From contig NZ_CP149787.1 of the NCBI RefSeq assembly GCF_037914945.1, positions 1,798,001 to 1,862,000 of the forward strand: 64,000 bases of DNA, written 5' to 3'. The position numbers were made by a program, and so were the translations under genes. The notes under the pieces were generated by a model that was not told the origin of the DNA, made no database searches, and worked only from the letters and a program-made list of their open reading frames with translations. This DNA is from Haloterrigena sp. KLK7 (lineage in GTDB: Archaea; Halobacteriota; Halobacteria; Halobacteriales; Natrialbaceae). Positions 1 to 64,000 of the stretch are shown here, piece after piece; position 1 is the stretch's first letter, and every line of letters starts with the position of its first letter.

Positions 1-917
1 ATCGCGACGTCGACGACGTCCTCGAGGGTGTCGAGCGAGACGTGGTAGTCGCCGATCCACATCGGGATCGACCCCCGGGAGATCCACTCGGCGTAGCGCC
101 GCTCGTGGACGGCCCGGCGGGCGGCCGCCTGGTCGATCGGCGAGCGACGGGCGACGACGGCGGCGCCGGCCAGCGAGAGCGTCCCGAGCAGCGAGAGGCC
201 GCCGATCAGCGCGAGGTTCCGCGACTCGGTCGTCTCCGTCGTTCCCGTCCGGTAGGTTCGGTCGTCCGACGTCGACAGCGAGTCCGCCAGCCAGTAGGCG
301 TCGTCGGTCACCTCGAGCGTCGTCGACGTCTCCTGTACCCTCTGTCCCGCGCCCGTATCGTAGGCGGCGCGGAACTCGAGGCGGACGTCGACGTTCCCGA
401 CGCCGGACACTTCGCGTTCGATCTCGCGTTGCCGTTCCCGAACGGACTCGACGTCGACGGTCGCGTTCGATCTCGCGACGCCGTTCTCGACCGTCGGTGA
501 CTCGTCGACGAGCGTCCTGGTCTCGTTCCAGAACGCCGTGCCCTCGCGAACCGCTTCGAACCGCAGGGTCAGTTCGTGGCTCACGGTCCCGTCGTCGATC
601 GGCGTCCCCGCGGTCGCGTTCGTCAGCCTGGTCTCCGAGCGGAGCGTCAGGTCCGGCGACGCGTTCAGCATGTAGACCCCGCTGTTCTCGAGCCGATCGC
701 CCTCGTTCCAGAGCGTTCCGTTCTGCACGACGACGGCGCTCGTCTCGACGTCGCTCGAGACGCGTTCGTCGGCGTACTGGTGACTCGTCGACGTCGACGG
801 GGTCGCGACGGCCCATCCCGAGGCGAGAAACGCGAGGACACCGATCGCGACGAGGGTGATAGCGATCGACCGCCCGTATTTGGCGAGCAACAGGTCGAGA
901 CGCGGATTATCGATCAC
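1..917 (-). CDS. DUF5305-type membrane protein (partial, runs off left edge)
   Basis: The frame is open on the minus strand from a GTG at 917 to the window edge, with 305 codons visible. An in-frame TAA lies two codons upstream, which fixes the start. A first membrane segment spans about residues 15-33 (starting near YGRSIAITLVAIG). An extracellular beta-rich part of about 190 residues follows, and then a second membrane segment near residue 233. A cytoplasmic tail continues past the edge. This two-TM architecture, and its place downstream of a signal peptidase, match haloarchaeal DUF5305 proteins, which have no known function. It is the last visible gene of the minus-strand cluster that starts at 4162. 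By inference it is a membrane accessory factor for the secreted proteins of that cluster. Confidence 0.8.
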   Translation of the reverse strand, partial: MIDNPRLDLLLAKYGRSIAITLVAIGVLAFLASGWAVATPSTSTSHQYADERVSSDVETSAVVVQNGTLWNEGDRLENSGVYMLNASPDLTLRSETRLTNATAGTPIDDGTVSHELTLRFEAVREGTAFWNETRTLVDESPTVENGVARSNATVDVESVRERQREIEREVSGVGNVDVRLEFRAAYDTGAGQRVQETSTTLEVTDDAYWLADSLSTSDDRTYRTGTTETTESRNLALIGGLSLLGTLSLAGAAVVARRSPIDQAAARRAVHERRYAEWISRGSIPMWIGDYHVSLDTLEDVVDVA

Positions 918-1060
918 GTGTTAGACACCCCAGCCGAGGCCGTCCCGTACGGCGTTCGTTCCCCAGTTCGCCCGCACCGATCCCGAGACCGAATGCGCGG
1001 ATGCGTTCGTTCATTCATGCGATCCGACCATTATAACGATGGTGGCCACGGGCGAGCGGC

Positions 1061-2236
1061 TCACTCTCGGAGCCACTCGCGCACTTTCCGCTCGAGGCGA
1101 GTCGATACCGGGACGTGATCGCCCGCGGAGCGAACGCGCAGATCGTCGTGGCCGAAGACGACGAGGACGATCGCGACGGCGATGCCGACGATGACGCCGT
1201 TGACCGCGGCGATCGCGGCGAGCGGATGCAGTCCGTGCAGCCAGACGATCACCGGCGGCGGGAGTACCGCGAGATAGCGGTACTCGCCGACGTGGCGCGT
1301 GTACGTTCCGGTCTCGCCGGGTGCGGTCAGCGAGACCGTCGTCTCCCCGCTCGAGCGGATCCCGACGGTCTGCGTGGCGGGGTCGATCGCGACGTTGTTG
1401 CTCTCGGCCTCGTGGACGGCCACGACGGGGAGATAGCCCGCGTTGTCGACCGTGCGAGCGAGTTCGGTCGTCTCACCGGGGGCGATCACCTGCGGATCGT
1501 CGGTCGGCGAGTCGGTACTCACGAGTTCGTACTCGGCGGTGCCCGCGGGGACGACCATCGCCGCGGTGGCGAAAGTCACGAACACGAGCAAGACCAGCCC
1601 CAGCGCCGTCCAGAACGCGATCACGTTCTCCCGGGAGCGCGACCGTCGCGTCTCGCGTCGCGCCGGGCCGAGTCGCTCGAAGACCGTCCCGAACCCGAGC
1701 AGGGCGACGCCGATCGCGACGAGAGCGGCGCCGATCCCCTCCGCGTCGGCGGTCGTCGTCAGTCCGATCACCGGCGCGACGGTGCCGTAGGCCGACTCGG
1801 CGACGCCCCGGACGCTCGTGACCGCCGTGCCGAGATGCGGGATCGTCACGACCTCGCCGTTCACCTGCCAGGCTTTCGCGACGATCTGTCCCTCCGTGAC
1901 GTGGGGTTCGCCGCCGTCCTGATCGGTAAAGGGATTGGCGTCGCCCTTGGTGACGTACCCTTCGTCGGTCTCGTCGACCACGCGGTGGGTCGTCAGGCCG
2001 CCGCCGTTGAGGTCTCGGGCCTCGAAGACGACGACGTCTCCCTCCTCGACCGAACTATCGGCGAGACTGGGGATCGCGACGAACCCGTCGCCGGCGTCCA
2101 TCGCCGGCTCCATGCTGCCGGTCGCGACGTAGCCGAGCAGGATCGGCTGCCCGAGGAGTTGTCCGACCAGCAGCAGAACGATGACGAGTGCGACCGCCAC
2201 CCCCAGCGCTCGCTCGAGTAGCGTCGCCTGCGTCAT
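1061..2236 (-). CDS. Signal peptidase I, SipW/Sec11 type, with long C-terminal extension
   Basis: Membrane peptidase that would remove Sec or SipW-type signal peptides outside the cytoplasmic membrane. Residues 10-35 form the N-terminal anchor. The catalytic serine is S41 in the GSMEP box, the histidine is H84 in LTTHRVV, and the acidic residue is D99 in TKGDAN. This is the Ser-His-Asp arrangement of archaeal/ER-type enzymes rather than the bacterial Ser-Lys dyad. The usual enzyme is about 180-220 residues. Here residues about 200-391 add two membrane segments and a beta-rich extracellular domain. The gene lies downstream of the DUF1102 and CARDB genes and upstream of DUF5305, so those secreted proteins are its likely substrates. 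Fold assignment is firm; the substrates are inferred. Confidence 0.9.
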   Translation of the reverse strand: MTQATLLERALGVAVALVIVLLLVGQLLGQPILLGYVATGSMEPAMDAGDGFVAIPSLADSSVEEGDVVVFEARDLNGGGLTTHRVVDETDEGYVTKGDANPFTDQDGGEPHVTEGQIVAKAWQVNGEVVTIPHLGTAVTSVRGVAESAYGTVAPVIGLTTTADAEGIGAALVAIGVALLGFGTVFERLGPARRETRRSRSRENVIAFWTALGLVLLVFVTFATAAMVVPAGTAEYELVSTDSPTDDPQVIAPGETTELARTVDNAGYLPVVAVHEAESNNVAIDPATQTVGIRSSGETTVSLTAPGETGTYTRHVGEYRYLAVLPPPVIVWLHGLHPLAAIAAVNGVIVGIAVAIVLVVFGHDDLRVRSAGDHVPVSTRLERKVREWLRE

Positions 2237-2362
2237 CGTTCCCCCTCGAGGATCGTCATCGGTAGCTGCCCATTCGATTGAGACCGTGGTTCGAACTGGG
2301 CTCTCTTAACGTTCCCGACCGGATCCTGATTCCGGAGCATGTCTCTCCTCACAATCGGATCG

Positions 2363-3550
2363 TTATCGGCCCGGGACGATCGCCCAGCGCCGGTTCGCAG
2401 CGACGCCCAGAAACAGGACCCCCATCGCCAGCGGCGGTGCCAGCGCGGCCGTCGTCGCGGCCGACAGCTGCCGATCCCGGATCAGGGGCGGCTCGGGCTC
2501 CGAGACGGTGACCGACCCGGCATCGACGCCGCTGATCGACAGGTCGTACGTCCCGGGAGCGTCGAACTGCCGCTCGAACGTCACCGTCTGCTCGGCTCCC
2601 GGCCGAACGACGACCGTTCTCCTGTCGACGACGATCCCGTCGACCGCCAACTCGAGGGTCCGCTCGACTGACTCGGCCGTCGGGTTCCTGACGGTCGCCG
2701 AGACCGTCGTCCGATCGCCCCGGGTGAGTTCGGCGTCGGCGGTCGTCGCCTCGCCGATCTCGACCGACGGCCCCGTGACGGTCACGCGCTCGCTGCCCGC
2801 GCCGTCGACGCCGACGTCGTAGCTACCGGGCCACTGCAGCTCTCGTTCGAAGGTGACCGTTCGCGTCTCGCCGCCCCCGATCTCGACCGTCCGGCTGTCG
2901 ACGACGGTTCCGTCGACGGTCAGCGTCGCGGTGTGTTGCTTCGTCGCGTCTCCCCTATTCCGGTAGGTCGCTTCCACCGTTATCGACTCGCCGGCCTCGA
3001 GGCTCGTCGGGTCGACCGTGAGGGACTCGAGGGTGACGCCGTTGGTCGTGTCGTTTTCGTCCGTTCTATCGTCGGTATCGGTATCATCGCCATCGTCGGG
3101 ATCGTCGCCGTCGTCCTCGTCGGTGACGTGTACCGTGAACGTCTCCGTCCCCGCGTGAGCGACGCGGGTATCGACCGCGACGCTGACGCTGATGGTATCG
3201 CCAGCTGATGGCTCGAGCGGGCTCGATTCGGTGATCTCGGCCGTGGGGTCGTCGTATTGGTAGAACTCGAGGCCCTCGACGTCGTTCTCGATCCAGACCC
3301 GTTCGACTGCGTCGTCGGTTATCGTAACGGTGAACACGTCGTTCGCAGTGGTGATTGCGCGATCGTTGAGGGCCTCGAGGTTGAGTCTGATCTCGCCGTC
3401 GTCAACCGTTCCGTACTGGGTGTCGGTCGGCTCGAGAATCACGCTGTCGGTAGTAGGACTCTCACCGACCGTGATCGCCGCCGTCGGAACTACGAGTGCG
3501 AAGAGAAAGCAGATCGTAGCAACGACGAGCAGAATCCGTGGAGTGATCAT
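2363..3550 (-). CDS. Secreted DUF1102-like/CARDB-repeat surface protein with C-terminal anchor
   Basis: Starts at ATG 3550 with a clean signal peptide (MITPRILLVVATICFLFALV). A GTG at 3571 in the same frame is a weaker alternative. The region after the signal peptide, to about residue 145, resembles a DUF1102-type beta domain. An Asp-rich linker (DDGDDPDDGDDTDTDD) follows. Two CARDB-like adhesion repeats come next, each with the pattern of a G-T/D-x-V-S-V strand and an ETRTVTFER-type strand. A short C-terminal membrane segment ends in NRRWAIVPGR. It sits between the DUF1102 protein gene and the signal peptidase. The likely role is an exported, membrane-tethered surface protein that anchors or caps a fibre. 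The function is inferred; domain order and the anchor are visible. Confidence 0.8.
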   Translation of the reverse strand: MITPRILLVVATICFLFALVVPTAAITVGESPTTDSVILEPTDTQYGTVDDGEIRLNLEALNDRAITTANDVFTVTITDDAVERVWIENDVEGLEFYQYDDPTAEITESSPLEPSAGDTISVSVAVDTRVAHAGTETFTVHVTDEDDGDDPDDGDDTDTDDRTDENDTTNGVTLESLTVDPTSLEAGESITVEATYRNRGDATKQHTATLTVDGTVVDSRTVEIGGGETRTVTFERELQWPGSYDVGVDGAGSERVTVTGPSVEIGEATTADAELTRGDRTTVSATVRNPTAESVERTLELAVDGIVVDRRTVVVRPGAEQTVTFERQFDAPGTYDLSISGVDAGSVTVSEPEPPLIRDRQLSAATTAALAPPLAMGVLFLGVAANRRWAIVPGR

Positions 3551-3589
3551 ATGCACTAGCGATGTACGCACGGAGAAACGTCGCGAGAT

Positions 3590-4162
3590 TCAGCTATTGT
3601 CTATCGCTTCAATCACCATCGAACTGTTCGTCCACGGGACTGAAGCATCTCCGACACTAGTATCGTCGCGAAGATTGAAAACGAGATCATATTTGACAGT
3701 GTCTCCCGGTGAAAGACCGGAGAAACCACCGGCCCCATCGTTTGTTGTCGCCGAAGCCGTATCATTTGCTACCAACTGGATATCGGCTCCACTCGGGCTA
3801 GGATCTGAAGCTGCAGTAGTAATCGAGGAAGATGCATCGGTATCATCATAGACGTCAATAGAATAGGACGTTCCGTTTGCGCTACTATTCACCGTGATCG
3901 CAAGTACCTCTTCAACAGTCGTTACTGCGCTTACATTCAGGTTCTGTCCGGTAATATTAATTGAGTCGTTTCCATCGCTCGTTATCGCACTGGATGATGT
4001 ATCGACTGACAGTTGAATATTGCCAGTACTATCATCTGTAGTGCTGATACTTACAGAACGTTCCGCTTCCACACTACTAAACGCACCCGTACCGAGAGCG
4101 GCTCCGCCGCCCGCGACAATCGTTCCCAGTCCCACTAACACGTTGCGTCGATTCATTCTCAT
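3590..4162 (-). CDS. DUF1102 (TasA/camelysin-like) secreted protein
   Basis: 190 residues. RR at 5-6 precedes a hydrophobic stretch with a GTGAF box at 24-28. SVEAERSVSISTTDD follows, which is the signature of haloarchaeal DUF1102 proteins carrying SipW-dependent-type signal peptides. The mature part is Ser/Thr/Asn-rich and predicted all-beta, with several N-x-S/T sequons, so N-glycosylation is likely. First gene of the minus-strand cluster DUF1102, CARDB protein, signal peptidase, DUF5305. Base composition is clearly less GC-rich than in housekeeping neighbours. By analogy with SipW-processed TasA, it could be a fibre subunit. Family recognition comes from the N-terminal motif; polymerisation is only inference. 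Confidence 0.8.
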   Translation of the reverse strand: MRMNRRNVLVGLGTIVAGGGAALGTGAFSSVEAERSVSISTTDDSTGNIQLSVDTSSSAITSDGNDSINITGQNLNVSAVTTVEEVLAITVNSSANGTSYSIDVYDDTDASSSITTAASDPSPSGADIQLVANDTASATTNDGAGGFSGLSPGDTVKYDLVFNLRDDTSVGDASVPWTNSSMVIEAIDNS

Positions 4163-4300
4163 GGTTATGATTACCGTTCGACCGTCCCGGTCGTCCCCGC
4201 CTCGAGGCGGGGATCCGGTGCGCGGTTCTTACTCCCACCGTGGAACGCCACCCACTTTGTATTAGGTCGCCAGAAACACCGAAAGCTCGGTAATACCCTA

Positions 4301-4319
4301 TTTCAAGACAGTCTTGAAA
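4301..4319. promoter_or_regulatory. Perfect 19-bp palindrome, candidate operator
   Basis: TTTCAAGACAGTCTTGAAA has two perfect 9-bp arms around one central base. It sits between two divergent promoters, 139 bases or more from the DUF1102 start and about 194 from the vWA start. It has no T-tract, so a transcription-factor site is more likely than a terminator. The cognate regulator is unknown; the DUF7344 protein nearby is one candidate. Confidence 0.55.
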
Positions 4320-4480
4320 GATAATGGATCGGTCGCTATCGGCGCTATATCTCTGCCAGAGCCCGTCTGGACCGGTTTATCGCGGAGAATTGCCGTAAAC
4401 CGGTAACAGTCTGCGTCTGACCACACTATTCAGCTCGAGGAACCATTATCCTATCAGAGATGGTATCAACATACATTACA

Positions 4481-4488
4481 TTTTATAA
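4481..4488 (+). promoter_or_regulatory. TATA box of the vWA pilin-like gene
   Basis: TTTTATAA lies 25-32 nt before the ATG at 4513. This spacing predicts a leaderless transcript, as is common in haloarchaea. Confidence 0.6.
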
Positions 4489-4512
4489 CACAGTGATGAA
4501 TACGGATTAGTA

Positions 4513-7167
4513 ATGGGACGGATTGGTAGCAAAACTGGACTCTCTCACTCCGGACGGGATGACCGGGGGGCGAGCCCGCAGTTGGGGATCGTATTGCTGT
4601 TCGTAATGGTATTCATCGGCGCAACGACCGTATACATCGTCGGGATAGGGGCCCTCGATGCCGCTGAATCGCAGGCCTACGGCGAACAGAGTCAGCAAGA
4701 ACTCCGGCAGCTCGATTCCACGATATCGTCGCTTGGATGGCAGGACGATACCCCGAAAACAGTCCAGTTCAATGAGTTAGACGGGGAATTGGTTTCCGAC
4801 GGTCAACTCGAGGTGACTGTATCGGACGGATACGTGAACGATAGTCGCTCGATGGAGTTGGAGACGCTGGTCGCGACCGACAGAGGTGGCAACGAGTTCG
4901 CGTACCAAGCCGGCGGGATCTGGGACGTTTCCGGCGATCGAGCGACCGCCGTCTCGAATCCGAACCTCCGATATTACTACGAGTCGACTGATGACGGTCG
5001 TGCCGGACGAGTCGATATCGAACCGGTCACGCTCACGGGAACCGTCGGTGCGGGCGAGCATACGGTTCGGGAAGTTCCGAACCCCGATACCGACTCGTTC
5101 GAAACGCTCGGACGGGACCTCGAGGTCGTCAGTCGTACCACGGTCGAGGTTTCCGGGTCGTCCTACCATCACGGGTGGTATAACTTTCTGAAAGACGAAT
5201 TCGACGCGACGGATGCCGACAACTGCGAGGTCTCCGGTCCGATCGATGAGAACATTATCTGCCACGACGAATCGACGGAGACGGTTACGGTAGTCGCGAA
5301 CGTCGATGGCGAGAAACCCCTTCGCGATCTCGTCGACATCGAACCGACGGTGTACGGCGGACTCCACATCGACGGTGAAAGCGGGACTCTGCGATCGTCG
5401 GTTTCGGTGAACGCGTACCAAAATCACGATGCGGACGGCGAGGTCTCTCCCGGTCTCTTGCTCGCGAATTACGACGAATTCTACCTTCACAATCACGCCG
5501 ATATCGAAGGTATCCCGGTCGTGAACGGTCGACTGGGTTCGAAAGGGAATCCAGCGATTTCACCGATCGGCTACGGTGTCACGGTCAATGGAACGCCTCA
5601 AGGCGAATCAGAGAGCGGTAAGAGCCTCTATCGATTAGATTCCGTGAACGAAGGGAAAGGTGACGGTGTCGAAGGAAGGGCTCTCGCAACTGAACTCTCG
5701 CAACCGTACGCTGACGTCGCTCCGATAGACGATGAGATCGATCGCCTCTTGACGGCGTACCTCTCCGATAATCCGTCAGCCAGCGGTGACGTTTCCGCGG
5801 GACTGTACGAGGGGGAAACCGGTATCGATTCAACTGACTCCTCCGATGGAAACGTCCACGTTGGAATTGACGGCGATCTCGATCTCTCGAACGTCGAGGT
5901 CGCCGGAGAAAACCGAACGAACTTCTACGTCGACGGCAACGTTGACCTCTCGGACGTCGAGATCGAATCCGACGATCGGGCGGACGCGCTGTGGGTGTAC
6001 GCCACCAGCGATTCGACGATCACCATCGAGGACGACTTTCAGGGGGTCGTATACGCCCCGGGTGCCGACCTCGAGATCGAGGACGACGTGACCATCGACG
6101 GGGCCGTCGTCGCCGGCGATGCGACCGACCGCACCGACGCGATCGAGATCGGCGACGGCGTTCAGATCAACTTCGATAGCTCGCTGCGGAGTGCGACGCC
6201 GTTTTCCGGGGAGGACAAGGACCTGCTGTTCGAGTACAGCGACACGCGGGATCCGGTCGACGTGTCGTTCGTTCTCGATCGATCGGGATCGATGGGGCCC
6301 CACAATCCGGCGTCCTGGAACGCATACGCTCCCGATTACGAGATCGCCATCGGTGAGACGTGGGAGCCGATCCCGACCGACGAACCGTTCAGAAACACGC
6401 ACGACTGGAAGGCTATCCAGGTCCGAGACGATAACGGGACGACCAGAACGCTCGAGCCAATGGAGTTTGCCCACCCAGATGACTGGACAGCGGTTCGGAT
6501 CCATCCCCGGGAATATTCCTACTATGGATCCGCAGCCTCAATCGGCGTCTACCCTCACCCGGGGAACGATCCGACGGGCCAGCGAGTTGAGGCGACCAAG
6601 AACGTCATCGACGCACTGGACCCCGATGCCGACCGGGTCGGAGTCTACGACTTCGCTAGCAGTGGCAGGGCTCTCCACCCCCTCAGCGATGATCTCGAGG
6701 GGGCGAAAGAGAGCGTCGTCGGTACCGCCTACGGTGGAACGAACATGGCTGCCGGGCTGGAAGCCGCACTCAACGATTACACCGCCCGCGGTACCGATGA
6801 CCGCGAACGTATCGTTATCCTCCTAAGCGACGGTAAGAACTCTAACAGCGCCAACGACGAGCGGATGGACGACCTGGTCGACCGGTCGGACGACCTCGAT
6901 TACACCCTTCACACCGTCGGTCTCAAGGGCCTCGAGCACGGCTCGATACCCGAGGGCAAACTCGAGCGGTGGGCGAGTGAGACCGGTGGGAACTACTACC
7001 AGACTGCCGATCCCGAAGAGCTACTCGATCTCTTCGAAGAGATCGTCGACGAGGAGATCGACCTCGAGATGGATACGCAGATGCAGATCGCCGTGAACTA
7101 CGAGACAGCGGATACTGCTACCTACGCGGTTCAAATTTCCGACCGAACCGTAGAGATCGACCGTTGA
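4513..7167 (+). CDS. Pilin-like N-terminus fused to a von Willebrand A domain (DUF7289-type)
   Basis: 884 residues. After a basic start, R18-G-A-S-P-Q23 leads into one long hydrophobic helix (24-47), the arrangement of DUF7289 and archaeal type IV pilin-like proteins. Residues about 60-440 are a beta-rich ectodomain. About 450-565 are bactofilin-like polar repeats with phrases such as DGNVDLSDVEI. A vWA domain follows with its MIDAS metal site, D589-R-S-G-S593, GGTN, and LLSDGKN. About 100 residues are inserted between the first MIDAS motif and helix 1. No C-terminal anchor is seen. The first half of the gene is less GC-rich than the vWA half, suggesting a mosaic origin. The likely role is a cell-surface adhesin or pilus-tip protein (inferred). 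Confidence 0.85.
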   Translation: MGRIGSKTGLSHSGRDDRGASPQLGIVLLFVMVFIGATTVYIVGIGALDAAESQAYGEQSQQELRQLDSTISSLGWQDDTPKTVQFNELDGELVSDGQLEVTVSDGYVNDSRSMELETLVATDRGGNEFAYQAGGIWDVSGDRATAVSNPNLRYYYESTDDGRAGRVDIEPVTLTGTVGAGEHTVREVPNPDTDSFETLGRDLEVVSRTTVEVSGSSYHHGWYNFLKDEFDATDADNCEVSGPIDENIICHDESTETVTVVANVDGEKPLRDLVDIEPTVYGGLHIDGESGTLRSSVSVNAYQNHDADGEVSPGLLLANYDEFYLHNHADIEGIPVVNGRLGSKGNPAISPIGYGVTVNGTPQGESESGKSLYRLDSVNEGKGDGVEGRALATELSQPYADVAPIDDEIDRLLTAYLSDNPSASGDVSAGLYEGETGIDSTDSSDGNVHVGIDGDLDLSNVEVAGENRTNFYVDGNVDLSDVEIESDDRADALWVYATSDSTITIEDDFQGVVYAPGADLEIEDDVTIDGAVVAGDATDRTDAIEIGDGVQINFDSSLRSATPFSGEDKDLLFEYSDTRDPVDVSFVLDRSGSMGPHNPASWNAYAPDYEIAIGETWEPIPTDEPFRNTHDWKAIQVRDDNGTTRTLEPMEFAHPDDWTAVRIHPREYSYYGSAASIGVYPHPGNDPTGQRVEATKNVIDALDPDADRVGVYDFASSGRALHPLSDDLEGAKESVVGTAYGGTNMAAGLEAALNDYTARGTDDRERIVILLSDGKNSNSANDERMDDLVDRSDDLDYTLHTVGLKGLEHGSIPEGKLERWASETGGNYYQTADPEELLDLFEEIVDEEIDLEMDTQMQIAVNYETADTATYAVQISDRTVEIDR

Positions 7168-7334
7168 TAGGTATCGATTCGTCTCACAGCCGTAACGGGC
7201 CGAATCGAGAGGCACTGTACGGTGCTTCCCCCTCGGTTAGAAAGCCACTGTAGAGCGGATGAGCCATTCGTATTTCGCGGCAATAAGCATTATGTACCGG
7301 AAATTCATCTTTTCTATAGAGTACGAACGAGTCA

Positions 7335-7871
7335 ATGGCAACACAGATGGGGGGTAATTCGGATCGGGGAGAGATCTTCGAGCTCCTGAGTAACCATCGG
7401 CGACGATACGCGATCCACTACTGCAAGCGCGAGGGCGAGCCGGTCACGCTGGGGGACCTCGCCGAACACGTCGCCGCCTGGGAACTCGACAAGGAGGTCG
7501 AGGAGATCACGTCCGCCGAACGAAAGCGGGTATACACGTCACTACAGCAGACGCATCTGCCGACGCTCGAGCGGGCCGACATGATCGAGTTCGACGACCG
7601 GACGATCGAACTCACCGACGAGGCCTCGGAGTTAGACGTCTATCTGGACGTCGTTCCGTCGGATTCGATTCCCTGGGGACTGTACTATCTGGGGCTGACC
7701 GCCCTTGGAACGGTCGTGATGGCGGGGCTCTGGCTTGAGGTCGTGCCGACGGAGGCGGTTCCCGAACTCGGCTGGGCGACGCTTGTGTTCGCGCTGTTTG
7801 CGGTGTCGGCGGTCGTGCACGTGGTACAGAGCCAACGGATGCGGTTGGGTGAGATGGAGCGTCCGCCGTGA
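7335..7871 (+). CDS. DUF7344 winged-helix-like protein with two C-terminal membrane helices
   Basis: 178 residues. The N-terminal part (IFELLSNHRRRYAIHYC, then PVTLGDLAEHVAAWE) is the DUF7344 helix-turn-helix-like domain found in many haloarchaeal regulators, with a wing around ERADMIEFDDRTIELTD. Two membrane helices occupy about residues 115-135 and 142-162, so the DNA-binding-like domain would sit on the inner face of the membrane. It lies between two secreted-protein genes of the surface locus and may control it. The domain is recognised; the target genes are inferred. Confidence 0.8.
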   Translation: MATQMGGNSDRGEIFELLSNHRRRYAIHYCKREGEPVTLGDLAEHVAAWELDKEVEEITSAERKRVYTSLQQTHLPTLERADMIEFDDRTIELTDEASELDVYLDVVPSDSIPWGLYYLGLTALGTVVMAGLWLEVVPTEAVPELGWATLVFALFAVSAVVHVVQSQRMRLGEMERPP

Positions 7872-7943
7872 TGCCGGGACAAACGCAACACCCCATCGCG
7901 GAACGAGCAATCGTTTCAGGACCGATACGTATCGAGTACCACG

Positions 7944-8768
7944 ATGAACGGGGGATGTGCGATGGGCAATAGCGCTCGCATGACGCGACGGTCGGCGCTT
8001 TGTTTCATCGGCGGTGGGACGGTCGTCGCTGCGTCCAGTCGATTCGAGACATTCGGATTCTCGAACCTTACGGCGGTACGCAGGACAACGGTGAAAACCG
8101 CCGACGATAGCGACGCGTTGCTCGGGCTTTTCGTCCCCGACTCTATCGAACGGAAGGGTCGAAGTCTGCTCGTCGAAATAACGAACAACCTCGCTACCGA
8201 TATCGACGGAACCGTCTCGCTCTCTACTGACGACCACGAGAACGTGTCGGGCGGAACGCTATACGGTCCGAGCGGTGATTCAGGGGTGACGGTCTCGTTT
8301 TCGTTAGCCGCGTCGACCGAGAGCTCGTCCGATACGGCGACCATCGAAATAGACCCCAACAACTCCGAAGGGCGAATCCCCTTCACGATCGTTGCAACCG
8401 CTTCAGACTCGAGAGTTTCGTTCGAAGCGACTCGCGAAACGGAGTCGATGAAGAATCCCGATGGAAGCGGCGTTACGATTACCAACTCGGGACAGTTCAA
8501 GGTGAGGCACAGCCGGAATTACTGGCAAGTCAAGAAGGTCGCAGTCACTTCCGACGAATTCCGACTCGATCGAGTCGAGTACGAAGTCAGTGATAGTTCG
8601 AATTCCGTTGTCGGAACGCACGTCGACGGTGCTAGCGGCACAACGTACAACTCCGGAGACATCCGAATCGATCCAGATGACGGACAGGTATCCAAGGGAG
8701 ACTATACGCTACGGATTACCGCCTATGATCGAGACGGTAATTACGATATCGCGATAACGACGAACTAG
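7944..8768 (+). CDS. Second DUF1102-like secreted protein
   Basis: 274 residues if started at ATG 7944; ATGs at 7962 and 7980 are also in frame. The last gives the neatest signal start, MTRRSALCFIGGG. The segment from TFGFSNLTAV through DDSDALLGL matches the DUF1102 pattern (small-x-Phe, then Asp-x-Ala-Leu-Leu-Gly-Leu), as in the gene at 3590-4162. The rest is a Ser/Thr-rich beta protein without a C-terminal anchor. Base composition is again less GC-rich than the chromosome around it. It is likely exported and cleaved by the signal peptidase of this locus. I cannot name a function beyond a surface or fibre protein. Confidence 0.7.
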   Translation: MNGGCAMGNSARMTRRSALCFIGGGTVVAASSRFETFGFSNLTAVRRTTVKTADDSDALLGLFVPDSIERKGRSLLVEITNNLATDIDGTVSLSTDDHENVSGGTLYGPSGDSGVTVSFSLAASTESSSDTATIEIDPNNSEGRIPFTIVATASDSRVSFEATRETESMKNPDGSGVTITNSGQFKVRHSRNYWQVKKVAVTSDEFRLDRVEYEVSDSSNSVVGTHVDGASGTTYNSGDIRIDPDDGQVSKGDYTLRITAYDRDGNYDIAITTN

Positions 8769-8931
8769 AGCGGCGTGTATCGGTAGATGTCGAGTCAGCC
8801 CGTTCAGTAGCCCGGGTTTCAATTGGTTCGGTTCCACGGAACATCGCTTCGAGTTCAGCACTAGTGGCGGCGAAAACGGAGTCGATAGCGAATGCGAACG
8901 CCTTTTTAGCCCCGCTCCCGGAGTTCCATCC

Positions 8932-9267
8932 ATGTCGACCGAATCGATCAGTGACCGACGCGAGCACATCCGCTCGATCAGCGTGACAGCGCTGGCTGCC
9001 CTGCTCGGCGTTGCGACGGGGTTCGTCTCCATGATGCTGGTGGGCGACGTGTCGTCGGTCGAGGCGGCGAGCCAGGCCGCGAACGACACGCGAGCGCTCA
9101 TGCTCGTGGCCGGAGCGATCCTCGCTCAGTTCGTCCTCTACGACTTCACGAGCATTTACAACGACGACGAGTTCGGGCCGAAACACTACCTGTTCATCGT
9201 GTTTATGACGTTCTCCCTCTGGTTCGTGACGTGGGGGATCCTGCTCACGACGGAGGCCGCCGCGTAA
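8932..9267 (+). CDS. EMC6-like membrane protein
   Basis: 111 residues with three membrane helices (about 17-40, 58-75 and 84-105) and a short cytoplasmic N-terminus. Size and topology fit the archaeal EMC6-like family, small partners of Oxa1/YidC/EMC3-type insertases. Its stop codon is only two bases from the ATG of ABCE1, so the two are almost certainly co-transcribed. The role in membrane-protein insertion is inferred from the family. Confidence 0.8.
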   Translation: MSTESISDRREHIRSISVTALAALLGVATGFVSMMLVGDVSSVEAASQAANDTRALMLVAGAILAQFVLYDFTSIYNDDEFGPKHYLFIVFMTFSLWFVTWGILLTTEAAA

Positions 9268-9269
9268 TC

Positions 9270-11084
9270 ATGGCTGACGACAGCATCGCCGTCGTAGACC
9301 TCGATCGGTGCCAGCCCGACCGCTGTAGCTACGAGTGCAAGAACTACTGCCCGCCCAACCGAACCGGAAAGGAGTGTATCACCCTCCGCGGCGAGGAGGC
9401 CGACGAGGGCCAACCCGACCAGATCCACATCTCCGAGGAGATCTGTCTGGGCGAGACCTGCGGGATCTGCGTCGAGAAGTGTCCGTTCGACGCCATCGAG
9501 ATCATCAACCTGCCGGAGGAGTTGCAGGACGATCCCGCCCACCGCTACGGCGAGAACGCCTTCTCGCTGTACGGACTGCCCGCTCCCCAGGAGGGGCAGG
9601 TCACCGGCATCCTCGGTCCCAACGGGATCGGGAAGACCACCGCCGTCCGCATCCTCGCGGGGGAACTCGAGCCCAACCTCGGCCGCCACGAGGAGTCGCC
9701 GGGCTGGGACGAGGTCCTCGAGGCCTACCGCGGCACGGAACTGCAGGACTACATCGCCGACGTGCGCGACGGCGACGTCACGATCGCACGGAAGCCCCAG
9801 TACGTCGACCAGATCCCGAACAGCTTCGACGGCAACACCCGCGAGTTGCTCGAGCAAACCGACGAGCGCGGTGCCCTCGACGAACTGGTCGAGCGGCTCT
9901 CGATCGGGCCAGTCATGGAGCAGTCGATCGACGACCTCTCGGGCGGCGAACTCCAGCGGGTCGCCATCGCGGCCACGCTGGCCCGGGACACGGACTTCTA
10001 CTTCCTCGACGAGATCACGCCCTACCTCGACATCGGTCAGCGCGTGACGGCGGCGCGACTGATCCGAGAACTCGCCGAGGAGGAGGATCGGTCGATGCTC
10101 GTCATCGAACACGACCTCGCGATCCTGGACCTGCTCGCCGACACGCTCCACGTCGCCTACGGTGAGCCCGGCGCGTACGGCGTCATCACCGCACCGAAAT
10201 CGGTCCGCAACGGGATCAACGAGTATCTCTCGGGCTACCTCGACAACGAGAACATGCGGATCCGCCCGGACCCCATCGAGTTCGAGGAGCACGCGCCCCG
10301 GGCCGCGTCCCGCGGCGACACGCTCGTCGAGTACCCCGACCTCACCAAGAGCTACGGCGACGGCGAGTTCTCCCTCGAGGTCGAGGGCGGCGAGATCCGG
10401 GAGAACGAGGTGCTCGGCATCGTCGGTCCGAACGGGATCGGGAAGTCGACGTTCGCGAAGCTGTTGACCGGCAACCTCGCGCCCGACGAGGGCGACGCCG
10501 ATCTGGACCTCGATATCTCGTACAAACCGCAGTACGTCACCATCGACCAGCACATGCGGGTCGACGCCTTCCTCTCCTCCATTACGGACCAGTTCGGCTC
10601 GTCCTACTGGAACACCGAGATCGCCCAGCCGCTCCAACTCGAGCGGATCATGGAGCAGAACCTCTCGGACCTCTCGGGCGGGGAGCGCCAGCGGGTCGCC
10701 ATCGCGGCCTGTCTCTCCGACTCGGCGGACCTCTACCTGCTCGACGAGCCCTCCGCGCACCTCGACGTCGAACAGCGCGTGCAGGCGACCAGTGCGATCC
10801 GACGCTACGCCGAACAGCAGGACGCGACGGTCATGGTCATCGACCACGACATCTACATGATCGACCTGCTCGCCGATCGGCTGATGGTCTTCGACGGCGA
10901 ACCCGCCGTCCACGGCCGCGCCGGCCAGCCCCAGCCGATGCGCGACGGGATGAACGAGTTCCTCGCGAACCTCGAGGTCACGTTCCGCCGCGACGAGCGC
11001 ACCTCGCGTCCGCGGATCAACAAGCCTCAGTCGCAACTCGACAAACAGCAGAAGCAGGACGGCGAGTACTACTACGCGCCCTGA
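9270..11084 (+). CDS. abce1: ABCE1/RLI ribosome-recycling ATPase
   Basis: 604 residues from ATG 9270. The protein splits 70S ribosomes after termination together with aRF1 or Pelota. The N-terminal iron-sulfur domain holds cysteines 14, 19, 23, 27, 36 and then 59, 64, 67, 71, enough for two [4Fe-4S] clusters. Two ATP-binding domains follow. NBD1 has Walker A GPNGIGKT at 116-123, signature LSGGELQRV and Walker B FYFLDEI. NBD2 has Walker A near residue 386, LSGGERQRV and LYLLDEPSAHLD. All catalytic elements are intact. The open frame extends upstream to 9231, but that part overlaps the EMC6-like gene, so the ATG at 9270 is preferred. Confidence 0.97.
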   Translation: MADDSIAVVDLDRCQPDRCSYECKNYCPPNRTGKECITLRGEEADEGQPDQIHISEEICLGETCGICVEKCPFDAIEIINLPEELQDDPAHRYGENAFSLYGLPAPQEGQVTGILGPNGIGKTTAVRILAGELEPNLGRHEESPGWDEVLEAYRGTELQDYIADVRDGDVTIARKPQYVDQIPNSFDGNTRELLEQTDERGALDELVERLSIGPVMEQSIDDLSGGELQRVAIAATLARDTDFYFLDEITPYLDIGQRVTAARLIRELAEEEDRSMLVIEHDLAILDLLADTLHVAYGEPGAYGVITAPKSVRNGINEYLSGYLDNENMRIRPDPIEFEEHAPRAASRGDTLVEYPDLTKSYGDGEFSLEVEGGEIRENEVLGIVGPNGIGKSTFAKLLTGNLAPDEGDADLDLDISYKPQYVTIDQHMRVDAFLSSITDQFGSSYWNTEIAQPLQLERIMEQNLSDLSGGERQRVAIAACLSDSADLYLLDEPSAHLDVEQRVQATSAIRRYAEQQDATVMVIDHDIYMIDLLADRLMVFDGEPAVHGRAGQPQPMRDGMNEFLANLEVTFRRDERTSRPRINKPQSQLDKQQKQDGEYYYAP

Positions 11085-11092
11085 TCGCGCGT

Positions 11093-11950
11093 CTATTCTC
11101 TATCGAGATCGTCGAGTCGCGCCAGTTCCTCGTCGGTCAGATCGACCGACGTCGCGGCGACGTTCGCCTCGAGGTGCTCGAGGCTCGCGGTTCCCGGGAT
11201 CGGGATCGTAACGTCCGAGCGTTCGAGCAGCCACGCGAGCGCAATCTGGTACCGCGACGCATCGTGCGCGTCGGCCACGTCGTCGAGAACGTCGTTCCCG
11301 TCCTCGAGGGTCGCCTTGTCGATCGGCGAGTAGGGAATGAATCCGATACCGGCGTTCTCGCAGACTGAGAGGACGTCCTCCTGATCGCGATTGGCGACGT
11401 TGTAGTAGTTCTGGACGGTCGCGACGTCTGCGACGTCGCGAGCGCGCTCGAGTTGATCGGCGTCGACGTTGCTCAGTCCGATGTGGCGGACGATCCCTTC
11501 GTCTTTCAGCTCGGCGAGGGCGGTCACCGAGTCTTCGATGGGCACGTCGGGATCCGGCTTGTGGTACTGGTAGAGATCGATCGTCTCGGTCTCGAGTCGA
11601 ACGCGGCTGCGCAGCGCCGCGTTCTTCAGGTACGCGGGATCACCGCTGACTGTGGTGCTCGCGTCCGGTTGTTTGAGAATACCGCCCTTGGTCGCGACGA
11701 CGACGTCGTCGCGGTCGACGTCGATCGCCCGCCCGACGACGCACTCGCTCGAGCCGTTGCCGTACATGTCCGCGGTGTCGACGAAGTCGACGCCGAGCTC
11801 GACCGCGCGCTCGAGGACGCTCTCCGCGGCATCGACGTCGTCCGGCCAGTACATATTGTTCGACCCACCGAGGCTCATCGCGCCGAACCCGAGCCGGTGG
11901 ACGGTCATCTCACCGCCGATATCGAACGTCTCGCTCTCGTTGACTCCCAT
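11093..11950 (-). CDS. Aldo/keto reductase
   Basis: 285 residues forming an (alpha/beta)8 NADPH-dependent reductase of the YhdN/general-stress-69 group. The catalytic tetrad is visible: D58, Y63 (in DMYGNGSSE), K88 (ATKGG) and the histidine of YQYHKPDP. The C-terminal IPGTASLEHLEANV is the cofactor-binding segment. It converges on the ABCE1 gene, with eight bases between stops. The substrate cannot be told from sequence. Confidence 0.9.
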   Translation of the reverse strand: MGVNESETFDIGGEMTVHRLGFGAMSLGGSNNMYWPDDVDAAESVLERAVELGVDFVDTADMYGNGSSECVVGRAIDVDRDDVVVATKGGILKQPDASTTVSGDPAYLKNAALRSRVRLETETIDLYQYHKPDPDVPIEDSVTALAELKDEGIVRHIGLSNVDADQLERARDVADVATVQNYYNVANRDQEDVLSVCENAGIGFIPYSPIDKATLEDGNDVLDDVADAHDASRYQIALAWLLERSDVTIPIPGTASLEHLEANVAATSVDLTDEELARLDDLDRE

Positions 11951-12025
11951 GCGTTCTCCTCGACCGAACTACGACACTGCTACTGATAGCTCTGGCTCTC
12001 GAAAACCGGCGGGGAAACCGATCCG

Positions 12026-12547
12026 CTAGCTAATCAGACGCTGACAGCTCCCGCAGAGGTTCTCCTCCTTGATGTCGACCTCGCGGACCGTCGGCGAGAA
12101 GTTCATCACGCAGCGGTTGTTGTCGCAGTGCTCCAGGCCGTAGGTGTGGCCGATCTCGTGGACGATCTCCTTGCGAACGCGGTCCTCGAAGATGTCCTCG
12201 GCGCTCTGGTTCGAGAAGCCGCCGTCGCTCGAGGTCTGGAGGCGGTAGGTCGAGACGACGCTCCCGCTGCCGTCGAGATAGGCCAGGCCGAAGACGTAGT
12301 TGCGACGCCGGTAGAAGAGATCGTGGGGCGTGATCGCGATGTTTTTCGTCCCGCGGCCGACCCGTTCGGCGAGCTGGATGAACGTTTCGGCGGCGTACTG
12401 GTTCCGGTCGGCGTCGTAGGCACCGTTCGGGACCGACTGCGAGTCGTTGACCGAGACGTCGCAGTCGTAGACCGATCGCAACGCGGCGGAGGCCGCCCGC
12501 TTGACGTTCGCGGGGACGTTGCCGACCGGCACGATATCGACGAGCAT
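12026..12547 (-). CDS. amzA: Archaemetzincin family zinc metalloprotease
   Basis: 173 residues from ATG 12547. The family signature is complete: H130-E-I-G-H134-x5-H140 for catalytic zinc, directly followed by C141-x4-C146-V-M148 and later C165-x2-C168, which bind a second structural zinc. The longer frame upstream (to 13105) overlaps the divergent UPF0146 gene antisense and is not coding. The length is normal for archaeal archaemetzincins. Proteolytic targets are unknown. Confidence 0.95.
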   Translation of the reverse strand: MLVDIVPVGNVPANVKRAASAALRSVYDCDVSVNDSQSVPNGAYDADRNQYAAETFIQLAERVGRGTKNIAITPHDLFYRRRNYVFGLAYLDGSGSVVSTYRLQTSSDGGFSNQSAEDIFEDRVRKEIVHEIGHTYGLEHCDNNRCVMNFSPTVREVDIKEENLCGSCQRLIS

Positions 12548-12586
12548 GGCAAGGGCTATGGCCGCGGGTGGCATAAACGTCCCGCC

Positions 12587-12991
12587 GTGGCCCACTCTCG
12601 CCGGAACTCGGAGACGCTGCTCGAGACCCTGGCCGAATACGATCGACTCGTCGAGATCGGAATCGGTCGCCGGACCGACGTGGCGGCCGCGCTGGCCGAA
12701 CGCGGCGTCGCCGTTACCGCGACCGACGTCCACGACCGTCCGGTACCCGACGGCGTGCGGTTCGTCCGCGACGACGTCGTCGATCCCGATCCGGCGGTCT
12801 ACGCCGCCGCCGATGCGATCTACGCGTTGAACCTCCCGCCGGAACTCCACCGACCGGCGCTCGAGGCCGCCCGCGAGGCCGACGCCGCCCTCCTGTTCAC
12901 GACGCTGGGCGGCGACCAGCCCGCGATCCCGGTCGAACGGCGGACCGTCGAAACGGGGACGCTGTACGTCGCTCGAGCGATGGATCGGTGA
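12587..12991 (+). CDS. UPF0146 family protein
   Basis: 134 residues from GTG 12587 (reads MAHSRRNSETLLETL). A Rossmann-like pattern is visible: YDRLVEIGIGRRTDVAAAL, then VTATDV, then VDPDPAVYAAADAIYALN. This resembles a truncated SAM-methyltransferase fold as in UPF0146. It lies divergent from archaemetzincin with 39 bases between starts. Extending upstream would run antisense through amzA, so the GTG is preferred. The biochemical function is not established. Confidence 0.8.
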   Translation: MAHSRRNSETLLETLAEYDRLVEIGIGRRTDVAAALAERGVAVTATDVHDRPVPDGVRFVRDDVVDPDPAVYAAADAIYALNLPPELHRPALEAAREADAALLFTTLGGDQPAIPVERRTVETGTLYVARAMDR

Positions 12992-13121
12992 GCGGCCGCG
13001 ATCCCGGTGCCGGCAACTGTCGAGTGGCACCCACTCGAGGACGGCCGGAACGCAATCGCGACCGACGTCCGTTCGTTCACGGTCGAAGGAATTACCTCTA
13101 TTCACGATAGTTCAGTGACCA

Positions 13122-13814
13122 ATGATCCCCGGCTCCGTCCCGGCCATCATCCTCGCCGTTCTCGCCCTCGTCGTCCTCGTGGCGCTCGTCGCCGTCGTGA
13201 GCTCGCTGTCCCGACTCCTGTTGCGACTCCTCGCGGCACCCGGTGTCGTCGTCCACGAGTTCGCCCACGAGCAGGTCTGTCACCTCGTTGGGGTCCCCGT
13301 CGCCGAGGTGGCCTATTTCCGGTTCGGCGATCCGCCGGGATACGTCCGCCACGCCCAGCCCGGCCGGTACCGCGACTCGTTCGCGATCAGCGTCGCCCCG
13401 TTTCTCGTCAATACCCTCGTCTCGGTCGCGGTCTTTCTCGGGTTCGCCGCGCTCGCGTCGTCGCTGGGAATCGCGGACGCCCTCGCCCTCGCGACCGCCG
13501 ACCCGACCGCGGCGGTGACCGCGCTCCGTGATCGTCTCGCGGCGGCCTCGAGCGGCGCGCTCGCGCTTACGGCCGCGCTGGGATGGCTCGGCCTCGCGGT
13601 CGGGGTGCAGGCGTTCCCGAGCACCGGCGACGCGTACACGCTCTGGACGCGCTCCCGGTCGGAGTGGCGCCGGACGCCGGTCGTCCTGCTCGGCGTCCCC
13701 GTCGTCGCCGTGATCTACCTCGCGAACCTGCTCTCGTGGCTGTGGGCCGACGTCCTGTACGCGCTGGGGCTCTGTCTCCTCGCGTTCTACGCGGTCGGCG
13801 GACTCGGGTTCTGA
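13122..13814 (+). CDS. M50-like membrane metalloprotease
   Basis: 230 residues with about five membrane helices. An HExxH zinc motif lies at the end of the first hydrophobic region (VVHEFAHEQVCHL), as in M50-type or DUF3267-like intramembrane proteases. A candidate third ligand region (PSTGDAYTLW) lies before the last two helices. It is the smallest of three M50-like genes in the window and has no PDZ or CBS domain. Substrate unknown. Confidence 0.75.
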   Translation: MIPGSVPAIILAVLALVVLVALVAVVSSLSRLLLRLLAAPGVVVHEFAHEQVCHLVGVPVAEVAYFRFGDPPGYVRHAQPGRYRDSFAISVAPFLVNTLVSVAVFLGFAALASSLGIADALALATADPTAAVTALRDRLAAASSGALALTAALGWLGLAVGVQAFPSTGDAYTLWTRSRSEWRRTPVVLLGVPVVAVIYLANLLSWLWADVLYALGLCLLAFYAVGGLGF

Positions 13815-13953
13815 GGCCGCACGGACGCCGAGCGATCGCGGTGCGCGGTCGATCGCGTCCCGTAACGGCGGTGTGGACGGCAGTCTCGGTCGCGACGCGA
13901 GCGCGTGAGCGGAATCCGACCGCCTTTACCTTCGGCGGCCCGTCTGGACGGGT

Positions 13954-14835
13954 ATGAACGCAGACGCCGTCGTGTTAGACGTCGACGGAGTGCTCGTCGA
14001 CGTCGCCGACTCCTACCGACGCGCGATCGTCGACTCCGTCGAGCGCGTCTACGACCGAACGATCCGCAAGGCCGACATCCAGCAGTTCAAGGACGCCGGC
14101 GGGTTCAACAACGACTGGGAACTCACCTACGCCGCCGCGCTCTACGTGCTCGCCACGAGCGAGGGATACGGCGAGTCGATCGACGACTTCACGGACGAGA
14201 TCGCCGCCCGCGGCGGCGGCCTCGAGGCCGCCGAGGACGCGATCCGCGCCGACCTCGGCGCGCGGGCGACCCAGCGCGTCCTCGAGCGGTGGGACCGCGA
14301 GCGGCTCCGCGACGTCTTCCAGCAGCTGTACCTCGGCGCCGACCTCTATCGGGGCCTCGAGGGCGGCGAGCCCGATATCGAGACGCGCGGATTCATCCAC
14401 GACGAACCGGTCCTGCTCGAGGAGGCGACCCGGGACGCCCTCGTCGAGGACGACGACCTCGCAGTCGGCGTACTGACGGGCCGGCCGGCGGCCGAGGCCG
14501 AGATCGCTCTCGAGCGCGTCGGTCTCGAGGCGGTGATCCCCCTCGAGCATCGGTTCACGATGGACGACTGGGAGGAGGGCAAACCCCACCCGCGGGCGCT
14601 GACGACCCTCGCGGAGCGATTCGACGCCGATCGGGTGGTCTTCGTCGGCGACACGCTGGACGACGTCCGGACGGCGAACAACGCCCGTGAGGCGGACCCG
14701 GAGCGGGAGTATCACGGCATCGGCGTCCTCACGGGCGGCCTGACGGGTGCGGAAGGGCGACAGAAGTACGAGGCCGAAGAGGCGTCCGCCGTCCTCGAGT
14801 CGATCAACGAACTCCCGGAACTGCTCGAGTCGTAG
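13954..14835 (+). CDS. HAD-superfamily phosphatase (TIGR01548 type)
   Basis: 293 residues, HAD class IA. Motif I is D9-V-D11-G-V, with the aspartate nucleophile and acid/base. Motif II is the Thr of VLTGRP, motif III the Lys of EEGKPHP, and motif [13 protein letters not shown]. The cap lies between about residues 20 and 170. The TIGR01548 group occurs in archaea and has been linked to histidine biosynthesis, but the substrate is unproven. The start ATG is preceded by a short AT-rich promoter region. Confidence 0.85.
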
Positions 14836-14882
14836 GCTCCCCGGTCGTTCTCCCGGCCTTTCTCTCAGAATCCAAACCGAAC

Positions 14883-14890
14883 GCATATAT
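14883..14890 (+). promoter_or_regulatory. TATA-like box of the frameshifted small gene
   Basis: GCATATAT lies 27-34 nt upstream of ATG 14917, at the usual distance for a leaderless haloarchaeal promoter. It suggests the broken gene at 14917 was, or is, expressed. Confidence 0.5.
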
Positions 14891-14916
14891 GGCAACTCGG
14901 GGAGAAATTACCATCG

Positions 14917-15263
14917 ATGGCGACGACACTCCGATCGAGCGTCGACACGGTCCTCGCCGATGCCAACCGAGCGTTCGGCACCTTCGTCGGACTGCTGTGG
15001 GTCTGTCTCCTCGTCGGACTGCTCGTCGCTCGAGCGGCCGCGCCGGCGTCGTCTGAACTGGTTGGACCGGCCGAACTGGGCCTGTCCGCGGCGTTCGTCG
15101 CGGCCGCTCTCGGCACGACGTGGCTCGAGGGCGGCGGCTACGAGCGGCTCGGGGCGGGTGGCTGACCGACGACCGCGTCGCCGCGACCGTCGCGATTGGG
15201 GTCCAGCTCGCGGCCTGCTGGCTCGGCTTCACGACCGACGTCTCCCGACCGCTGTCGACGTGA
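14917..15263 (+). pseudogene. Small three-helix membrane protein interrupted by a probable frameshift
   Basis: The frame from ATG 14917 gives two membrane helices (VGLLWVCLLVGLLVARA and a second ending GTTW) and stops at 15163-15165. The reading continues coherently in another frame from CTG 15162 as LTDDRVAATVAIG..., with a third hydrophobic helix, to TGA 15261-15263. Adding one G in the run GGGCGGGTGG (15152-15161) would restore a protein of about 116 residues (GAGWLTDDR across the junction). It is either a true inactivating deletion, a sequencing error in a G run, or a coincidence. Function unknown. Confidence 0.55.
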
Positions 15264-15278
15264 CCGTCCGATGATAGA

Positions 15279-16118
15279 TTACGACGAGTCGCTCGAGTCC
15301 GTTCCGAGTCCCGGATAGTCGGCGACGATCCCGTCGACGCCGGCGGCGGCCAGCGCCTCGAACTGGTGCCAGTTCTCGGCCGTCCAGACGTTGACCGTTC
15401 GCCCCTCGGCGTGGGCTTCCTCGAGGATATCGACCTCGGGTGTAGCGTCACTGAACCCGGCGTACTCGGTGGTCGCGAGCGGCGTCCCGGCGATCGCGTT
15501 TCTCGGCGGGTGGATCGCCTCGCAGTCGTACCGGCGGGCGATCTCGAGTCCCGCCTCGAGGTCGTCCCAGACGAGCGTCGCGGCGGCGTATCGCGGCGCG
15601 ACCTCGCGGACGGCCGCGAGCGCGCCCTCGCAGAACGACGAGAAGAGGAGTTCGCCGTCGAAGGCCTCGCAGTCCTCGATCACGCGCTCGACGAACGGCG
15701 TCCAGACCGCACGGCGCTCGTCGCGCTCGGCGTCGGGGAGCGACTCGGCGACCCGCAGGTCGGTCGTCCCCGGGTTCTTCAGTTCGACGTTGACGCCGAT
15801 CGTCTCGGGGATCGCCTCGAGCAGTCCGGCGAGCGTCGGGACCGGTTCGTCAGTGCCGAGGACGCGCGCCGTTCGGAGGTCCTCGAGCGACGTTTCCCAG
15901 ACGTACCCCGACGAATCGGTGAGCGGGCGACCGTCGCGGGCGCTGGTGCCCTCGAGGCGCTCGTCGTGGATCACGACCGGCGTGCCGCAGGCGGCCGGCT
16001 GGACGTCGATCTCGAGCATCGCGGCGTCGTGGTTTGCGGCGGTCTCGACCGCTGCGATCGTGTTCTCGGGCGCGACGCCGGCGTAGCCGCGGTGGGCGAT
16101 GACGGCTGGCTCTGCCAT
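15279..16118 (-). CDS. ugpQ: Glycerophosphodiester phosphodiesterase
   Basis: 279 residues, TIM-barrel GDPD. It hydrolyses glycerophosphodiesters to glycerol-3-phosphate and an alcohol. Visible active-site elements are H9-R10-G-Y with PENT downstream, the metal ligands in LEIDVQ, and the second histidine in VVIHDERL. A late barrel strand reads VNVWTAEN. There is no signal peptide, so a cytoplasmic enzyme is expected. Haloarchaeal phospholipids are archaeol-based, so the natural substrate may be a lipid-headgroup breakdown product (inference). Confidence 0.93.
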   Translation of the reverse strand: MAEPAVIAHRGYAGVAPENTIAAVETAANHDAAMLEIDVQPAACGTPVVIHDERLEGTSARDGRPLTDSSGYVWETSLEDLRTARVLGTDEPVPTLAGLLEAIPETIGVNVELKNPGTTDLRVAESLPDAERDERRAVWTPFVERVIEDCEAFDGELLFSSFCEGALAAVREVAPRYAAATLVWDDLEAGLEIARRYDCEAIHPPRNAIAGTPLATTEYAGFSDATPEVDILEEAHAEGRTVNVWTAENWHQFEALAAAGVDGIVADYPGLGTDSSDSS

Positions 16119-16225
16119 AGGTGAGTGACGACGGCGCGGCTAATGGAGGCTGCGTTCTCTCGGATGACTGTCTCGGGCCACAGTTCGACGACTCGAGGAA
16201 ACGGACCGAACGCGCCGCTCGTCCC

Positions 16226-16351
16226 GGCAACGGGGAGTGCCACACCCTCCCCAGCCGATTCGCTCGTTCGCTCTGCTCACTCGCTCATCCCTCGCGCGCT
16301 CGTATCGACCGCCCTCGTTTTCACTCGGACGGTCGACAGCGCGCGCCACCG
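16226..16351. repeat. Dispersed repeat, copy A
   Basis: Shares with copy B (20251-20374) the block GGCAACGGGG, the next block GCCACACCCTCCCCAGCCGA, a run of CGCTCGTTCG-type words, CATCCCTCGCGC, and an end block AGCGCGCGCCACCG. An internal hairpin pairs TCGACCG (16305-16311) with CGGTCGA (16330-16336). It lies between ugpQ and the LLM gene, outside coding sequence. No target-site duplication or transposase is visible. Confidence 0.75.
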
Positions 16352-16381
16352 CTCTCCAATTGTCCAGTCGGTCTCTCGAGG

Positions 16382-17425
16382 CTATTCGCGCGACTCGAGT
16401 CCGACGGCGTCGGCGAGCAGCTCGTGCGAGCGCAGCGTCGTCTCGGGATCGGCGTGCTGGCTCTGGATCACGACCTCGTCCACGCCGGCCTGGGACGTCA
16501 GTTCCTCGAGGATTTCTCGGGCCGTCGACGGACTGCCGGAGAGGTGGCGGGGCCACTCGCCGGGCGCGATGTCCGTCGACGACATCGGCTCGGGAACCCC
16601 GCCGAGGACGTCGATCGCGCGGTCGACCGACCTGATCGGGAGGCGGTCGACCCGTCCGTTTCGAAGCAGTCGCGACGAGGCCTCGGCGACGGCGCGGAGC
16701 CGCGCGGCCTCCTCGTCGGTCTCGGCGCAGGTCAGGTTTACCGCGATGGCGCCGCGCGGCTCCTCGGGGCTGGCGCCGTGCGCGGCGGGGTCGAAGTGCT
16801 TCCGGTAGGTCTCGAACGCCTGCACGGCCGGTTCGGGGCGGATGAACGCGGCGAAGGAGTACGGCAGTCCCAGTTCGCCGGCGATCTTCGCGCTCGCTGG
16901 ACTCGAGCCGTGGACCCAGATTTCCGGCGCGGAGTCGCCAGCGCGGGGCACCTCGAGGTCGCGGAACGGGTGGTCGCCCTCGAATCCGCCGTAGAGGTGC
17001 TTGACGACCTCGTCGATCTTCTCCGCCTGATCGTCGCCGGTCCGCCGGCGCTGGCTGCGATCCGGCTGGAGGGCGAGATCGCTCGCCGGGTTCCCCGTCG
17101 CCCGCCCCAGTCCGAGGTCGATGCGGTCGGGCTCGAGCGCATCGAGGACGCCGAACGTCTCCGCGACCTTGTACGGGCTGTAGTGGTTCAACAGGACGGT
17201 CCCGGAGCCGACCCGGATGTCCTCGGTCTTCGCGGCCACGTGCGGAATCAGTACCTCCGGCGTCGTGCTCGCGACCGAGTCGGTGAAGTCGTGGTGTTCG
17301 GCCACCCAGAACCGCGAGTAGCCGAGCCGTTCGGCCTGCCGGGCGCGTTCGACCGTGTGTTCGAACGCTTCCGTCGCGGTGCCGTCCTCCGGCATCGGTG
17401 CGAGATCGACGATCGAGAGCTCCAT
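16382..17425 (-). CDS. LLM-class flavin-dependent oxidoreductase
   Basis: 347 residues, luciferase-like TIM barrel. Recognisable stretches are FWVAEHHDF, VGSGTVLLNHYSPYKVAE and DLGLGRATG, which belong to the single-subunit bacterial-luciferase-like group using FMN or F420. An F420:NADP reductase gene lies 0.5 kb away, so reduced F420 is a possible cofactor, but neither the cofactor nor the substrate can be decided from sequence. Length is standard. Confidence 0.9.
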   Translation of the reverse strand: MELSIVDLAPMPEDGTATEAFEHTVERARQAERLGYSRFWVAEHHDFTDSVASTTPEVLIPHVAAKTEDIRVGSGTVLLNHYSPYKVAETFGVLDALEPDRIDLGLGRATGNPASDLALQPDRSQRRRTGDDQAEKIDEVVKHLYGGFEGDHPFRDLEVPRAGDSAPEIWVHGSSPASAKIAGELGLPYSFAAFIRPEPAVQAFETYRKHFDPAAHGASPEEPRGAIAVNLTCAETDEEAARLRAVAEASSRLLRNGRVDRLPIRSVDRAIDVLGGVPEPMSSTDIAPGEWPRHLSGSPSTAREILEELTSQAGVDEVVIQSQHADPETTLRSHELLADAVGLESRE

Positions 17426-17557
17426 ACCGGACGGTGGGGTCAGCGCGGGAAGTGTGTACGCTTTCGGCGAGCCCTTGCCGACTCTCGGTCGGCCGGCGAT
17501 GCCGGGCCGACCACTGACGGCCCAGCATTCACCCCGCTCGCTCCCGAAGTCGCTTCC

Positions 17558-17815
17558 GTGACTGGAACTACCCTCGAGGACGTCGAACGGAGCCTCGATC
17601 GCGCGGCCGACCTCGAGACCGAGGAAGCGGTGTCGGTCCTGCGGACCGCCCGTCAGGACATCGAGGACCTGGGATCCGATCCGGACGTCGACGAACAGCG
17701 ACGGCGGGACCTCGCGGAGCGCCTCGACCAGCGGATCCGCGAGGTGAAAGAGCGCGACGCGTACGACAGCGGACTGGGCGCGGCGATGAATCCCGAAGAC
17801 GACGAAGCGCCCTGA
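17558..17815 (+). CDS. Small acidic helical protein, unknown function
   Basis: 85 residues from GTG 17558. It is strongly charged and helical (LEDVERSLDRAADLE, then RRRDLAERLDQRIREVKER) with an acidic C-terminus. The composition is that of a real haloarchaeal protein. A longer open frame upstream to 16121 is antisense to the LLM gene and is not coding. I do not recognise a domain; a coiled-coil or helical hairpin is likely. Confidence 0.65.
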   Translation: MTGTTLEDVERSLDRAADLETEEAVSVLRTARQDIEDLGSDPDVDEQRRRDLAERLDQRIREVKERDAYDSGLGAAMNPEDDEAP

Positions 17816-17941
17816 GGCACTCGGGATCGGACCGTCGGTCCGCGAGTGAGTCGATCCGTCCGACGCCGTGGCCGTCCGAGAACCCGGCGAGATCGGCCGG
17901 CCTCCACCCCTTTTATTCGGGAGCCGTCCGCAGAGTCGGGT

Positions 17942-18610
17942 ATGCGAATCGCACTACTCGGCGGAACCGGCGATATCGGGCAGGGGCTGGCCCTGCGCTT
18001 TGCACGCGATACGGACCACGAAGTACTCATCGGCTCGCGAGACCCCGAGAAGGCCCGCGACGCGGTCGAGACCTACGAGGGGAATCTCGAGTCCCGCGGC
18101 GCCGACGCGGACGTCAAGGGCTTCGCGAACGAGATGGCGGCCGACCGAGCCGACGTCGTCATCCTCAGCGTGCCGCCGTACTACGCCGGCGACACCGTCG
18201 ACGCGGTCGCGGACAGCCTCGATTCGGACACGATCCTGGTCACCCCCGCGGTCGGCATGCAGGGCGACGAGGACGGCCTCCACTATCACCCGCCGGGAAC
18301 CGGCAGCGTCACCGAACTGGTCGCCGACCGCGCGCCCGACGAGGTACCAGTGGTCGGCGCCTTCCACAACCTCGCGGCCGACGCGCTCTCGGACCTCGAC
18401 AACGACCTCGATCTGGACACGCTCCTCGTCGCGGACGACGACGACGCCAAGGAGACCGTCCGCAACCTCGCCAACGAGATCGAGGGCCTGCGCGCGCTCG
18501 ACGTCGGCCCCCTCGCGAACGCCGCGGAAGTCGAGAGCGTCACGCCGCTGGTCATCAACATCGCGAAGTACAACGACGACCTGCACGACGTCGGCGTTAA
18601 ATTCCACTAA
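17942..18610 (+). CDS. npdG: F420H2:NADP+ oxidoreductase
   Basis: 222 residues from ATG 17942. It transfers hydride between reduced F420 and NADP. The N-terminal Rossmann motif is LLGGTGDIGQG, followed by the NADP-selecting IGSRDPEKA. VTPAVGM, VVGAFHNLAA and the C-terminal AEVESVTPLVINIA are typical of the Fno/NpdG family. Size fits. It probably supplies F420H2, or NADPH, to oxidoreductases such as the LLM enzyme upstream. Confidence 0.92.
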   Translation: MRIALLGGTGDIGQGLALRFARDTDHEVLIGSRDPEKARDAVETYEGNLESRGADADVKGFANEMAADRADVVILSVPPYYAGDTVDAVADSLDSDTILVTPAVGMQGDEDGLHYHPPGTGSVTELVADRAPDEVPVVGAFHNLAADALSDLDNDLDLDTLLVADDDDAKETVRNLANEIEGLRALDVGPLANAAEVESVTPLVINIAKYNDDLHDVGVKFH

Positions 18611-18626
18611 CGAACTTTTACTCTGT

Positions 18627-18708
18627 GTGCGGTCGCGGAGCGACCGCACTCGGTAAAACTTCGATGAAAAGCACTCCTCCTTCCCCTTCAGCCGCGCACA
18701 GCGCGGCT
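18627..18708. repeat. Pair of strong GC hairpins downstream of npdG
   Basis: Hairpin 1 pairs GTGCGGTCGC (18627-18636) with GCGACCGCAC (18640-18649) around a 3-nt loop. Hairpin 2 pairs AGCCGCGC (18690-18697) with GCGCGGCT (18701-18708). Between them lies an AT-richer link. They follow the npdG stop by 17 bases and could terminate or stabilise its mRNA. The context CGAAAGCC-hairpin, read on the minus strand, resembles the hairpins at 31.6 kb, so a dispersed element is possible. Confidence 0.55.
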
Positions 18709-18803
18709 TTCGGGTCAGTCGTCGGCCCGCTCGCTCCCTCTGGTCGCTCGCGGTGACCGTTCCTACGCCACCGCTTTTGATCCTACGCGACCTACGGAGA
18801 ACC

Positions 18804-19766
18804 ATGCGAATCGTCACGACGCTCCCCTCGGCGACCGAAACCGTGGCCGCGCTCGGCCTCGAGCCGGTCGGCGTTTCCCACGAGTGCGACTACCCGCCCG
18901 CCGTCGAGTCGCTGCCGTCGGTCACCGACTCGAGGATCGACGCCGACGCCTCGAGTAGCGAGATCGACCAGCAGGTGCTCGAGACCGCCGACGACGGGGG
19001 CGTCTACGACGTCGACACGGACCTCCTCGAGTCCCTCGAGCCGGACCTGATCGTCACGCAGGGGATGTGCGACGTCTGCGCGGTCGACGAGGTCGTCATG
19101 GCGGACGCCGTCGAAGAAATTGATGCGGACCCCGAGATCCTGACCACGGACCCCCACAGCGTCGCGGACGTCCTCGAGGACCTCGAGCGAATCGGCCGCG
19201 CCACGGGACGCGAGGAACGCGCTCGAGCGGTCCGCGCCGACCTCGAGTCCCGGATCGATGCGATCCGAGGACGAACCGCCGAGGCCGACCTCGCGGGCGA
19301 CGACCGTCCCCGAGTAGCGATCTTCGACTGGACCGACCCCGTCATGGTCGCGGGCCACTGGACGACCGATCTGGTCGAGTGGGCCGGTGGCGAGTACGGG
19401 CTGGCCGACGCGGGGGACCGCTCGAGTCCGCGCGAGTGGTCGGAAATCCGCGAGTACGACCCCGAACTGATCGTCGTCGCGCCCTGCGGCTTCGGCCTCG
19501 AGCAGACCGCCGCGAACGCCGCGGACCTCACCGAGCGCGAGGGGTGGGACGATCTCACTGCCGTCCGCGAGGGCCGCGTCTGGGCGATGGACGGCCACCA
19601 CTACCTGAATCGGCCCGGCCCGCGGCTGGTGGACACTCTCGAGGCGCTGGCGCCGATCGTTCAGCCGGACTTATTCGACGAGGAAACACCGCCCGTCGCG
19701 CTCGAGAAGATCGCGGTGCCGTTCGAGCGGGTGACGGAGCGCCCCGATCTCGAGGCGGAGGCGTAG
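18804..19766 (+). CDS. btuF: Cobalamin-binding BtuF-like protein
   Basis: 320 residues from ATG 18804, with a class III periplasmic-binding-protein fold: LPSATETVAALGLEPVGVSH, DLIVTQGMC, and a C-terminal lobe with GHWTTDLVEWAGG. It resembles BtuF and related cobalamin-binding proteins of haloarchaea. No signal peptide or lipobox is present, unlike a true exported binding protein, and no btuC or btuD is adjacent. It may therefore act inside the cell. The stop is six bases from the next gene, so the two are probably co-transcribed. Confidence 0.82.
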   Translation: MRIVTTLPSATETVAALGLEPVGVSHECDYPPAVESLPSVTDSRIDADASSSEIDQQVLETADDGGVYDVDTDLLESLEPDLIVTQGMCDVCAVDEVVMADAVEEIDADPEILTTDPHSVADVLEDLERIGRATGREERARAVRADLESRIDAIRGRTAEADLAGDDRPRVAIFDWTDPVMVAGHWTTDLVEWAGGEYGLADAGDRSSPREWSEIREYDPELIVVAPCGFGLEQTAANAADLTEREGWDDLTAVREGRVWAMDGHHYLNRPGPRLVDTLEALAPIVQPDLFDEETPPVALEKIAVPFERVTERPDLEAEA

Positions 19767-19772
19767 CTACCG

Positions 19773-20216
19773 GTGACCGGTTCCGATCCCGAACTCGTCG
19801 TCCCGGCCGAGATTCGTGACGCGATCCTCGAGCGCGCTCGTGAGGGCGCTCCCGAGGAGAGCTGCGGGATCTTCGGCGGCGACTTCGAGCCCGAGGGACG
19901 GAGTCGGGTTCGCTCGCAGTACCCTGCCGAAAACGTCGCCGAGACGCCGCGAACGCGGTATCGAATCGATCCCGAGGAACAACTCGCGATCTTCGAACGC
20001 CTCGAGGACCGCGGCGAGGAGATCGTCGGCTTCTACCACTCCCATCCCCGCGGGCCGCCGCGACTGAGCGCGACTGATCGAGCGCAGGCGACGTGGCCCG
20101 ATCGGTCCTATCTGATCGTCTCGCTCGAGCCCCTCGAGATCGGGTCGTGGCGATGGCGTGAAGCGGAAGCGAGTGGCGAGAAACGGTTTACGCGCGAACG
20201 GATCGTACTCGAGTGA
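19773..20216 (+). CDS. JAMM/MPN+ metalloprotease, desampylase-like
   Basis: 147 residues from GTG 19773. The JAMM zinc site is complete: glutamate in PEES near residue 29, then H89-S-H91-x10-D102 in FYHSHPRGPPRLSATD. It matches HvJAMM1-type desampylases, which remove ubiquitin-like SAMP proteins from targets and free SAMP for sulfur transfer. Length is normal. It follows the btuF-like gene closely and converges on the sulfatase gene with repeat B between. Confidence 0.9.
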   Translation: MTGSDPELVVPAEIRDAILERAREGAPEESCGIFGGDFEPEGRSRVRSQYPAENVAETPRTRYRIDPEEQLAIFERLEDRGEEIVGFYHSHPRGPPRLSATDRAQATWPDRSYLIVSLEPLEIGSWRWREAEASGEKRFTRERIVLE

Positions 20217-20250
20217 ACGCCGTCGGTCGCGACGAGCGCCCTGCTATCGT

Positions 20251-20374
20251 GGCAACGGGGAATGCCACACCCTCCCCAGCCGATTCGTTCGCTCGCACGC
20301 TCGCTCACTCATCCCTCGCGCAGTTTCGTGCCGCGGTTCGTTATTCACTCACCGCGGCACAGCGCGCGCCACCG
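20251..20374. repeat. Dispersed repeat, copy B
   Basis: Second copy of the element at 16226-16351, same orientation. Its internal hairpin pairs GTGCCGCGGT (20328-20337) with ACCGCGGCAC (20351-20360), with loop TCGTTATTCACTC. Copy A has the related loop word TCGTTTTCACTC but an entirely different stem, so pairing is kept while sequence changes. It sits in the convergent gap between the desampylase and the sulfatase. Confidence 0.75.
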
Positions 20375-20395
20375 TACATATCTCGGCTGGAACGG

Positions 20396-21892
20396 TTACG
20401 ACGCGTCCTCGAGCACGTCCGGAACCCATCCCTGATTCGGGTCGTCGGTCTCGCGCATCCACTCGATCAGGCGCTCGCGCATCCCCTCGCGGGCGTCCGC
20501 ATACGCAGGGTGGTCGATCAGGTTCTGCAGTTCGGCGGGATCGGCCTCGAGATCGTACAACTCGTCGATATCGGGGCCGTTGTAGACGTACTTGTAGCGC
20601 TCGGTGCGGACCATCCGCTGGGTGTAGAGGCCGAACTCGTCGCCGTGGTACTGGGCGAAGGTGGAGTCGGGCCACTCGTCGGGAACGTCGCTCGAGTCGC
20701 CGCCGGCCTCGAGCAACGGAACCAGACTCCGCGCGTCGAACGATTCGGGGACGTCGACGCCGCCCAGCTCGAGGAACGTCGCCGCGAGATCGTGCAAATG
20801 CACTGGCGCTTCGCAGGTCGAACCGGGCTCGACGACGCCGGGCCAGCGCACTTGGAAGGGGATCCGGTAGGTGTCGTCGTACATCAGCGGGCCCTTGTTG
20901 AACTGGCGGTGGTTCCCCACGAAGTCGCCGTGGTCGGAGGCGTGGACGACGGCCGTCTCGTCGGCGAGACCGCGCTCCTCGAGCGCCTCGAGGATCCGCT
21001 CGAACTGGTCGTCGATCAGCGAGACGAACCCCCAGTACTTCGCGGTGGCCTCCGCCCAGTGGTCCCACTCGAGGCCGTCAGCGCCCCGATAGCGATGGAA
21101 GTTCTCGTGGACCTGCGGCTTCCCGTCGTAGGTCTCGGCGTAGCTCTCGGGCGGCTCGATCTCGTCGGGGTCGTACATCGAGGCGTAGGGCTCGGGGACG
21201 ACGTAGGGATGGTGAGGGCCGTAGAAGTCCGCGCGGTGGAAGAAGGGGTCGCCGCCGTTTCCGTCCCCTCCGCCGCTACCGCCGTCGGCGTGCGCTTCGA
21301 TGGCGTCGATCGTTCGCTCGGCGAGGAAGTATGCGCGAGTCTCCTCGACGTCTACGGGCGTCTTCGCTGCGACGAACGTTCCCTCGCTCGTATCCCGCGG
21401 GTCGTCGCCCGTGTAGAGTTCCTCCTCGAGGTCGACCTCGCCCAGCGGGACGCCTCGCTCCTCGCGGTACTCCCGGAACGCCTCGTCGATGTTATCGTGG
21501 TGTTTGTCGCTGCCGCCCAGATAGTCGAACCCGAAGTCCTCGGGCGTCTGGTCGCGGCCGACGTGCCACTTTCCGGTGTAGCTGCACCGGTAGCCCGAAT
21601 CGGCCAGCAGTTCCGAGAACGTCGGTAACTCCGGCGGCAGATTGGGCCGGATCGCGTCGGCTTCGTGGCTGTTGTTGAGCATCCCGTGACCGTGGGGAAA
21701 CAGCCCCGTCATCAGCGAGGCGCGGGCGCTCGTACAGATGCTGATCGGCGTGAACGCTCGCTCGAAGCGCACGCCCTCGCTCGAGAGTCGATCCATCGCC
21801 GGCGTCTCGACCGGCGGTCCGTCGGGCGCCGTACAGTCGTATCGCTCCTGGTCGGTGAGGACGAACAGAACGTTCGGGCGGCTATCGGCCAT
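20396..21892 (-). CDS. Sulfatase family hydrolase
   Basis: 498 residues, alkaline-phosphatase-like fold. The start PNVLFVLTDQERYD gives the first metal aspartates. The nucleophile box is ISICTSARASLMTG, where the cysteine would be converted to formylglycine. The third position of the C-x-P-x-R recognition motif is Ser rather than Pro. Further metal or sulfate-binding motifs are GKWHVG and HASDHGDFVGNH. No signal peptide is seen. It could also be a phosphodiesterase of the same superfamily. Substrate unknown. Confidence 0.9.
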   Translation of the reverse strand: MADSRPNVLFVLTDQERYDCTAPDGPPVETPAMDRLSSEGVRFERAFTPISICTSARASLMTGLFPHGHGMLNNSHEADAIRPNLPPELPTFSELLADSGYRCSYTGKWHVGRDQTPEDFGFDYLGGSDKHHDNIDEAFREYREERGVPLGEVDLEEELYTGDDPRDTSEGTFVAAKTPVDVEETRAYFLAERTIDAIEAHADGGSGGGDGNGGDPFFHRADFYGPHHPYVVPEPYASMYDPDEIEPPESYAETYDGKPQVHENFHRYRGADGLEWDHWAEATAKYWGFVSLIDDQFERILEALEERGLADETAVVHASDHGDFVGNHRQFNKGPLMYDDTYRIPFQVRWPGVVEPGSTCEAPVHLHDLAATFLELGGVDVPESFDARSLVPLLEAGGDSSDVPDEWPDSTFAQYHGDEFGLYTQRMVRTERYKYVYNGPDIDELYDLEADPAELQNLIDHPAYADAREGMRERLIEWMRETDDPNQGWVPDVLEDAS

Positions 21893-21994
21893 CGGGCGTC
21901 GTACACCGACGCCGTAGTTAATGGTCGGCCCTGCTACGGAGCGGACCGGCGGTCGAAAGAATACGACAGGCGTGAGCCGCGCTCCGCCACGCCA

Positions 21995-22528
21995 TCAGCC
22001 GAGGAGGTAGCGCAGCCGCGGTCGCCGGCGGACGAACTCGGCCTCCTCGAGGTAGGCGTCGACGCCGAGGATCCGGCCCGCGGCGAAGACCCCGATGAGC
22101 ACGAACATGAGGAGCCCGAGCAGGTCCCCGTTGACGTAGCCGTGCGCCCAATCGGCGTTGCCCAGGTAGAACAACGTCATCAGGACGCCGCCGAAGAGGG
22201 CGGCCAGGCGCACGAGCGCCCCGAGGACGAGCCCCAGTCCGATCAGGAACTCGCCGGCGGGGATCATGACGTTCGTGAACTCGAGCAGCCAGGGCGTCCC
22301 GACGACGAACTCGAACAGCGGCGCGATCGGCGTCTCGGCGTTCGCGAGGAAGCCGGCCGCGTCGAACGGCTCCCCGGCGACGAACGCGAACTTCGTCCAC
22401 CCGGCGTGGAGGAACCAGTAGCCGACGACGAGCCGGATCAACACCAGCGTGTATCCCGCGGCCCCGTCGGCGTACTCGAACTCCTGGCGTCTCCCCAGCC
22501 ACCGAACCGTCGCTTCGTTAGTTGCCAT
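21995..22528 (-). CDS. DoxX family membrane protein
   Basis: 177 residues with four membrane helices. The DoxX signature is visible: VRLVVGYWFLHAGWTKF-like start, then EFTNVMIPAGEFLIGLGLVLGALVRLAA. DoxX proteins are linked to quinone-dependent oxidation of sulfur compounds in some archaea and to oxidative stress in others. Nothing nearby fixes the role here. Confidence 0.88.
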   Translation of the reverse strand: MATNEATVRWLGRRQEFEYADGAAGYTLVLIRLVVGYWFLHAGWTKFAFVAGEPFDAAGFLANAETPIAPLFEFVVGTPWLLEFTNVMIPAGEFLIGLGLVLGALVRLAALFGGVLMTLFYLGNADWAHGYVNGDLLGLLMFVLIGVFAAGRILGVDAYLEEAEFVRRRPRLRYLLG

Positions 22529-22659
22529 TGGCGGTCACCTTACAGTCACTACTCGGTGCTATACGGGCTTAAGACGGTCTCAGATTCCCGGTCGAGTGGA
22601 ACGAACGCGAATCTCCCCTGCAATAGAGGTAGTTTAAGAGCGCGATCCGAAATCGCCGG

Positions 22660-23058
22660 TCACGAGCGGTCTTCGAACGGCGGACCTCCCTGCTCGCCGG
22701 CGTCATCACCGGCGTCGATATCGGTCGTCTCGACGAGCATCCAGACGCCGGAGACGTAGCCGAAGTACGCCAGCCCGAACGCGAGCATCGCCGCGCCGAC
22801 GTGAAACGCGTCGGTGATCCCCTGTCCGATCGCGAGCACGCTGAACGTCGTCACCCCGCTGAACGCGGTCCCCGCGGTACTGTTCGGCGGGCTCGCCAAC
22901 TGACGGACCTCCGGACGCAGAACGATCGCGATCCCGACGGCGTAGACCTGTCCGATCCCGGCCAGCAGGAGCACCGAACTGTCCGTCAGTCGAGCGAGCC
23001 CGGCGACGATCCCGCCGGCCGCGAGAAGCGCGAGCGCGTAACGGATCGAACGGCGCAT
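22660..23058 (-). CDS. Four-helix membrane protein, unknown
   Basis: 132 residues from ATG 23058 (MRRSIRYALALLAAGGIVAG); a longer in-frame start at 23130 would precede the membrane helix with an unlikely polar leader. Four hydrophobic segments cover most of the protein, and the C-terminus is acidic (DIDAGDDAGEQ). No domain is recognised. It lies 99 bases downstream of the hisS stop on the same strand, so read-through is possible. Confidence 0.75.
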   Translation of the reverse strand: MRRSIRYALALLAAGGIVAGLARLTDSSVLLLAGIGQVYAVGIAIVLRPEVRQLASPPNSTAGTAFSGVTTFSVLAIGQGITDAFHVGAAMLAFGLAYFGYVSGVWMLVETTDIDAGDDAGEQGGPPFEDRS

Positions 23059-23157
23059 TGACGTCACGTTCGCAGAACGTGTTGGTAAACGTACTGATAA
23101 CGACCCGAGACACCGGAATATCGAGACCACCGGTTCGCTCCCTTGAGCGCCGTCAGT

Positions 23158-24462
23158 TTACGCGAAGTCGTCGTACGTCGGCCGCTCCCTGTCGCCGGGG
23201 AACTCGTCGACCGGCGCCTGCGTCTGGTCGCCCGATTCCATGTCCTTGATCGTCACCTCGTCGTTCGCGAGGTCCTGCTCGCCGGCGACGACGACGGTCT
23301 CGGCGTTGATCGAGTCGGCGTAGTTCAACTGCGACCCGAAGGAGCGATCCGCGACGTCGGTCTCGACGACGTGGCCTCGTTCGCGGAGGTCGCGGACGAT
23401 CCGGGCGGCCTCGGATCGCGTGTCGCCGATCTGGAGGACGTAGTAGTCGGTCGTGAACTCCTCGTCCGGCCAGACGTCCGCCCGCTGGAGGAGCAGCGAC
23501 AGCGGCGCGAGTCCGGGCGCGACGCCAACGGCGGGCGTCGGCTGGCCGCCGAAGCTCTCGATCAGGTCGTCGTAGCGGCCGCCGCCGAAGACCGACCGGG
23601 AGACCTCGCCGGTCGAGTCGAAGCACTCGAAGACGACGCCGGTGTAGTAATCGAGTCCGCGGGCGGTCTCCAGCGAGAGCGTACAGTACTCGCGGGCGCC
23701 GAAGTCGGCCGCGGCCTCGAGCACGTTCTGGAGGTTCGTGACCGCTTCCTCGACGCGGTCCGTACCGGCGAATTCGACGAGTTCGTCGAGATCGTCCTCG
23801 CCGACCGCGAGCAGGTCGTCGAACTCGGCGGCCTGATCGTAGCTGAGGCCGGCCTCGACGAGCAGGTCGTGGTACTCGTTGTGGCCGATCTTCTCGGACT
23901 TGTCGACGGCGCGGATGGCCGCGTCCGTGTCCACGTCGGCGTCGAACGACTCGAAGAGCCCGCCGAGGATGTCGCGGTGGGAGACGCGGAACTCGAACTC
24001 CTCGCCCGTGAGGCCGAGGTCAGTCAGCGCGTCGGCGGCGAACGCGAGAATCTCGGCGTCGGCCTCGGGCTCCGAGGAGCCGAAGATGTCGACGTTGGTC
24101 TGGTAGAACTCGCGGAACCGGCCCTGCTGAACCTGCTCGTAGCGCCAGAACGGCCGCGTCGAGACCCACTTGATCGGCTTCGAGAGCTCCTGCTGTTTGG
24201 CGACGACCATCCGCGCGACGGTCGGCGTCAGCTCGGGCGTCAGCGCGACCTCGCGGCCGCCCTTGTCCTCGAACGCGTAGAGCTCCTCGACGATCTCCTC
24301 GCCGCTCTTGTCCACGTACATCTGGGTGCGCTCGAGCGCGGGGGTTCCGACCTCCCGGAAGCCGTACCGTCGCGCCGCGGCCTCCAGGCTGTCGATAACC
24401 TCTCGGCGCGCCCCCATCTCGGCGGGATAGAAATCGCGAAATCCCTTGAGGTGGTCGTACAT
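23158..24462 (-). CDS. hisS: Histidyl-tRNA synthetase
   Basis: 434 residues from ATG 24462; an in-frame ATG at 24492 adds ten residues but the family normally begins MYDHLKGFRDFYP. Class II motifs are present: motif 2 WRYEQVQQGRFREFYQ, the histidine-specific ARGLDYYTG, and motif 3 VGVAPGLAPL. The C-terminal anticodon-binding domain (about 335-430) includes DVADRSFGSQLNYAD. It charges tRNA-His. All key residues look intact. Confidence 0.97.
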   Translation of the reverse strand: MYDHLKGFRDFYPAEMGARREVIDSLEAAARRYGFREVGTPALERTQMYVDKSGEEIVEELYAFEDKGGREVALTPELTPTVARMVVAKQQELSKPIKWVSTRPFWRYEQVQQGRFREFYQTNVDIFGSSEPEADAEILAFAADALTDLGLTGEEFEFRVSHRDILGGLFESFDADVDTDAAIRAVDKSEKIGHNEYHDLLVEAGLSYDQAAEFDDLLAVGEDDLDELVEFAGTDRVEEAVTNLQNVLEAAADFGAREYCTLSLETARGLDYYTGVVFECFDSTGEVSRSVFGGGRYDDLIESFGGQPTPAVGVAPGLAPLSLLLQRADVWPDEEFTTDYYVLQIGDTRSEAARIVRDLRERGHVVETDVADRSFGSQLNYADSINAETVVVAGEQDLANDEVTIKDMESGDQTQAPVDEFPGDRERPTYDDFA

Positions 24463-24657
24463 GTCTCCCGATTCGTTCAGGCCGCGCTTCAAACTGTCCT
24501 TTGTCGCTCGGGCACCGATTCACTTCCCGTCAGCGGCCGTGCGTTCGGCGTTCTCGCCGTCGCCCGTTTGGTTCGGCTGATAGCGGCATTAGTTCGACTC
24601 GCTTCGCGCCGAGATTCACCAGTAACTTGATATCTCTCTCCGTGCTGAGATACGCCC

Positions 24658-25746
24658 GTGCAACGGCTCGACGAGGACGACTGGGTCGCCGACGTCGGCG
24701 AACAGCTTCCGGTCTCGCCGCTGTCGGTCCTCGGTCTCGTTCTCGCCGCCACCATCGGCGTTCGGATCGCCGGCGAGACCCTCTCGACGAAGACGCTCCT
24801 CGAGAGCGTCTTCCCGTTCGCGATCGCGACGGCGGTCGTCCTCGCCGATCGGTTCCTCGTCGCGCAGGACGTCTCGGTGCGGGACAGACTCACCGTCTTC
24901 GCGTACGGTCTCGGCGGCTTTCTCGCCGCGTTCATCGTCGCGGCGCTCCACCTCTATATCGCCTATCTCGACGGACTCGGCGCTCGGTCGCCGCTGTACC
25001 TGCTGTTGATGAGCGGGACGATGGGCGTCGGTGCCGGCACCGTCGCCGGAATCTACGACATCAAACAGCGGGCCGCGACCCGCGAGGCCCGCCGGCAGAG
25101 CGAGCGCTTAGAGGAGTTCGCGAGCGTCGTCAGCCACGACCTGCGGAATCCGCTCAGCGTCGCGCGCGGTCGCCTCGATGCGGCGTTCCGGACGGGTGAG
25201 GCGAAACACCTCAAAGAGGTCGACGCCGCCATGACGCGGATGGACGAGCTGATCGAGGAGTCGCTGTCGGTCGCCCGCAGCGGGACGCAGGTCGAGGAGA
25301 CCTACGAGGTGCCGCTTTCCGAACTCGCCGGCGACGCGTGGTCGTCGACGGCCACCGGCAATGCGAGTTACGAGGTCGTCGATCACCGAACGCTGCAGGT
25401 CGATCCCCTCCGGGCGAAACAGCTCTTCGAGAACCTCTTCCGGAACGCCGTCGAACACGGTTCGACGAGCCCTGCTTCGCAGGCTCAGCAGGATTCGCTC
25501 GAGCACGGCCGGGACGACGTCACCATCCGCGTCGGTCCCTGCTCGGGGGGATTTTTCGTCGAAGACGACGGCCCCGGGATTCCCGAGGGCGAACGCGAGC
25601 GGATTCTGGAGCAGGGGTACTCGACGTCCGAGGAGGGGTCCGGACTCGGGCTCGCGATCGTCCGGGCCATCGCGGACGCCCACGGCTGGTCCGTGACGGT
25701 CACCGAAAGTGAGACCGGCGGTGCGCGGTTCGAGTTCACTCGCTAG
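24658..25746 (+). CDS. Membrane sensor histidine kinase
   Basis: 362 residues from GTG 24658. Four membrane helices (about 20-135) are followed by the dimerisation/phosphoacceptor helix with H160 in VVSHDLRNPLS. The ATP-binding domain has N box LFRNAVEHG, G1 DDGPGIP and G2 GSGLGLAI. A short insertion after the N box (TSPASQAQQDSLEHG) is typical of haloarchaeal kinases. No extracellular sensor domain is evident, so the signal may be sensed within the membrane. No response regulator is adjacent. Confidence 0.92.
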   Translation: MQRLDEDDWVADVGEQLPVSPLSVLGLVLAATIGVRIAGETLSTKTLLESVFPFAIATAVVLADRFLVAQDVSVRDRLTVFAYGLGGFLAAFIVAALHLYIAYLDGLGARSPLYLLLMSGTMGVGAGTVAGIYDIKQRAATREARRQSERLEEFASVVSHDLRNPLSVARGRLDAAFRTGEAKHLKEVDAAMTRMDELIEESLSVARSGTQVEETYEVPLSELAGDAWSSTATGNASYEVVDHRTLQVDPLRAKQLFENLFRNAVEHGSTSPASQAQQDSLEHGRDDVTIRVGPCSGGFFVEDDGPGIPEGERERILEQGYSTSEEGSGLGLAIVRAIADAHGWSVTVTESETGGARFEFTR

Positions 25747-25758
25747 TGTCGTCGTCGT

Positions 25759-26145
25759 TCACGTGGGTTTGCCGTAGCCGGTGTACTTCAGTATCAGGTA
25801 GGGGGGAAGACCGGCGACGGCGAAACAGAGGGGGAAGACGAATTCGGACGAGACGTCGGTGAACGCGGAGAGTGAGAGCAGCAGCCCCGTCGCGACCAGT
25901 GCGAACGCGGCGAACAACGCGTTTTCGGCGGTGACCAACCCCTCTCGTCTGACGGCGATATACAGCGAAACGACTACGAGGACGGCCGTCCCGCCGAGAG
26001 CGGCGACGAGCAGCCGAAACCACCCCATTAGGAGACCGATCCAGAACCCGATCCCGACCGTCACGTACGCGGCTGCGAGCGCCGTCGTCGCCGTCCGTCC
26101 GCTGAAAAACTCGCCATCGTTCGTTTCGGATCGATTAACACACAT
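25759..26145 (-). CDS. Four-helix membrane protein, unknown
   Basis: 128 residues, ATG 26145. Four hydrophobic helices (about 20-40, 43-63, 74-94 and 100-120) with a basic tail KYTGYGKPT. It converges with the histidine-kinase gene, with 12 bases between stops. No recognisable domain; the gene looks real from its clean start and membrane-protein composition. Confidence 0.7.
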   Translation of the reverse strand: MCVNRSETNDGEFFSGRTATTALAAAYVTVGIGFWIGLLMGWFRLLVAALGGTAVLVVVSLYIAVRREGLVTAENALFAAFALVATGLLLSLSAFTDVSSEFVFPLCFAVAGLPPYLILKYTGYGKPT

Positions 26146-26222
26146 ATTTCTAGACTAGTCCGTCGTAGTAAATAGGTTGGTCCCGACGGGGTTCACGGGA
26201 ACCTGAATTTCCGCTCTCCCCG

Positions 26223-26819
26223 CTATTCCCGCCGAACGCCCGTCACGTACGTCTGCGTGTGATCGGGGAAGCAGTCGTCGACGGCCTCGCGGCCGCCCTC
26301 GTCGGCGATGATCGTCCGGAGTTCCGCCTCGTAGTCGGCCCGATCGATCTCCTCGCTCGGCCCGACGGTCACCTCGAGTCGCGCCTCGACCAGCCGATCG
26401 ACGGCGGTGCGGCCGAAGCCCGACAGCGGCGCGATGTAGTCGACGCCGTGGCGGTCCTCTAAGCTCTGTGCCTGGGCCCGAGAGATCGTCGGCACGCGGT
26501 CGTCGCGTCGCGTGCCGTCGGCGATGGCGTCGTACTCGCGCTCGGCCAGTCGCTCGAGGACCTGCTGGTGGAGCTGCTGGATGCCGTTCCGCGGGAAGCC
26601 GTCCTCGCGGATCTGCGCGGCGGCCTCGCGGGCGACGTCGGGGTCCAGCTGGAGCCGTTCGAAGTCGAAACCGGCGGCGTCGGCCGTCTCGCGGGCGTGT
26701 TTCCAGTCGTCGCTGATGCCGAAGTGGGCCGTCACCAGCGTGACGTCGTAGAACTCCTCGAGGAGAAGGGCCGCGAGCGTCGAGTCCTTGCCGCCGCTGT
26801 AGAGCAGTCCCAGCTCCAT
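26223..26819 (-). CDS. PP-loop ATPase (DUF7411 / asparagine-synthase-like)
   Basis: 198 residues. The N-terminal SGGKDS motif (residues 9-14, LLYSGGKDSTLAALLL) is the ATP pyrophosphatase loop of adenylating enzymes such as tRNA thiolation and lysidine synthases. ADGTRRDDRVPTISRAQAQSLED is the likely substrate-binding region. The start overlaps the PDCD5 stop (TGATG), so the two are translationally coupled. A role in tRNA or translation-linked modification is plausible but unproven. Confidence 0.85.
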   Translation of the reverse strand: MELGLLYSGGKDSTLAALLLEEFYDVTLVTAHFGISDDWKHARETADAAGFDFERLQLDPDVAREAAAQIREDGFPRNGIQQLHQQVLERLAEREYDAIADGTRRDDRVPTISRAQAQSLEDRHGVDYIAPLSGFGRTAVDRLVEARLEVTVGPSEEIDRADYEAELRTIIADEGGREAVDDCFPDHTQTYVTGVRRE

Positions 26820-27166
26820 CAGCGCCGCTTGATGTCGAAGCTCTGGGAGTCGGGTTTCAGCTCCTGGAGGAGCTGTTTCATCTTCTCGTCGTCGATCTTC
26901 CCCTGCATGCGGCCGCTGCGGGCCAGGCTGATGACCTGCCGTTCGACCTGCTCGCCGAACTGCGGCTTGCTCATCTTGACCGTGTTGAGCCGCTTGCGGG
27001 CGTCGTCGGTCAGGTGCTGGCGGAGGACGGCCTTCTTCTGGGCCTCGGCCTGCTGCTGGGCGGCCTCCTGCGAACCGCCCTGCTGGTTCTCGGCTTGCTC
27101 CTGCAACTGCTCCATTTTCTTCTGTCGCAGCTCTTCGAGTTTCTCCTCGTCGGGTGCGTCGCTCAT
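26819..27166 (-). CDS. PDCD5-family DNA-binding protein
   Basis: 115 residues from ATG 27166 ([20 protein letters not shown]); an ATG at 27175 in frame is also possible. A charged helical N-terminus leads into the three-helix core with [20 protein letters not shown] and ends SQSFDIKRR. It is the archaeal homologue of eukaryotic PDCD5, a small protein that binds nucleic acid and, in eukaryotes, chaperonin. It lies downstream of rps19e, a common archaeal arrangement. Confidence 0.93.
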
Positions 27167-27271
27167 TGCTATCACGATTGTTGTTTCGCGCGGCGGAAAA
27201 TGATTTCGGACGACAGGCGATACTGTCGGCGTTCGAGGGGTGTTCGGCGTGAAAACTGGATTCGTCTCGCG

Positions 27272-27727
27272 TTACGCGTAGCGCTCGAGTTCCGGACGGT
27301 CGAGCTCTTCGAGAACCTCGCCGGCGGTGTCGTCGAGGAGGCTCTGTCCCTCGGGAGTGATGCGGCGACCCTCGCCCTCGGCGGTCTCGACGAGGTCTTC
27401 CTCCTCGAGCTGCTGGAGGATCGTTCGGATCAGGTTCTTCGAGCCGTCGGTGCGCTTGTCGGGGGCGACCTGGTAGCGGTTCGAACCGCCCTTCGCGCCG
27501 CCGTACTCCGTCGAGAGTCGCTCGACGCCGACGGGGCCGCGGTCGGAGACCTTACGCAGGAGGCTCGCGGCGCGGGTCGCCCAGAAGTCCTCCTGTTCGG
27601 GCGGGAGTTCGCGGTCCACGCCACTCTTCGCGAACTTGCCCCAGTCGGGTTCGTCGAGCCGTTCCTCGAGATCGTCGGCGAGCGCCTCGATGAGGTCGTC
27701 CGCCGGAACGTCGTACATCGTAGCCAT
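27272..27727 (-). CDS. rps19e: Ribosomal protein S19e
   Basis: 151 residues from ATG 27727 (MATMYDVPADDLI). Typical S19e stretches are EQEDFWATRAASLLRKV, GPVGVERLSTEYGG and GSKNLIRTILQQLEEEDLVE. Small-subunit protein with a winged-helix-like fold, absent from bacteria. It heads the rps19e, PDCD5, PP-loop cluster and is divergent from thiL. A longer frame upstream to 27991 has no protein-like composition. Confidence 0.97.
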   Translation of the reverse strand: MATMYDVPADDLIEALADDLEERLDEPDWGKFAKSGVDRELPPEQEDFWATRAASLLRKVSDRGPVGVERLSTEYGGAKGGSNRYQVAPDKRTDGSKNLIRTILQQLEEEDLVETAEGEGRRITPEGQSLLDDTAGEVLEELDRPELERYA

Positions 27728-27893
27728 TGGCGTGTGGTTTCCGTCCGCCGCATTTAAGGCCATCGTTGTCCCGCGCAGCGGCGGCGTGGCGACCGCTCGC
27801 AGGGGTTCCGTGATCGGCGGGCGAGGCGGCGCCTCGAGACGCCCAGACGTCCCAGTCCGGGCGGTTTTTCGTGTTGGAATCGAAACGGGACGT

Positions 27894-28805
27894 ATGGACG
27901 AACGCGCCGCCCTGTCGCTGCTGGAGGGCGAACTCGAGGCCGCCGGTGACGACGCGGCCGTCGTCGACGAGTTGGTCATCACGACGGACATGCTCCACGA
28001 ACGGACGGACTTCCCGACGGGGACGACCCGCTATACGGCGGGCTGGCGAGCGGTCGGCGCGTCGCTGTCCGACGTCGCCGCGATGGGCGCCGACGCCACC
28101 GCCGCGGTCGCGGCCTACGCGGCCCCCGAATTCGACCGCGACGAACTGCTGGCGTTCGTTCGCGGCGCACGCGACGTCTGCGACCGCATCGACGCCACGT
28201 ACGTCGGCGGCGACCTCGACGGCCACTCCGAGTTCACCGTCTCGACGACCGCGGTCGGCCGGAGCGACGACCCCGTTCGCCGCAGCGGCGCCGAACCCGG
28301 CGACCTGCTCTGTGTCACCGGGACGCTGGGCCGCAGCGCGGCCGGCCTCGAGCTGTTCGAACGCGGCGCTCGAGACGAGAGCGAGGACGCGACCGAACGA
28401 GCCAACGACCTGTTTCGCTTCGAACCGCGAGTCGCTGCCGGCGCGGCGCTCGCGCCCCACGCGACGGCGATGATGGACTCGAGCGACGGGCTCGCCCGCT
28501 CGCTCCACCAGCTCGCCGAGGCCAGCGACTGCGGTTTCGCGGTCGAATCGGCGTCGGTCCCGGTCGCCGAGGCGCTTCGCGAGGTGGCCGACGACGGCGC
28601 CGACGGCGAGACGGCCCTCGAGCGCGCGATCACCTTCGGCGAGGACTTCGAGCTCGTCGCGACGCTTCCGGAGTCGGCGCTCGAGACGGTGCGAGCGGCG
28701 ATCGACGTCGACCTCTCGGTGATCGGGTCGGCCACCGAGCCCGTCGAGGAGATCACGCTGGACGGCGAGCAACTCGCGGATCGCGGCTATACGCACGGCA
28801 AGTAG
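27894..28805 (+). CDS. thiL: Thiamine-monophosphate kinase
   Basis: 303 residues from ATG 27894. ATP-dependent phosphorylation of thiamine monophosphate to the active diphosphate. PurM/AIRS-like fold: GDDAAVV near residue 18, ASLSDVAAMGADATA, YVGGDLDG, and the second metal site MMDSSDGLARSL. Length fits archaeal ThiL. The start is set by alignment of the N-terminus (MDERAALSLL); upstream frame lies in the divergent promoter region. Confidence 0.94.
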   Translation: MDERAALSLLEGELEAAGDDAAVVDELVITTDMLHERTDFPTGTTRYTAGWRAVGASLSDVAAMGADATAAVAAYAAPEFDRDELLAFVRGARDVCDRIDATYVGGDLDGHSEFTVSTTAVGRSDDPVRRSGAEPGDLLCVTGTLGRSAAGLELFERGARDESEDATERANDLFRFEPRVAAGAALAPHATAMMDSSDGLARSLHQLAEASDCGFAVESASVPVAEALREVADDGADGETALERAITFGEDFELVATLPESALETVRAAIDVDLSVIGSATEPVEEITLDGEQLADRGYTHGK

Positions 28806-28842
28806 CGCGCCGCGGACGGCGCTTGCCCGTCGTCGCTCGTCG

Positions 28843-30000
28843 CTACTGGACGACCTCGAGCGGGACCGGCATGAAACAGAGGAGCCCGAGCCCGAACGTG
28901 ACGACGCCCAGCACCTGTCGACCGGTTCCGAGTCGGTCGTCGGTGACCGGATGCGCCGCGCCCGCCGACGCGAGGAGCGTGGTCAGGAACCCCCAGAGGA
29001 GCCAGACGAACACCGCCTGCACGCCGTGGTCGCCGATGTAGTAGAGGTAGCCCGCGAGGGCGAACAGCGCGCCGGGAACGAGCGCGCTGATCGTCTCGTG
29101 GAGGTCGCCGACCATCGCCCGGAGGATGTGACCGCCGTCGAGCTGGCCGACGGGAATCAGGTTGAGGAAGGTGACGAACATGCCGACCCAGGCGCCGATG
29201 ACGACCGGATTGACCGACATCGCCGGATCGCCTCGGTACAGCGGGCGGTCGAACGCCGCCGCCAGCAACTCGAGCAACGGCGGATAGCCGAGCCGCAGTT
29301 CGATGGCGTTCGGATCGGTGACGACCGACTGCGGCGCGGTCACCGGCGGCAGATGGAGGCCGATGATCGTGACGGCGACGGTCGCGACCAGTCCGGCCAG
29401 CGGACCGGCGACGCCGATGTCGAACAGGGCCTTCCGGTTCGGAATCCGGCCTTTCATCCGGATGACGGCGCCCATCGTCCCGATGAGCGTCGGGACGGGG
29501 ATGAAGTAGGGCAGCGAGGCGTCGACGTTGTGGTACCGACTCAACACGTAGTGGCCCATCTCGTGGATCCCGAGGACGCCGAGGATCGCGACGGTGAACG
29601 GCCACGCGTGCCAGATCGCTTCCGGGTTGGCGAACGGATCGATATGGTACCAGTTCGCGCCGGCGAACAGCGTCGACAGGATCGTCGCACACAGCAGCGC
29701 GATGTTCGTCCACGGGATCCCGTCGATCCCGACGCTAATCGGCTCGGCGACGAGGACGTACTCGCCGTGGCGCGTGGTCAGCTGGGGGTCGTATCCGGCT
29801 TCGCGGAACGCGGGCCACAGCTCCTCCATCGCTCGTTCGGGGTGGACACGCGGATCGCCGTAGTACACCAGTTGTTCGCCCTCGGCCCGCATCTCGTAGA
29901 CCCGAAAGACCGACTCGATGCGCTCGAGCGGCGGGCCGTCCCCGGGGTGGTCGTCGTCGATCGACGGACCGAACCCGGGTACGTCGGCGTCGTCCATCAT
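28843..30000 (-). CDS. Site-2 protease (M50) family membrane protein
   Basis: 385 residues. A soluble N-terminal domain of about 100 residues (PERAMEELWPAFREAGYDPQ) precedes about seven membrane helices. Zinc site: HEMGHY in helix 2-3 and the aspartate of QLDGGHILRA near residue 290. This is the archaeal/plant EGY-like architecture without PDZ domains. It would cut membrane-bound anti-sigma-like or regulatory proteins, but no substrate is evident. It converges with thiL. Confidence 0.93.
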   Translation of the reverse strand: MMDDADVPGFGPSIDDDHPGDGPPLERIESVFRVYEMRAEGEQLVYYGDPRVHPERAMEELWPAFREAGYDPQLTTRHGEYVLVAEPISVGIDGIPWTNIALLCATILSTLFAGANWYHIDPFANPEAIWHAWPFTVAILGVLGIHEMGHYVLSRYHNVDASLPYFIPVPTLIGTMGAVIRMKGRIPNRKALFDIGVAGPLAGLVATVAVTIIGLHLPPVTAPQSVVTDPNAIELRLGYPPLLELLAAAFDRPLYRGDPAMSVNPVVIGAWVGMFVTFLNLIPVGQLDGGHILRAMVGDLHETISALVPGALFALAGYLYYIGDHGVQAVFVWLLWGFLTTLLASAGAAHPVTDDRLGTGRQVLGVVTFGLGLLCFMPVPLEVVQ

Positions 30001-30250
30001 CCGTGATTGCGGGCCCCCAGCGTATAAATCGACTGTCGTCGGCAGGCCGGACCGTCTTCAGTGAGACGGGACTCGCGCAACTGGACACATTCTCGGACGG
30101 AAAATCGAACGAACGGGAAGAGAGACCGGACAAGAACGGGCCGACCGCCGTCGGAGCGGCCGGCCGGCAGGGCGTTGCACGGCTCGAGGGGCGTTCGTCA
30201 CGCCGCTCGAACGGCGGGCCGGTGACCGCTCGGTCGCGGCGAGGGCACGA

Positions 30251-30496
30251 TCAGGCCGGTGCGACGCGCCAGGTGGTCGCGCTCGTGTACGACCACTTCT
30301 CGATCTCGAGTTCGGTGGCGGACTCCGAGAGTTTGACCATCAGCGCGCCGATCTCCTTGGGGGACATCCCGACGTCGTCAGCAATGAACTTGCCCTTGAA
30401 GTAGAGCTCTCCGTCTTCGGCGCGGTCGCGGAGGTAGCGTTTCAGGCGTCGTTCCTTGCTTTCCGTGGAGGGTTGGGCTGTCGTGCTCATTGACAT
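30251..30496 (-). CDS. DUF7123-type small protein
   Basis: 81 residues, basic N-terminal helix (KERRLKRYLRDRAEDGELY) and a winged-helix-like second half (FIADDVGMSPKEIGALMVKL). It matches the small haloarchaeal DUF7123 family. A TATA box lies at the leaderless distance upstream. Likely a small DNA-binding regulator; targets unknown. Confidence 0.85.
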   Translation of the reverse strand: MSMSTTAQPSTESKERRLKRYLRDRAEDGELYFKGKFIADDVGMSPKEIGALMVKLSESATELEIEKWSYTSATTWRVAPA

Positions 30497-30520
30497 CCAC
30501 GGCTTGTCGGTGGGATATGT

Positions 30521-30526
30521 TATAAA
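30521..30526 (-). promoter_or_regulatory. TATA box of the DUF7123 gene
   Basis: On the minus strand TTTATA is centred about 28 nt upstream of ATG 30496 (plus strand TATAAA). Leaderless-type spacing. Confidence 0.6.
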
Positions 30527-30634
30527 GGAAGGATGGTTAGCGAAATTTCGGTTGTGTTCAGCGATCTGGGGGGTAACGGACGTTTTATTCTCGAAGTCGT
30601 GACTATTTATCGAACGACGAGAGGGCTCGAGACC

Positions 30635-30721
30635 TTTTATAACCGTCGCTAACTTATTATCGCAGATCCAATTATCATGGGTGATAGAGTGTCTCCGTCC
30701 GAGCGGCGTGACCTATTTTGA
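30635..30721 (+). other. Orphan promoter with a 14-codon micro-ORF
   Basis: TTTTATAA at 30635-30642 is followed by ATG 30677 and a frame encoding MGDRVSPSERRDLF, stopping at 30719-30721 before a T-rich ATTTTG. The predicted transcript start would be about ten bases before the ATG. It points toward the moaE stop. Either a micro-peptide, a small RNA, or chance AT-rich sequence in the gap. Confidence 0.3.
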
Positions 30722-30745
30722 ACGGAATATTCATGAAATCAAGTA

Positions 30746-31576
30746 CTAGCTTCGCTCGTGCACCCAGAACTCGTCCTCGACCGTCACTTCCTTCTTGAAC
30801 AGCGGGACCTCGTCTTTCAACCGATCGATGCCGTCCTCGACGGTTCGAAACGCCTCCTCGCGGTGTCCGGCGAGGACGACGACGAAGACGATGTCCTCGC
30901 CGTCCTCGACGACGCCGGTCCGGTGGTAGAGTTCGACCTCGAGGACGCCGTCGCGCGCCTCGAGATCCGCCTCCAGAGCGGCCATGCGCTCGTCGGCGAC
31001 GCCCTCGTACTTCTCGAACTCGAGGTACTGGGTGCGCGCGTCGTCCGCGTCATCTTTCGCGCGGACGCGGCCAGTAAAGGTCGCGATCGCCCCTGCCTGA
31101 TCGGCCTTGGACGAGCGTTTGACGCGATCGACCAGCGAGTGGAGGGTCTCGTGGGGCTCGCGCGACTCGAGTTCGGCCGCGACGGCGTCGGGATCGAGAT
31201 CGCCGGGCTCGTCGACGGCCGCGATGACGTTCCCCTCGCCGTCCGCGTCGTCCGTCCCGACGACGACCGTCGGATGACGGAGGTCCTCGACCCCGACGAC
31301 GACGGCGTACGCGCAGCCGGTCGCCAGCCGATCCAGGGCGTCGCCGACGCCCAGTCCCGTCCCCGAGGCGGCCCAGTCGCCGTCGGCGCCCAGCTCGTAG
31401 CTGACGTCGCCGCCGACCGTCGTCGAGTCGTGGACGGCCGTTCCGTCCGCGATCGTCGCGTCGTACCTGACGACGCCGACCCGCCCCTCGCGCTCGAGCC
31501 GATCGACGAGGCGGTCACAGACCCGCTCGACGGCGTCGCGGTCCGCGCCGCGGTCGCAGATGCCGAGTACGTGCAT
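30746..31576 (-). CDS. moaE: Molybdopterin synthase large subunit fused to a MobB-like domain
   Basis: 276 residues. The C-terminal 130 residues are MoaE: GAIATFTGRVRAKDD, YLEFEKYEGVADERM, YHRTGVVEDGEDIVFVVVLAGHR, and the catalytic lysines in VPLFKKEVTVEDEFW. MoaE with MoaD adds two sulfurs to precursor Z to make molybdopterin. The first about 130 residues look like a degenerate MobB-type domain (VLGICDRGADRDAVERVC) without a clear P-loop. The fusion is known in haloarchaea. SAMP-type proteins act as the MoaD partner. Confidence 0.9.
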   Translation of the reverse strand: MHVLGICDRGADRDAVERVCDRLVDRLEREGRVGVVRYDATIADGTAVHDSTTVGGDVSYELGADGDWAASGTGLGVGDALDRLATGCAYAVVVGVEDLRHPTVVVGTDDADGEGNVIAAVDEPGDLDPDAVAAELESREPHETLHSLVDRVKRSSKADQAGAIATFTGRVRAKDDADDARTQYLEFEKYEGVADERMAALEADLEARDGVLEVELYHRTGVVEDGEDIVFVVVLAGHREEAFRTVEDGIDRLKDEVPLFKKEVTVEDEFWVHERS

Positions 31577-31623
31577 GTTCGAGACATGGCGGCGTCGGGG
31601 TTTGTAGCTATCGCTGAAAGCCC

Positions 31624-31654
31624 CGCGCGAGTGAGCGCCGAGCCCACTCGCGCG
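31624..31654. repeat. GC-rich inverted repeat
   Basis: CGCGCGAGTG (31624-31633) pairs with CACTCGCGCG (31645-31654). Preceded by GAAAGCCC, the same word that precedes the next hairpin. Confidence 0.55.
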
Positions 31655-31680
31655 TCCCTCACAGTCCCACCGAAAGCCCC

Positions 31681-31708
31681 GATCCGCTGGCGCTTGCGCC
31701 AGCGGATC
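31681..31708. repeat. 13-bp perfect hairpin
   Basis: GATCCGCTGGCGC (31681-31693) pairs perfectly with GCGCCAGCGGATC (31696-31708) around two bases. It is flanked by CGAAAGCCCC on the left and CCCTTTCAG on the right, which themselves partly pair (GAAAG with CTTTC), so the stem may extend further. The most stable-looking hairpin in the window. Confidence 0.65.
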
Positions 31709-31899
31709 GCCCCTTTCAGTCCCGCCCGTCCGGGAGCCGAAGCCGATCAGTCACCCGCAGCGCCGAAGACGGTCGCTACTCGCAGCGCCGAGATCGGAGC
31801 GCCGCTCGAGCGAGCGATCAGGCCGATCCGCCGTCGCGTCACGGAATCCGAGGCGGTGCGGTGCTCCGGAATTTTGGGTGTGGATCACGAACGGTCCGT

Positions 31900-32922
31900 A
31901 TGACCCGTCGAATCGGCTTCACCGGCGACGTCATGCTCGGCCGACTGGTCGACGATCGCCAGCGCGAGCGGTCGGTCGACGCGGTCTGGGGCACCGTCCT
32001 CGAGCGACTCCGCGGACTCGACGCGCTCGTGATCAACCTCGAGTGCGTTCTCTCGACGCGCGGCCGCGAGTGGCGGCGGACCCACCGGCCGTTTCACTTC
32101 CGCGCGGACCCCGACTGGGCGATCCCGGCGCTCGAGCGGGCCGGCGTCGACGTCTGTGCGCTCGCGAACAACCACGTGCTGGACTACGAGGCGGTGGCCC
32201 TGCGCGACACGCTCGAGGGCCTCGACGAGGCGGGAATCGCGCGCACCGGTGCGGGGGAGACGATCGACGAGTCGCTCGAGCCGGCGGTCGTGACGGTCGA
32301 CGGCGGCGCGAGAGGGGGGACTGGCGACGAGCTCGAGCTGGCCGTCGTCGCGTTTACCGACAACACGCCGGAGTACGCGGCCGACGAGGAGTCACCGGGG
32401 ACCGCGTGGATCGATATCGATACCGACGACGCGGAGGCGAAACGACGGGTTCGCGAGGCGCTCTCTCGCGCACGCGAATCGGATCCCGATCTACTGGTCG
32501 CGTCGCTGCACTGGGGACCGAACATGGTCACCGAACCGCCCGAGTCGTTCCGGGAGTTCGGCCGCTGGCTGATCGAGGACGGCGTCGACGTCGTGCACGG
32601 CCACAGCGCACACGTCTTCCAGGGAATCGAAGTCCACGACGGCCGCCCGATCATGTACGATACGGGCGATTTCGTCGACGACTACGCGGTCGACGACGAG
32701 CTGCGCAACGATCGGGGATTCCTGTTCGAACTCGACGTGACCGCGGACGGGGTTCCGACCGAACTACGGCTTCGTCCGACGGAGATCGACGGCTGTGCGG
32801 TTCACGAAGCCGGACCCGCGGCCGCCGAGTGGGCCCGCGACCGAATGCGCGAGCTGTCGGCCCCCCTCGGGACCGAGTTCGAGCGCGACGGGGAGGCGCT
32901 GGTGCTATCGCTCGAGTCGTAG
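31900..32922 (+). CDS. CapA/PgsA-type metallophosphoesterase family protein
   Basis: 340 residues from ATG 31900 (MTRRIGFTGDVMLGR). CapA fold: metal-binding GDVMLGR, NLECVLS, ANNHVLDY, LHWG, and VHGHSAHVFQGIEVHDG followed by YDTGDFVDDY. Bacterial relatives take part in poly-gamma-glutamate capsule synthesis. There is no signal peptide or membrane anchor here and no capB or capC nearby, so a capsule role is uncertain; a cytoplasmic metallo-hydrolase is equally likely. Confidence 0.88.
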   Translation: MTRRIGFTGDVMLGRLVDDRQRERSVDAVWGTVLERLRGLDALVINLECVLSTRGREWRRTHRPFHFRADPDWAIPALERAGVDVCALANNHVLDYEAVALRDTLEGLDEAGIARTGAGETIDESLEPAVVTVDGGARGGTGDELELAVVAFTDNTPEYAADEESPGTAWIDIDTDDAEAKRRVREALSRARESDPDLLVASLHWGPNMVTEPPESFREFGRWLIEDGVDVVHGHSAHVFQGIEVHDGRPIMYDTGDFVDDYAVDDELRNDRGFLFELDVTADGVPTELRLRPTEIDGCAVHEAGPAAAEWARDRMRELSAPLGTEFERDGEALVLSLES

Positions 32923-33059
32923 GGACCGGTGCTCGAGTCGTTCAGCCGCCGCTTCGGGTCCGGCTTTCGCCCGCGAGAACCGTCCCGTGAGAGTGAGACA
33001 CGCGCGGCGGTCCGGAGTTGGCAACCCTTAAGATAGCAACCCGGTTACACCGGGGTAGT

Positions 33060-33785
33060 ATGAAAGTGGTCGTCTCTATCGGCGGAAGCGTGCTCGTGCC
33101 CGAGCCGGGCGCGGATCGGGTCGCCGAGCACGCCGCCGTCATCGAAGACCTCATCGCGGAGGGCTGTCGGATCGGGGCCGTCGTCGGGGGTGGCGGCGTC
33201 GCTCGCGAGTACATCTCGGCCGCCCGCGACCTCGGGGCCAACGAGATCGAACTCGACCAGCTCGGAATCGACGTCACCCGGTTGAACGCCCGCTTGCTCA
33301 TCGCCGCGCTGAGCGAGGAGTCCGTGACCGCGCCGGCGCTCGATTACGAGGAGGCGAGCGAGGCGCTGCGCCGCGACGACATCTGTATCATGGGCGGCGT
33401 CGCGCCGGCCCAGACCACCGACGCCGTCGGGGCCGCCCTCGCGGAGTACATCGACGCCGATCTCCTGGTCTACGCGACGAGCGTTCCCGGCGTCTACAGC
33501 GCCGATCCCAACGAGGACGACGACGCGACCAAGTACGACCGCCTCTCCGCCGCGGACCTGGTCGACGCCATCGCCGGCCTCGAGATGAACGCCGGCGCGT
33601 CGGCGCCGGTCGATCTGCTGGCTGCGAAGATCATCGAGCGCTCCGGCATGCGAACGATCGTCCTCGACGGAACGGATCCCGATCGGATCGCGCGGGCGAT
33701 CCGTCACGGCGATCACGAGGGGACGGACATCGTTCCCGAGGGTGCCGGCGCGGAACCGACCTACTGGGCCGCCGACGAGCAATGA
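33060..33785 (+). CDS. pyrH: Uridylate kinase (UMP kinase)
   Basis: 241 residues from ATG 33060 (MKVVVSIGGSVLVPE). Amino-acid-kinase fold with GGS, VGGGGVAREY, and VTRLNARLLIAAL. MGGVAPAQTTDAVGAALAEYI is typical of archaeal UMP kinases. It phosphorylates UMP to UDP. The last four bases overlap the lysS start (ATGA), indicating translational coupling. Confidence 0.95.
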   Translation: MKVVVSIGGSVLVPEPGADRVAEHAAVIEDLIAEGCRIGAVVGGGGVAREYISAARDLGANEIELDQLGIDVTRLNARLLIAALSEESVTAPALDYEEASEALRRDDICIMGGVAPAQTTDAVGAALAEYIDADLLVYATSVPGVYSADPNEDDDATKYDRLSAADLVDAIAGLEMNAGASAPVDLLAAKIIERSGMRTIVLDGTDPDRIARAIRHGDHEGTDIVPEGAGAEPTYWAADEQ

Positions 33786-35449
33786 GCGACGAGCGTCCCT
33801 ACACGCTGCAACGCGACCTCGAGGAGGACGAGCGCCACGCGTTCTGGGCGGATATCGTCGCGGACCAGGTGGAGTCCCGAAATCCCGAGGAGCCGATCGT
33901 CGTCAAGGGCGGCATCTCCCCCTCCGGCGTTCCGCACCTCGGGAACGTCAACGAGATCATGCGGGGCTACTACGTCGCCGAAGTCCTCCGCGAGCGGGGC
34001 CACGAGGTCCGGCAGGTGTTCACCGCCGACGACCGCGATCCCCTCCGCAAGCTCCCCCGCACCCTCTGTGACCTCGAGGGGAATCTCGTCGATCTCGGCG
34101 AGGTCGACGCGGGCGCGCTCGGACGCAACCTCGGCGCCCCGTACACGGACATTCCGGACCCGTTCGGCTGCTGTGACTCCTACGGCGACCACTTCTCGAC
34201 GATCATCCAGGACAGCGCCGACGCCGTCGGCGTGCCGATCGACCTGGTGTCGAACACGGAGATGTACGAGAACGGCGACCTCGAGGACGTCACTCGCTTC
34301 GTCCTCGAGCACCGCGATCGCGCACGCGAGGTCCTCTCCGAATACCAGGACAAGGTCGACGCGAACGGCGATTACGTCCCGTTCAATCCGATCTGCGAGG
34401 AGTGCGGTAAGATCACTGAGACAGTCACGAGCGTCGATTTAGACGCCGGCGAGGCCGGCACCGTCGACTACGAGTGTACCGATATGGACGCCGGCGACCA
34501 GACGATCGACGGCTGCGGCCACGAGGGCACCGCCACGCTGCGGGAGGGGAAACTCCCGTGGCGCTTCGAGTGGCCCGCCCAGTGGCAGGTGCTGGGCGTC
34601 GACTTCGAGCCCTTCGGCAAGGACCACGCCGAGGGCTCCTGGCCCAGCGGCCAGGACGTCGCGCGAAACGTCCTCGAGATCGAACCCCCCGTCCCGATGG
34701 TCTACGAGTGGTTCACCCTCGAGGGCGAGCCGTTCTCCTCCTCGGAGGGGAACGTGATCCTCGTCTCGGACGTCCTCGAACTGCTCGAGCCCGAGGTGCT
34801 GCGCTACTTCTTCGCGAAGGACCCCTCGAAGGCCCGGGACTTCAGCATCGAGCGCCTCGACCAGCTGGTCGACGAGTTCGACCGCCTCGAGGCGATCTAC
34901 TTCGACGAGATCGAGGCCGACGAGGACGAGGAGGCGTTCGCGGAGCGGGTCTACCCGCTCGTCGTCGAAGAGCCCAGCGAAGAGCGGATCCGCCTTCCGT
35001 ACACGTTCGCCGCCGTGCTCGGGATGACCGACGACCCCGACCTGCGCGAGGAGATCGCCCGTCGGGAGGGACACGTTCCCGACGACGCGCCCGAGTGGGC
35101 CGTCGAGGACGCCCTCGCGCGGGTCGAGAAGGCCCGCAACTGGGCCCGGCGGACCGAAAACGAGTTCGACTACGAACTCAAGCGCACCGAGATTCCCGAC
35201 CACGACTTCGACGCCGCGACCGAGGACGCCCTCGCGGAACTCGCCGACTTCATCGAGGAGGGCCACGAGCCCGACGAGATCCAGGGCGAGATCTACGAGA
35301 CCGCCAGGCGCCACGACGTCGACGTCGGCGACTTCTTCGGGGCCGGCTATCGCCTCTTCTTCGACGAGGACCAGGGACCGAAGCTCGGTCCGTTCCTCGC
35401 GAAGGTCGATCGCGAGTTCGTCGTCGCCCGATTGCGCCGGGAACGGTGA
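33782..35449 (+). CDS. lysS: Lysyl-tRNA synthetase, class I
   Basis: 555 residues. Class I LysRS as in many archaea, unrelated to the class II enzyme of most bacteria. HIGH-like box PSGVPHLGN, active-site TADDRDPLRKLP, an inserted zinc-binding segment (CEECGK ... CGHEG), and KMSKS-like FSSSEGN. The C-terminal helical domain binds the anticodon. It overlaps pyrH by four bases and is followed after 79 bases by a site-2 protease. Confidence 0.97.
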   Translation: MSDERPYTLQRDLEEDERHAFWADIVADQVESRNPEEPIVVKGGISPSGVPHLGNVNEIMRGYYVAEVLRERGHEVRQVFTADDRDPLRKLPRTLCDLEGNLVDLGEVDAGALGRNLGAPYTDIPDPFGCCDSYGDHFSTIIQDSADAVGVPIDLVSNTEMYENGDLEDVTRFVLEHRDRAREVLSEYQDKVDANGDYVPFNPICEECGKITETVTSVDLDAGEAGTVDYECTDMDAGDQTIDGCGHEGTATLREGKLPWRFEWPAQWQVLGVDFEPFGKDHAEGSWPSGQDVARNVLEIEPPVPMVYEWFTLEGEPFSSSEGNVILVSDVLELLEPEVLRYFFAKDPSKARDFSIERLDQLVDEFDRLEAIYFDEIEADEDEEAFAERVYPLVVEEPSEERIRLPYTFAAVLGMTDDPDLREEIARREGHVPDDAPEWAVEDALARVEKARNWARRTENEFDYELKRTEIPDHDFDAATEDALAELADFIEEGHEPDEIQGEIYETARRHDVDVGDFFGAGYRLFFDEDQGPKLGPFLAKVDREFVVARLRRER

Positions 35450-35528
35450 CCGCACGGGCCTCGAGTCTGCCGTTCAGCCGACAGGACAGACAAAAGCCCT
35501 TTGAGAACGCCTCCCGGAGATAGGAGCG

Positions 35529-37352
35529 ATGGACTACGGTTTCCCTGCTGTCGTCTCGGTCCCCGAACTCGCCGGCTCGGAGACGCTCACGTGGGTCGTC
35601 GCCGGCCTGCTCGTCTACTGGTTCGGGATCATCGCGCTCCGTCGAGCGGAGCTGTTGCCGTCGTACGTCGGCACACAGGGGCCGATTCTGACCTTCCACA
35701 CCAAGCGCGGCCGGCAGTTTCTCGACCGCCTCGCGAAGCCCAGACGGTTCTGGCGCGCGTGGGCGAACCTCGGCGTCGGGATCGCTATCGTCGTGATGGC
35801 GGCGATGTTCGTCGTCCTCGCGCTCGGGGCGGTCTCCGCGGTGACGTCGCCGCAGCCGGCCAGTAGCATCAATCAGCCGCGAAACGTCATCCCGTTCCCC
35901 GGCGTCAACGACTTCCTGCCGGTGTCGGCGACGCCCGGGATCGTTACCGGACTGCTGGTCGGACTGGTCGTCCACGAGGGCGGCCACGGCTTGCTCTGTC
36001 GCGTCGAGGACATCGAGATCGATTCGATGGGCGTGGCCATGCTCGCGTTCGTCCCGATGGGCGCGTTCGTCGAGCCCGACCAGGAAGGCAGTAAGGAGGC
36101 CTCTCGCGGCGGCCAGACGCGGATGTTCGCCGCCGGCGTCACCAACAACTTCGCGGTGACGATCCTCGTCTTCGGCCTGCTGTTCGGACCGATCGCCGGA
36201 TCGATCGCCGTCGCCCCGGGCGCCGCCGTCGGCGGCGTCGCTCCCGACTCGCCCGCGGCCGACGCCGACATTCAGCCGAACGATCGCATCACCGCCGTCG
36301 GGGGCGAACCCGTCGAGACGAACGACGACCTCGGAGAGCGACTGGAGGCCGCCGAGGGCGATCGGGTCGAACTCGAACTCAACGGCGAACGGACGGTGAC
36401 GGTCGAGCGCTCGCTGCTCGTGACCGCCGCGATAGAGAACGGGCCGACCGGGCTGCAAGTCGGCGATCGGATCCTCGAGGTCGGGGGCCAGACGATCGCG
36501 ACCGAACGCGAGTTCTTCGACGCCGTCGGCGACGACGAGCGCGCCACCGTGACGATCGAACGCGACGGGCGGGAACTCGAGCGCGAAATGCCGATCGGTG
36601 CCGCCGTCACCGTCACCGACGACGGGCCGCTCCAAGACGCGACCGGGTCGCTGGACGAACCGCTGATAATCACCCGATTCGACGGCGAACGGACCCACAC
36701 CTACGACGAGCTCATCTCGCTGGTCAAGGAAAAGGAGACCGGCAGCGAGATCACCGTCGAGGGCTATCTCGACGGGGAGCGCGTCGAGTACGAGGTCACG
36801 CTCGGTGAGCATCCCCGCGACGGCGGGAGCTATCTCGGCGTCGTCGGTAACTCCGGAACGTCCGGCGTCGAACTCAACGGTATCGGCGTCCAGCTCTACC
36901 CCGCCGAGGACTACCTGGCGATTCTCGGGGGCGGGAACGGTCCCGACAACGCCCTGATGAACTCGTTCGTCGGGAAGATCGTCCTCGCGGTGATGCTCCC
37001 GGTCAGCGCCGTGGCCGGCCTCCTCCCGTTCAACTTCGCCGGCTTCACCGGTGGCGTCCAGAACTTCTACGAGGTACAGGGGACGCTCGCGGCGCTGGGC
37101 GACGGGACGGTCTTCTTCGTCGCGAACCTCCTGTTCTGGACCGGCTGGATCAACGTCCAGCTGGGCTTTTTCAACTGCATTCCGGCGTTCCCGCTCGACG
37201 GCGGCCACATCCTCCGGACGAGCACCGAGGCGATCGTCTCGCGGCTCCCCTTCGAGACTACCCGCGGGCACGTCCGCACCGTCACGACGGCCGTCGGGCT
37301 GACGATGCTCGGGAGCTTCGTCCTCATGCTGGGGGTCCCTCTCCTCCAGTAG
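35529..37352 (+). CDS. Site-2 protease with PDZ domains
   Basis: 607 residues. Helix 1 near the N-terminus; zinc motif HEGGHGLLC (HExxH) after residue about 150; and a closing FPLDGGHILRT with the third ligand near residue 560. Between them are two PDZ-like domains (about 235-300 and 305-360; GVAPDSPAADADIQPNDRI is the first carboxylate-binding segment) and a third beta region. This is RseP/S2P group with PDZ gating. It probably cleaves membrane-anchored regulators; substrate unknown. Confidence 0.94.
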   Translation: MDYGFPAVVSVPELAGSETLTWVVAGLLVYWFGIIALRRAELLPSYVGTQGPILTFHTKRGRQFLDRLAKPRRFWRAWANLGVGIAIVVMAAMFVVLALGAVSAVTSPQPASSINQPRNVIPFPGVNDFLPVSATPGIVTGLLVGLVVHEGGHGLLCRVEDIEIDSMGVAMLAFVPMGAFVEPDQEGSKEASRGGQTRMFAAGVTNNFAVTILVFGLLFGPIAGSIAVAPGAAVGGVAPDSPAADADIQPNDRITAVGGEPVETNDDLGERLEAAEGDRVELELNGERTVTVERSLLVTAAIENGPTGLQVGDRILEVGGQTIATEREFFDAVGDDERATVTIERDGRELEREMPIGAAVTVTDDGPLQDATGSLDEPLIITRFDGERTHTYDELISLVKEKETGSEITVEGYLDGERVEYEVTLGEHPRDGGSYLGVVGNSGTSGVELNGIGVQLYPAEDYLAILGGGNGPDNALMNSFVGKIVLAVMLPVSAVAGLLPFNFAGFTGGVQNFYEVQGTLAALGDGTVFFVANLLFWTGWINVQLGFFNCIPAFPLDGGHILRTSTEAIVSRLPFETTRGHVRTVTTAVGLTMLGSFVLMLGVPLLQ

Positions 37353-37445
37353 CCGAGGTCAGCCACGCGAGCCGTCGCTCTGTGCGACTCTCGGAAGACG
37401 ACCGCTGCCACTGAACCCGTTCGGTACCGCGCTCGTCGCCGGCGA

Positions 37446-38024
37446 TCACGACTCCTCGGGGTTCGAGGCGTCGTCGGCGTCGGCCGGCGCTCCCGCGTCT
37501 CCGTCCGCCGACTCGATGCCGTGGCGCTCGTAGAACTCCTCGGGCGTCGCCTCGATGCGCTCGAACTCGGCGTCGAAGTAGCGTTCGTGGTGGCGGGCGA
37601 GCTGTTCGACGATCCACGCGCTGCAGGACTCGTCGAAGCGCCACTCGCCGTCCCGATCGGGGATCTCGAACCGATCGTCCGTCGAGAACGCCGCGTAGAC
37701 GTGAAAGAAGCCGAGGATGACGTCGGCGAAGTCGCGGGCCTTTTCGGTACAGCTCTCGCGCCGATCCGCGAGTTCCGCGTGGCCCGCGTCGGTGAGCTCG
37801 AAGTACTTCCGGTCGGGCTCGTCCTCGCGGTCGATCCGCTCGGCCCACCCCTTCTCCTCGAACTTGTAGAGGATGGGGTAGACCGAGCCGTAGGACGGCT
37901 CCCAGTGACCGCCGCTGATCTCGCGGATCTCCTTCAGTATCTCGTAGCCGTAGCGGGGCTTCTCTTCGAGCAACTCGAGGACGAGATAGGCGATAAGTCC
38001 CTTCGGCGGCCCACTTTTCCGCAT
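37446..38024 (-). CDS. PadR family transcriptional regulator
   Basis: 192 residues from ATG 38024 (MRKSGPPKGLIAYLVLELL). Winged-helix N-terminal domain with the PadR signature PRYGYEILKEI ... GSVYPILYKFEEKGW and the wing KYFELTDAGHAEL. A helical dimerisation domain and an acidic, disordered tail (DGDAGAPADADDA) follow. The longer frame upstream to 38450 runs antisense through the divergent pitA gene. It may regulate pitA, which starts 198 bases away. Confidence 0.92.
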   Translation of the reverse strand: MRKSGPPKGLIAYLVLELLEEKPRYGYEILKEIREISGGHWEPSYGSVYPILYKFEEKGWAERIDREDEPDRKYFELTDAGHAELADRRESCTEKARDFADVILGFFHVYAAFSTDDRFEIPDRDGEWRFDESCSAWIVEQLARHHERYFDAEFERIEATPEEFYERHGIESADGDAGAPADADDASNPEES

Positions 38025-38222
38025 GTGGTCGCGAGTTAGACGGGCACACGGAAAGGCGTTCTGTCGCCGGGGGAGCCCCTCGAAACCCGTCGGCGAAGCC
38101 GCCGACCCTGACGCCGGGAACCGAACGCGTTCGGCGTCCAGTCCCGCGCTCGCGCCGGTCGACCGCCTGACCGTCGAACCGAAATCCTGTCCTTCTTGGC
38201 CTCGCCGTCCCAATCGCCGCAC

Positions 38223-39785
38223 ATGGAACGACGGCAGCCGCCACAGACCGAAGAGGGTTGGTACGTCCTGCACGATTTCCGCTCGATCGACTGGGACGCC
38301 TGGCGAGACGCCCCGGAACGCCGGCGCTCGCGGGCGATCGAGGAGGGGATCGACTACCTCGCCGCCGCCGAGTCCGCCGCGGACGCCGAGGAAGGCGAGT
38401 CGGCGACGTTCGCGGTGCTCGGCCACAAGGCCGATCTCCTCGTCCTCCACCTCCGCCCGACGCTGGCCGACCTCGACGCGTTAGAGCGTCAGTTCGAGGG
38501 GACGGCGCTGGCGGAGTTCACCGAGCGCGCCGACTCCTACCTCTCGGTGACGGAGGTCTCGGGCTACATGTCCCAGGACTACTTCGACGACGACGCGGAG
38601 GTCGAGGACACCGGTCTCGCGCGCTACATCGAGTCCCGGCTCAAACCCGAGATTCCCGACAGCGAGTTCCTGAGCTTCTACCCGATGAGCAAGCGCCGCG
38701 ACTCCGAGGACAACTGGTACGACCTGCCGTTCGACGAGCGCGCGGAACACCTCTCCTCGCACGGCGACATCGGCCGGGACTACGCCGGCCGGGTCACTCA
38801 GATCATCTCCGGCAGCATCGGCCTCGACGACTTCGAGTGGGGCGTCACCCTGTTCGGCGACGACCCGACCGACGTGAAGGAACTGCTCTACGAGATGCGC
38901 TTCGACCCCTCGAGTTCCCGCTTCGCCGAGTTCGGCCGGTTCCTCTCGGCCCGCCGGTTCCCGCCGGAAGACCTCGGCGCGTTCCTCGACGGCGAGCGGA
39001 TCCCGCGGGAGGGCGAGGACGCTCACGGCGGCCACCCCCACGCGAGCGGTGAGAGCGGTGGGCACCACCACGGCGATTCCGACGGCCACCACGGCCACGG
39101 TGAGTCCGACGGTCACCGTCACGGCGACTCGAGTTCGAGCGACCGCGGCGACCACGGTGGCTCCGGCGGTCCGCACGGCGACGACGACGAGGACCTCCGC
39201 AGCGAACTCGAGGACATGGGCGTCTACGCCGGCCAGCCACACGGCGAGGACGTCCACGCGGTCGTGCTCTACTCCGCGGCCGACTCCGACGAACTGTTCG
39301 AGGAGGTCGACGGCCTCCGCGGCAACTTCGATCACTACGATACGCACGTGAAGACGGCCGTCTACGAACCGCAAGACGGCGGCGACGACGGCGAAACCGC
39401 AGTCGTCAGCCTCTGGGAGACCGAACGGGCCGCGAGCACCGCGGCGGGATTCCTCGCCGATCTGCCGGATATCGTCCGCCAGGCCGGCGACGACGAGGGC
39501 GACTCCTGGGGCACGATGGGGATGTTCTACTCCGTCAAGCCCGAGCACCGCGGGGACTTCCTCGGTACCTTCGAGGAGGCCGGCGAGCTGCTCGCGGAGA
39601 TGGAGGGCCACCGCAAGACGGACCTCCTGATCAACCGCGAGGACGAAAACGACATGTTCATCGCCAGCCGCTGGGACTCCCGCGAGGACGCCATGCAGTT
39701 CTTCCGTAGCGACGCCTTCTCGGAGGCCGTCGAGTTCGGTCGCGACGTCCTGACCGACCGGCCGCGCCACGTCTTCCTGGCCTGA
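38223..39785 (+). CDS. pitA: PitA: chlorite-dismutase-like domain fused to a monooxygenase-like domain
   Basis: 520 residues from ATG 38223. N-terminal Cld/HemQ-like domain (about 1-270) with WYVLHDFRSIDW and SGYMSQDYFD. A His/Gly/Asp-rich linker follows at about 272-320 (GGHHHGDSDGHHGHGESDG). The C-terminal antibiotic-biosynthesis-monooxygenase-like region (about 340-520) ends with MFIASRWDSREDAMQFF. This is the PitA architecture described from Haloferax. Heme binding or coproheme decarboxylation is expected from the family; the His-rich linker suggests metal binding as well. Confidence 0.93.
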   Translation: MERRQPPQTEEGWYVLHDFRSIDWDAWRDAPERRRSRAIEEGIDYLAAAESAADAEEGESATFAVLGHKADLLVLHLRPTLADLDALERQFEGTALAEFTERADSYLSVTEVSGYMSQDYFDDDAEVEDTGLARYIESRLKPEIPDSEFLSFYPMSKRRDSEDNWYDLPFDERAEHLSSHGDIGRDYAGRVTQIISGSIGLDDFEWGVTLFGDDPTDVKELLYEMRFDPSSSRFAEFGRFLSARRFPPEDLGAFLDGERIPREGEDAHGGHPHASGESGGHHHGDSDGHHGHGESDGHRHGDSSSSDRGDHGGSGGPHGDDDEDLRSELEDMGVYAGQPHGEDVHAVVLYSAADSDELFEEVDGLRGNFDHYDTHVKTAVYEPQDGGDDGETAVVSLWETERAASTAAGFLADLPDIVRQAGDDEGDSWGTMGMFYSVKPEHRGDFLGTFEEAGELLAEMEGHRKTDLLINREDENDMFIASRWDSREDAMQFFRSDAFSEAVEFGRDVLTDRPRHVFLA

Positions 39786-39853
39786 GTCCGGCCGAACCCG
39801 ACGCGTTCCGTCTGCTTCACCTGTTTTTCGCTCTCGAGGCGCGAGACTCGAGA

Positions 39854-40027
39854 CTACTCTCCGCCGTCGTAGAAGAAGTAGCCGGCCAGTCCCGCGATCC
39901 CCAGTGCGAGCGTCAGATACGGCCAGTTACCGGCCTCGCGATCGGTCAGTGCGGCGTGGCCGGTGACGAAGATCGCGAACCCGACGTGGGCGACGAGCGT
40001 CGCCGTCAGAAAGGCGGCGAGATCCAT
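39854..40027 (-). CDS. Small two-helix membrane protein
   Basis: 57 residues from ATG 40027 (MDLAAFLTATLVAHVGFAIF). Two membrane helices joined by a short polar loop (GHAALTDREAGNWP); it ends in YFFYDGGE. A clean ATG, well-balanced hydrophobic segments and a polar loop argue that it is real despite its size. Function unknown. Confidence 0.7.
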   Translation of the reverse strand: MDLAAFLTATLVAHVGFAIFVTGHAALTDREAGNWPYLTLALGIAGLAGYFFYDGGE

Positions 40028-40124
40028 ACCGGTGGATTCGACGGCGCGACAATAGCCGTTTCGGAGCGTCGCCTCTCAATGCCGGGAAAAGGCACTCGAG
40101 GGGCCTCCGAATACCGTCGCTCTA

Positions 40125-40583
40125 GTGAACCGACGTACGTTCCTCGCCGTGGTGCCGTCGAACGCCCTCGCGGGATGTGCGACCCGCCTCGGACTCGCCG
40201 ACCGCGTCGAGATTACGCGGAAGTCCGTTCGGCTCCATCCGTGGAACGGCGACGAGCCGATCGATGCAGTCGTGCGACGCTACGATCCCGACGCGGGGGT
40301 CTCCTCCGACGACGACCCGCACGAGGCGGTCGCCGACGGGATCGATCCCGACGAACCGCTCGTCGTCTCCGACTCGGTGGCCGATCGGCTCGCTGCCGAG
40401 TACGAAATCGTCGAGTATCGGATCGCCGCCTGCACTCTCGACGCCGACGGCGACTGCCGGGAGACGACGCTCGTCCGCGAGGACTTCAACGCGGTCGAGG
40501 CCGGCGACGTCGTCGATATCGTCAGCCGCAGCTCCGGCGCCGGGTTGGTCAACGTTCACGAACGACGCGAGGAGCGCGACTAG
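40125..40583 (+). CDS. Predicted lipoprotein, unknown function
   Basis: 152 residues from GTG 40125. The start MNRRTFLAVVPSNALAGC is a twin-arginine signal with a lipobox (LAGC), so the mature protein would be lipid-anchored outside the membrane. A compact alpha/beta mature part (ADRLAAEYEIVEYRIAAC, then AVEAGDVVDIVSR) has two further cysteines. No domain recognised. Confidence 0.75.
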   Translation: MNRRTFLAVVPSNALAGCATRLGLADRVEITRKSVRLHPWNGDEPIDAVVRRYDPDAGVSSDDDPHEAVADGIDPDEPLVVSDSVADRLAAEYEIVEYRIAACTLDADGDCRETTLVREDFNAVEAGDVVDIVSRSSGAGLVNVHERREERD

Positions 40584-40732
40584 TCGTCGCTCTCGACCGC
40601 TCGAGACCGCACGTAGCATCCGAGACCGCAGTTCCTCCTCCGAAAACGGTCCCTATTCGTCACGAGAGGCTCGACTCGTCGCGAAACGGTGGCTGCTCTC
40701 CCTCGAGAGTGTCGACTGTCCGATGTGAAACC

Positions 40733-41116
40733 TCAGAAGTCGTGGTCGGGATCGTCTTCGACGGATCGCTTCATCGAGTCGCGACGGGCCTTGGCGTCTC
40801 GAGCGGTCGCCTCGAGCAGGAAGTCGTTTTTGATGTCGACGGCGTCGGCGGCGGCCTCGAGCTCCTCGGGACCGAGCTCCGTCGGATCGCGCTCGTAGAA
40901 CTCGACGCCGAGTTTGTCCTTCTTGCCGGAGTACTCGACGGTCCCGACGACGATCTTCTCGAAGACCGGGTTGTCGGGTTCGCCGACGACGTAGAGGTCG
41001 CTCCCCTTGTACTCCTCGGTCCCCGTGATAGTGCCGAAGTACTCCTCGACCGTCGACTCCATATCGGGGATTCGCTCCTCGAGATACTCACCGCGACGCA
41101 TCTTGTACTCCTTCAT
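40733..41116 (-). CDS. DUF5611 family protein
   Basis: 127 residues from ATG 41116 (MKEYKMRRGEYLEERIPDME); an in-frame ATG at 41155 is less like the family. Beta-rich centre (EYFGTITGTEEYKGSDLYVV, VEYSGKKDKLGVEFYER) and a helical, basic C-terminus. It matches haloarchaeal and methanogen DUF5611 proteins of unknown function. Confidence 0.88.
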   Translation of the reverse strand: MKEYKMRRGEYLEERIPDMESTVEEYFGTITGTEEYKGSDLYVVGEPDNPVFEKIVVGTVEYSGKKDKLGVEFYERDPTELGPEELEAAADAVDIKNDFLLEATARDAKARRDSMKRSVEDDPDHDF

Positions 41117-41248
41117 GGATTGGAGATGCACGGCGGAGTGTTTACCTCTTTTCATAGCCGACGTTACGATCGGCCAACACGCGCCTCGAGTAACACTGAC
41201 GGGCGCGCGCCGGTCGGCACCGCGGTCGCGGTTGCGGGCGGAGACCTG

Positions 41249-42253
41249 TCAGCGACGCTCCCGTTCGCCGAGGTACCCCTTCCGACAGTCGGGACAGATG
41301 TCGCCGGCGCGCAGCGAGCCTCGGTCGCCGTCCGACACGTACTCACACCGCGGACAGTAGAACTCGGTCGGCACGTCCTCGCGCGGCCCGTCGCTCTGGC
41401 TGGGTGCGGGAGCCGACGCCGCGCGTTCGATTCCGCTGCCCGACGCGGCCCCGTTCTCGGGCGATTCGCCGCCCGTCGCTGTACCCGCGTCGTCCGACCC
41501 CTGCGTTTCGGGTGCGCTCGGCGGCTCCGCGGTCACGGATCTGGCGTCCGCCGCCGCGGTCGGTTCGCCGCTTCCGCCGGAGACGGTGCCGGTGTCGTCC
41601 TCGAGGACGACCGCGTCGTCGGTCACCGGCTCGTCGGGTTCGACGGGATCCTCGAGTTCGGCGTCGATCACGGTGTCGTCCTCGCGGTCGCCCTCGTCGC
41701 CGGAGTCGGGCCACCCGGACGGTTCGGTCTCGCTTCCGACGGGCGGACCGACGTCGTCGGAGTCGGGCCACTCGCCGTGGTCGCGCTCGCGATCGACGAC
41801 GGGATCGTCGTCATCGTCGTCGAGAATCTCGCCGTCGTCGGTCACCGGATCGCCGTTCTCGTCGGTCGGCACGTCGAAGTCGTCGGTCGACTCGTCCGCG
41901 GCGGCCGCCGGTTCGCCCGCGTCGGCGTCGATGAAGTCGGCGTTCCCGTCGTCGCTGTAGCCGCCTTCCGCGGCCGGATCGGTGGGTGGTTCGACAGTCT
42001 CGGCGTCGCTGTCGGGTATCGCTGTCTCGGATTCGGGTTCGGGTTCGGATTCGGGGGGGAGCGAATCGACGTCCGTCGCGGCGGAGAGGCTCGTGACCTC
42101 CGTGTTCTCGCTGAGGATATTCCGATCGCCACAGCGGGCACACTCTTCGTACTCCTGGACGGTTACGACGACTTCGCTGCCCCGCTCTTCGCGCTCGTGT
42201 TCGACTTCGGGGTCTCCGTAGTCGTGTCCGAGCAACGAACATCGAAGGGCCAT
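41249..42253 (-). CDS. DUF7093-type zinc-ribbon protein with long acidic linker
   Basis: 334 residues from ATG 42253 (MALRCSLLGHDYGDPEVE). Two zinc-binding modules sit at the ends: an N-terminal H/C module with CARCGDRN, and a C-terminal rubredoxin-like FYCPRCEYVSDGD ... CPDCRKGY. Between them about 220 residues are low-complexity, rich in Asp, Glu, Pro and Ser, surely disordered. The frame continues upstream to 42466 but only from the ATG at 42253 is it protein-like. Role unknown; a nucleic-acid or protein tether is plausible. Confidence 0.88.
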   Translation of the reverse strand: MALRCSLLGHDYGDPEVEHEREERGSEVVVTVQEYEECARCGDRNILSENTEVTSLSAATDVDSLPPESEPEPESETAIPDSDAETVEPPTDPAAEGGYSDDGNADFIDADAGEPAAAADESTDDFDVPTDENGDPVTDDGEILDDDDDDPVVDRERDHGEWPDSDDVGPPVGSETEPSGWPDSGDEGDREDDTVIDAELEDPVEPDEPVTDDAVVLEDDTGTVSGGSGEPTAAADARSVTAEPPSAPETQGSDDAGTATGGESPENGAASGSGIERAASAPAPSQSDGPREDVPTEFYCPRCEYVSDGDRGSLRAGDICPDCRKGYLGERERR

Positions 42254-42426
42254 TGTCCCACCGTACCCAGTCATCACATAAAAAACGTGCTGCCTCCGGG
42301 AACCGATCGTGACGGCGACGCGACCGATCGCCGGCGAGGCGATCGCGTTCGGTTCCAGCGCGACGCCGGTTCCAGCGACCGAGCAACGACAAACGTCAAA
42401 TCCCCGGTCGTTGAATACGCCGACGA

Positions 42427-42726
42427 ATGAGAGCAAAGCGGGAGTACCGGGACCGGGCGGGGACACAGGTGGCGGTACTCGACGCGCTCGTCGATCGGGC
42501 CGACGAGGGGATGAGCGTCTTCGAACTCCGGGCGGCCGTCGAAGTCGATATCGACGAACTCGAGACGGCCCTCTCGACGCTGAAGGAGGACGGGTTGATC
42601 GTCGTCGAATCCGGGGGCAGCGAGACCGTAATCAAACCCGACGACCGGGTCATTCCCGAAGCGCCGACCGACGAGAACGACGACCAAACGATCGGCGAGT
42701 GGCTTCGCGATCGACTTCCCTTTTGA
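42427..42726 (+). CDS. DUF6432 winged-helix protein
   Basis: 99 residues. Basic start MRAKREYRDRAGTQVAVLDAL, then a winged-helix pattern: MSVFELRAAVEVDIDELETA as helices 2-3 and DGLIVVESGG as the wing. It ends with GEWLRDRLPF. It corresponds to the haloarchaeal DUF6432 family. It lies 39 bases upstream of the YgfZ-like gene, so the two may form a transcription unit. Confidence 0.87.
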   Translation: MRAKREYRDRAGTQVAVLDALVDRADEGMSVFELRAAVEVDIDELETALSTLKEDGLIVVESGGSETVIKPDDRVIPEAPTDENDDQTIGEWLRDRLPF

Positions 42727-42765
42727 ATCGAAACGCCTGAGGAGGTCAGGCACCTGCACAACGGT

Positions 42766-43896
42766 ATGACCGTTATCGAGGCTATTCACGCGGAGCACGG
42801 GGCCGCGTTCGGCGAGCGCGACGGCCGGACGATCGTCGAACACTTCGGCCGCCCGGAGCGGACCCATCGGGCGGTCCGCAACGGCGTCGGCCTGATCGAG
42901 ATGGCCTACGGCGTCGTCGTGGTCGAGGGCGACGATCGACTCGAGTACGTCGATAACGTCGTCTCGAACCGCGTGCCGGCCGAGGACGGCCGGGGCTGTT
43001 ACGCGCTCGTCCTCGATCCGCAGGGCGGAATCGAGATCGAACTCTACGTCTACAACGCGGGCGAGCGACTGCTCCTCTTCACGCCGCCCTCGGAGGCCGA
43101 GCCGCTGGTCGAGGACTGGTCCGAGAAGGTCTTCATTCAGGACGTCGACATCCGCCTCGCGACCGATGACTACGCGATCTTCGGGATCCACGGCCCGACG
43201 GCGACCGAGAAGGTCGCCAGCGTCCTCAACGGGGCCGCCTCGCCCGACGAGCGCTACTCGTTCGTCCGCGGGACGATGGGCGACGAGGGCGTGACCGTCA
43301 TCCGCACCGACGCGCTGACCGGCGAGGAGAGCTACGAAGTGATCTGCGCGGCCGACGCCGCCGAAGACGTCTACGACATTCTCGAGACCCAGGGGCTCAA
43401 CGCCGCCCCCTTCGGCTACCGCACCTTCGAGAGCCTCGCGCTCGAGGCCGGCTCCCCCCTCTTCGAGACGGAACTCGAGGGGACGCTCCCGAACGTACTC
43501 GGTCTGCGGAACGCTCTCGACTGGGAGAAGGGCTGTTACGTCGGCCAGGAGGTCGTCTCCCGCGTCGAGAACCGCGGCCAGCCGAGCCGGCGGCTGATCG
43601 GGCTCACGCTCGAGGGCGCCGCGAGCGACGCGGACGGAGACGACGGGGACGAAACCCCAGCGATTCCCGACGCCGGTGCGGCCGTCTTCGACGGCGACGC
43701 CTCGGTCGGCGAGGTGACCCGCGCCGGCGAGAGCCCGCTGCTCGAGGACGTCATCGCGCTCGCCGTCGTCGACTACGGCCTCGAGAGCGACTCCCTGACG
43801 GTCCGGGTCGGCGGCGAGGAGGTTCCCGCGTCGGTGACCGAGTTGCCGTTCGTCGAGGGGTCGGATCGGTCGGACCGGCTGCCCGCGTATCAGTAA
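42766..43896 (+). CDS. ygfZ: YgfZ/CAF17-like folate-binding Fe-S assembly protein (GcvT fold)
   Basis: 376 residues. GcvT-like fold with the YgfZ signature K-G-C-Y-V-G-Q-E near residue 258 (DWEKGCYVGQEVVSR). The cysteine marks the Fe-S maturation family and distinguishes it from glycine-cleavage T-protein. The N-terminus (HFGRPERTHRAVRNGVGLIEM) is typical of aminomethyltransferase relatives. It probably assists insertion of [4Fe-4S] clusters with folate. Confidence 0.9.
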   Translation: MTVIEAIHAEHGAAFGERDGRTIVEHFGRPERTHRAVRNGVGLIEMAYGVVVVEGDDRLEYVDNVVSNRVPAEDGRGCYALVLDPQGGIEIELYVYNAGERLLLFTPPSEAEPLVEDWSEKVFIQDVDIRLATDDYAIFGIHGPTATEKVASVLNGAASPDERYSFVRGTMGDEGVTVIRTDALTGEESYEVICAADAAEDVYDILETQGLNAAPFGYRTFESLALEAGSPLFETELEGTLPNVLGLRNALDWEKGCYVGQEVVSRVENRGQPSRRLIGLTLEGAASDADGDDGDETPAIPDAGAAVFDGDASVGEVTRAGESPLLEDVIALAVVDYGLESDSLTVRVGGEEVPASVTELPFVEGSDRSDRLPAYQ

Positions 43897-43973
43897 CCCG
43901 ATCGCCGTGCCAGGTCGCCCCGAACCCGATTCGAAACAGAACGTTTTCGCCGGGCGGAGGGAAACGATTCGCC

Positions 43974-45161
43974 GTGACGAACGACGAGACGGAGCGGCCC
44001 GATAGCCGACGCAGCTGGCTCGTGGCGGTCGCCGGCGCGATCGGCATGGTGTTCACGTTCGGCACGCCGTTCTCCTACGGGATCCTCCGGGACCCGTTCA
44101 GCGAGGCCTTCGCCGTCTCGCCGGTCGCGCTCTCGAGCGTCTTCTCCGTCATGCTGTTCACCTTCTTCATCGGCGCCGGCGCGGTCGGCGTCTTCGCCGC
44201 GCGACTGTCGGCCCGGCCGGTGATCCTCGCCTGCACGGCCGTCACCGGCGCAATCGCGCCCGCGCTGTACGTTACGGGATCGTACCTCGGGCTGGTCCTC
44301 GTGTTCGCACTGCTCGGCCTCGCGCTCGGGACGGTGTACGTCCTGCTCGCGTCGATCGTCCCGCGCTGGTTCGACGAGCGCCGCGGCGCCGCGACCGGGC
44401 TGATCTTCGTCGGAAACGGGTTGGGGCTGTTCCTCCTGCCACCGATCTGGCAGGCCGTCATCGCGCGGTTCGGGGTCCGTCGAGGATTCTTCGCTGTCAT
44501 GGCGGCCACTACGGTCGCGTTCCTCCTCGCCGGGCTCACGTGCCGACGTCCGCGGTGGACTGACGGAGCGACATCGGCCGGCGGCGACGTCCTCGAGTGG
44601 ATCCGCCGGTTGGCCGGGACGCGAACGTTCCGACTGCTGTTCGTCGGCATCGCGCTCGCGTTCTCGTGGTACCAGCTGCTCGCCGCGTTCGCGGTCGACC
44701 TCTTCGCCGCCCGCGGGCTGACGGCCGCCGGGGCCTCGACGGCGTTCGGACTCGTCGGCGGCGTCAGTATCATCTCACGGATGGGCGGCGGGTACATCGC
44801 CGACAGGGCCGGGGCCAGACGAGCGTTTCTCGCCTCGCTTCTGTGTGCGGCCGCCGGCGTTCTGCTGCTCTTCGCGCCGCAGTTCCCGGTGCTCGCCGTC
44901 GGCGTCTTCCTGCTCGGGATCGGACTCGGCGGGACGGCGACGCTGTACATCCCGCTGTTGATGGGGATCTACGGCGCCGACAGGGACACCGCCATCGTCG
45001 GCACGTTCAACGTCGCGATCGGAACCAGCGCGCTGGCGATGCCGCCGCTCGGGACCGCGAGCGTCGCGTACACCGACGGCTACGCCCTCGCCGTCGTCCT
45101 CACGTTCGTCGTTACCGTCGCCTCGTTCTGGGCGATCACCGTCGGGACGCGACGTTCCTGA
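43974..45161 (+). CDS. MFS transporter (monocarboxylate/oxalate-formate type)
   Basis: 395 residues from GTG 43974, twelve membrane helices in two sets of six. The loop ASIVPRWFDERRGAATGL between helices 4 and 5 and RMGGGYIADRAGARRAF between 8 and 9 are standard MFS motifs of the monocarboxylate and oxalate/formate antiporter groups. Substrate cannot be set from sequence or neighbours. Confidence 0.92.
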   Translation: MTNDETERPDSRRSWLVAVAGAIGMVFTFGTPFSYGILRDPFSEAFAVSPVALSSVFSVMLFTFFIGAGAVGVFAARLSARPVILACTAVTGAIAPALYVTGSYLGLVLVFALLGLALGTVYVLLASIVPRWFDERRGAATGLIFVGNGLGLFLLPPIWQAVIARFGVRRGFFAVMAATTVAFLLAGLTCRRPRWTDGATSAGGDVLEWIRRLAGTRTFRLLFVGIALAFSWYQLLAAFAVDLFAARGLTAAGASTAFGLVGGVSIISRMGGGYIADRAGARRAFLASLLCAAAGVLLLFAPQFPVLAVGVFLLGIGLGGTATLYIPLLMGIYGADRDTAIVGTFNVAIGTSALAMPPLGTASVAYTDGYALAVVLTFVVTVASFWAITVGTRRS

Positions 45162-45238
45162 GACGTCGCTTCCGTCCGCGCTCGGCGGCCGGAACTGGCC
45201 AGCCCCACCCTCAAGGCCGGCGCGACTGACGTTCTCGT

Positions 45239-45658
45239 ATGGGCTCGAGTAGCGACACCCCGATCGACGCCGCCACCGACTTCGAGGAACTGGCCGCACG
45301 CCTGCGCACGCAGTCTGACAACGCGCCCGGCTCCGACACCGAGCGCGTGACCATCCGCTCGCTCGAGGGCGTCACGTCCGACGCGCTGTCGGAGTTGCTC
45401 GAGGCGGAGGAGAGCGAGGGCACCGCGCCGGGCGAGCTGGTCTTCGTCCTCTCGCGGGCCAACGCCGAACTGCTCGTCGAGCGCGAGTTCGACATCGACG
45501 ACGTCGACGAACTCGAGGACGTTCTGGGACAGACGGTTCAGGTCGAAGACGAGATGCCCGACGACACGATCCTCCTGTTGGATCCGGACGCGGTCGACGG
45601 CGAGGAGATCGACGATCCCGACGCCATCGCCTGCGGGATCGTCGGTACCGACGACTGA
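45239..45658 (+). CDS. DUF5779-like acidic protein
   Basis: 139 residues, very acidic. An ordered centre includes RVTIRSLEGVTSDALSELLE, ELVFVLSRANAELLVEREF and VQVEDEMPDDTILLLDPDA. It resembles the haloarchaeal DUF5779 family, though I hold that assignment only moderately. No membrane or signal segment. Function unknown. Confidence 0.75.
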   Translation: MGSSSDTPIDAATDFEELAARLRTQSDNAPGSDTERVTIRSLEGVTSDALSELLEAEESEGTAPGELVFVLSRANAELLVEREFDIDDVDELEDVLGQTVQVEDEMPDDTILLLDPDAVDGEEIDDPDAIACGIVGTDD

Positions 45659-45757
45659 CGCCGGTCGAACGAGGCGCTGCGGTCTCGCCTTCCCCACCGC
45701 CCATCGCCCGTCTCCTGCCGCCCGTACTACTTTCTACGGATCCGCTGTGGCCACGGT

Positions 45758-47101
45758 ATGCGCTATCTGGAGGTGACGGTTCCCGAGGGGAAGCGAGCGA
45801 CCGTCCTCGAGATCCTCGAGGACGAGGGGATCGACTACGTCGTCAGCGACGAGACCAGCGGCCGGGGCTACGCCGCCGTCGTCCGGTTTCCGGTCCCGAC
45901 GCGGGCCGTCGAACCGCTCCTCGATCGGCTGACGCGGGCGGGGATCGGCGACGAGGCCAGCGTCGTCGTGATCAACGCGGAGACGGTCCTCTCCGAGCAG
46001 TTCTCGACGCTCCGGGATCGGTACAGTCAGGGCGGTCAACTCGGCGCTCGCACCTCGCGGCAGGTGTTGCGCACGAAGGCCGACGAACTCACGCCCCCGT
46101 TTTCGATCTACGCGGTCATGCTGCTGATCAGCGCCGTCGTCGCCACGGCCGGGCTGCTGGCCGACTCGCCGGCGGTCGTGATCGGCGCCATGGTCATCGC
46201 GCCCCTGCTCGGGCCGGCGCTCGCAGCCAACGTCGGCATCGTCACCGGCGACGCCCGCCTCAAGTCGACCGGCTTCACCTACCAGGCCATCGGGGTGGCG
46301 ATGGTCGTCGTCGCCTCGATCGGACTCGCGACGCTCGCCCGGTTCGCCGGCCTCGAGCCCGCGGGGGTCGACATCGTCGTCGCCACCGAACTCGAGGAGC
46401 GGGTCGCGCCCAACCTGTTCTCGCTGGCGGTCGCCCTCGGCGCTGGGATTGCCGGCATCCTGAGCCTCACGCGGGGGTTCTCGGAGGCCATCGTCGGCGT
46501 CATGATCGCCGCGGCGCTCATTCCGCCGTCGGCCGCGGTCGGGATCACGGTCGCCTGGGGGATGTCCGGCGCGGCGATCGGCGCCGCCGTCCTCGTGATC
46601 GTCAACCTCCTGTCGATCAACCTCGCCGCGCTGGCCACGCTGTGGATCGCCGGCTACCGCCCGCAGGGGCTGTTCGAGGTCTCGCCCACGCGGACGCCGA
46701 CGTACACCTACGCGGCGATCTTCGGGGTCGGGTTGCTGGTGCTGGCGGCGCCGCTGGCCGGCGTCACGCTGCTGGAGTTCCACACGACCGAACTCGAGTC
46801 GGCGGCCGAGGACGAGGTCGACGCGGTGCTCGCGGAGCCACAGTACGACGGCCTCGAGTCGGACGACGTCGCGGTCGAACTCGACGGCGACTACCCGATC
46901 CAGTCGGTCGAGCGGGTCGTCGTCACGGTCACCGGTCGGAATCCGGACCCGGAGTCGGGGCTGGCGGACCGCCTCTACGAGGAGATCAGCCCCCACAGCG
47001 ACGAGTCGCTGATCGTCGAGGTGCGGTACGTCGTCGCCGAGGAGCGCGGCGACGAGTCCGAGACGCAGCGGGTGGCGATTCGGACCGCGGACGGGACGTG
47101 A
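45758..47101 (+). CDS. TIGR00341/DUF389 membrane protein
   Basis: 447 residues. A soluble N-terminal ferredoxin-like domain of about 110 residues (MRYLEVTVPEGKRATVLEIL) precedes about seven membrane helices with the DUF389 motif VIGAMVIAPLLGPALA near residues 148-163. A soluble C-terminal domain follows (about 350-447). Likely a transporter or channel; the family is uncharacterised. The next small frame overlaps its stop by four bases. Confidence 0.9.
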   Translation: MRYLEVTVPEGKRATVLEILEDEGIDYVVSDETSGRGYAAVVRFPVPTRAVEPLLDRLTRAGIGDEASVVVINAETVLSEQFSTLRDRYSQGGQLGARTSRQVLRTKADELTPPFSIYAVMLLISAVVATAGLLADSPAVVIGAMVIAPLLGPALAANVGIVTGDARLKSTGFTYQAIGVAMVVVASIGLATLARFAGLEPAGVDIVVATELEERVAPNLFSLAVALGAGIAGILSLTRGFSEAIVGVMIAAALIPPSAAVGITVAWGMSGAAIGAAVLVIVNLLSINLAALATLWIAGYRPQGLFEVSPTRTPTYTYAAIFGVGLLVLAAPLAGVTLLEFHTTELESAAEDEVDAVLAEPQYDGLESDDVAVELDGDYPIQSVERVVVTVTGRNPDPESGLADRLYEEISPHSDESLIVEVRYVVAEERGDESETQRVAIRTADGT

Positions 47102-47289
47102 GCGAGGAACGTCGGGCGGTCCTCGAGGGAATCGCCGCCGCGCAGGACCGCTCGATCGCGGCCGGCCGCTACGGCGACTTCCCGGGACTGAACGAGGATC
47201 CCGCGCGGTCGCTCTTCGGCGACAACTACGACCGACTCGTCGCGACCTGCTCCCGAGTGAGGGGTCTCTCGACGAGGAAACCGTTTTAG
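47098..47289 (+). CDS. Small coupled ORF downstream of DUF389
   Basis: 63 residues from GTG 47098, overlapping the preceding stop as GTGA. The first part (RRAVLEGIAAAQDRSIAAG) is helical and DNYDRLVATC looks ordered, while the tail RVRGLSTRKPF is less protein-like. The overlap is the main evidence. It may be a real coupled gene or a decayed 3' fragment. Confidence 0.4.
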   Translation: MSEERRAVLEGIAAAQDRSIAAGRYGDFPGLNEDPARSLFGDNYDRLVATCSRVRGLSTRKPF

Positions 47290-47312
47290 TGTAGCAGCAA
47301 TAACACGTTCGT

Positions 47313-47573
47313 ATGGTCCGGAGTATCCCGCGAAATCGGTACGTCGCCCGATCGACGTGGACGACGCTGAGTTGCGAGACGCTGGCGTTGCTGACGTCCG
47401 TCGCAATTATCGCGCTCTCGGCGTCACTTCTCACGGCGTCGATGGGCGCACCGGAAGACGTCGTCACGATCGGAGTCGCGGCCGTCGGCACGGTCGCCCT
47501 CGGACTCGCGCTCGTCCGGCTCTTCACCTACCTCGAGGCCAACGGACTGCCGGTTCTCGAGCGGTCGCAGTAG
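47313..47573 (+). CDS. Small two-helix membrane protein
   Basis: 86 residues. A basic N-terminus (MVRSIPRNRYVARSTWTTL) is followed by two membrane helices (about 24-45 and 50-72) and a short tail. It is convergent with the MATE transporter, with ten bases between stops. No known domain; likely real from its composition and clean start. Confidence 0.6.
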   Translation: MVRSIPRNRYVARSTWTTLSCETLALLTSVAIIALSASLLTASMGAPEDVVTIGVAAVGTVALGLALVRLFTYLEANGLPVLERSQ

Positions 47574-47583
47574 CGCCCGTCGA

Positions 47584-49017
47584 TCACTGTTCTGCGGTCT
47601 CGGATGACGGTCGATACCGCCGACTCACGACCTTCCAGCGGCCGCTCCGGAACAGCCAGTAGTTGATCCCGCCGGGGACGGCGGTCTCGAGCAGCAAGGC
47701 GAGATAGAGGCCCGCGACGTCGAGCGCGGTCACCAGCCCCAGCGCGGCCGCCGGGAGGGCGAAGCCGTAGCGACCGACCAGCGAGGCGACGAACGGCCAC
47801 CGCGTGTCACCGGCGCCGAGCAGCGCGCCCGAGGCGGCGCCGTCGATACCGAACCCGATCGAACTCACGGCGCCGACGGCGACGAACGCGCTCGCGAGCG
47901 CGAGTCCGTCCGATCCCACGAACAGGCTCGCGATCGGATCCGCGAACGCGACGACCAGGACGGCGATCGTCGCGTAACAGAGCGCCGAGAGCCGGATGAT
48001 CCCCATGCCGTAGGCGCCGGCCCCCGCCTCGTCGTTCGCGCCGAGTCGCTGGCCGACCAGCGAACTCGCGGCCAGCGAGAGCCCCCAGTTGACGCTGTTG
48101 ATCAGCGCGCGCACCCGTCGGCCGACCTCGAGGGCGGTGACGACCACTGGACCGAAGGAGCCGGCGACCCACAGCAGCGGGAAGACGACGATCCCCTGGG
48201 CGAGCCGGCGGCCGATCTCCGGCGCGGAGATCTCGACGAGCTGGGCCAGCAGCGTCGGCTCGAGCCACGGTCCCGAGCGCGTGAGCGGAACCGGGCTGGA
48301 TTCCATCCCGAGGACGCCGTAGGATCGGCCGACCATCCCCCACGCGAGGACGACCGTCACGAACCCCGTCGAGAGCGTGGTGCCGATCGCCGCGCCGGCG
48401 ACGCCCAGGCCGAACCCGAAGATGAGCAGGCCGCTGATGAGGATATTGAGCGCGGCGCCGCCCGCGCGGGCGACCATCTCCGTGAACGTGTCGCCGACGC
48501 CGGTGTAGGTGCGGCTGGCGATCAGGTTGAGCAGTTCGAACAGGACGGCCGGCGCGACGTAGGTGAGGTAGGTCGCGCCGTGTGCGATCGATTCCGGCTC
48601 GGCGTCGAACAGCCCGATCAGCGGGTCGGCGAGGAGCAGAAACGCGGCGGCGAGCGGGAGCGCGATCCCGACGGCCAGCAGGACGCTCTGGGTGACCACC
48701 AGCGAGGCGCGGCCGGTCTCCGCGCCGCCGTAGTTCTGCGAGACGAGGCTGACGGTGCCGCCCGCGAGCCCGAGTCCGAGCATCGTGACGATCTCCCAGA
48801 ACGCGAGCGCGTAGGCCAGCCCCGCGGTACCGGCCGTGCCGACGGCGACGCCGACCATCGCGAGGTCGGCCGTCTGCTTGGACATGATCGCGAAGCCGGT
48901 GACGATCCGGGGCCACGCGAGGTCGACGGTCGGGCGGAACCGCTCGGCGTCGATGATCCCGCAACGCTCGAGCGTTCGCGCGAGGAACGCGACGACGGTC
49001 GTCTGCCACCCTGCCAT
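47584..49017 (-). CDS. MATE family efflux transporter
   Basis: 477 residues, twelve membrane helices in two related halves. The first half has VSLVSQNYGGAETGRASLV and the second LAASSLVGQRLGANDEAGAG, the paired MATE motifs. Exports cationic drugs or metabolites in exchange for Na+ or H+. It is similar to other haloarchaeal MATE proteins of the DinF/NorM-like group; the substrate is unknown. Confidence 0.94.
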   Translation of the reverse strand: MAGWQTTVVAFLARTLERCGIIDAERFRPTVDLAWPRIVTGFAIMSKQTADLAMVGVAVGTAGTAGLAYALAFWEIVTMLGLGLAGGTVSLVSQNYGGAETGRASLVVTQSVLLAVGIALPLAAAFLLLADPLIGLFDAEPESIAHGATYLTYVAPAVLFELLNLIASRTYTGVGDTFTEMVARAGGAALNILISGLLIFGFGLGVAGAAIGTTLSTGFVTVVLAWGMVGRSYGVLGMESSPVPLTRSGPWLEPTLLAQLVEISAPEIGRRLAQGIVVFPLLWVAGSFGPVVVTALEVGRRVRALINSVNWGLSLAASSLVGQRLGANDEAGAGAYGMGIIRLSALCYATIAVLVVAFADPIASLFVGSDGLALASAFVAVGAVSSIGFGIDGAASGALLGAGDTRWPFVASLVGRYGFALPAAALGLVTALDVAGLYLALLLETAVPGGINYWLFRSGRWKVVSRRYRPSSETAEQ

Positions 49018-49100
49018 CCCTCGGTGGTTTCCCGAGCGCGCCCTTCCGTCTGTCGTCTACGGCTCGAGGACGCTGGACCGACGGATCGCTGCCGGATCCC

Positions 49101-50192
49101 TCAGCGGAGCAGTCGCGAGACCATCGCCCGCAGGTGCGACGGGGAGACGAGCGACGTCGGACGGTCCATGTGGACGCCGATCTCGCCGGCGAGCGCGCCG
49201 AGGCCGACGTGCTGGACTGGCTCCGGGAGCGAGTAGGCCCGGCGGAGCCAGTGGCCCAGTTCCTGCTCGCGCTCGAGGTCCTCGCGCCAGGCGCGTTCGT
49301 AGGCCGCGAGCGTCGTCGGCCGATCGGGATCGATCTCGCGGACGGCGTGGTCGGCGCTGGTCATGCCGTAGAGGATGCCCCCGCCGGTGAACGGCTTGGT
49401 CTGGGCGGCCGCGTCGCCGATCAGGAACGCGCGGCGGGTCGTCACGCGGTCGGGCGGCCCGATCGGGATCGCGCCCGAACAGCGGTGCGAGACGTCGATC
49501 TCGTAGCCGTCGATCAGTTCCTCGAAGTGCTTGGTGACCTGCACGCCCGGCGGCGCGGCCAGTCCGTACTCGACGCCCGCCGACCCCCGCGGGATGCGCC
49601 ACGCGAAGAACGTCGGCGCGGTGAGGTGGACGTCGACGAAGTCCTGGTGGTCCTCCTCCTCGGAGAACGCGAGGACGCCGTGGAGCAACTCCTCGGGTTC
49701 GGGCAGTCCGAGTTCCTCCCGAACCCGCGAGCGCGGACCGTCACAGCCCGCGAGCATCTTCGCCTCGAACTCGAGGGCGCCGTCGGGACCGCTGGCGACG
49801 ACCTCGACGCGGTCGCGGCGCTCCGTCACGTCGGTCACGGTGTGCTCCTCGCGGACGTCCGCGCCGGCCTCGCGGGCGAGGTCCGCGAGGTGGCGGTCCA
49901 GTCCGACGCGGTCGATGACGTTCGAGGCGACCTCCCGCTTGTAGAAGGGGTAGGCCTCGCTGCGCGGCCCGCCGACGTGGAACCGGGCGCCGTAGATCTC
50001 GTTCTGGAACAGCTCCTCGCGGGCGCCCTCGCCCGTGAACTCCCAGACGTCCGTGCTCACGTGGCCGGAACAGGCCAGCGGCTCGCCGACCCGCCCCTTC
50101 TCGAGGGCCAGCACGTCGTACCCTTCCTCGGCGGCTCGGCGAGCGAACCGAGCTCCCGGCGGGCCGACGCCGACGACGACGAAATCGTACAT
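49101..50192 (-). CDS. Geranylgeranyl-reductase family flavoprotein
   Basis: 363 residues from ATG 50192 (MYDFVVVGVGPPGARFARRA). FAD-binding Rossmann motif near the N-terminus, then LAGCDGPRSRVREELG and the second FAD motif RAFLIGDAAAQTKPFTGGGI. This is the digeranylgeranylglycerophospholipid-reductase-like family, which saturates isoprenoid chains of archaeal lipids or menaquinone. The open frame continues to 51170 only antisense to the cyclase gene. The exact substrate is open; cells often have several paralogues. Confidence 0.9.
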   Translation of the reverse strand: MYDFVVVGVGPPGARFARRAAEEGYDVLALEKGRVGEPLACSGHVSTDVWEFTGEGAREELFQNEIYGARFHVGGPRSEAYPFYKREVASNVIDRVGLDRHLADLAREAGADVREEHTVTDVTERRDRVEVVASGPDGALEFEAKMLAGCDGPRSRVREELGLPEPEELLHGVLAFSEEEDHQDFVDVHLTAPTFFAWRIPRGSAGVEYGLAAPPGVQVTKHFEELIDGYEIDVSHRCSGAIPIGPPDRVTTRRAFLIGDAAAQTKPFTGGGILYGMTSADHAVREIDPDRPTTLAAYERAWREDLEREQELGHWLRRAYSLPEPVQHVGLGALAGEIGVHMDRPTSLVSPSHLRAMVSRLLR

Positions 50193-50366
50193 GTCCAGCA
50201 CGTTCACGCCGGGCAGTAAATAGTTTCTCGAGATTCGCTCGCCGCTGCCGTCGCCCGCGAAACTCGCATCGTCCGTCGTCCGCGACGGTGGCCCGACGCT
50301 CGAGCGGGCCGCGTTGACGGCCGCGGTGCACTTACTTTCAAATGCTAGCTTCCAGTCGTGGCTACT

Positions 50367-51191
50367 ATGAGTGAATTGTTGACATCCGACGATGCCGCGC
50401 TGATCGACCTGAGCATCGGCCTCGAGGACGGGCCGCCGAGCGAACCGATGCCGCCGTCGATCGACGCCTTCGACCACGAGGTCGGCGCCGAACGGCTCGC
50501 CGAGAACCTCCGGGAGCTGGGCCACGACGTCGATGCCGAGGATTTCCCGGCGGGGATGGGACTCGCGTGGGAGGACCTCGAGGTCATCCCGCACGCGGGC
50601 ACCCACCTCGACGCGCCGTGGCACTACGGCCCCGAGGTCGACGGCGAACCGGCGAAGACGATCGAGGAGATCCCCCTCGAGTGGTGTCGCGGGAACGCCG
50701 TCGTCCTCGATTTCCGGTGGATGGATCCGGGCGAGGAGATCGGCGTCGCCGACCTCGAGGAGGCCCTCGCGGCCCTCGAGCACGACCTCTCGCCGGGCGA
50801 GATCGTCCTGATCCAGACCGGCGCCGACGAGCTGTGGGGCACGCCCGAGTACCTCACGCAGTTCCCCGGCATGAGCGCCGAGGGAACGAAGTTCCTCGTC
50901 GAGCGGGGGGTGAAGGTGATCGGAACCGACGCCTACGGCTTCGACAAGCCGTTCGCCGAGATGGGCCGACGGTACGTCGACTCCGGCGACGAGTCGGAGC
51001 TGTGGCCGGCCCACTTCGCCGGTCGCGAGGTCGAGTACTGCCAGATCGAGAAGATGGCCAACCTCGACGCGCTTCCGCGGCGGACGGAGGTGCCGATCGT
51101 CGCGTTCCCGATCAAGATCGAGGGCGGGAGCGCTGGCTGGGTCCGTCCGGTCGCTTTCGTCGAGGAGCACGAAACGGCGGGTGAAGCATGA
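50367..51191 (+). CDS. Cyclase family (kynurenine-formamidase-like) metal hydrolase
   Basis: 274 residues from ATG 50367; GTG 50358 is an alternative three codons upstream. The metal site HAGTHLDAPWHY (HxGTHxDxPxH) near residue 73 marks the cyclase/KynB family. FPGMSAEGTKFLVERGVKVIGTDAYGFD is the second conserved block. It opens N-formyl- or cyclic-type bonds. Coupled by a four-base overlap to a FAH gene, so it probably feeds an aromatic-ring or beta-keto-acid degradation step. Confidence 0.9.
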   Translation: MSELLTSDDAALIDLSIGLEDGPPSEPMPPSIDAFDHEVGAERLAENLRELGHDVDAEDFPAGMGLAWEDLEVIPHAGTHLDAPWHYGPEVDGEPAKTIEEIPLEWCRGNAVVLDFRWMDPGEEIGVADLEEALAALEHDLSPGEIVLIQTGADELWGTPEYLTQFPGMSAEGTKFLVERGVKVIGTDAYGFDKPFAEMGRRYVDSGDESELWPAHFAGREVEYCQIEKMANLDALPRRTEVPIVAFPIKIEGGSAGWVRPVAFVEEHETAGEA

Positions 51192-52183
51192 AACTCGCCA
51201 CGTTCGAGGTCGAGACCCCCATCGGCCCCGTCGAGCGCATCGGGGCCGTCGCCGAAGCGACCGAGGACGAGGACGCGCCCGCGGGAGCCGCGACGCTGGT
51301 CGACCTCACCGCCGCCTACGGCGCCGCCCTCGAGGCCGAGGGCGAACCCGCACCGGCCGATCTCGCGCGGGCGCACGTCCCGCCGGAGATGATCGCCTTC
51401 CTCGAGCGCGGCGATCGGGCGATCGAAGACGCCCGCGAGGCCCTCGAGTACGCGGCCGAGACAGACGCCGAGCGCGGCCCCGGCGGCGCGAAACTCCGGT
51501 ACGAGCCCGACGAGTACGACCTGCTCGCGCCCCTTCCTCGCCCCAACTCGCTGCGGGACTTCATGGCCATCGAGGAGCACGTCGAAAACAGCATGGACGG
51601 CGAGATCCCCGACGTCTGGTACGACCTGCCGGTCTATTACAAAGGCAACGCCGACAGCGTCATCGCGCCCGGCGAGACGATCCAGTGGCCCGCGTATTCC
51701 TCGATCATGGACTACGAACTCGAGATCGCGGCCGTGATCGGAACGCGGGGTCGGGACATCGACGCCGAACATGCGGAGGAGCACGTCGCCGGCTACACCG
51801 TCTTCAACGACTTCAGCGCACGCGATATCCAGGGCGAGGAGATGGCGGGTCGACTGGGTCCGGCGAAGGGGAAGGACTTCGCGAACGGCCTCGGTCCCTA
51901 CGTCGTGCCCGCCGACGACATCGACGTCCTCGAGGCGCCGATGACCGCCCGCGTCGACGGCGAGGTCTGGTCCGAGGGCACCGTCGACGAGATGTATCAC
52001 TCCTTCGCCGACATCATCGAACACGTCTCGCAGTCAGAGACGCTCCACCCCGGCGACGTCATCGGCAGCGGCACCGTCGGCGAGGGCTGTGGCCTCGAGT
52101 TGGGCCGGTTCCTCGAGGACGGATCGACCGTGGAACTCGAGATCGAGGGGATCGGCGCCCTCGAGCACGCGGTCGTCGAGTGA
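51188..52183 (+). CDS. Fumarylacetoacetate hydrolase family protein
   Basis: 331 residues. C-terminal FAH domain with metal ligands in EIAAVIG, FNDFSARDIQGEEM and GPAKGKDFANGLGPYVV; the N-terminal half (about 1-100) is an extra domain. Members cleave carbon-carbon bonds of diketo acids or decarboxylate oxaloacetate. It starts within the stop of the cyclase gene (ATGA). Together they look like a small catabolic pair. Confidence 0.92.
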   Translation: MKLATFEVETPIGPVERIGAVAEATEDEDAPAGAATLVDLTAAYGAALEAEGEPAPADLARAHVPPEMIAFLERGDRAIEDAREALEYAAETDAERGPGGAKLRYEPDEYDLLAPLPRPNSLRDFMAIEEHVENSMDGEIPDVWYDLPVYYKGNADSVIAPGETIQWPAYSSIMDYELEIAAVIGTRGRDIDAEHAEEHVAGYTVFNDFSARDIQGEEMAGRLGPAKGKDFANGLGPYVVPADDIDVLEAPMTARVDGEVWSEGTVDEMYHSFADIIEHVSQSETLHPGDVIGSGTVGEGCGLELGRFLEDGSTVELEIEGIGALEHAVVE

Positions 52184-52249
52184 CCGACGGCCCCGTGCAC
52201 CGATTTCCAGGTGGCGCGTCGACCGTCTCACCGCGCGGAGGCGGATCGC

Positions 52250-52963
52250 TCAGGTCGTCGTCGAACGCGACTGATCGCCGAGTTCCGGCGGTACCTCGGC
52301 GCCTTCGATCGCTTCGAGGGACTCGGTGTTCTTCTCGACGTCGACGTGCCAGCGGTCGATCTCGTCCTCGTATCGCCCGAGGAGGGTCGAGACCTCCGCT
52401 CTGAGCGCGTCGTCCGTGACGTTCACCTCGAAGCTGAACCGATCGCCGTCGTCCCCGATCGGCCGCTGGACGTTGGCACTGATGAGTTCGTTATCGAAAT
52501 AACACGGTGCGAGCTGCGTCATGACGTGTCGGTAGACGCTCTTCTCGACGGTTCGAACCGCTTTTCGGCTCACCGAGTCGGCCGCTCGCGCCGCGCGGTC
52601 GAGCGCCTCGGTTCCGTTCTCGACCGCCTCGTCGACCTCGCGGTCCTCGAGCGCCGCGTACGACGCCGACAGCTTCTCGCCGGCGGCCTGTAGGTCCTCG
52701 TCGGGTTCCGCCCCCTCTCGCTCGCCTTCGCCTTCGTCGACGCTCGCCTGTTCGGCGGTCTTCTCTTTGACGTCTCGCTCGAAGTCCTCGTGGGCCTTCG
52801 GGCGCCACTCGTTCCACTCGTCGAACGCGGCGGCGAACCGACCGTCGTCTCCGTCGTCGGTTTCGACATCGAGTTCTCGAAGCGCTTGGGTGATTCGCTC
52901 TCCGTGTTCGACTACCGTCCCCCAGTCACCGCCTACTTTGAATCCGGAGATGCTCTCTTCCAC
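52250..52963 (-). CDS. DUF5828 family protein
   Basis: 237 residues from GTG 52963 (reads MEESISGFKVGGDWGTVVEH). The in-frame ATG at 53002 adds thirteen residues unlike the family. A conserved N-terminal block is followed by a highly charged helical middle (about 80-140) and a C-terminal alpha/beta domain (VMTQLAPCYFDNELISANVQ). Haloarchaea-specific family without known function. Confidence 0.83.
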   Translation of the reverse strand: MEESISGFKVGGDWGTVVEHGERITQALRELDVETDDGDDGRFAAAFDEWNEWRPKAHEDFERDVKEKTAEQASVDEGEGEREGAEPDEDLQAAGEKLSASYAALEDREVDEAVENGTEALDRAARAADSVSRKAVRTVEKSVYRHVMTQLAPCYFDNELISANVQRPIGDDGDRFSFEVNVTDDALRAEVSTLLGRYEDEIDRWHVDVEKNTESLEAIEGAEVPPELGDQSRSTTT

Positions 52964-53136
52964 GATAGCTGAATATAGGAGATCAGCAGTATAAGCGCTC
53001 ACACCCGGAGATATTTGGTACTCGGCTCAGTGACCGGTGTCTGGGACCAGTCAGTTTTACGATACTAGGCGGATTACGGATACCGTACCGGCTATCGGAC
53101 GGCGGGAGAGCGGACGGGGATCGGACCCTACGAGAC

Positions 53137-53772
53137 CTAATCGCCGGTCGCCTCGAGTAGCTCCCAGAAGCGATCGACGTCGCCCTCGAACCGGTCGAGC
53201 AGCGCTCGCATGTCCTGCCGGTGTTCCTCGGTGACTTTCACGTGGACCATCCCCTCGTCGGGCTGGCCGTAGACGACGCTGCCGCCCTCGGGAGCGGCGA
53301 CGATCGCCGGCAGGGCGACCAGATCCTCCTCGCCCTCGACGAGGATCGTCGTCGGCTCGTCGCGGGCCAGTCCCTCGAGGAGGGCCTCGACGACCGCCTG
53401 CGAGATCTCCGCGGGCGGGTTGACGACCTCGACGGTCGTTCCCTCGGTGACGGTCTCGCGGATCTCCTCGTCGACGGCCGACCGCTTGGTCCGCTCGTCG
53501 ACGAGCGCGACGTCCGGCGGGCGACCCGCCTGCAGGAAGTGGTAGGTGACGACGTCGCCGACGGCGATCAGCGGGCCGTCGACGTCCTCGAGAAGCCGGT
53601 CGGCGTCGGTCTCGATCGGTCCCATCGGCTCCTTGAGTTCGTGGCGGAGCTCGTCGGGCAGGACCAGTAACTGCTCGTCGATATCGGGAGTCGACGCCGC
53701 TCCGTCCGCATCCGCGTTTGCGTTCGCATCCGCGTCCGCGTCCGTCTCCGCGGGAGAATCGTCGCGGGTCAC
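53137..53772 (-). CDS. GTP-dependent dephospho-CoA kinase
   Basis: 211 residues, archaeal DUF359 family, which completes coenzyme A synthesis using GTP. Conserved stretches: LLEDVDGPLIAVGDVVTYHF, DVALVDERTKRS, VVNPPAEISQAV and VEGEEDLVALPAI, containing the catalytic aspartates and glutamate. The first about 25 residues are a low-complexity Asp/Ala run from a hexamer repeat. It is the last gene of the aIF2-gamma operon, seven bases after spt4. Confidence 0.92.
   Translation of the reverse strand: MTRDDSPAETDADADANANADADGAASTPDIDEQLLVLPDELRHELKEPMGPIETDADRLLEDVDGPLIAVGDVVTYHFLQAGRPPDVALVDERTKRSAVDEEIRETVTEGTTVEVVNPPAEISQAVVEALLEGLARDEPTTILVEGEEDLVALPAIVAAPEGGSVVYGQPDEGMVHVKVTEEHRQDMRALLDRFEGDVDRFWELLEATGD
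53705..53752. repeat. In-frame hexanucleotide tandem repeat
   Basis: Eight imperfect units of TCCGCG/TCCGCA, encoding Asp/Asn-Ala pairs (DADADANANADADG) at the N-terminus of the dephospho-CoA kinase. Slippage would change its length without breaking the frame. Confidence 0.75.
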
Positions 53773-53779
53773 GGCACCG

Positions 53780-53977
53780 TTAGCGGACTTTCAGCGCGTA
53801 CGCGCCGGGCTCGGTGACTTGCATCTCGGTGGCGATCTCGCTGTCCTCGGGGTGGGCGATGACGACGTAGCCGGCCCAGTCCTCGGTCAGCGACGAGGAG
53901 TTACAGCTCTCGCAGGTGTCGTTGTCGGGTTCGTTGACCCGGTGACACTCGCGACAGACGAGGCGATCCGATGCCAT
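53780..53977 (-). CDS. spt4: Transcription elongation factor Spt4
   Basis: 65 residues. Zinc-binding CRECHRVN ... CESCNSSSL (two CxxC pairs) and the C-terminal DWAGYVVIAHPEDSEIA that contacts Spt5. It forms the Spt4-Spt5 clamp on RNA polymerase. It lies two bases downstream of rpoE', the normal archaeal order. Confidence 0.96.
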   Translation of the reverse strand: MASDRLVCRECHRVNEPDNDTCESCNSSSLTEDWAGYVVIAHPEDSEIATEMQVTEPGAYALKVR

Positions 53978-53979
53978 GG

Positions 53980-54555
53980 TTACTCACCCTCGGCCGTCGT
54001 CGCTTCGCGTTTCTCGTGTTCCTCCTCGAGCCAGCCGTGTTTGCCCAGGCCGGGCTGTTTCGCGGTGAGGCCGATCTTCGAGTCCCGCGGGTTGCGCTCG
54101 TCGATGCTCTTGGTGACGATCCGGGCGCGGACGGCGTCGTCGACGCCGAGCGCGCGGTCGGACTCGTTCGAGGAGAGCCGCTGGTTCTCGCCGTCGAAGG
54201 CGAGGTACTCGTCGCTGATCTGCGAGACGTGCAACAGGCCGTCGACCGGGCCGATGCCGACGAAGGCGCCGAACTCGACGACTTCGACGACGGTGCCGTC
54301 GACGACTTCCTGCATCTGCGGATCGAAGGTGACCGCGTCGAACTCGGCCTCGTAGTAGACGCCCGGACGGTTCGGGAGGACGGTCCCCTCGCCGATGTCG
54401 TGGACCTCGGTGACCGAGACGACGCTGCCGACCTCCTCGTCCATGCGCCCCTCGAGTTTGTCCTGCAGCAGTCGCTTCACGAGGTCCGGCGAGACGTCGC
54501 CGAGCTCCTCCGGCGGTACTTCTACCGTGTCTTTCAGTTTGACCCGTTTGTACAT
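53980..54555 (-). CDS. rpoE1: DNA-directed RNA polymerase subunit E' (Rpo7)
   Basis: 191 residues. N-terminal RNP-like domain (MYKRVKLKDTVEVPPEELGD) and a C-terminal S1/OB domain (VDGTVVEVVEFGAFVGIGPV, then LLHVSQIS). With Rpo4 it makes the polymerase stalk. The start is one base from the PIN gene stop. Family length is normal. Confidence 0.96.
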   Translation of the reverse strand: MYKRVKLKDTVEVPPEELGDVSPDLVKRLLQDKLEGRMDEEVGSVVSVTEVHDIGEGTVLPNRPGVYYEAEFDAVTFDPQMQEVVDGTVVEVVEFGAFVGIGPVDGLLHVSQISDEYLAFDGENQRLSSNESDRALGVDDAVRARIVTKSIDERNPRDSKIGLTAKQPGLGKHGWLEEEHEKREATTAEGE

Positions 54556-54556
54556 T

Positions 54557-54949
54557 CTATGGTTGAGTGATCGCTAACTTGTTTCTCCCGCGTAATGCAA
54601 TTACCGGTACACTCGCCTCGAGCACCCGGTCGCGCAGCGGGCGATCGTTCGTGACGACGTAGTCGACGACGTCCTCGCGGGCGAGTTCGACCAGCGCGTC
54701 GTCGGCGTACGACGCCTCCGTGTCGACGACGAGACAGCGCTCGGTCGCCAGATCGTGGCCGACGTTCGCGGCCGTTCCCTCCTCGCCGCCTTTCTCCGAG
54801 AGGCGACGGAGTTCTTCGAGGACGGCCTGCGGGGCCGTCGGCTCGAACGAATCGAGTAGCCGCTCGAGTTCGTCGAACAGCCGCACGTCGAGTTCGACGG
54901 GCATCATGAGCGCGCTCGTGTCGAGGGCGACCTGCGTCGGCGTAGCCAT
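54557..54949 (-). CDS. PIN-domain nuclease (Fcf1/Utp24-like)
   Basis: 130 residues. PIN acidic residues: D9 in VALDTSALMMP, glutamate in PQAVLEEL, and D in SYADDALVEL and YVVTNDRPL. This standalone archaeal PIN protein sits conserved between aIF2-gamma and rpoE', so it is probably an RNA-processing enzyme (ribosome biogenesis) rather than a toxin. No antitoxin is adjacent. Confidence 0.9.
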   Translation of the reverse strand: MATPTQVALDTSALMMPVELDVRLFDELERLLDSFEPTAPQAVLEELRRLSEKGGEEGTAANVGHDLATERCLVVDTEASYADDALVELAREDVVDYVVTNDRPLRDRVLEASVPVIALRGRNKLAITQP

Positions 54950-54978
54950 TCGTTATGGATGTCTCGTCGTCGGTCGTA

Positions 54979-56211
54979 TTATTCGGTGAGCGTTCCGAGT
55001 CCGATCAGCCGCCAGCGCGCGCCGATGCGGCGGTTGATCGCGATCTTCGCGCCCGGTTCGGCGGCGACGGGTCGCTTGAGGTTGACCTCGCACTCGCCCT
55101 CGCGGGCGCTGGTGACGGCGCCGACGGTCGTCGCCGTGCCGACGGTCATCATCAACGGTTCGCCGGTGCTGATCTCGTCGACCGTCTCGCCGCTCTCGGC
55201 GCCGACGACGCGCTCGAGGAGGTCGACGTCCATCGTAAAGGACTGCCAGGTCGGCGGGAGCGAGCCCGACGGACCGGCGAGTCGGCCGGCCAGCGCGTCG
55301 CCTTTCGTCAGCGAGGGATCGAGACCGGTTCCGACGCCGAGCAGGCCGCCCGGCGTGACGGTGTCGACGGTCTCTCCGCCGGCCTGCAGCGACCGAACCG
55401 TCGTCTCGATCGGCACGTACTCGGTCTGGCCGCCCTCCTCGACCTCGCGGCCGGGGCGGATCTCGATCTCGTCGCCGACCTCGAGTTGGCCCTGCACGAG
55501 GCTACCCCCGAGGACGCCGCCGGCGAGGTCCTTCGCGCTCGTCCCCGGCTTGTTGATGTCGAAGCTGCGGGCGACGTGCATCCGCGGATCCGCGTCGGGA
55601 TCCCGCTCTGGCGTGGGGATCTCCTCCTCGATGGCCTGAATCAGCAGATCGAGGTTGACCTCCTGCCCGGCCGAGACCGGAACGACGGGCGCGCCTTCGG
55701 CGACGGTTCCCTCGACGAACTCCTGGATCTCCTCGTAGTTCTGGCGGGCCTGATCGCCGCTGACGAGGTCGACCTTGTTCTGGGCGATGACGATGTTGTC
55801 GATCCCGATGATGTCGAGCGCCATCAGGTGCTCCTCGGTCTGGGGCTGCGGAACGGGCTCGTTGGCGCTGACCACCAACACGGCGCCGTCCATCAGCGAG
55901 GCGCCCGACAGCATCGTCGCCATCAGGGTCTCGTGACCAGGGGCGTCGACGAACGACACGGTCCGCAGCGGCTCGCTTTCGGAGCCGTCCGGACACTCCT
56001 CCTCGACGGTGTAACATTCGGGTTCCTCGAGTCCGTCACAGTAGCGGAACGTCGCGTCCGCGTAGCCCAGCCGGATGGAGATACCGCGTTTCATCTCCTC
56101 GCTGTGCTGGTCCGTCCACGACCCACTGAGTGCTTGCACCAGTGTCGTCTTGCCGTGGTCGACGTGACCGACGAGCCCGATGTTCACCTCCGGTTGTCCA
56201 TTTCCTTCCAT
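54979..56211 (-). CDS. eif2g: Translation initiation factor aIF2, gamma subunit
   Basis: 410 residues. GTPase motifs: [19 protein letters not shown] and AQNKVDL. A zinc-knuckle-like insert ([20 protein letters not shown]) and two OB-fold domains follow. It carries initiator Met-tRNA to the ribosome with alpha and beta subunits encoded elsewhere. It heads the operon with PIN, rpoE', spt4 and dephospho-CoA kinase, all spaced closely. A CTTTAT box lies about 40 bases upstream. Confidence 0.97.
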
Positions 56212-56456
56212 AAGACGATGAGTAATCTTGGCTGTAGCTTCCCCCGTGCGCTTGATAAAGGTTGCGAGCTATCCGCGTCCGAGAGGTCGATACCGGCGCG
56301 CCGGCATCGGCCGTTCGTCCACGGATACCCGACCGTCAGGAGACGCGTCGTGACCGACGGGCGCTGCGAGCGACAGACAGCGCTCGCGGGTCCCGGTCGT
56401 CGAATCTCGTTTCCTGCCACTCGCGCGGCGTCACCGCCGGTCGCGGTCCGTCGCCG

Positions 56457-56684
56457 TCAGCGAACGTCCTCGAGATCGACGACCGCCGACAGGTCCGCCG
56501 ATAGCCAGTGGGTGATCCGTTCCTCATCGGAACACTCCCGCGGCGTGATCGTACACCGGTCGGGACGGTTCCGGTAGCGAACGACGAGACATTCGAGCGG
56601 TCGTCGGTCGTCCGCCTCGTCTCCGGCACTGGCGAGTCGCTGTCCGATCGTGCGGTCGTCGTATCCGTTTGCGGATTCGCTCAT
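56457..56684 (-). CDS. DUF7511-type small protein
   Basis: 75 residues. The segment PLECLVVRYRNRPDRCTITP, then ERITHWLSADLSAVVDLED, matches the small DUF7511 family of haloarchaea, usually found as isolated genes. Function unknown. It lies upstream of aIF2-gamma on the same strand with a 245-base gap. Confidence 0.8.
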   Translation of the reverse strand: MSESANGYDDRTIGQRLASAGDEADDRRPLECLVVRYRNRPDRCTITPRECSDEERITHWLSADLSAVVDLEDVR

Positions 56685-57007
56685 GAATTGGGTGCCTCGG
56701 ATGGTCCGTACGCAATTGACCGTCGGAAACGCACAAAGCCGCTTCTAGTTGAGGTATTGAGTCCTCGGTAGCCGCTCGAGGTAGTCCGTACCGACCGGCT
56801 CGGGCGGATCGAACGTCGGCACCTCGGCTCGAATCGCTTCGGCGCGGTCGCTCTCTCGTTCGCAGCACCGTGCGCTCGATGCCGGAGACAGCCGAGACGG
56901 CCGAGACTGCCGTCTCGAGGTCGATTCAGCTGGACGAAAACGACAGGGTGGAGGTAGGGGTGGGGATGCGCGCAACGGGTGCTCCGTGCGGCTCGCCAGT
57001 CGCGCTC
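56685..57007. other. Gene-poor gap
   Basis: No complete gene is seen. A minus-strand frame closing at 56745 ends with a protein-like tail (VPTFDPPEPVGTDYLERLP) but has no start codon near that part and becomes Pro/Arg-rich shadow upstream. It could be the remnant of a decayed gene. Confidence 0.4.
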
Positions 57008-57154
57008 TCAGCGGGCCGGCTGGACCGGTCGGCGCTCGAGTAACGCTTCGGCGATGGCCTGCTTCCGGTGGCTGGTCAGCACGTGGGTGTAGACGTCGGT
57101 TTCGGACTCCCCCACGAACGTACAGAGTGGGCAGGTTTCGATCTGGTCGGGCAT
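57008..57154 (-). CDS. Zinc-finger micro-protein
   Basis: 48 residues from ATG 57154. One C-x2-C-x12-H-x4-H zinc site: C8-P-L-C11 and H24-x4-H29 (TCPLCTF, then YTHVLTSHRK), followed by a helix QAIAEALLERR. Such single-finger micro-proteins are frequent in haloarchaea and usually missed. DNA or protein binding is possible. Confidence 0.75.
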   Translation of the reverse strand: MPDQIETCPLCTFVGESETDVYTHVLTSHRKQAIAEALLERRPVQPAR

Positions 57155-57465
57155 CGCGCAAACCAACGTCGAATTGGCATAAGGCGATTTCTAGGAGCGG
57201 TATAGGACGGTTCCGGGGCGACTATAGCACTACTGTGTCGGGCCGACGAACCGACGGCTAGTCGGTCGGTCAATTCACCGGTAAACCGGCCGAAGAGAGC
57301 GTTCGTGAACTGCTCGCGGACGAAACCTCTCGTTGCGGCGCGGGTTCGGACAGTCGCTCGGCAGCGCCGCTGATACCCCTCGCGAGTCAGCACCTGAACT
57401 CGCCGGTGCTATAGTCCTCGACACGATTCGCCGTCGTCGGTGTTTCGGGTGTCCTTTCGAATCGT
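57155..57465. other. Gene-free stretch downstream of pstA
   Basis: No coding frame with protein-like composition. It holds ACGATTCG (57423-57430) and its inverted copy CGAATCGT (57458-57465), which abuts the pstA stop, possibly a transcript-end structure. pstB, expected here, is absent. Confidence 0.55.
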
Positions 57466-59103
57466 TCAGTCGTTTCTTTGGTACTTGTTGCGAAGCAGGA
57501 TCGCGGTGCCGTTCATCATCAGCAAGACGATGAGCAGGACGAGGACGCCGGCCGCCAAGACGCCGTGATAGAAGTCAGGCTTGGCCAACTTCGCCCACGA
57601 GTAGAGTTGCCGCGGCATCGCGCTGAACAGTCCGTAGAACGAAGTCGGCGAGATCCGAACGACTGCCGCGACGCCGACCATCAGCAGCGGCGCCGTCTCA
57701 CCGATCGCGCGACCGAACGCGAGGATCGTCCCGGTCAGAATACCGGGCATCGCTCGCGGTAAGACGACGCTGCGGGTCGTCTGCCACTTCGTCGCGCCCA
57801 TCCCGTAGGCCGCCTGCCGCTGGGAGTCGGGTACCGCTCGGATCGCCTCTTGGGCGGAGACGATGACGATCGGCAGAATGAGCAGTCCGACCGTCAGTCC
57901 GCCGACGATGACGATCCCGGGCCGGAACCCGCCCGAGTTGACGAATAGGACCAGGCCGAGCAGTCCGTAGACTACCGACGGCACGCCGGCGAGATTCGCG
58001 ATGTTGATCTCGATGAGTTCGACGACCGATCCGAGCAGTCCCTCGTTCGGCGCGTACTCCTCGAGGTAGATCGCGGCGCCGACGCCCACGGGAAACGCTG
58101 CGACGGCGACGACGATGATCATCATCACCGATCCCACGAGCGCGGGATAGATCCCCGCTTCCCGCGGGGTCGTGTTGTGAACGGAGGTCAGGAACTCCCA
58201 ATCGAGCCAGATGTCCGGCCCGGTGAACCCGACCGCGTCGACGACGACGGCGCATGCGACCGCACCCGCCGCGAGTACGACCGGCAGCGCGAGTCCGGAG
58301 ACGCCCTCACCGCGTCTGAACACTCCTTCGACGTACAATCCGACGGGGACGCCGACGACCGTGGTCAGCAGGAGCCACGTCGTCCACGAGACGCCGGCGA
58401 TCGGCCCGACGACGACGCCGAACGCGGCCGCGACGACCGTCGCGCCGCCGGCGATCAGGCCCGCGCGCTCGCTCTCGCGGGCGCTGCGGACGTACCAGCC
58501 GGTCGCCAGCGCGACCGGAACCACGAACGTTCCAAGCAGCGATAACGGCGCCGCCGGAAGGACCGGAAGCGACAGGAGCAGCGACCGGAGGCTCGGCACG
58601 AGTCCGGGGACTCCAACGAGCGTGAACACGACGGCGATCACGGTGATCGCGGCCCGCTCGAACGCGCCGGACTCTCGAACTCGATCGTGGAGTTCGAGCA
58701 CGCCGTACGCCACGAGCGCCGAGACCGTGAGGGCGAGCCACTCGTGCGGGCTGACGATGTGTCTGAAAACGATGCCGACGCCGCCGGCGAGCAGCGTCGC
58801 GGCGACCGGTAGTCCGACCGCCGTGTACGCGACTTCGCCCGCTCGCGGATCGAAGCGATAGTAGTAGATCGAGAGGGCGATCCCCGGGACCACGACGGTC
58901 GCGACGAGCGTCGCCCACCAGCTCGGATCGGCCGACGCCGGTTCGATCGCGTCGACCGCGACGTAGACGAGGAAAACGAACACGAGGAAGAGCGAGAGCA
59001 ACGTGGCGCCGAGGCAACTGGCTTTGAACAGCTGTCCGCGGAGCTGACTCACCTGTCCGTCCGCACCGAACCAGGCGCCCGTCGACTCGTCGGTCGTCGC
59101 CAT
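57466..59103 (-). CDS. pstA: Phosphate ABC transporter permease PstA with extended N-terminus
   Basis: 545 residues, about twice the usual PstA. The last about 270 residues are the permease: IYLEEYAPNEG, ANLAGVPSVVYGLLGL, and the ABC-contact EAA loop RQAAYGMGATKWQTTRSVVLP followed by GRAIGETAPLL. The first about 250 residues add seven or so membrane helices of unknown role. It forms the membrane channel with PstC. The ATG overlaps the stop of a 17-codon frame that itself overlaps the pstC stop. Confidence 0.94.
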   Translation of the reverse strand: MATTDESTGAWFGADGQVSQLRGQLFKASCLGATLLSLFLVFVFLVYVAVDAIEPASADPSWWATLVATVVVPGIALSIYYYRFDPRAGEVAYTAVGLPVAATLLAGGVGIVFRHIVSPHEWLALTVSALVAYGVLELHDRVRESGAFERAAITVIAVVFTLVGVPGLVPSLRSLLLSLPVLPAAPLSLLGTFVVPVALATGWYVRSARESERAGLIAGGATVVAAAFGVVVGPIAGVSWTTWLLLTTVVGVPVGLYVEGVFRRGEGVSGLALPVVLAAGAVACAVVVDAVGFTGPDIWLDWEFLTSVHNTTPREAGIYPALVGSVMMIIVVAVAAFPVGVGAAIYLEEYAPNEGLLGSVVELIEINIANLAGVPSVVYGLLGLVLFVNSGGFRPGIVIVGGLTVGLLILPIVIVSAQEAIRAVPDSQRQAAYGMGATKWQTTRSVVLPRAMPGILTGTILAFGRAIGETAPLLMVGVAAVVRISPTSFYGLFSAMPRQLYSWAKLAKPDFYHGVLAAGVLVLLIVLLMMNGTAILLRNKYQRND

Positions 59104-59156
59104 CAGCGGTTCACCTCCGTCGCGGTCGTGCCGTTCGCGGTGGTGGCTCGGTTCAT
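59103..59156 (-). CDS. 17-codon micro-ORF bridging pstC and pstA
   Basis: Encodes MNRATTANGTTATEVNR. Its ATG overlaps the pstC stop (ATGA) and its TGA overlaps the pstA start (TGATG). It carries ribosomes from one gene to the next and may serve only for translational coupling. The peptide itself is not recognised. Confidence 0.35.
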   Translation of the reverse strand: MNRATTANGTTATEVNR

Positions 59157-60094
59157 TGGTACTCCTCCCGGTAGCGTGCGGCGATGCGGTTGCTGAGTAG
59201 GTTCATGGTGAACGTGATCACGAACAGCGTTAGCCCGATCGCGAACATGGAGTAGTAGCCGGGGGTTCCGCCGGACAGGTCCGTCGTGACCGCCTGCACC
59301 ATGGCGGCGGTCATCGTCTGGCCGGAGTTGAAGAGATTCGCGAACGGGTTCGACGGGTCGAACATGCGCGCCATACTCCCGCCGGCGACGACGACGATCA
59401 TCGTCTCGCCGATCGCCCGCGAGAGCGCGAGGATGTACGACGAGAAGATTCCCGAGACCGACGCGGGGATGACGATCTTCGTCGTGACTTCGAACTTCGT
59501 GGCGCCGAGGCCGTACCCCGCCTGACGGAGCGAGTCCGGCACCGCGCTCATCGCGTCCTCGCTGATCGAGGAGACCATCGGAATTATCATGATCCCGACC
59601 ATGATCGACGCGGAGAGCAAGTTGAACAGGCTCACCCCGAGTCCCAACTGCTGGAGCCACGGCGTCAGGTAGACGAGCGCGAAGAATCCGTAGACGACGG
59701 TCGGAATCCCGGCGAGGATCTCGAGCGCCGGTTTCAGCACCGACCGCATCCGATCGCTGGCGTACTCGCTCAGATAGACCGCAGCGGCGGTGCCGATCGG
59801 TATCGCGACGAGCGCCGAGACGATCGTCACGGTGAGCGTGGCGCTCACCAGCGGTAGGATGCCGAGAATCGGGTTTTCGCCCCGCAGGACCCACCTCGTT
59901 CCGGTGAAGAACGAGAACGGGTCGTACATTCGAAAGAATTCGATGGTGTCGATCGCCAGTGTGACGATAATGCTGATCGTAACGAAAACTGTCAGTGCCG
60001 CACACCCGAATAACAGCCCGTGGTACAACCGTTCCTTTGCGTTCCGTGCGTTCGCCGATCGCGTCAGATCGGCTTCTATCGATGTCTCACTCAT
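59153..60094 (-). CDS. pstC: Phosphate ABC transporter permease PstC
   Basis: 313 residues, six membrane helices. AVYLSEYASDRMRSVL, LEILAGIPTVVYGFFALVY, EAA loop RQAGYGLGATKFEVTTKIVI and SRAIGETMIVVVAGG are typical. It pairs with PstA; ATP hydrolysis needs PstB, which is not in this window. It lies 46 bases downstream of pstS. Confidence 0.95.
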   Translation of the reverse strand: MSETSIEADLTRSANARNAKERLYHGLLFGCAALTVFVTISIIVTLAIDTIEFFRMYDPFSFFTGTRWVLRGENPILGILPLVSATLTVTIVSALVAIPIGTAAAVYLSEYASDRMRSVLKPALEILAGIPTVVYGFFALVYLTPWLQQLGLGVSLFNLLSASIMVGIMIIPMVSSISEDAMSAVPDSLRQAGYGLGATKFEVTTKIVIPASVSGIFSSYILALSRAIGETMIVVVAGGSMARMFDPSNPFANLFNSGQTMTAAMVQAVTTDLSGGTPGYYSMFAIGLTLFVITFTMNLLSNRIAARYREEYQ

Positions 60095-60140
60095 TTTCTG
60101 TTCGGTTTCCTCCTCCGGAAAATCGAATCGGTTGCTCGCG

Positions 60141-61103
60141 TTACTCGCCCGTCGCGTCTTCGAGCTTGCTCATGTTCTCGTCGACCATATCCTGGTTCGC
60201 CGGGACGTAGCCGACCTCGTCGGCGATCCAGTCAGCGCTCGAGTTCTCGAGGTAGAACTCGACGAAGTTATAGACCGGATCGCGATCGAGGGATTCCTCG
60301 GCGGGGTAGATGAACAGCGGTCGGGCCAGCGGATACGAACCCTCGCTGGCCGCCTGCAGACTCGGGGCGGTCGGATCGTCGCCCTCGCTCTCTGCGATCT
60401 CGAGGGCTTTGACGCGGTCCTCGTTTTCGGAGTAGTAGGCGTAGCCGAAGTATCCCATCGCGTACTGGCTGTCCTCGAGACCCTGAATGATGGTGTTGTC
60501 GTCCTCGGTGCCCTCGTACTCGGTTCGGTGACTGCCGCCGTTGACGTTCTCGGTGAACCAGTCGTAGGTCCCTGAGGTCGTGTCGGGGCCGTAGAGTTCG
60601 ATTTCTTCGTCGGGCCAGTCGGACTCGACGTCGGACCACGTGGTGACGCTGTCGTCGCTCCAGATCTGTGCCAGCTGGTCGAAGGTCATACTGTCGACCC
60701 AGTCGTTGTCGTTGCTGACAGCTACTGTGAGCGCGTCGCCACCGATGTGCATCTCGATCGGCGTGACGTCGTTCTCGGCACAGTGGTCCTCTTCCTCCGA
60801 CTTGATCTTGCGCGATGCGCCGTTGATGTCGGCGTCTCCGGGACAGAAGTGGTTCTCGAAGCCGCCACCGCTCCCGGTCGAGTCGACCGTGACGTTGACG
60901 TCCGAGTTCTCGTCCATAAACCGCTGGGCCATCTCGTCGGAGATCGGGAAGACGGTACTCGAACCCTTGACGATAACTTCACCGTTGTCGTTCCCGTCGC
61001 TCGTTTCACTGCACCCCGCAATAGCGGCCGTACCCATAGCACCGGTCGCGGCGATGAACTTCCGTCGCGATACTGCGTCGCGTCCGAACTGGTTGTCTGC
61101 CAT
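60141..61103 (-). CDS. pstS: Phosphate-binding lipoprotein PstS
   Basis: 320 residues from ATG 61103. Twin-arginine signal and lipobox: RRKFIAATGAMGTAAIAGCS. The mature protein binds phosphate via KGSSTVFPIS near the start, STGSGGGFENHFCPGDADIN, and GPDTTSGTYDWF. Strong promoter-like AT-rich sequence precedes it. The first gene of the pstSCA operon. Confidence 0.96.
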   Translation of the reverse strand: MADNQFGRDAVSRRKFIAATGAMGTAAIAGCSETSDGNDNGEVIVKGSSTVFPISDEMAQRFMDENSDVNVTVDSTGSGGGFENHFCPGDADINGASRKIKSEEEDHCAENDVTPIEMHIGGDALTVAVSNDNDWVDSMTFDQLAQIWSDDSVTTWSDVESDWPDEEIELYGPDTTSGTYDWFTENVNGGSHRTEYEGTEDDNTIIQGLEDSQYAMGYFGYAYYSENEDRVKALEIAESEGDDPTAPSLQAASEGSYPLARPLFIYPAEESLDRDPVYNFVEFYLENSSADWIADEVGYVPANQDMVDENMSKLEDATGE

Positions 61104-61123
61104 CACCAGAAGGCAGCCACAGT

Positions 61124-61133
61124 TCATAAAAAA
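61124..61133 (-). promoter_or_regulatory. TATA box of the pst operon
   Basis: On the minus strand CTTTTTTATG lies 21-30 nt upstream of the pstS ATG, predicting a leaderless mRNA. The AT-rich tract behind it (61141-61180, with two ATATAT words) may hold phosphate-response elements. Confidence 0.5.
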
Positions 61134-61389
61134 GCGATGCTATGACTAATATATATTCGTACGTAGTTATATATCTCGATATTGGCCAATCGGTACGTCA
61201 GTTGAATGCGGCACATATGGGTACTCCATGAGGCTGAAAAGGCCTATCTGGTTGTCTACCTTCACGACCAACATTCAGTCTAAATGTGTAACAGTTCTCC
61301 AACTACGGTCGAAATGAGAATTCTATATACCCGAGTCGGACCAGCGGTTCGGAACTGGTGTCGGATCGCACGGTACGATCCGGATTCGG

Positions 61390-61833
61390 CTACACGTCCT
61401 CGAGCTCGTCGAACAGCGCCGTTACCCGCCGTTCGACCTCGTCGCGGATCTCGCGGACTCGTTCGGACTCCTTCCCGCCGGGATCCTCGAGCGCCCAGTC
61501 GCGGACGTCGACGTCGTCGCCGACCGTGCCGACGTCGAGCGTCGAACAGCCCATGGTCGCGACGTAGTCACAGGACCGCAGTTCGTCGATCGCGATCTCT
61601 CGCGGGGTTCGGTCCGAGAGATCGAACCCGGCGTCGGCCATCGCCTCGAGAACGCCGTCGTGGACCGCGTCGGCGGGGTCGGTACCGCCGGTCAGGATCT
61701 CGACGCGGTCCTCGAGGCCGCGTTGCTCACGCTCGCGTTCGGCGAATGCGGTGGCCATCTGGGAGCGGCCGGCGTTGCGGACGCACACGAAGGCGATACG
61801 GATCGTGTCGGTGGAATCGCTGGTAGCTGACAT
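61390..61833 (-). CDS. arsC: Arsenate reductase, low-molecular-weight phosphatase type
   Basis: 147 residues. P-loop C-V-R-N-A-G-R-S (FVCVRNAGRSQMA) near residue 17 and the general-acid DWALEDPGG near residue 112. Thioredoxin-type ArsC enzymes of this fold reduce arsenate to arsenite; a further cysteine in TMGCSTLD may form the resolving disulfide. It is the last gene of arsR-acr3-arsC. A protein-tyrosine phosphatase is the alternative. Confidence 0.92.
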   Translation of the reverse strand: MSATSDSTDTIRIAFVCVRNAGRSQMATAFAEREREQRGLEDRVEILTGGTDPADAVHDGVLEAMADAGFDLSDRTPREIAIDELRSCDYVATMGCSTLDVGTVGDDVDVRDWALEDPGGKESERVREIRDEVERRVTALFDELEDV

Positions 61834-61851
61834 CGTTGGCGTGGGTAGTCG

Positions 61852-63012
61852 TTAGTCGTCGGTGGGCGTCTCTCGAGTCGATACGGTCGGTTCGCCGGCG
61901 TCGCTACTGCCCCAGTCCAGCCTCCGCTGGAAGGACAGCGCGACGTAGACCAGCGCGAGCAACACGGGGACCTCGATGAGCGGTCCGACGACGGTCGCGA
62001 AGGCGACGCCGGAGCCGACGCCGAAGACGGCGACCGCGACGGCGATCGCGAGCTCGAAGTTGTTCGAGGCCGCGGTGAAGCCGATGGCCGTCGTCGTCGA
62101 GTAGTCGGCGCCGACGCCCCGGCCCATGCCGAAGCTCACGAGGAACATGACGACGAAGTAGATCGTCAGCGGGACGGCGATCAGCAGGACGTCCGCCGGC
62201 GCGGCGACGATGTTCTCGCCCTGGGTGGCGAACATGACGACGACGGTGAACAGCAGCGCGACCAGCGTCAGGGGATCGATCGTCGGAACGAACTCCTCGT
62301 CGTACCACTCCTCGCCCTTCGCTCGAGTCCCGATGTAGCGGGTGAGGATGCCGCCCGCGAAGGGGACACCGAGGAAGATCGCGATGGCGTAGAACACCTG
62401 TTCGGGCGAGACGTTGAACGTCGTGATCTCGGCAGCGAGTGCGTCCATGCCGAGTACCGGCGGCAGGTACAGCGCGAAGAACCAGACGTAGACGCCGTAG
62501 GTGACGATCTGGAACAGGCTGTTGAACGCGACCAGTCCGGTCACGTACTCGGTCGATCCCTCCGCGAGTTCGTTCCAGACGAGCACCATGGCGATACATC
62601 GGGCCATCCCGATGAACACGAGCCCGAGGAAGTACTCGGGGCGCGCTGGGAGGCCGGGGACGAGTCCGCTGAAGAAGAACACCGCGAGCCCGAACATCAG
62701 CGTCGGGCCGATGAGCCAGTTCTGGACGAGGCTCAAACTGAGCACGCGCCAGTTGCGAAACACCGTCGGCAGCCGTCCGTAGTCGGCCTTCGCCAGCGGC
62801 GGGTACATCATGGCGACGAGCCCGATCTCCACGAGGTGCAGGTCCCGAATCGGCTCGGTCACCGACGGGGCGACGTGGCCGAGGCCGACGCCGACGGCCA
62901 TCGCGGCGAAGATCCAGACTGTCAGGTACTTATCGAGGACGTCCATCGACCGCGGGTCGCCGCAGGCCTCGCATCCGCAGTCCGGTCCGTGTTCGTGAGT
63001 CGCGTTACTCAT
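61852..63012 (-). CDS. acr3: Arsenite efflux transporter Acr3
   Basis: 386 residues, ten membrane helices. The essential cysteine is in GMARCIAMVLVWNELAEG. A His/Cys-rich cytoplasmic start (HEHGPDCGCEACGD) could bind metal. Exports arsenite made by ArsC. The start overlaps the arsR stop by eight bases, and arsC follows 18 bases after the stop, so the three are one unit. Confidence 0.95.
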   Translation of the reverse strand: MSNATHEHGPDCGCEACGDPRSMDVLDKYLTVWIFAAMAVGVGLGHVAPSVTEPIRDLHLVEIGLVAMMYPPLAKADYGRLPTVFRNWRVLSLSLVQNWLIGPTLMFGLAVFFFSGLVPGLPARPEYFLGLVFIGMARCIAMVLVWNELAEGSTEYVTGLVAFNSLFQIVTYGVYVWFFALYLPPVLGMDALAAEITTFNVSPEQVFYAIAIFLGVPFAGGILTRYIGTRAKGEEWYDEEFVPTIDPLTLVALLFTVVVMFATQGENIVAAPADVLLIAVPLTIYFVVMFLVSFGMGRGVGADYSTTTAIGFTAASNNFELAIAVAVAVFGVGSGVAFATVVGPLIEVPVLLALVYVALSFQRRLDWGSSDAGEPTVSTRETPTDD

Positions 63013-63448
63013 CGCTCACGCTCCCATTCTCGTCGCCTGTACTCCCCGCGGCCGCACCGCTGACGCTCCCCTCGAGGACCGTCACGAGCGCGACGGCGCG
63101 GTTGGTCGCCCGGTACTTCTTCCAGCGGCCGTCCTTCCGGCCGTCGACGAGTCCAGCGTCGACCAGATTCGAAAGGGCGTGGCTGAGCCCGCTCTCGCTG
63201 ACGTCGACGACCGCGTTGAGTTCGCAGACGCACAGTTCCTCCCCGGCGGCCGCGAGGACGCGAACGAGCGTATAGCGCGTCTCGTTGGCCAGCGCCGAGA
63301 GCACGTCCAGTTCGGTTTCGACTCGAGCCGTCCCGATCGTCTCCTCGAGCGCGTCGAGTTCGTCGAGGCGACACTCGAGGTCCTCGCTTCGGCACTCGCC
63401 GAGCTCGTCCTCGAGGTATCGCTGTAGTCGGTCCGTCGCTTGTGCCAT
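63005..63448 (-). CDS. arsR: ArsR family arsenic-responsive repressor
   Basis: 147 residues. Winged helix with ELCVCELNAVV then SESGLSHALSNL as recognition helix and KDGRWKKYRATNRAV as wing. The C-V-C pair corresponds to the ELCVCDLC metal site of type-1 ArsR, but the third Cys is Asn here. Two other cysteines near the N-terminus (GECRSEDLEC) could complete a site. It probably represses the ars operon via 63459-63474. Confidence 0.93.
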   Translation of the reverse strand: MAQATDRLQRYLEDELGECRSEDLECRLDELDALEETIGTARVETELDVLSALANETRYTLVRVLAAAGEELCVCELNAVVDVSESGLSHALSNLVDAGLVDGRKDGRWKKYRATNRAVALVTVLEGSVSGAAAGSTGDENGSVSDE

Positions 63449-63458
63449 CGCGAGACAC

Positions 63459-63474
63459 TTGAGCAGATGTTCAA
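63459..63474. promoter_or_regulatory. ArsR operator overlapping the promoter
   Basis: TTGAGCAGATGTTCAA, an imperfect 16-bp dyad (TTGAxCA/TGxTCAA) immediately upstream of arsR. A TATA-like CTAATT (minus strand, about 63474-63479) adjoins it, 26-31 nt before the ATG, so a bound repressor would block polymerase. The site is inferred from symmetry and position. Confidence 0.55.
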
Positions 63475-63706
63475 TTAGTCGTTTCGGTGATCGCGTTCCG
63501 GTAATTTCGGAGGATGAGTATACTATCCGTGACTACGGATCAGGTCTGGGATACCGACGTATCTATCCGGTGCGTACACTGACCACATCCAGGTACACCG
63601 ACGATATTAATTGAGGAGAAGCTAAATCAGAAGTGGTATCTGACGGCCACGCTTTCGAGGCGTCGGGCGGTCGAGTGGAAACGGCCCAGCGGCGGCACCG
63701 ATCGTC

Positions 63707-64000
63707 TCAGTAGATCAGTTCGTCGTCGTTCTCGACCATGTACAGCGTCCGCGCGGCGATGTTGACCGCGTGGTCGCCGACTCGCTCGAGGTCCCGGATC
63801 GTCAGCAACAGCCGCGAGACCTCGTCGAAGAGCGCGTCGGGGGTGAGCCCGATCTCCGCCTCGAGCTCGGTCTCGAGGAGGTCCCGAACGACGAACTCGC
63901 TGGCGTTCTCACAGAGGCGATCGATCTCGTCGTCCTCGGCCGCGACGTCGCGGGCGCCGGTCGCGTCCCCGTCGGCGTACGCCGCCATCGCCGCCGCGAC
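63707..64000 (-). CDS. phoU: PhoU family phosphate regulator, C-terminal part
   Basis: The frame is open to the right edge; 97 residues are visible with their stop. Two PhoU helix motifs appear: CENASEFVVRDLLETELEAE and LTIRDLERVGDHAVNIAART. PhoU links Pst transport to phosphate signalling. It points toward the ars operon and pst, and pstB may lie beyond the edge upstream of it. Confidence 0.9.
   Translation of the reverse strand, partial: VAAAMAAYADGDATGARDVAAEDDEIDRLCENASEFVVRDLLETELEAEIGLTPDALFDEVSRLLLTIRDLERVGDHAVNIAARTLYMVENDDELIY

Follow-up and report, generated by a model that had tools for sequence, protein, structure and literature searches.

A widespread, apparently unreported family of haloarchaeal repeats with a strand-specific fold

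The genome of Haloquadratum walsbyi contains PATE, SMR, and MITE repeats (PMC3119063): these are transposase-free, non-coding elements of ~110 bases and up, present in tens to hundreds of copies, with palindromes and with modules that are invaded or exchanged. PATEs carry palindromes related to the ends of IS605-type elements, and terminal inverted repeats occur in SMRs. Bacterial REP/REPIN and BIME elements (PMC3116915, PMC3733652, PMC8266576) form hairpins and occur as many intergenic copies and inverted pairs. The STAXI motif (PMC2864571) is a single-strand fold defined by covariation, whose authors discuss whether RNA or single-stranded DNA (ssDNA) is the folded molecule. Hairpins with apparent compensatory changes are also created and maintained by template switching (PMC8794818).

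Here we describe a GA-ladder repeat family, two copies of which lie in the window, the 64,000-nucleotide stretch of Haloterrigena sp. KLK7 that we analyzed. The family is real, structured, strand specific, and widespread, and it is apparently unreported: we found no account of it in open-access papers, no Rfam 15 family matched the window at the gathering score, and four copy loci compared with Rfam at permissive thresholds gave only noise below threshold.

A dispersed intergenic family with mosaic copies

An original prediction, made from the sequence of the window, described a two-copy repeat at 16226-16351 and 20251-20374. Both copies are present there, copy 1 aligning to copy 2 over its whole length, and a 24-base core is identical at 16239-16262 and 20264-20287 (two exact occurrences in the window, none expected by chance). 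As predicted, the stems differ, yet the two arms of a copy pair perfectly with each other, and not with those of the other copy: TCGACCG (16305-16311) with CGGTCGA (16330-16336) in copy 1, and GTGCCGCGGT (20328-20337) with ACCGCGGCAC (20351-20360), a perfect 10-bp stem, in copy 2. The hairpin noted is real (P2 in Table 1), but it is one of three or four; the element reaches ~20 bases beyond the proposed left boundary; and the fold belongs to the strand complementary to the one that was read, as judged from the asymmetry of G.U over A.C. The idea was thus correct in kind, with the strand wrong and the scale far too small, since the genome holds ~90 copies. We found at least 89 core matches with ≤3 mismatches, and none to a reversed-pattern control.

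All 89 lie on one 3.84-Mb chromosome of the 4.64-Mb genome, the same one that carries the window; the other replicons (0.8 Mb) have none (0/89; p 4.5e-8 if copies were spread by length). Near-identical cores occur in related Natrinema and Haloterrigena species. On the plus strand, the left end, GAAnCGAAGCGTTCTGCTATCGTGGCAACGGGGAAT(Y)GCCAC, precedes the core, CCACRCCCTCCCCARCCGATTC; 3' of the core lie, in order, a variable TCGCTCACTC-rich tract, the sequence ATCCCTCGCRC, the apical hairpin, and the right end, CAGCGCGCGCCACCGCA. The 83 copies with both ends range from 99 to 306 bases, with 120 to 130 typical. In longer copies, additional modules are inserted at fixed points, each a perfect hairpin whose sequence changes. 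Copies are also mosaic: long segments are nearly identical in copies separated by 2.6 kb to 1.3 Mb, and the remainder differs. Most copies are single, and the close pairs are all inverted, with left ends facing (11/11). Full-length paralogues are at most 97% identical and mostly below 90%; spreading of copies at present seems inactive or very slow.

Table 1. Coordinates of the element and its parts in the two window copies
Feature	Coordinates	Strand	Evidence
Copy 1, full element by covariance model	16206..16354	-	cmsearch 129.4 bits, E 1.8e-35
Copy 2, full element by covariance model	20232..20377	-	cmsearch 151.7 bits, E 8.3e-42
Copy 1, P2 apical hairpin (originally predicted)	16305..16336	-	Perfect outer arms; covariation, 68 copies
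Copy 2, P2 apical hairpin (originally predicted)	20328..20360	-	10-bp perfect stem; compensated stems in orthologues
Copy 1, P1 helix closing P2	16294..16344 (arms 16294-16298 and 16340-16344)	-	Covariation; G.U-only variation of P1 columns
Copy 2, P1 helix closing P2	20318..20367 (arms 20318-20322 and 20363-20367)	-	Covariation; G.U-only variation of P1 columns
Copy 1, P3 ladder hairpin, GAU [GA] GC [GA] GU [GA] GC loop, mirrored	16257..16289	-	Tandem G.A/A.G and covarying 2-bp steps
Copy 2, P3 ladder hairpin	20282..20313	-	Tandem G.A/A.G, covarying 2-bp steps; compensatory changes at orthologous locus
Copy 1, invariant G-rich strip, GGCUGGGGAGGGUGUGG on - strand	16240..16256	-	Near-invariant columns; retained in distant families
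Copy 2, invariant G-rich strip	20265..20281	-	Near-invariant columns; retained in distant families
Copy 1, P4 (UGGC..GCCA), 3' part of element, one end pair lost	16227..16243	-	95% paired family-wide, little covariation
Copy 2, P4 (UGGC..GCCA)	20250..20267	-	95% paired family-wide, little covariation

All but one of the 83 copies are intergenic. According to gene calls from a codon-usage scorer, 42 lie between convergent, 32 between tandem, and 9 between divergent neighbors; the convergent share compares with 16 to 18% expected from the intergenic space of comparable stretches (p about 1e-11), a three-fold enrichment, and divergent sites are depleted. Copies occur in both orientations. Among copies at tandem gene pairs, 28 have the folded strand in the sense and 39 in the antisense direction, and on this lack of preference we rejected a sense 3' UTR element of the neighboring gene. 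The structure is nearly as intact where no neighbor reads the folded strand: pairing of P3 is 96.1% versus 96.3%, and P2 is slightly weaker (p 0.03). We rejected an own promoter because none was found at the copies. A TATA-like box was seen upstream of the folded strand in 0 of 83 copies, although the pattern itself caught just one of eight control gene starts; the AT content upstream of the folded strand, which is flat, is the better evidence.

The spread of the family is deep yet patchy. Core-pattern counts are 43 to 140 per genome in six congeners and from none to about 50 in other genera. The covariance model R1 gave matches in 178 of the 292 class genomes sampled, representing 47 of 77 genera; with scoring limited to about ten candidates per genome at most, the survey shows presence and not copy number. 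In a phylum sample of 197 genomes, all of the matches listed fall within the same order. Several genera have one to three matches only, at conserved loci: in one (g47), a match lies between putative cbiF and cbiG (cobalamin genes, named from sequence) with the folded strand antisense, and another lies beside a radB-like gene with the folded strand sense; in a second genus (g54), a match follows an NADH-oxidase-like gene. Weak matches (20 to 30 bits) in distant genera may include chance hits that share only the ladder. Plasmids are almost free of copies and the phages and viral contigs searched have none, and we rejected both viruses and plasmids as carriers on these grounds.

A single-strand fold maintained by compensatory change

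Selection for structure rather than sequence, as originally proposed, is strongly supported. Watson-Crick pairing of the arms is 88.7% across 128 apical hairpins, versus 33.8% after shuffling 3' arms among copies, and all four Watson-Crick types occur at most positions. The mismatches are not symmetrical: on the plus strand A.C outnumbers G.T by 37 to 16 (p 0.005), which equals G.U versus A.C on the complement. The P1 closing helix behaves in the same way. At one of its positions the plus-strand pairs are GC 56, AC 62, AT 8, and GT 0; at another they are CG 111, CA 5, TA 4, and TG 1 (Fisher p for two P1 pairs, 0.009 and 7e-5).

We aligned 68 copies on the complement strand. The pairs chosen for P1 to P3 comprise 1291 Watson-Crick, 154 G.U, 15 A.C, and 48 other cells on the minus strand, and we conclude that the fold is strand specific because G.U outnumbers A.C 154 to 15. 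Column pair 13-63 of P1, for example, reads GU 39, GC 27, and AU 2 in the 68 copies, and G.U is the commonest pair at two P1/P2 positions. With P4 added (27 pairs), 95.7% of cells are standard versus 81.6% in shuffles, none of 500 of which was as high, and both-sided changes occur in 18 of the 27 pairs. Covariation, which the original prediction had named as its test, lies far above the controls: the score is 0.42 versus 0.18 in shuffles, and slid structures reach at most 44% paired, although the slid control is lenient because the structure was derived from the same sequences. The shuffles and the asymmetry between strands are free of this weakness. Folding energy is weakly below that of shuffles (mean z -1.3), which is uninformative at such G+C content. 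The maintained feature is thus the fold of one strand, the minus strand in both window copies; its architecture comprises the P1-P2 apical hairpin, the P3 ladder, the invariant G-rich strip, and, in this lineage, the P4 3' hairpin.

The TCGCTCACTC tract, which looks like low-complexity sequence, forms the P3 hairpin on the complement: GAU [GA] NN [GA] NN ([GA] NN) loop, mirrored. Among the 95 copies whose P3 is short, tandem G.A/A.G is conserved at four positions in 94, 90, 91, and 90, and at two ladder rungs it is present in 67 to 68 of the 68 aligned copies. The 2-bp steps between them covary in the 95 copies: GC 79, AU 6, and GU 4; CG 70, UG 10, UA 9, and GC 4; GC 43, AU 32, CG 12, and GU 4; and CG 58, UA 19, and GC 6. 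The variants include G.U but not A.C. These patterns are best explained by G.A pairs of the sheared type alternating with two-base-pair steps. The P2 apical loop is similar in build: 93 of 136 hairpins combine tandem G.A, two covarying pairs (WC 171, G.U 10, A.C 1), and a tetra- or pentaloop that begins with G. The P2 tetraloops are often GNYA instead of GNRA. P3 triloops are mostly C-GNA-G (GNA in 47 of 78), a triloop that is extraordinarily stable in DNA. The conservation of G.A mismatches on one strand disfavors correction via cruciforms or template switching.

Compensatory evolution extends to single orthologous loci. Copy 1 has orthologues in five of five congeners and copy 2 in four of five. 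For copy 2, three species have the P2 stems GTGCCGCGGT/ACCGCGGCAC, GTGACGTGGT/ACCACGTCAC, and GTGCCGTGGT/ACCACGGCAC, and two other orthologues have imperfect P2 stems. The third ladder pair at this locus is U-A in KLK7, C-G in three congeners (G003, G004, and G005), and U.G, a wobble intermediate, in another (G002). The core is 93% identical here and the element as a whole 81%, compared with about 70% for the intergenic flanks. Elsewhere, position and orientation are conserved between species while the inner modules are wholly different. Gene conversion between copies could contribute to such change in place; local descent is indicated at one locus, because a rare GAC/GUC closing pair is common to three species there.

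Candidate explanations for the preserved fold

We favor a structured RNA that acts where the element lies, a reading of the sequence to which we give about an even chance of being right. The copies form a class-wide haloarchaeal family in which the fold of one strand is preserved. The folded molecule would be RNA, and since the element lacks a promoter, this RNA would presumably come from read-through or from antisense transcription. Its ladder and G-rich strip may be recognized by a protein or by the ribosome or RNA-decay machinery, and its action would be in place, where the likeliest targets are transcripts from convergent genes, at their ends or where they overlap. The high G.U rate, selection in place, and the nearly invariant single-stranded G-rich strip point to RNA; the lack of a promoter and of an orientation preference, the intact structure without a reading neighbor, and the C-GNA-G triloops count against it and fit ssDNA. 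The frequent GNYA tetraloops of P2 and the small difference in folding energy from shuffles also weigh against RNA. The missing promoter, the lack of an orientation preference, and the triloops, together with a dispersed, patchy distribution at high copy number, the consistently inverted close pairs, and the mosaic copies, would suit a non-autonomous mobile element that moves as folded ssDNA, comparable to REPINs, IS200/IS605 ends, or integron attC sites: a recombinase supplied in trans would read the hairpins of one strand, and the copies would be mostly old, harmless insertions at convergent gene ends. We consider this possible but rather doubtful. Intact TnpA (PF01797) is absent from three of six congeners, which have 43 to 71 copies, and is a fragment only in a fourth; no clean empty site was seen among orthologous regions of six species, whose flanks are too diverged to reveal target site duplications, and element-free sites lack the flanking sequence too. 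Further, the divergence of paralogues gives little sign of recent spread, plasmids and viruses are as poor in copies as described above, and ongoing compensatory change in place is not expected of dead insertions.

Two further explanations appear improbable to a similar degree. Neutral repeats might have had their stems perfected by mutation rather than selection, through template switching at quasi-palindromes plus gene conversion; the process is known (PMC8794818), and segments are exchanged between copies. Such a process, however, would perfect arms on both strands, whereas almost all copies here keep the tandem G.A mismatches, and the tenfold excess of G.U over A.C is confined to one strand, an asymmetry that already largely refutes it. 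Alternatively, the element could mark the DNA between convergent genes via an extruded hairpin, as a gyrase, nucleoid-protein, or terminator site of the sort proposed for bacterial REP/BIME. The enrichment at convergent sites with depletion at divergent ones, and confinement of the copies to one replicon, would agree with this; but a cruciform extrudes both strands, so that neither strand-specific wobble nor G.A pairs are expected, and several genera have only one to three copies.

The family would be an abundant addition to structured nucleic acids, occurring in ~60% of sampled haloarchaeal genomes and missing from Rfam; its tandem G.A ladder would be an architecture whose recognition and function are directly testable. 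Low-complexity-looking TCGCTCGCTC intergenic sequence would become interpretable as structure, and the ~90 dispersed copies would offer a test case for separating selection in place from mobility.

Relation to described repeats and structured motifs

The GA-ladder family is like the H. walsbyi repeats in size, copy number, palindromes, module exchange, and lack of a transposase: none of 92 copies is a long, transposase-bearing one, and we rejected an autonomous parent among the copies. Unlike PATEs and SMRs, it has a strand-specific fold, covariation, and tandem G.A pairs, and we found neither IS605-related palindromes nor terminal inverted repeats; its ends share only GTGGC in inverted orientation, short of a MITE-type repeat. 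The TnpA (PF01797) content of the congeners, rather than a comparison of palindromes, argues against a derivative of PATE or IS200/IS605. None of the six congeners has a reverse transcriptase (PF00078), which argues against a SINE-like retroelement. TnpA and reverse transcriptase were both rejected as general mobilizers on their absence from three and from all six congeners, respectively.

With REP/REPIN and BIME, the family has in common many intergenic copies, hairpins, and inverted close pairs. REP/BIME elements prefer gene ends, as does the GA-ladder family. In contrast to REP/REPIN, it is much longer and multi-hairpin, no GTAG/CGTC tag was seen at the stem foot, and a RAYT-like transposase is absent from half of the congeners despite their many copies. 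On the sequence features tested, membership in the Haloquadratum repeats or in REP/REPIN appears unsupported, and resemblance to dispersed hairpin repeats in general seems the better description. Like the STAXI motif, its fold belongs to a single strand and is defined by covariation, with the same ambiguity between RNA and ssDNA; unlike the candidates of that study (PMC2864571), it is absent from Rfam 15, dispersed in up to 140 copies, and built on a tandem G.A ladder. The family shows covariation above controls on one strand and tolerance of G.U, as would be expected of a structured noncoding RNA. With moderate confidence, we regard it as an undescribed class-wide haloarchaeal element of tandem-G.A/2-bp-step hairpins. 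In this reading, selection probably acts locus by locus on one folded strand, no promoter, transposase, or reverse transcriptase is involved, and a second repeat family of the same genome has the ladder motif as well.

A GA ladder in two repeat families

The GA ladder, in which tandem G.A/A.G pairs alternate with 2-bp steps, is common to two dispersed repeat families, because positions 69-95 of the covariance model built from main-family copies match the ladder of the second family in most copies tested. This second family, distinct from the main GA-ladder hairpin family, yields 36 BLAST matches in the KLK7 genome (pieces counted apart) and further matches in congeners; here too the hairpin lies on the complement strand, reading CCGC GA GC GA AC GGA GU GA GC GA GCGG in one copy. 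Window positions 18605-18760 hold a member.

Probable exchange and inverted pairs on the KLK7 chromosome

Two pairs of dispersed main-family copies share 130-238 bases at 96-97% identity, which suggests recent exchange between them. Left (GCCAC-side) ends face each other in all 11 close inverted pairs, whose spacers are unrelated; at least one pair in a congener, G005, is arranged the opposite way (165652 +, 165775 −).

Main-family copy pairs on the KLK7 chromosome contig (G000:C1)
Feature	Positions	Arrangement
Pair sharing a near-identical segment	2325537 and 3534743	1.2 Mb apart
Pair sharing a near-identical segment	2198074 and 2200724	2.6 kb apart
Close inverted pair (example)	703151-703170 and about 703320	− and +, left ends facing

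Genomic sites of main-family elements

At two intergenic sites of KLK7 locus L174 (13053-13228 and 14345-14528) the element is present, whereas four congeners (L179-L182) have a short open reading frame in its place at both. Few-copy members in a single other genus (L228, L231, L234, L241, and L243-L245) occupy one conserved site, between genes reading as cbiF and cbiG, with the folded strand antisense to that operon (genes named by sequence).
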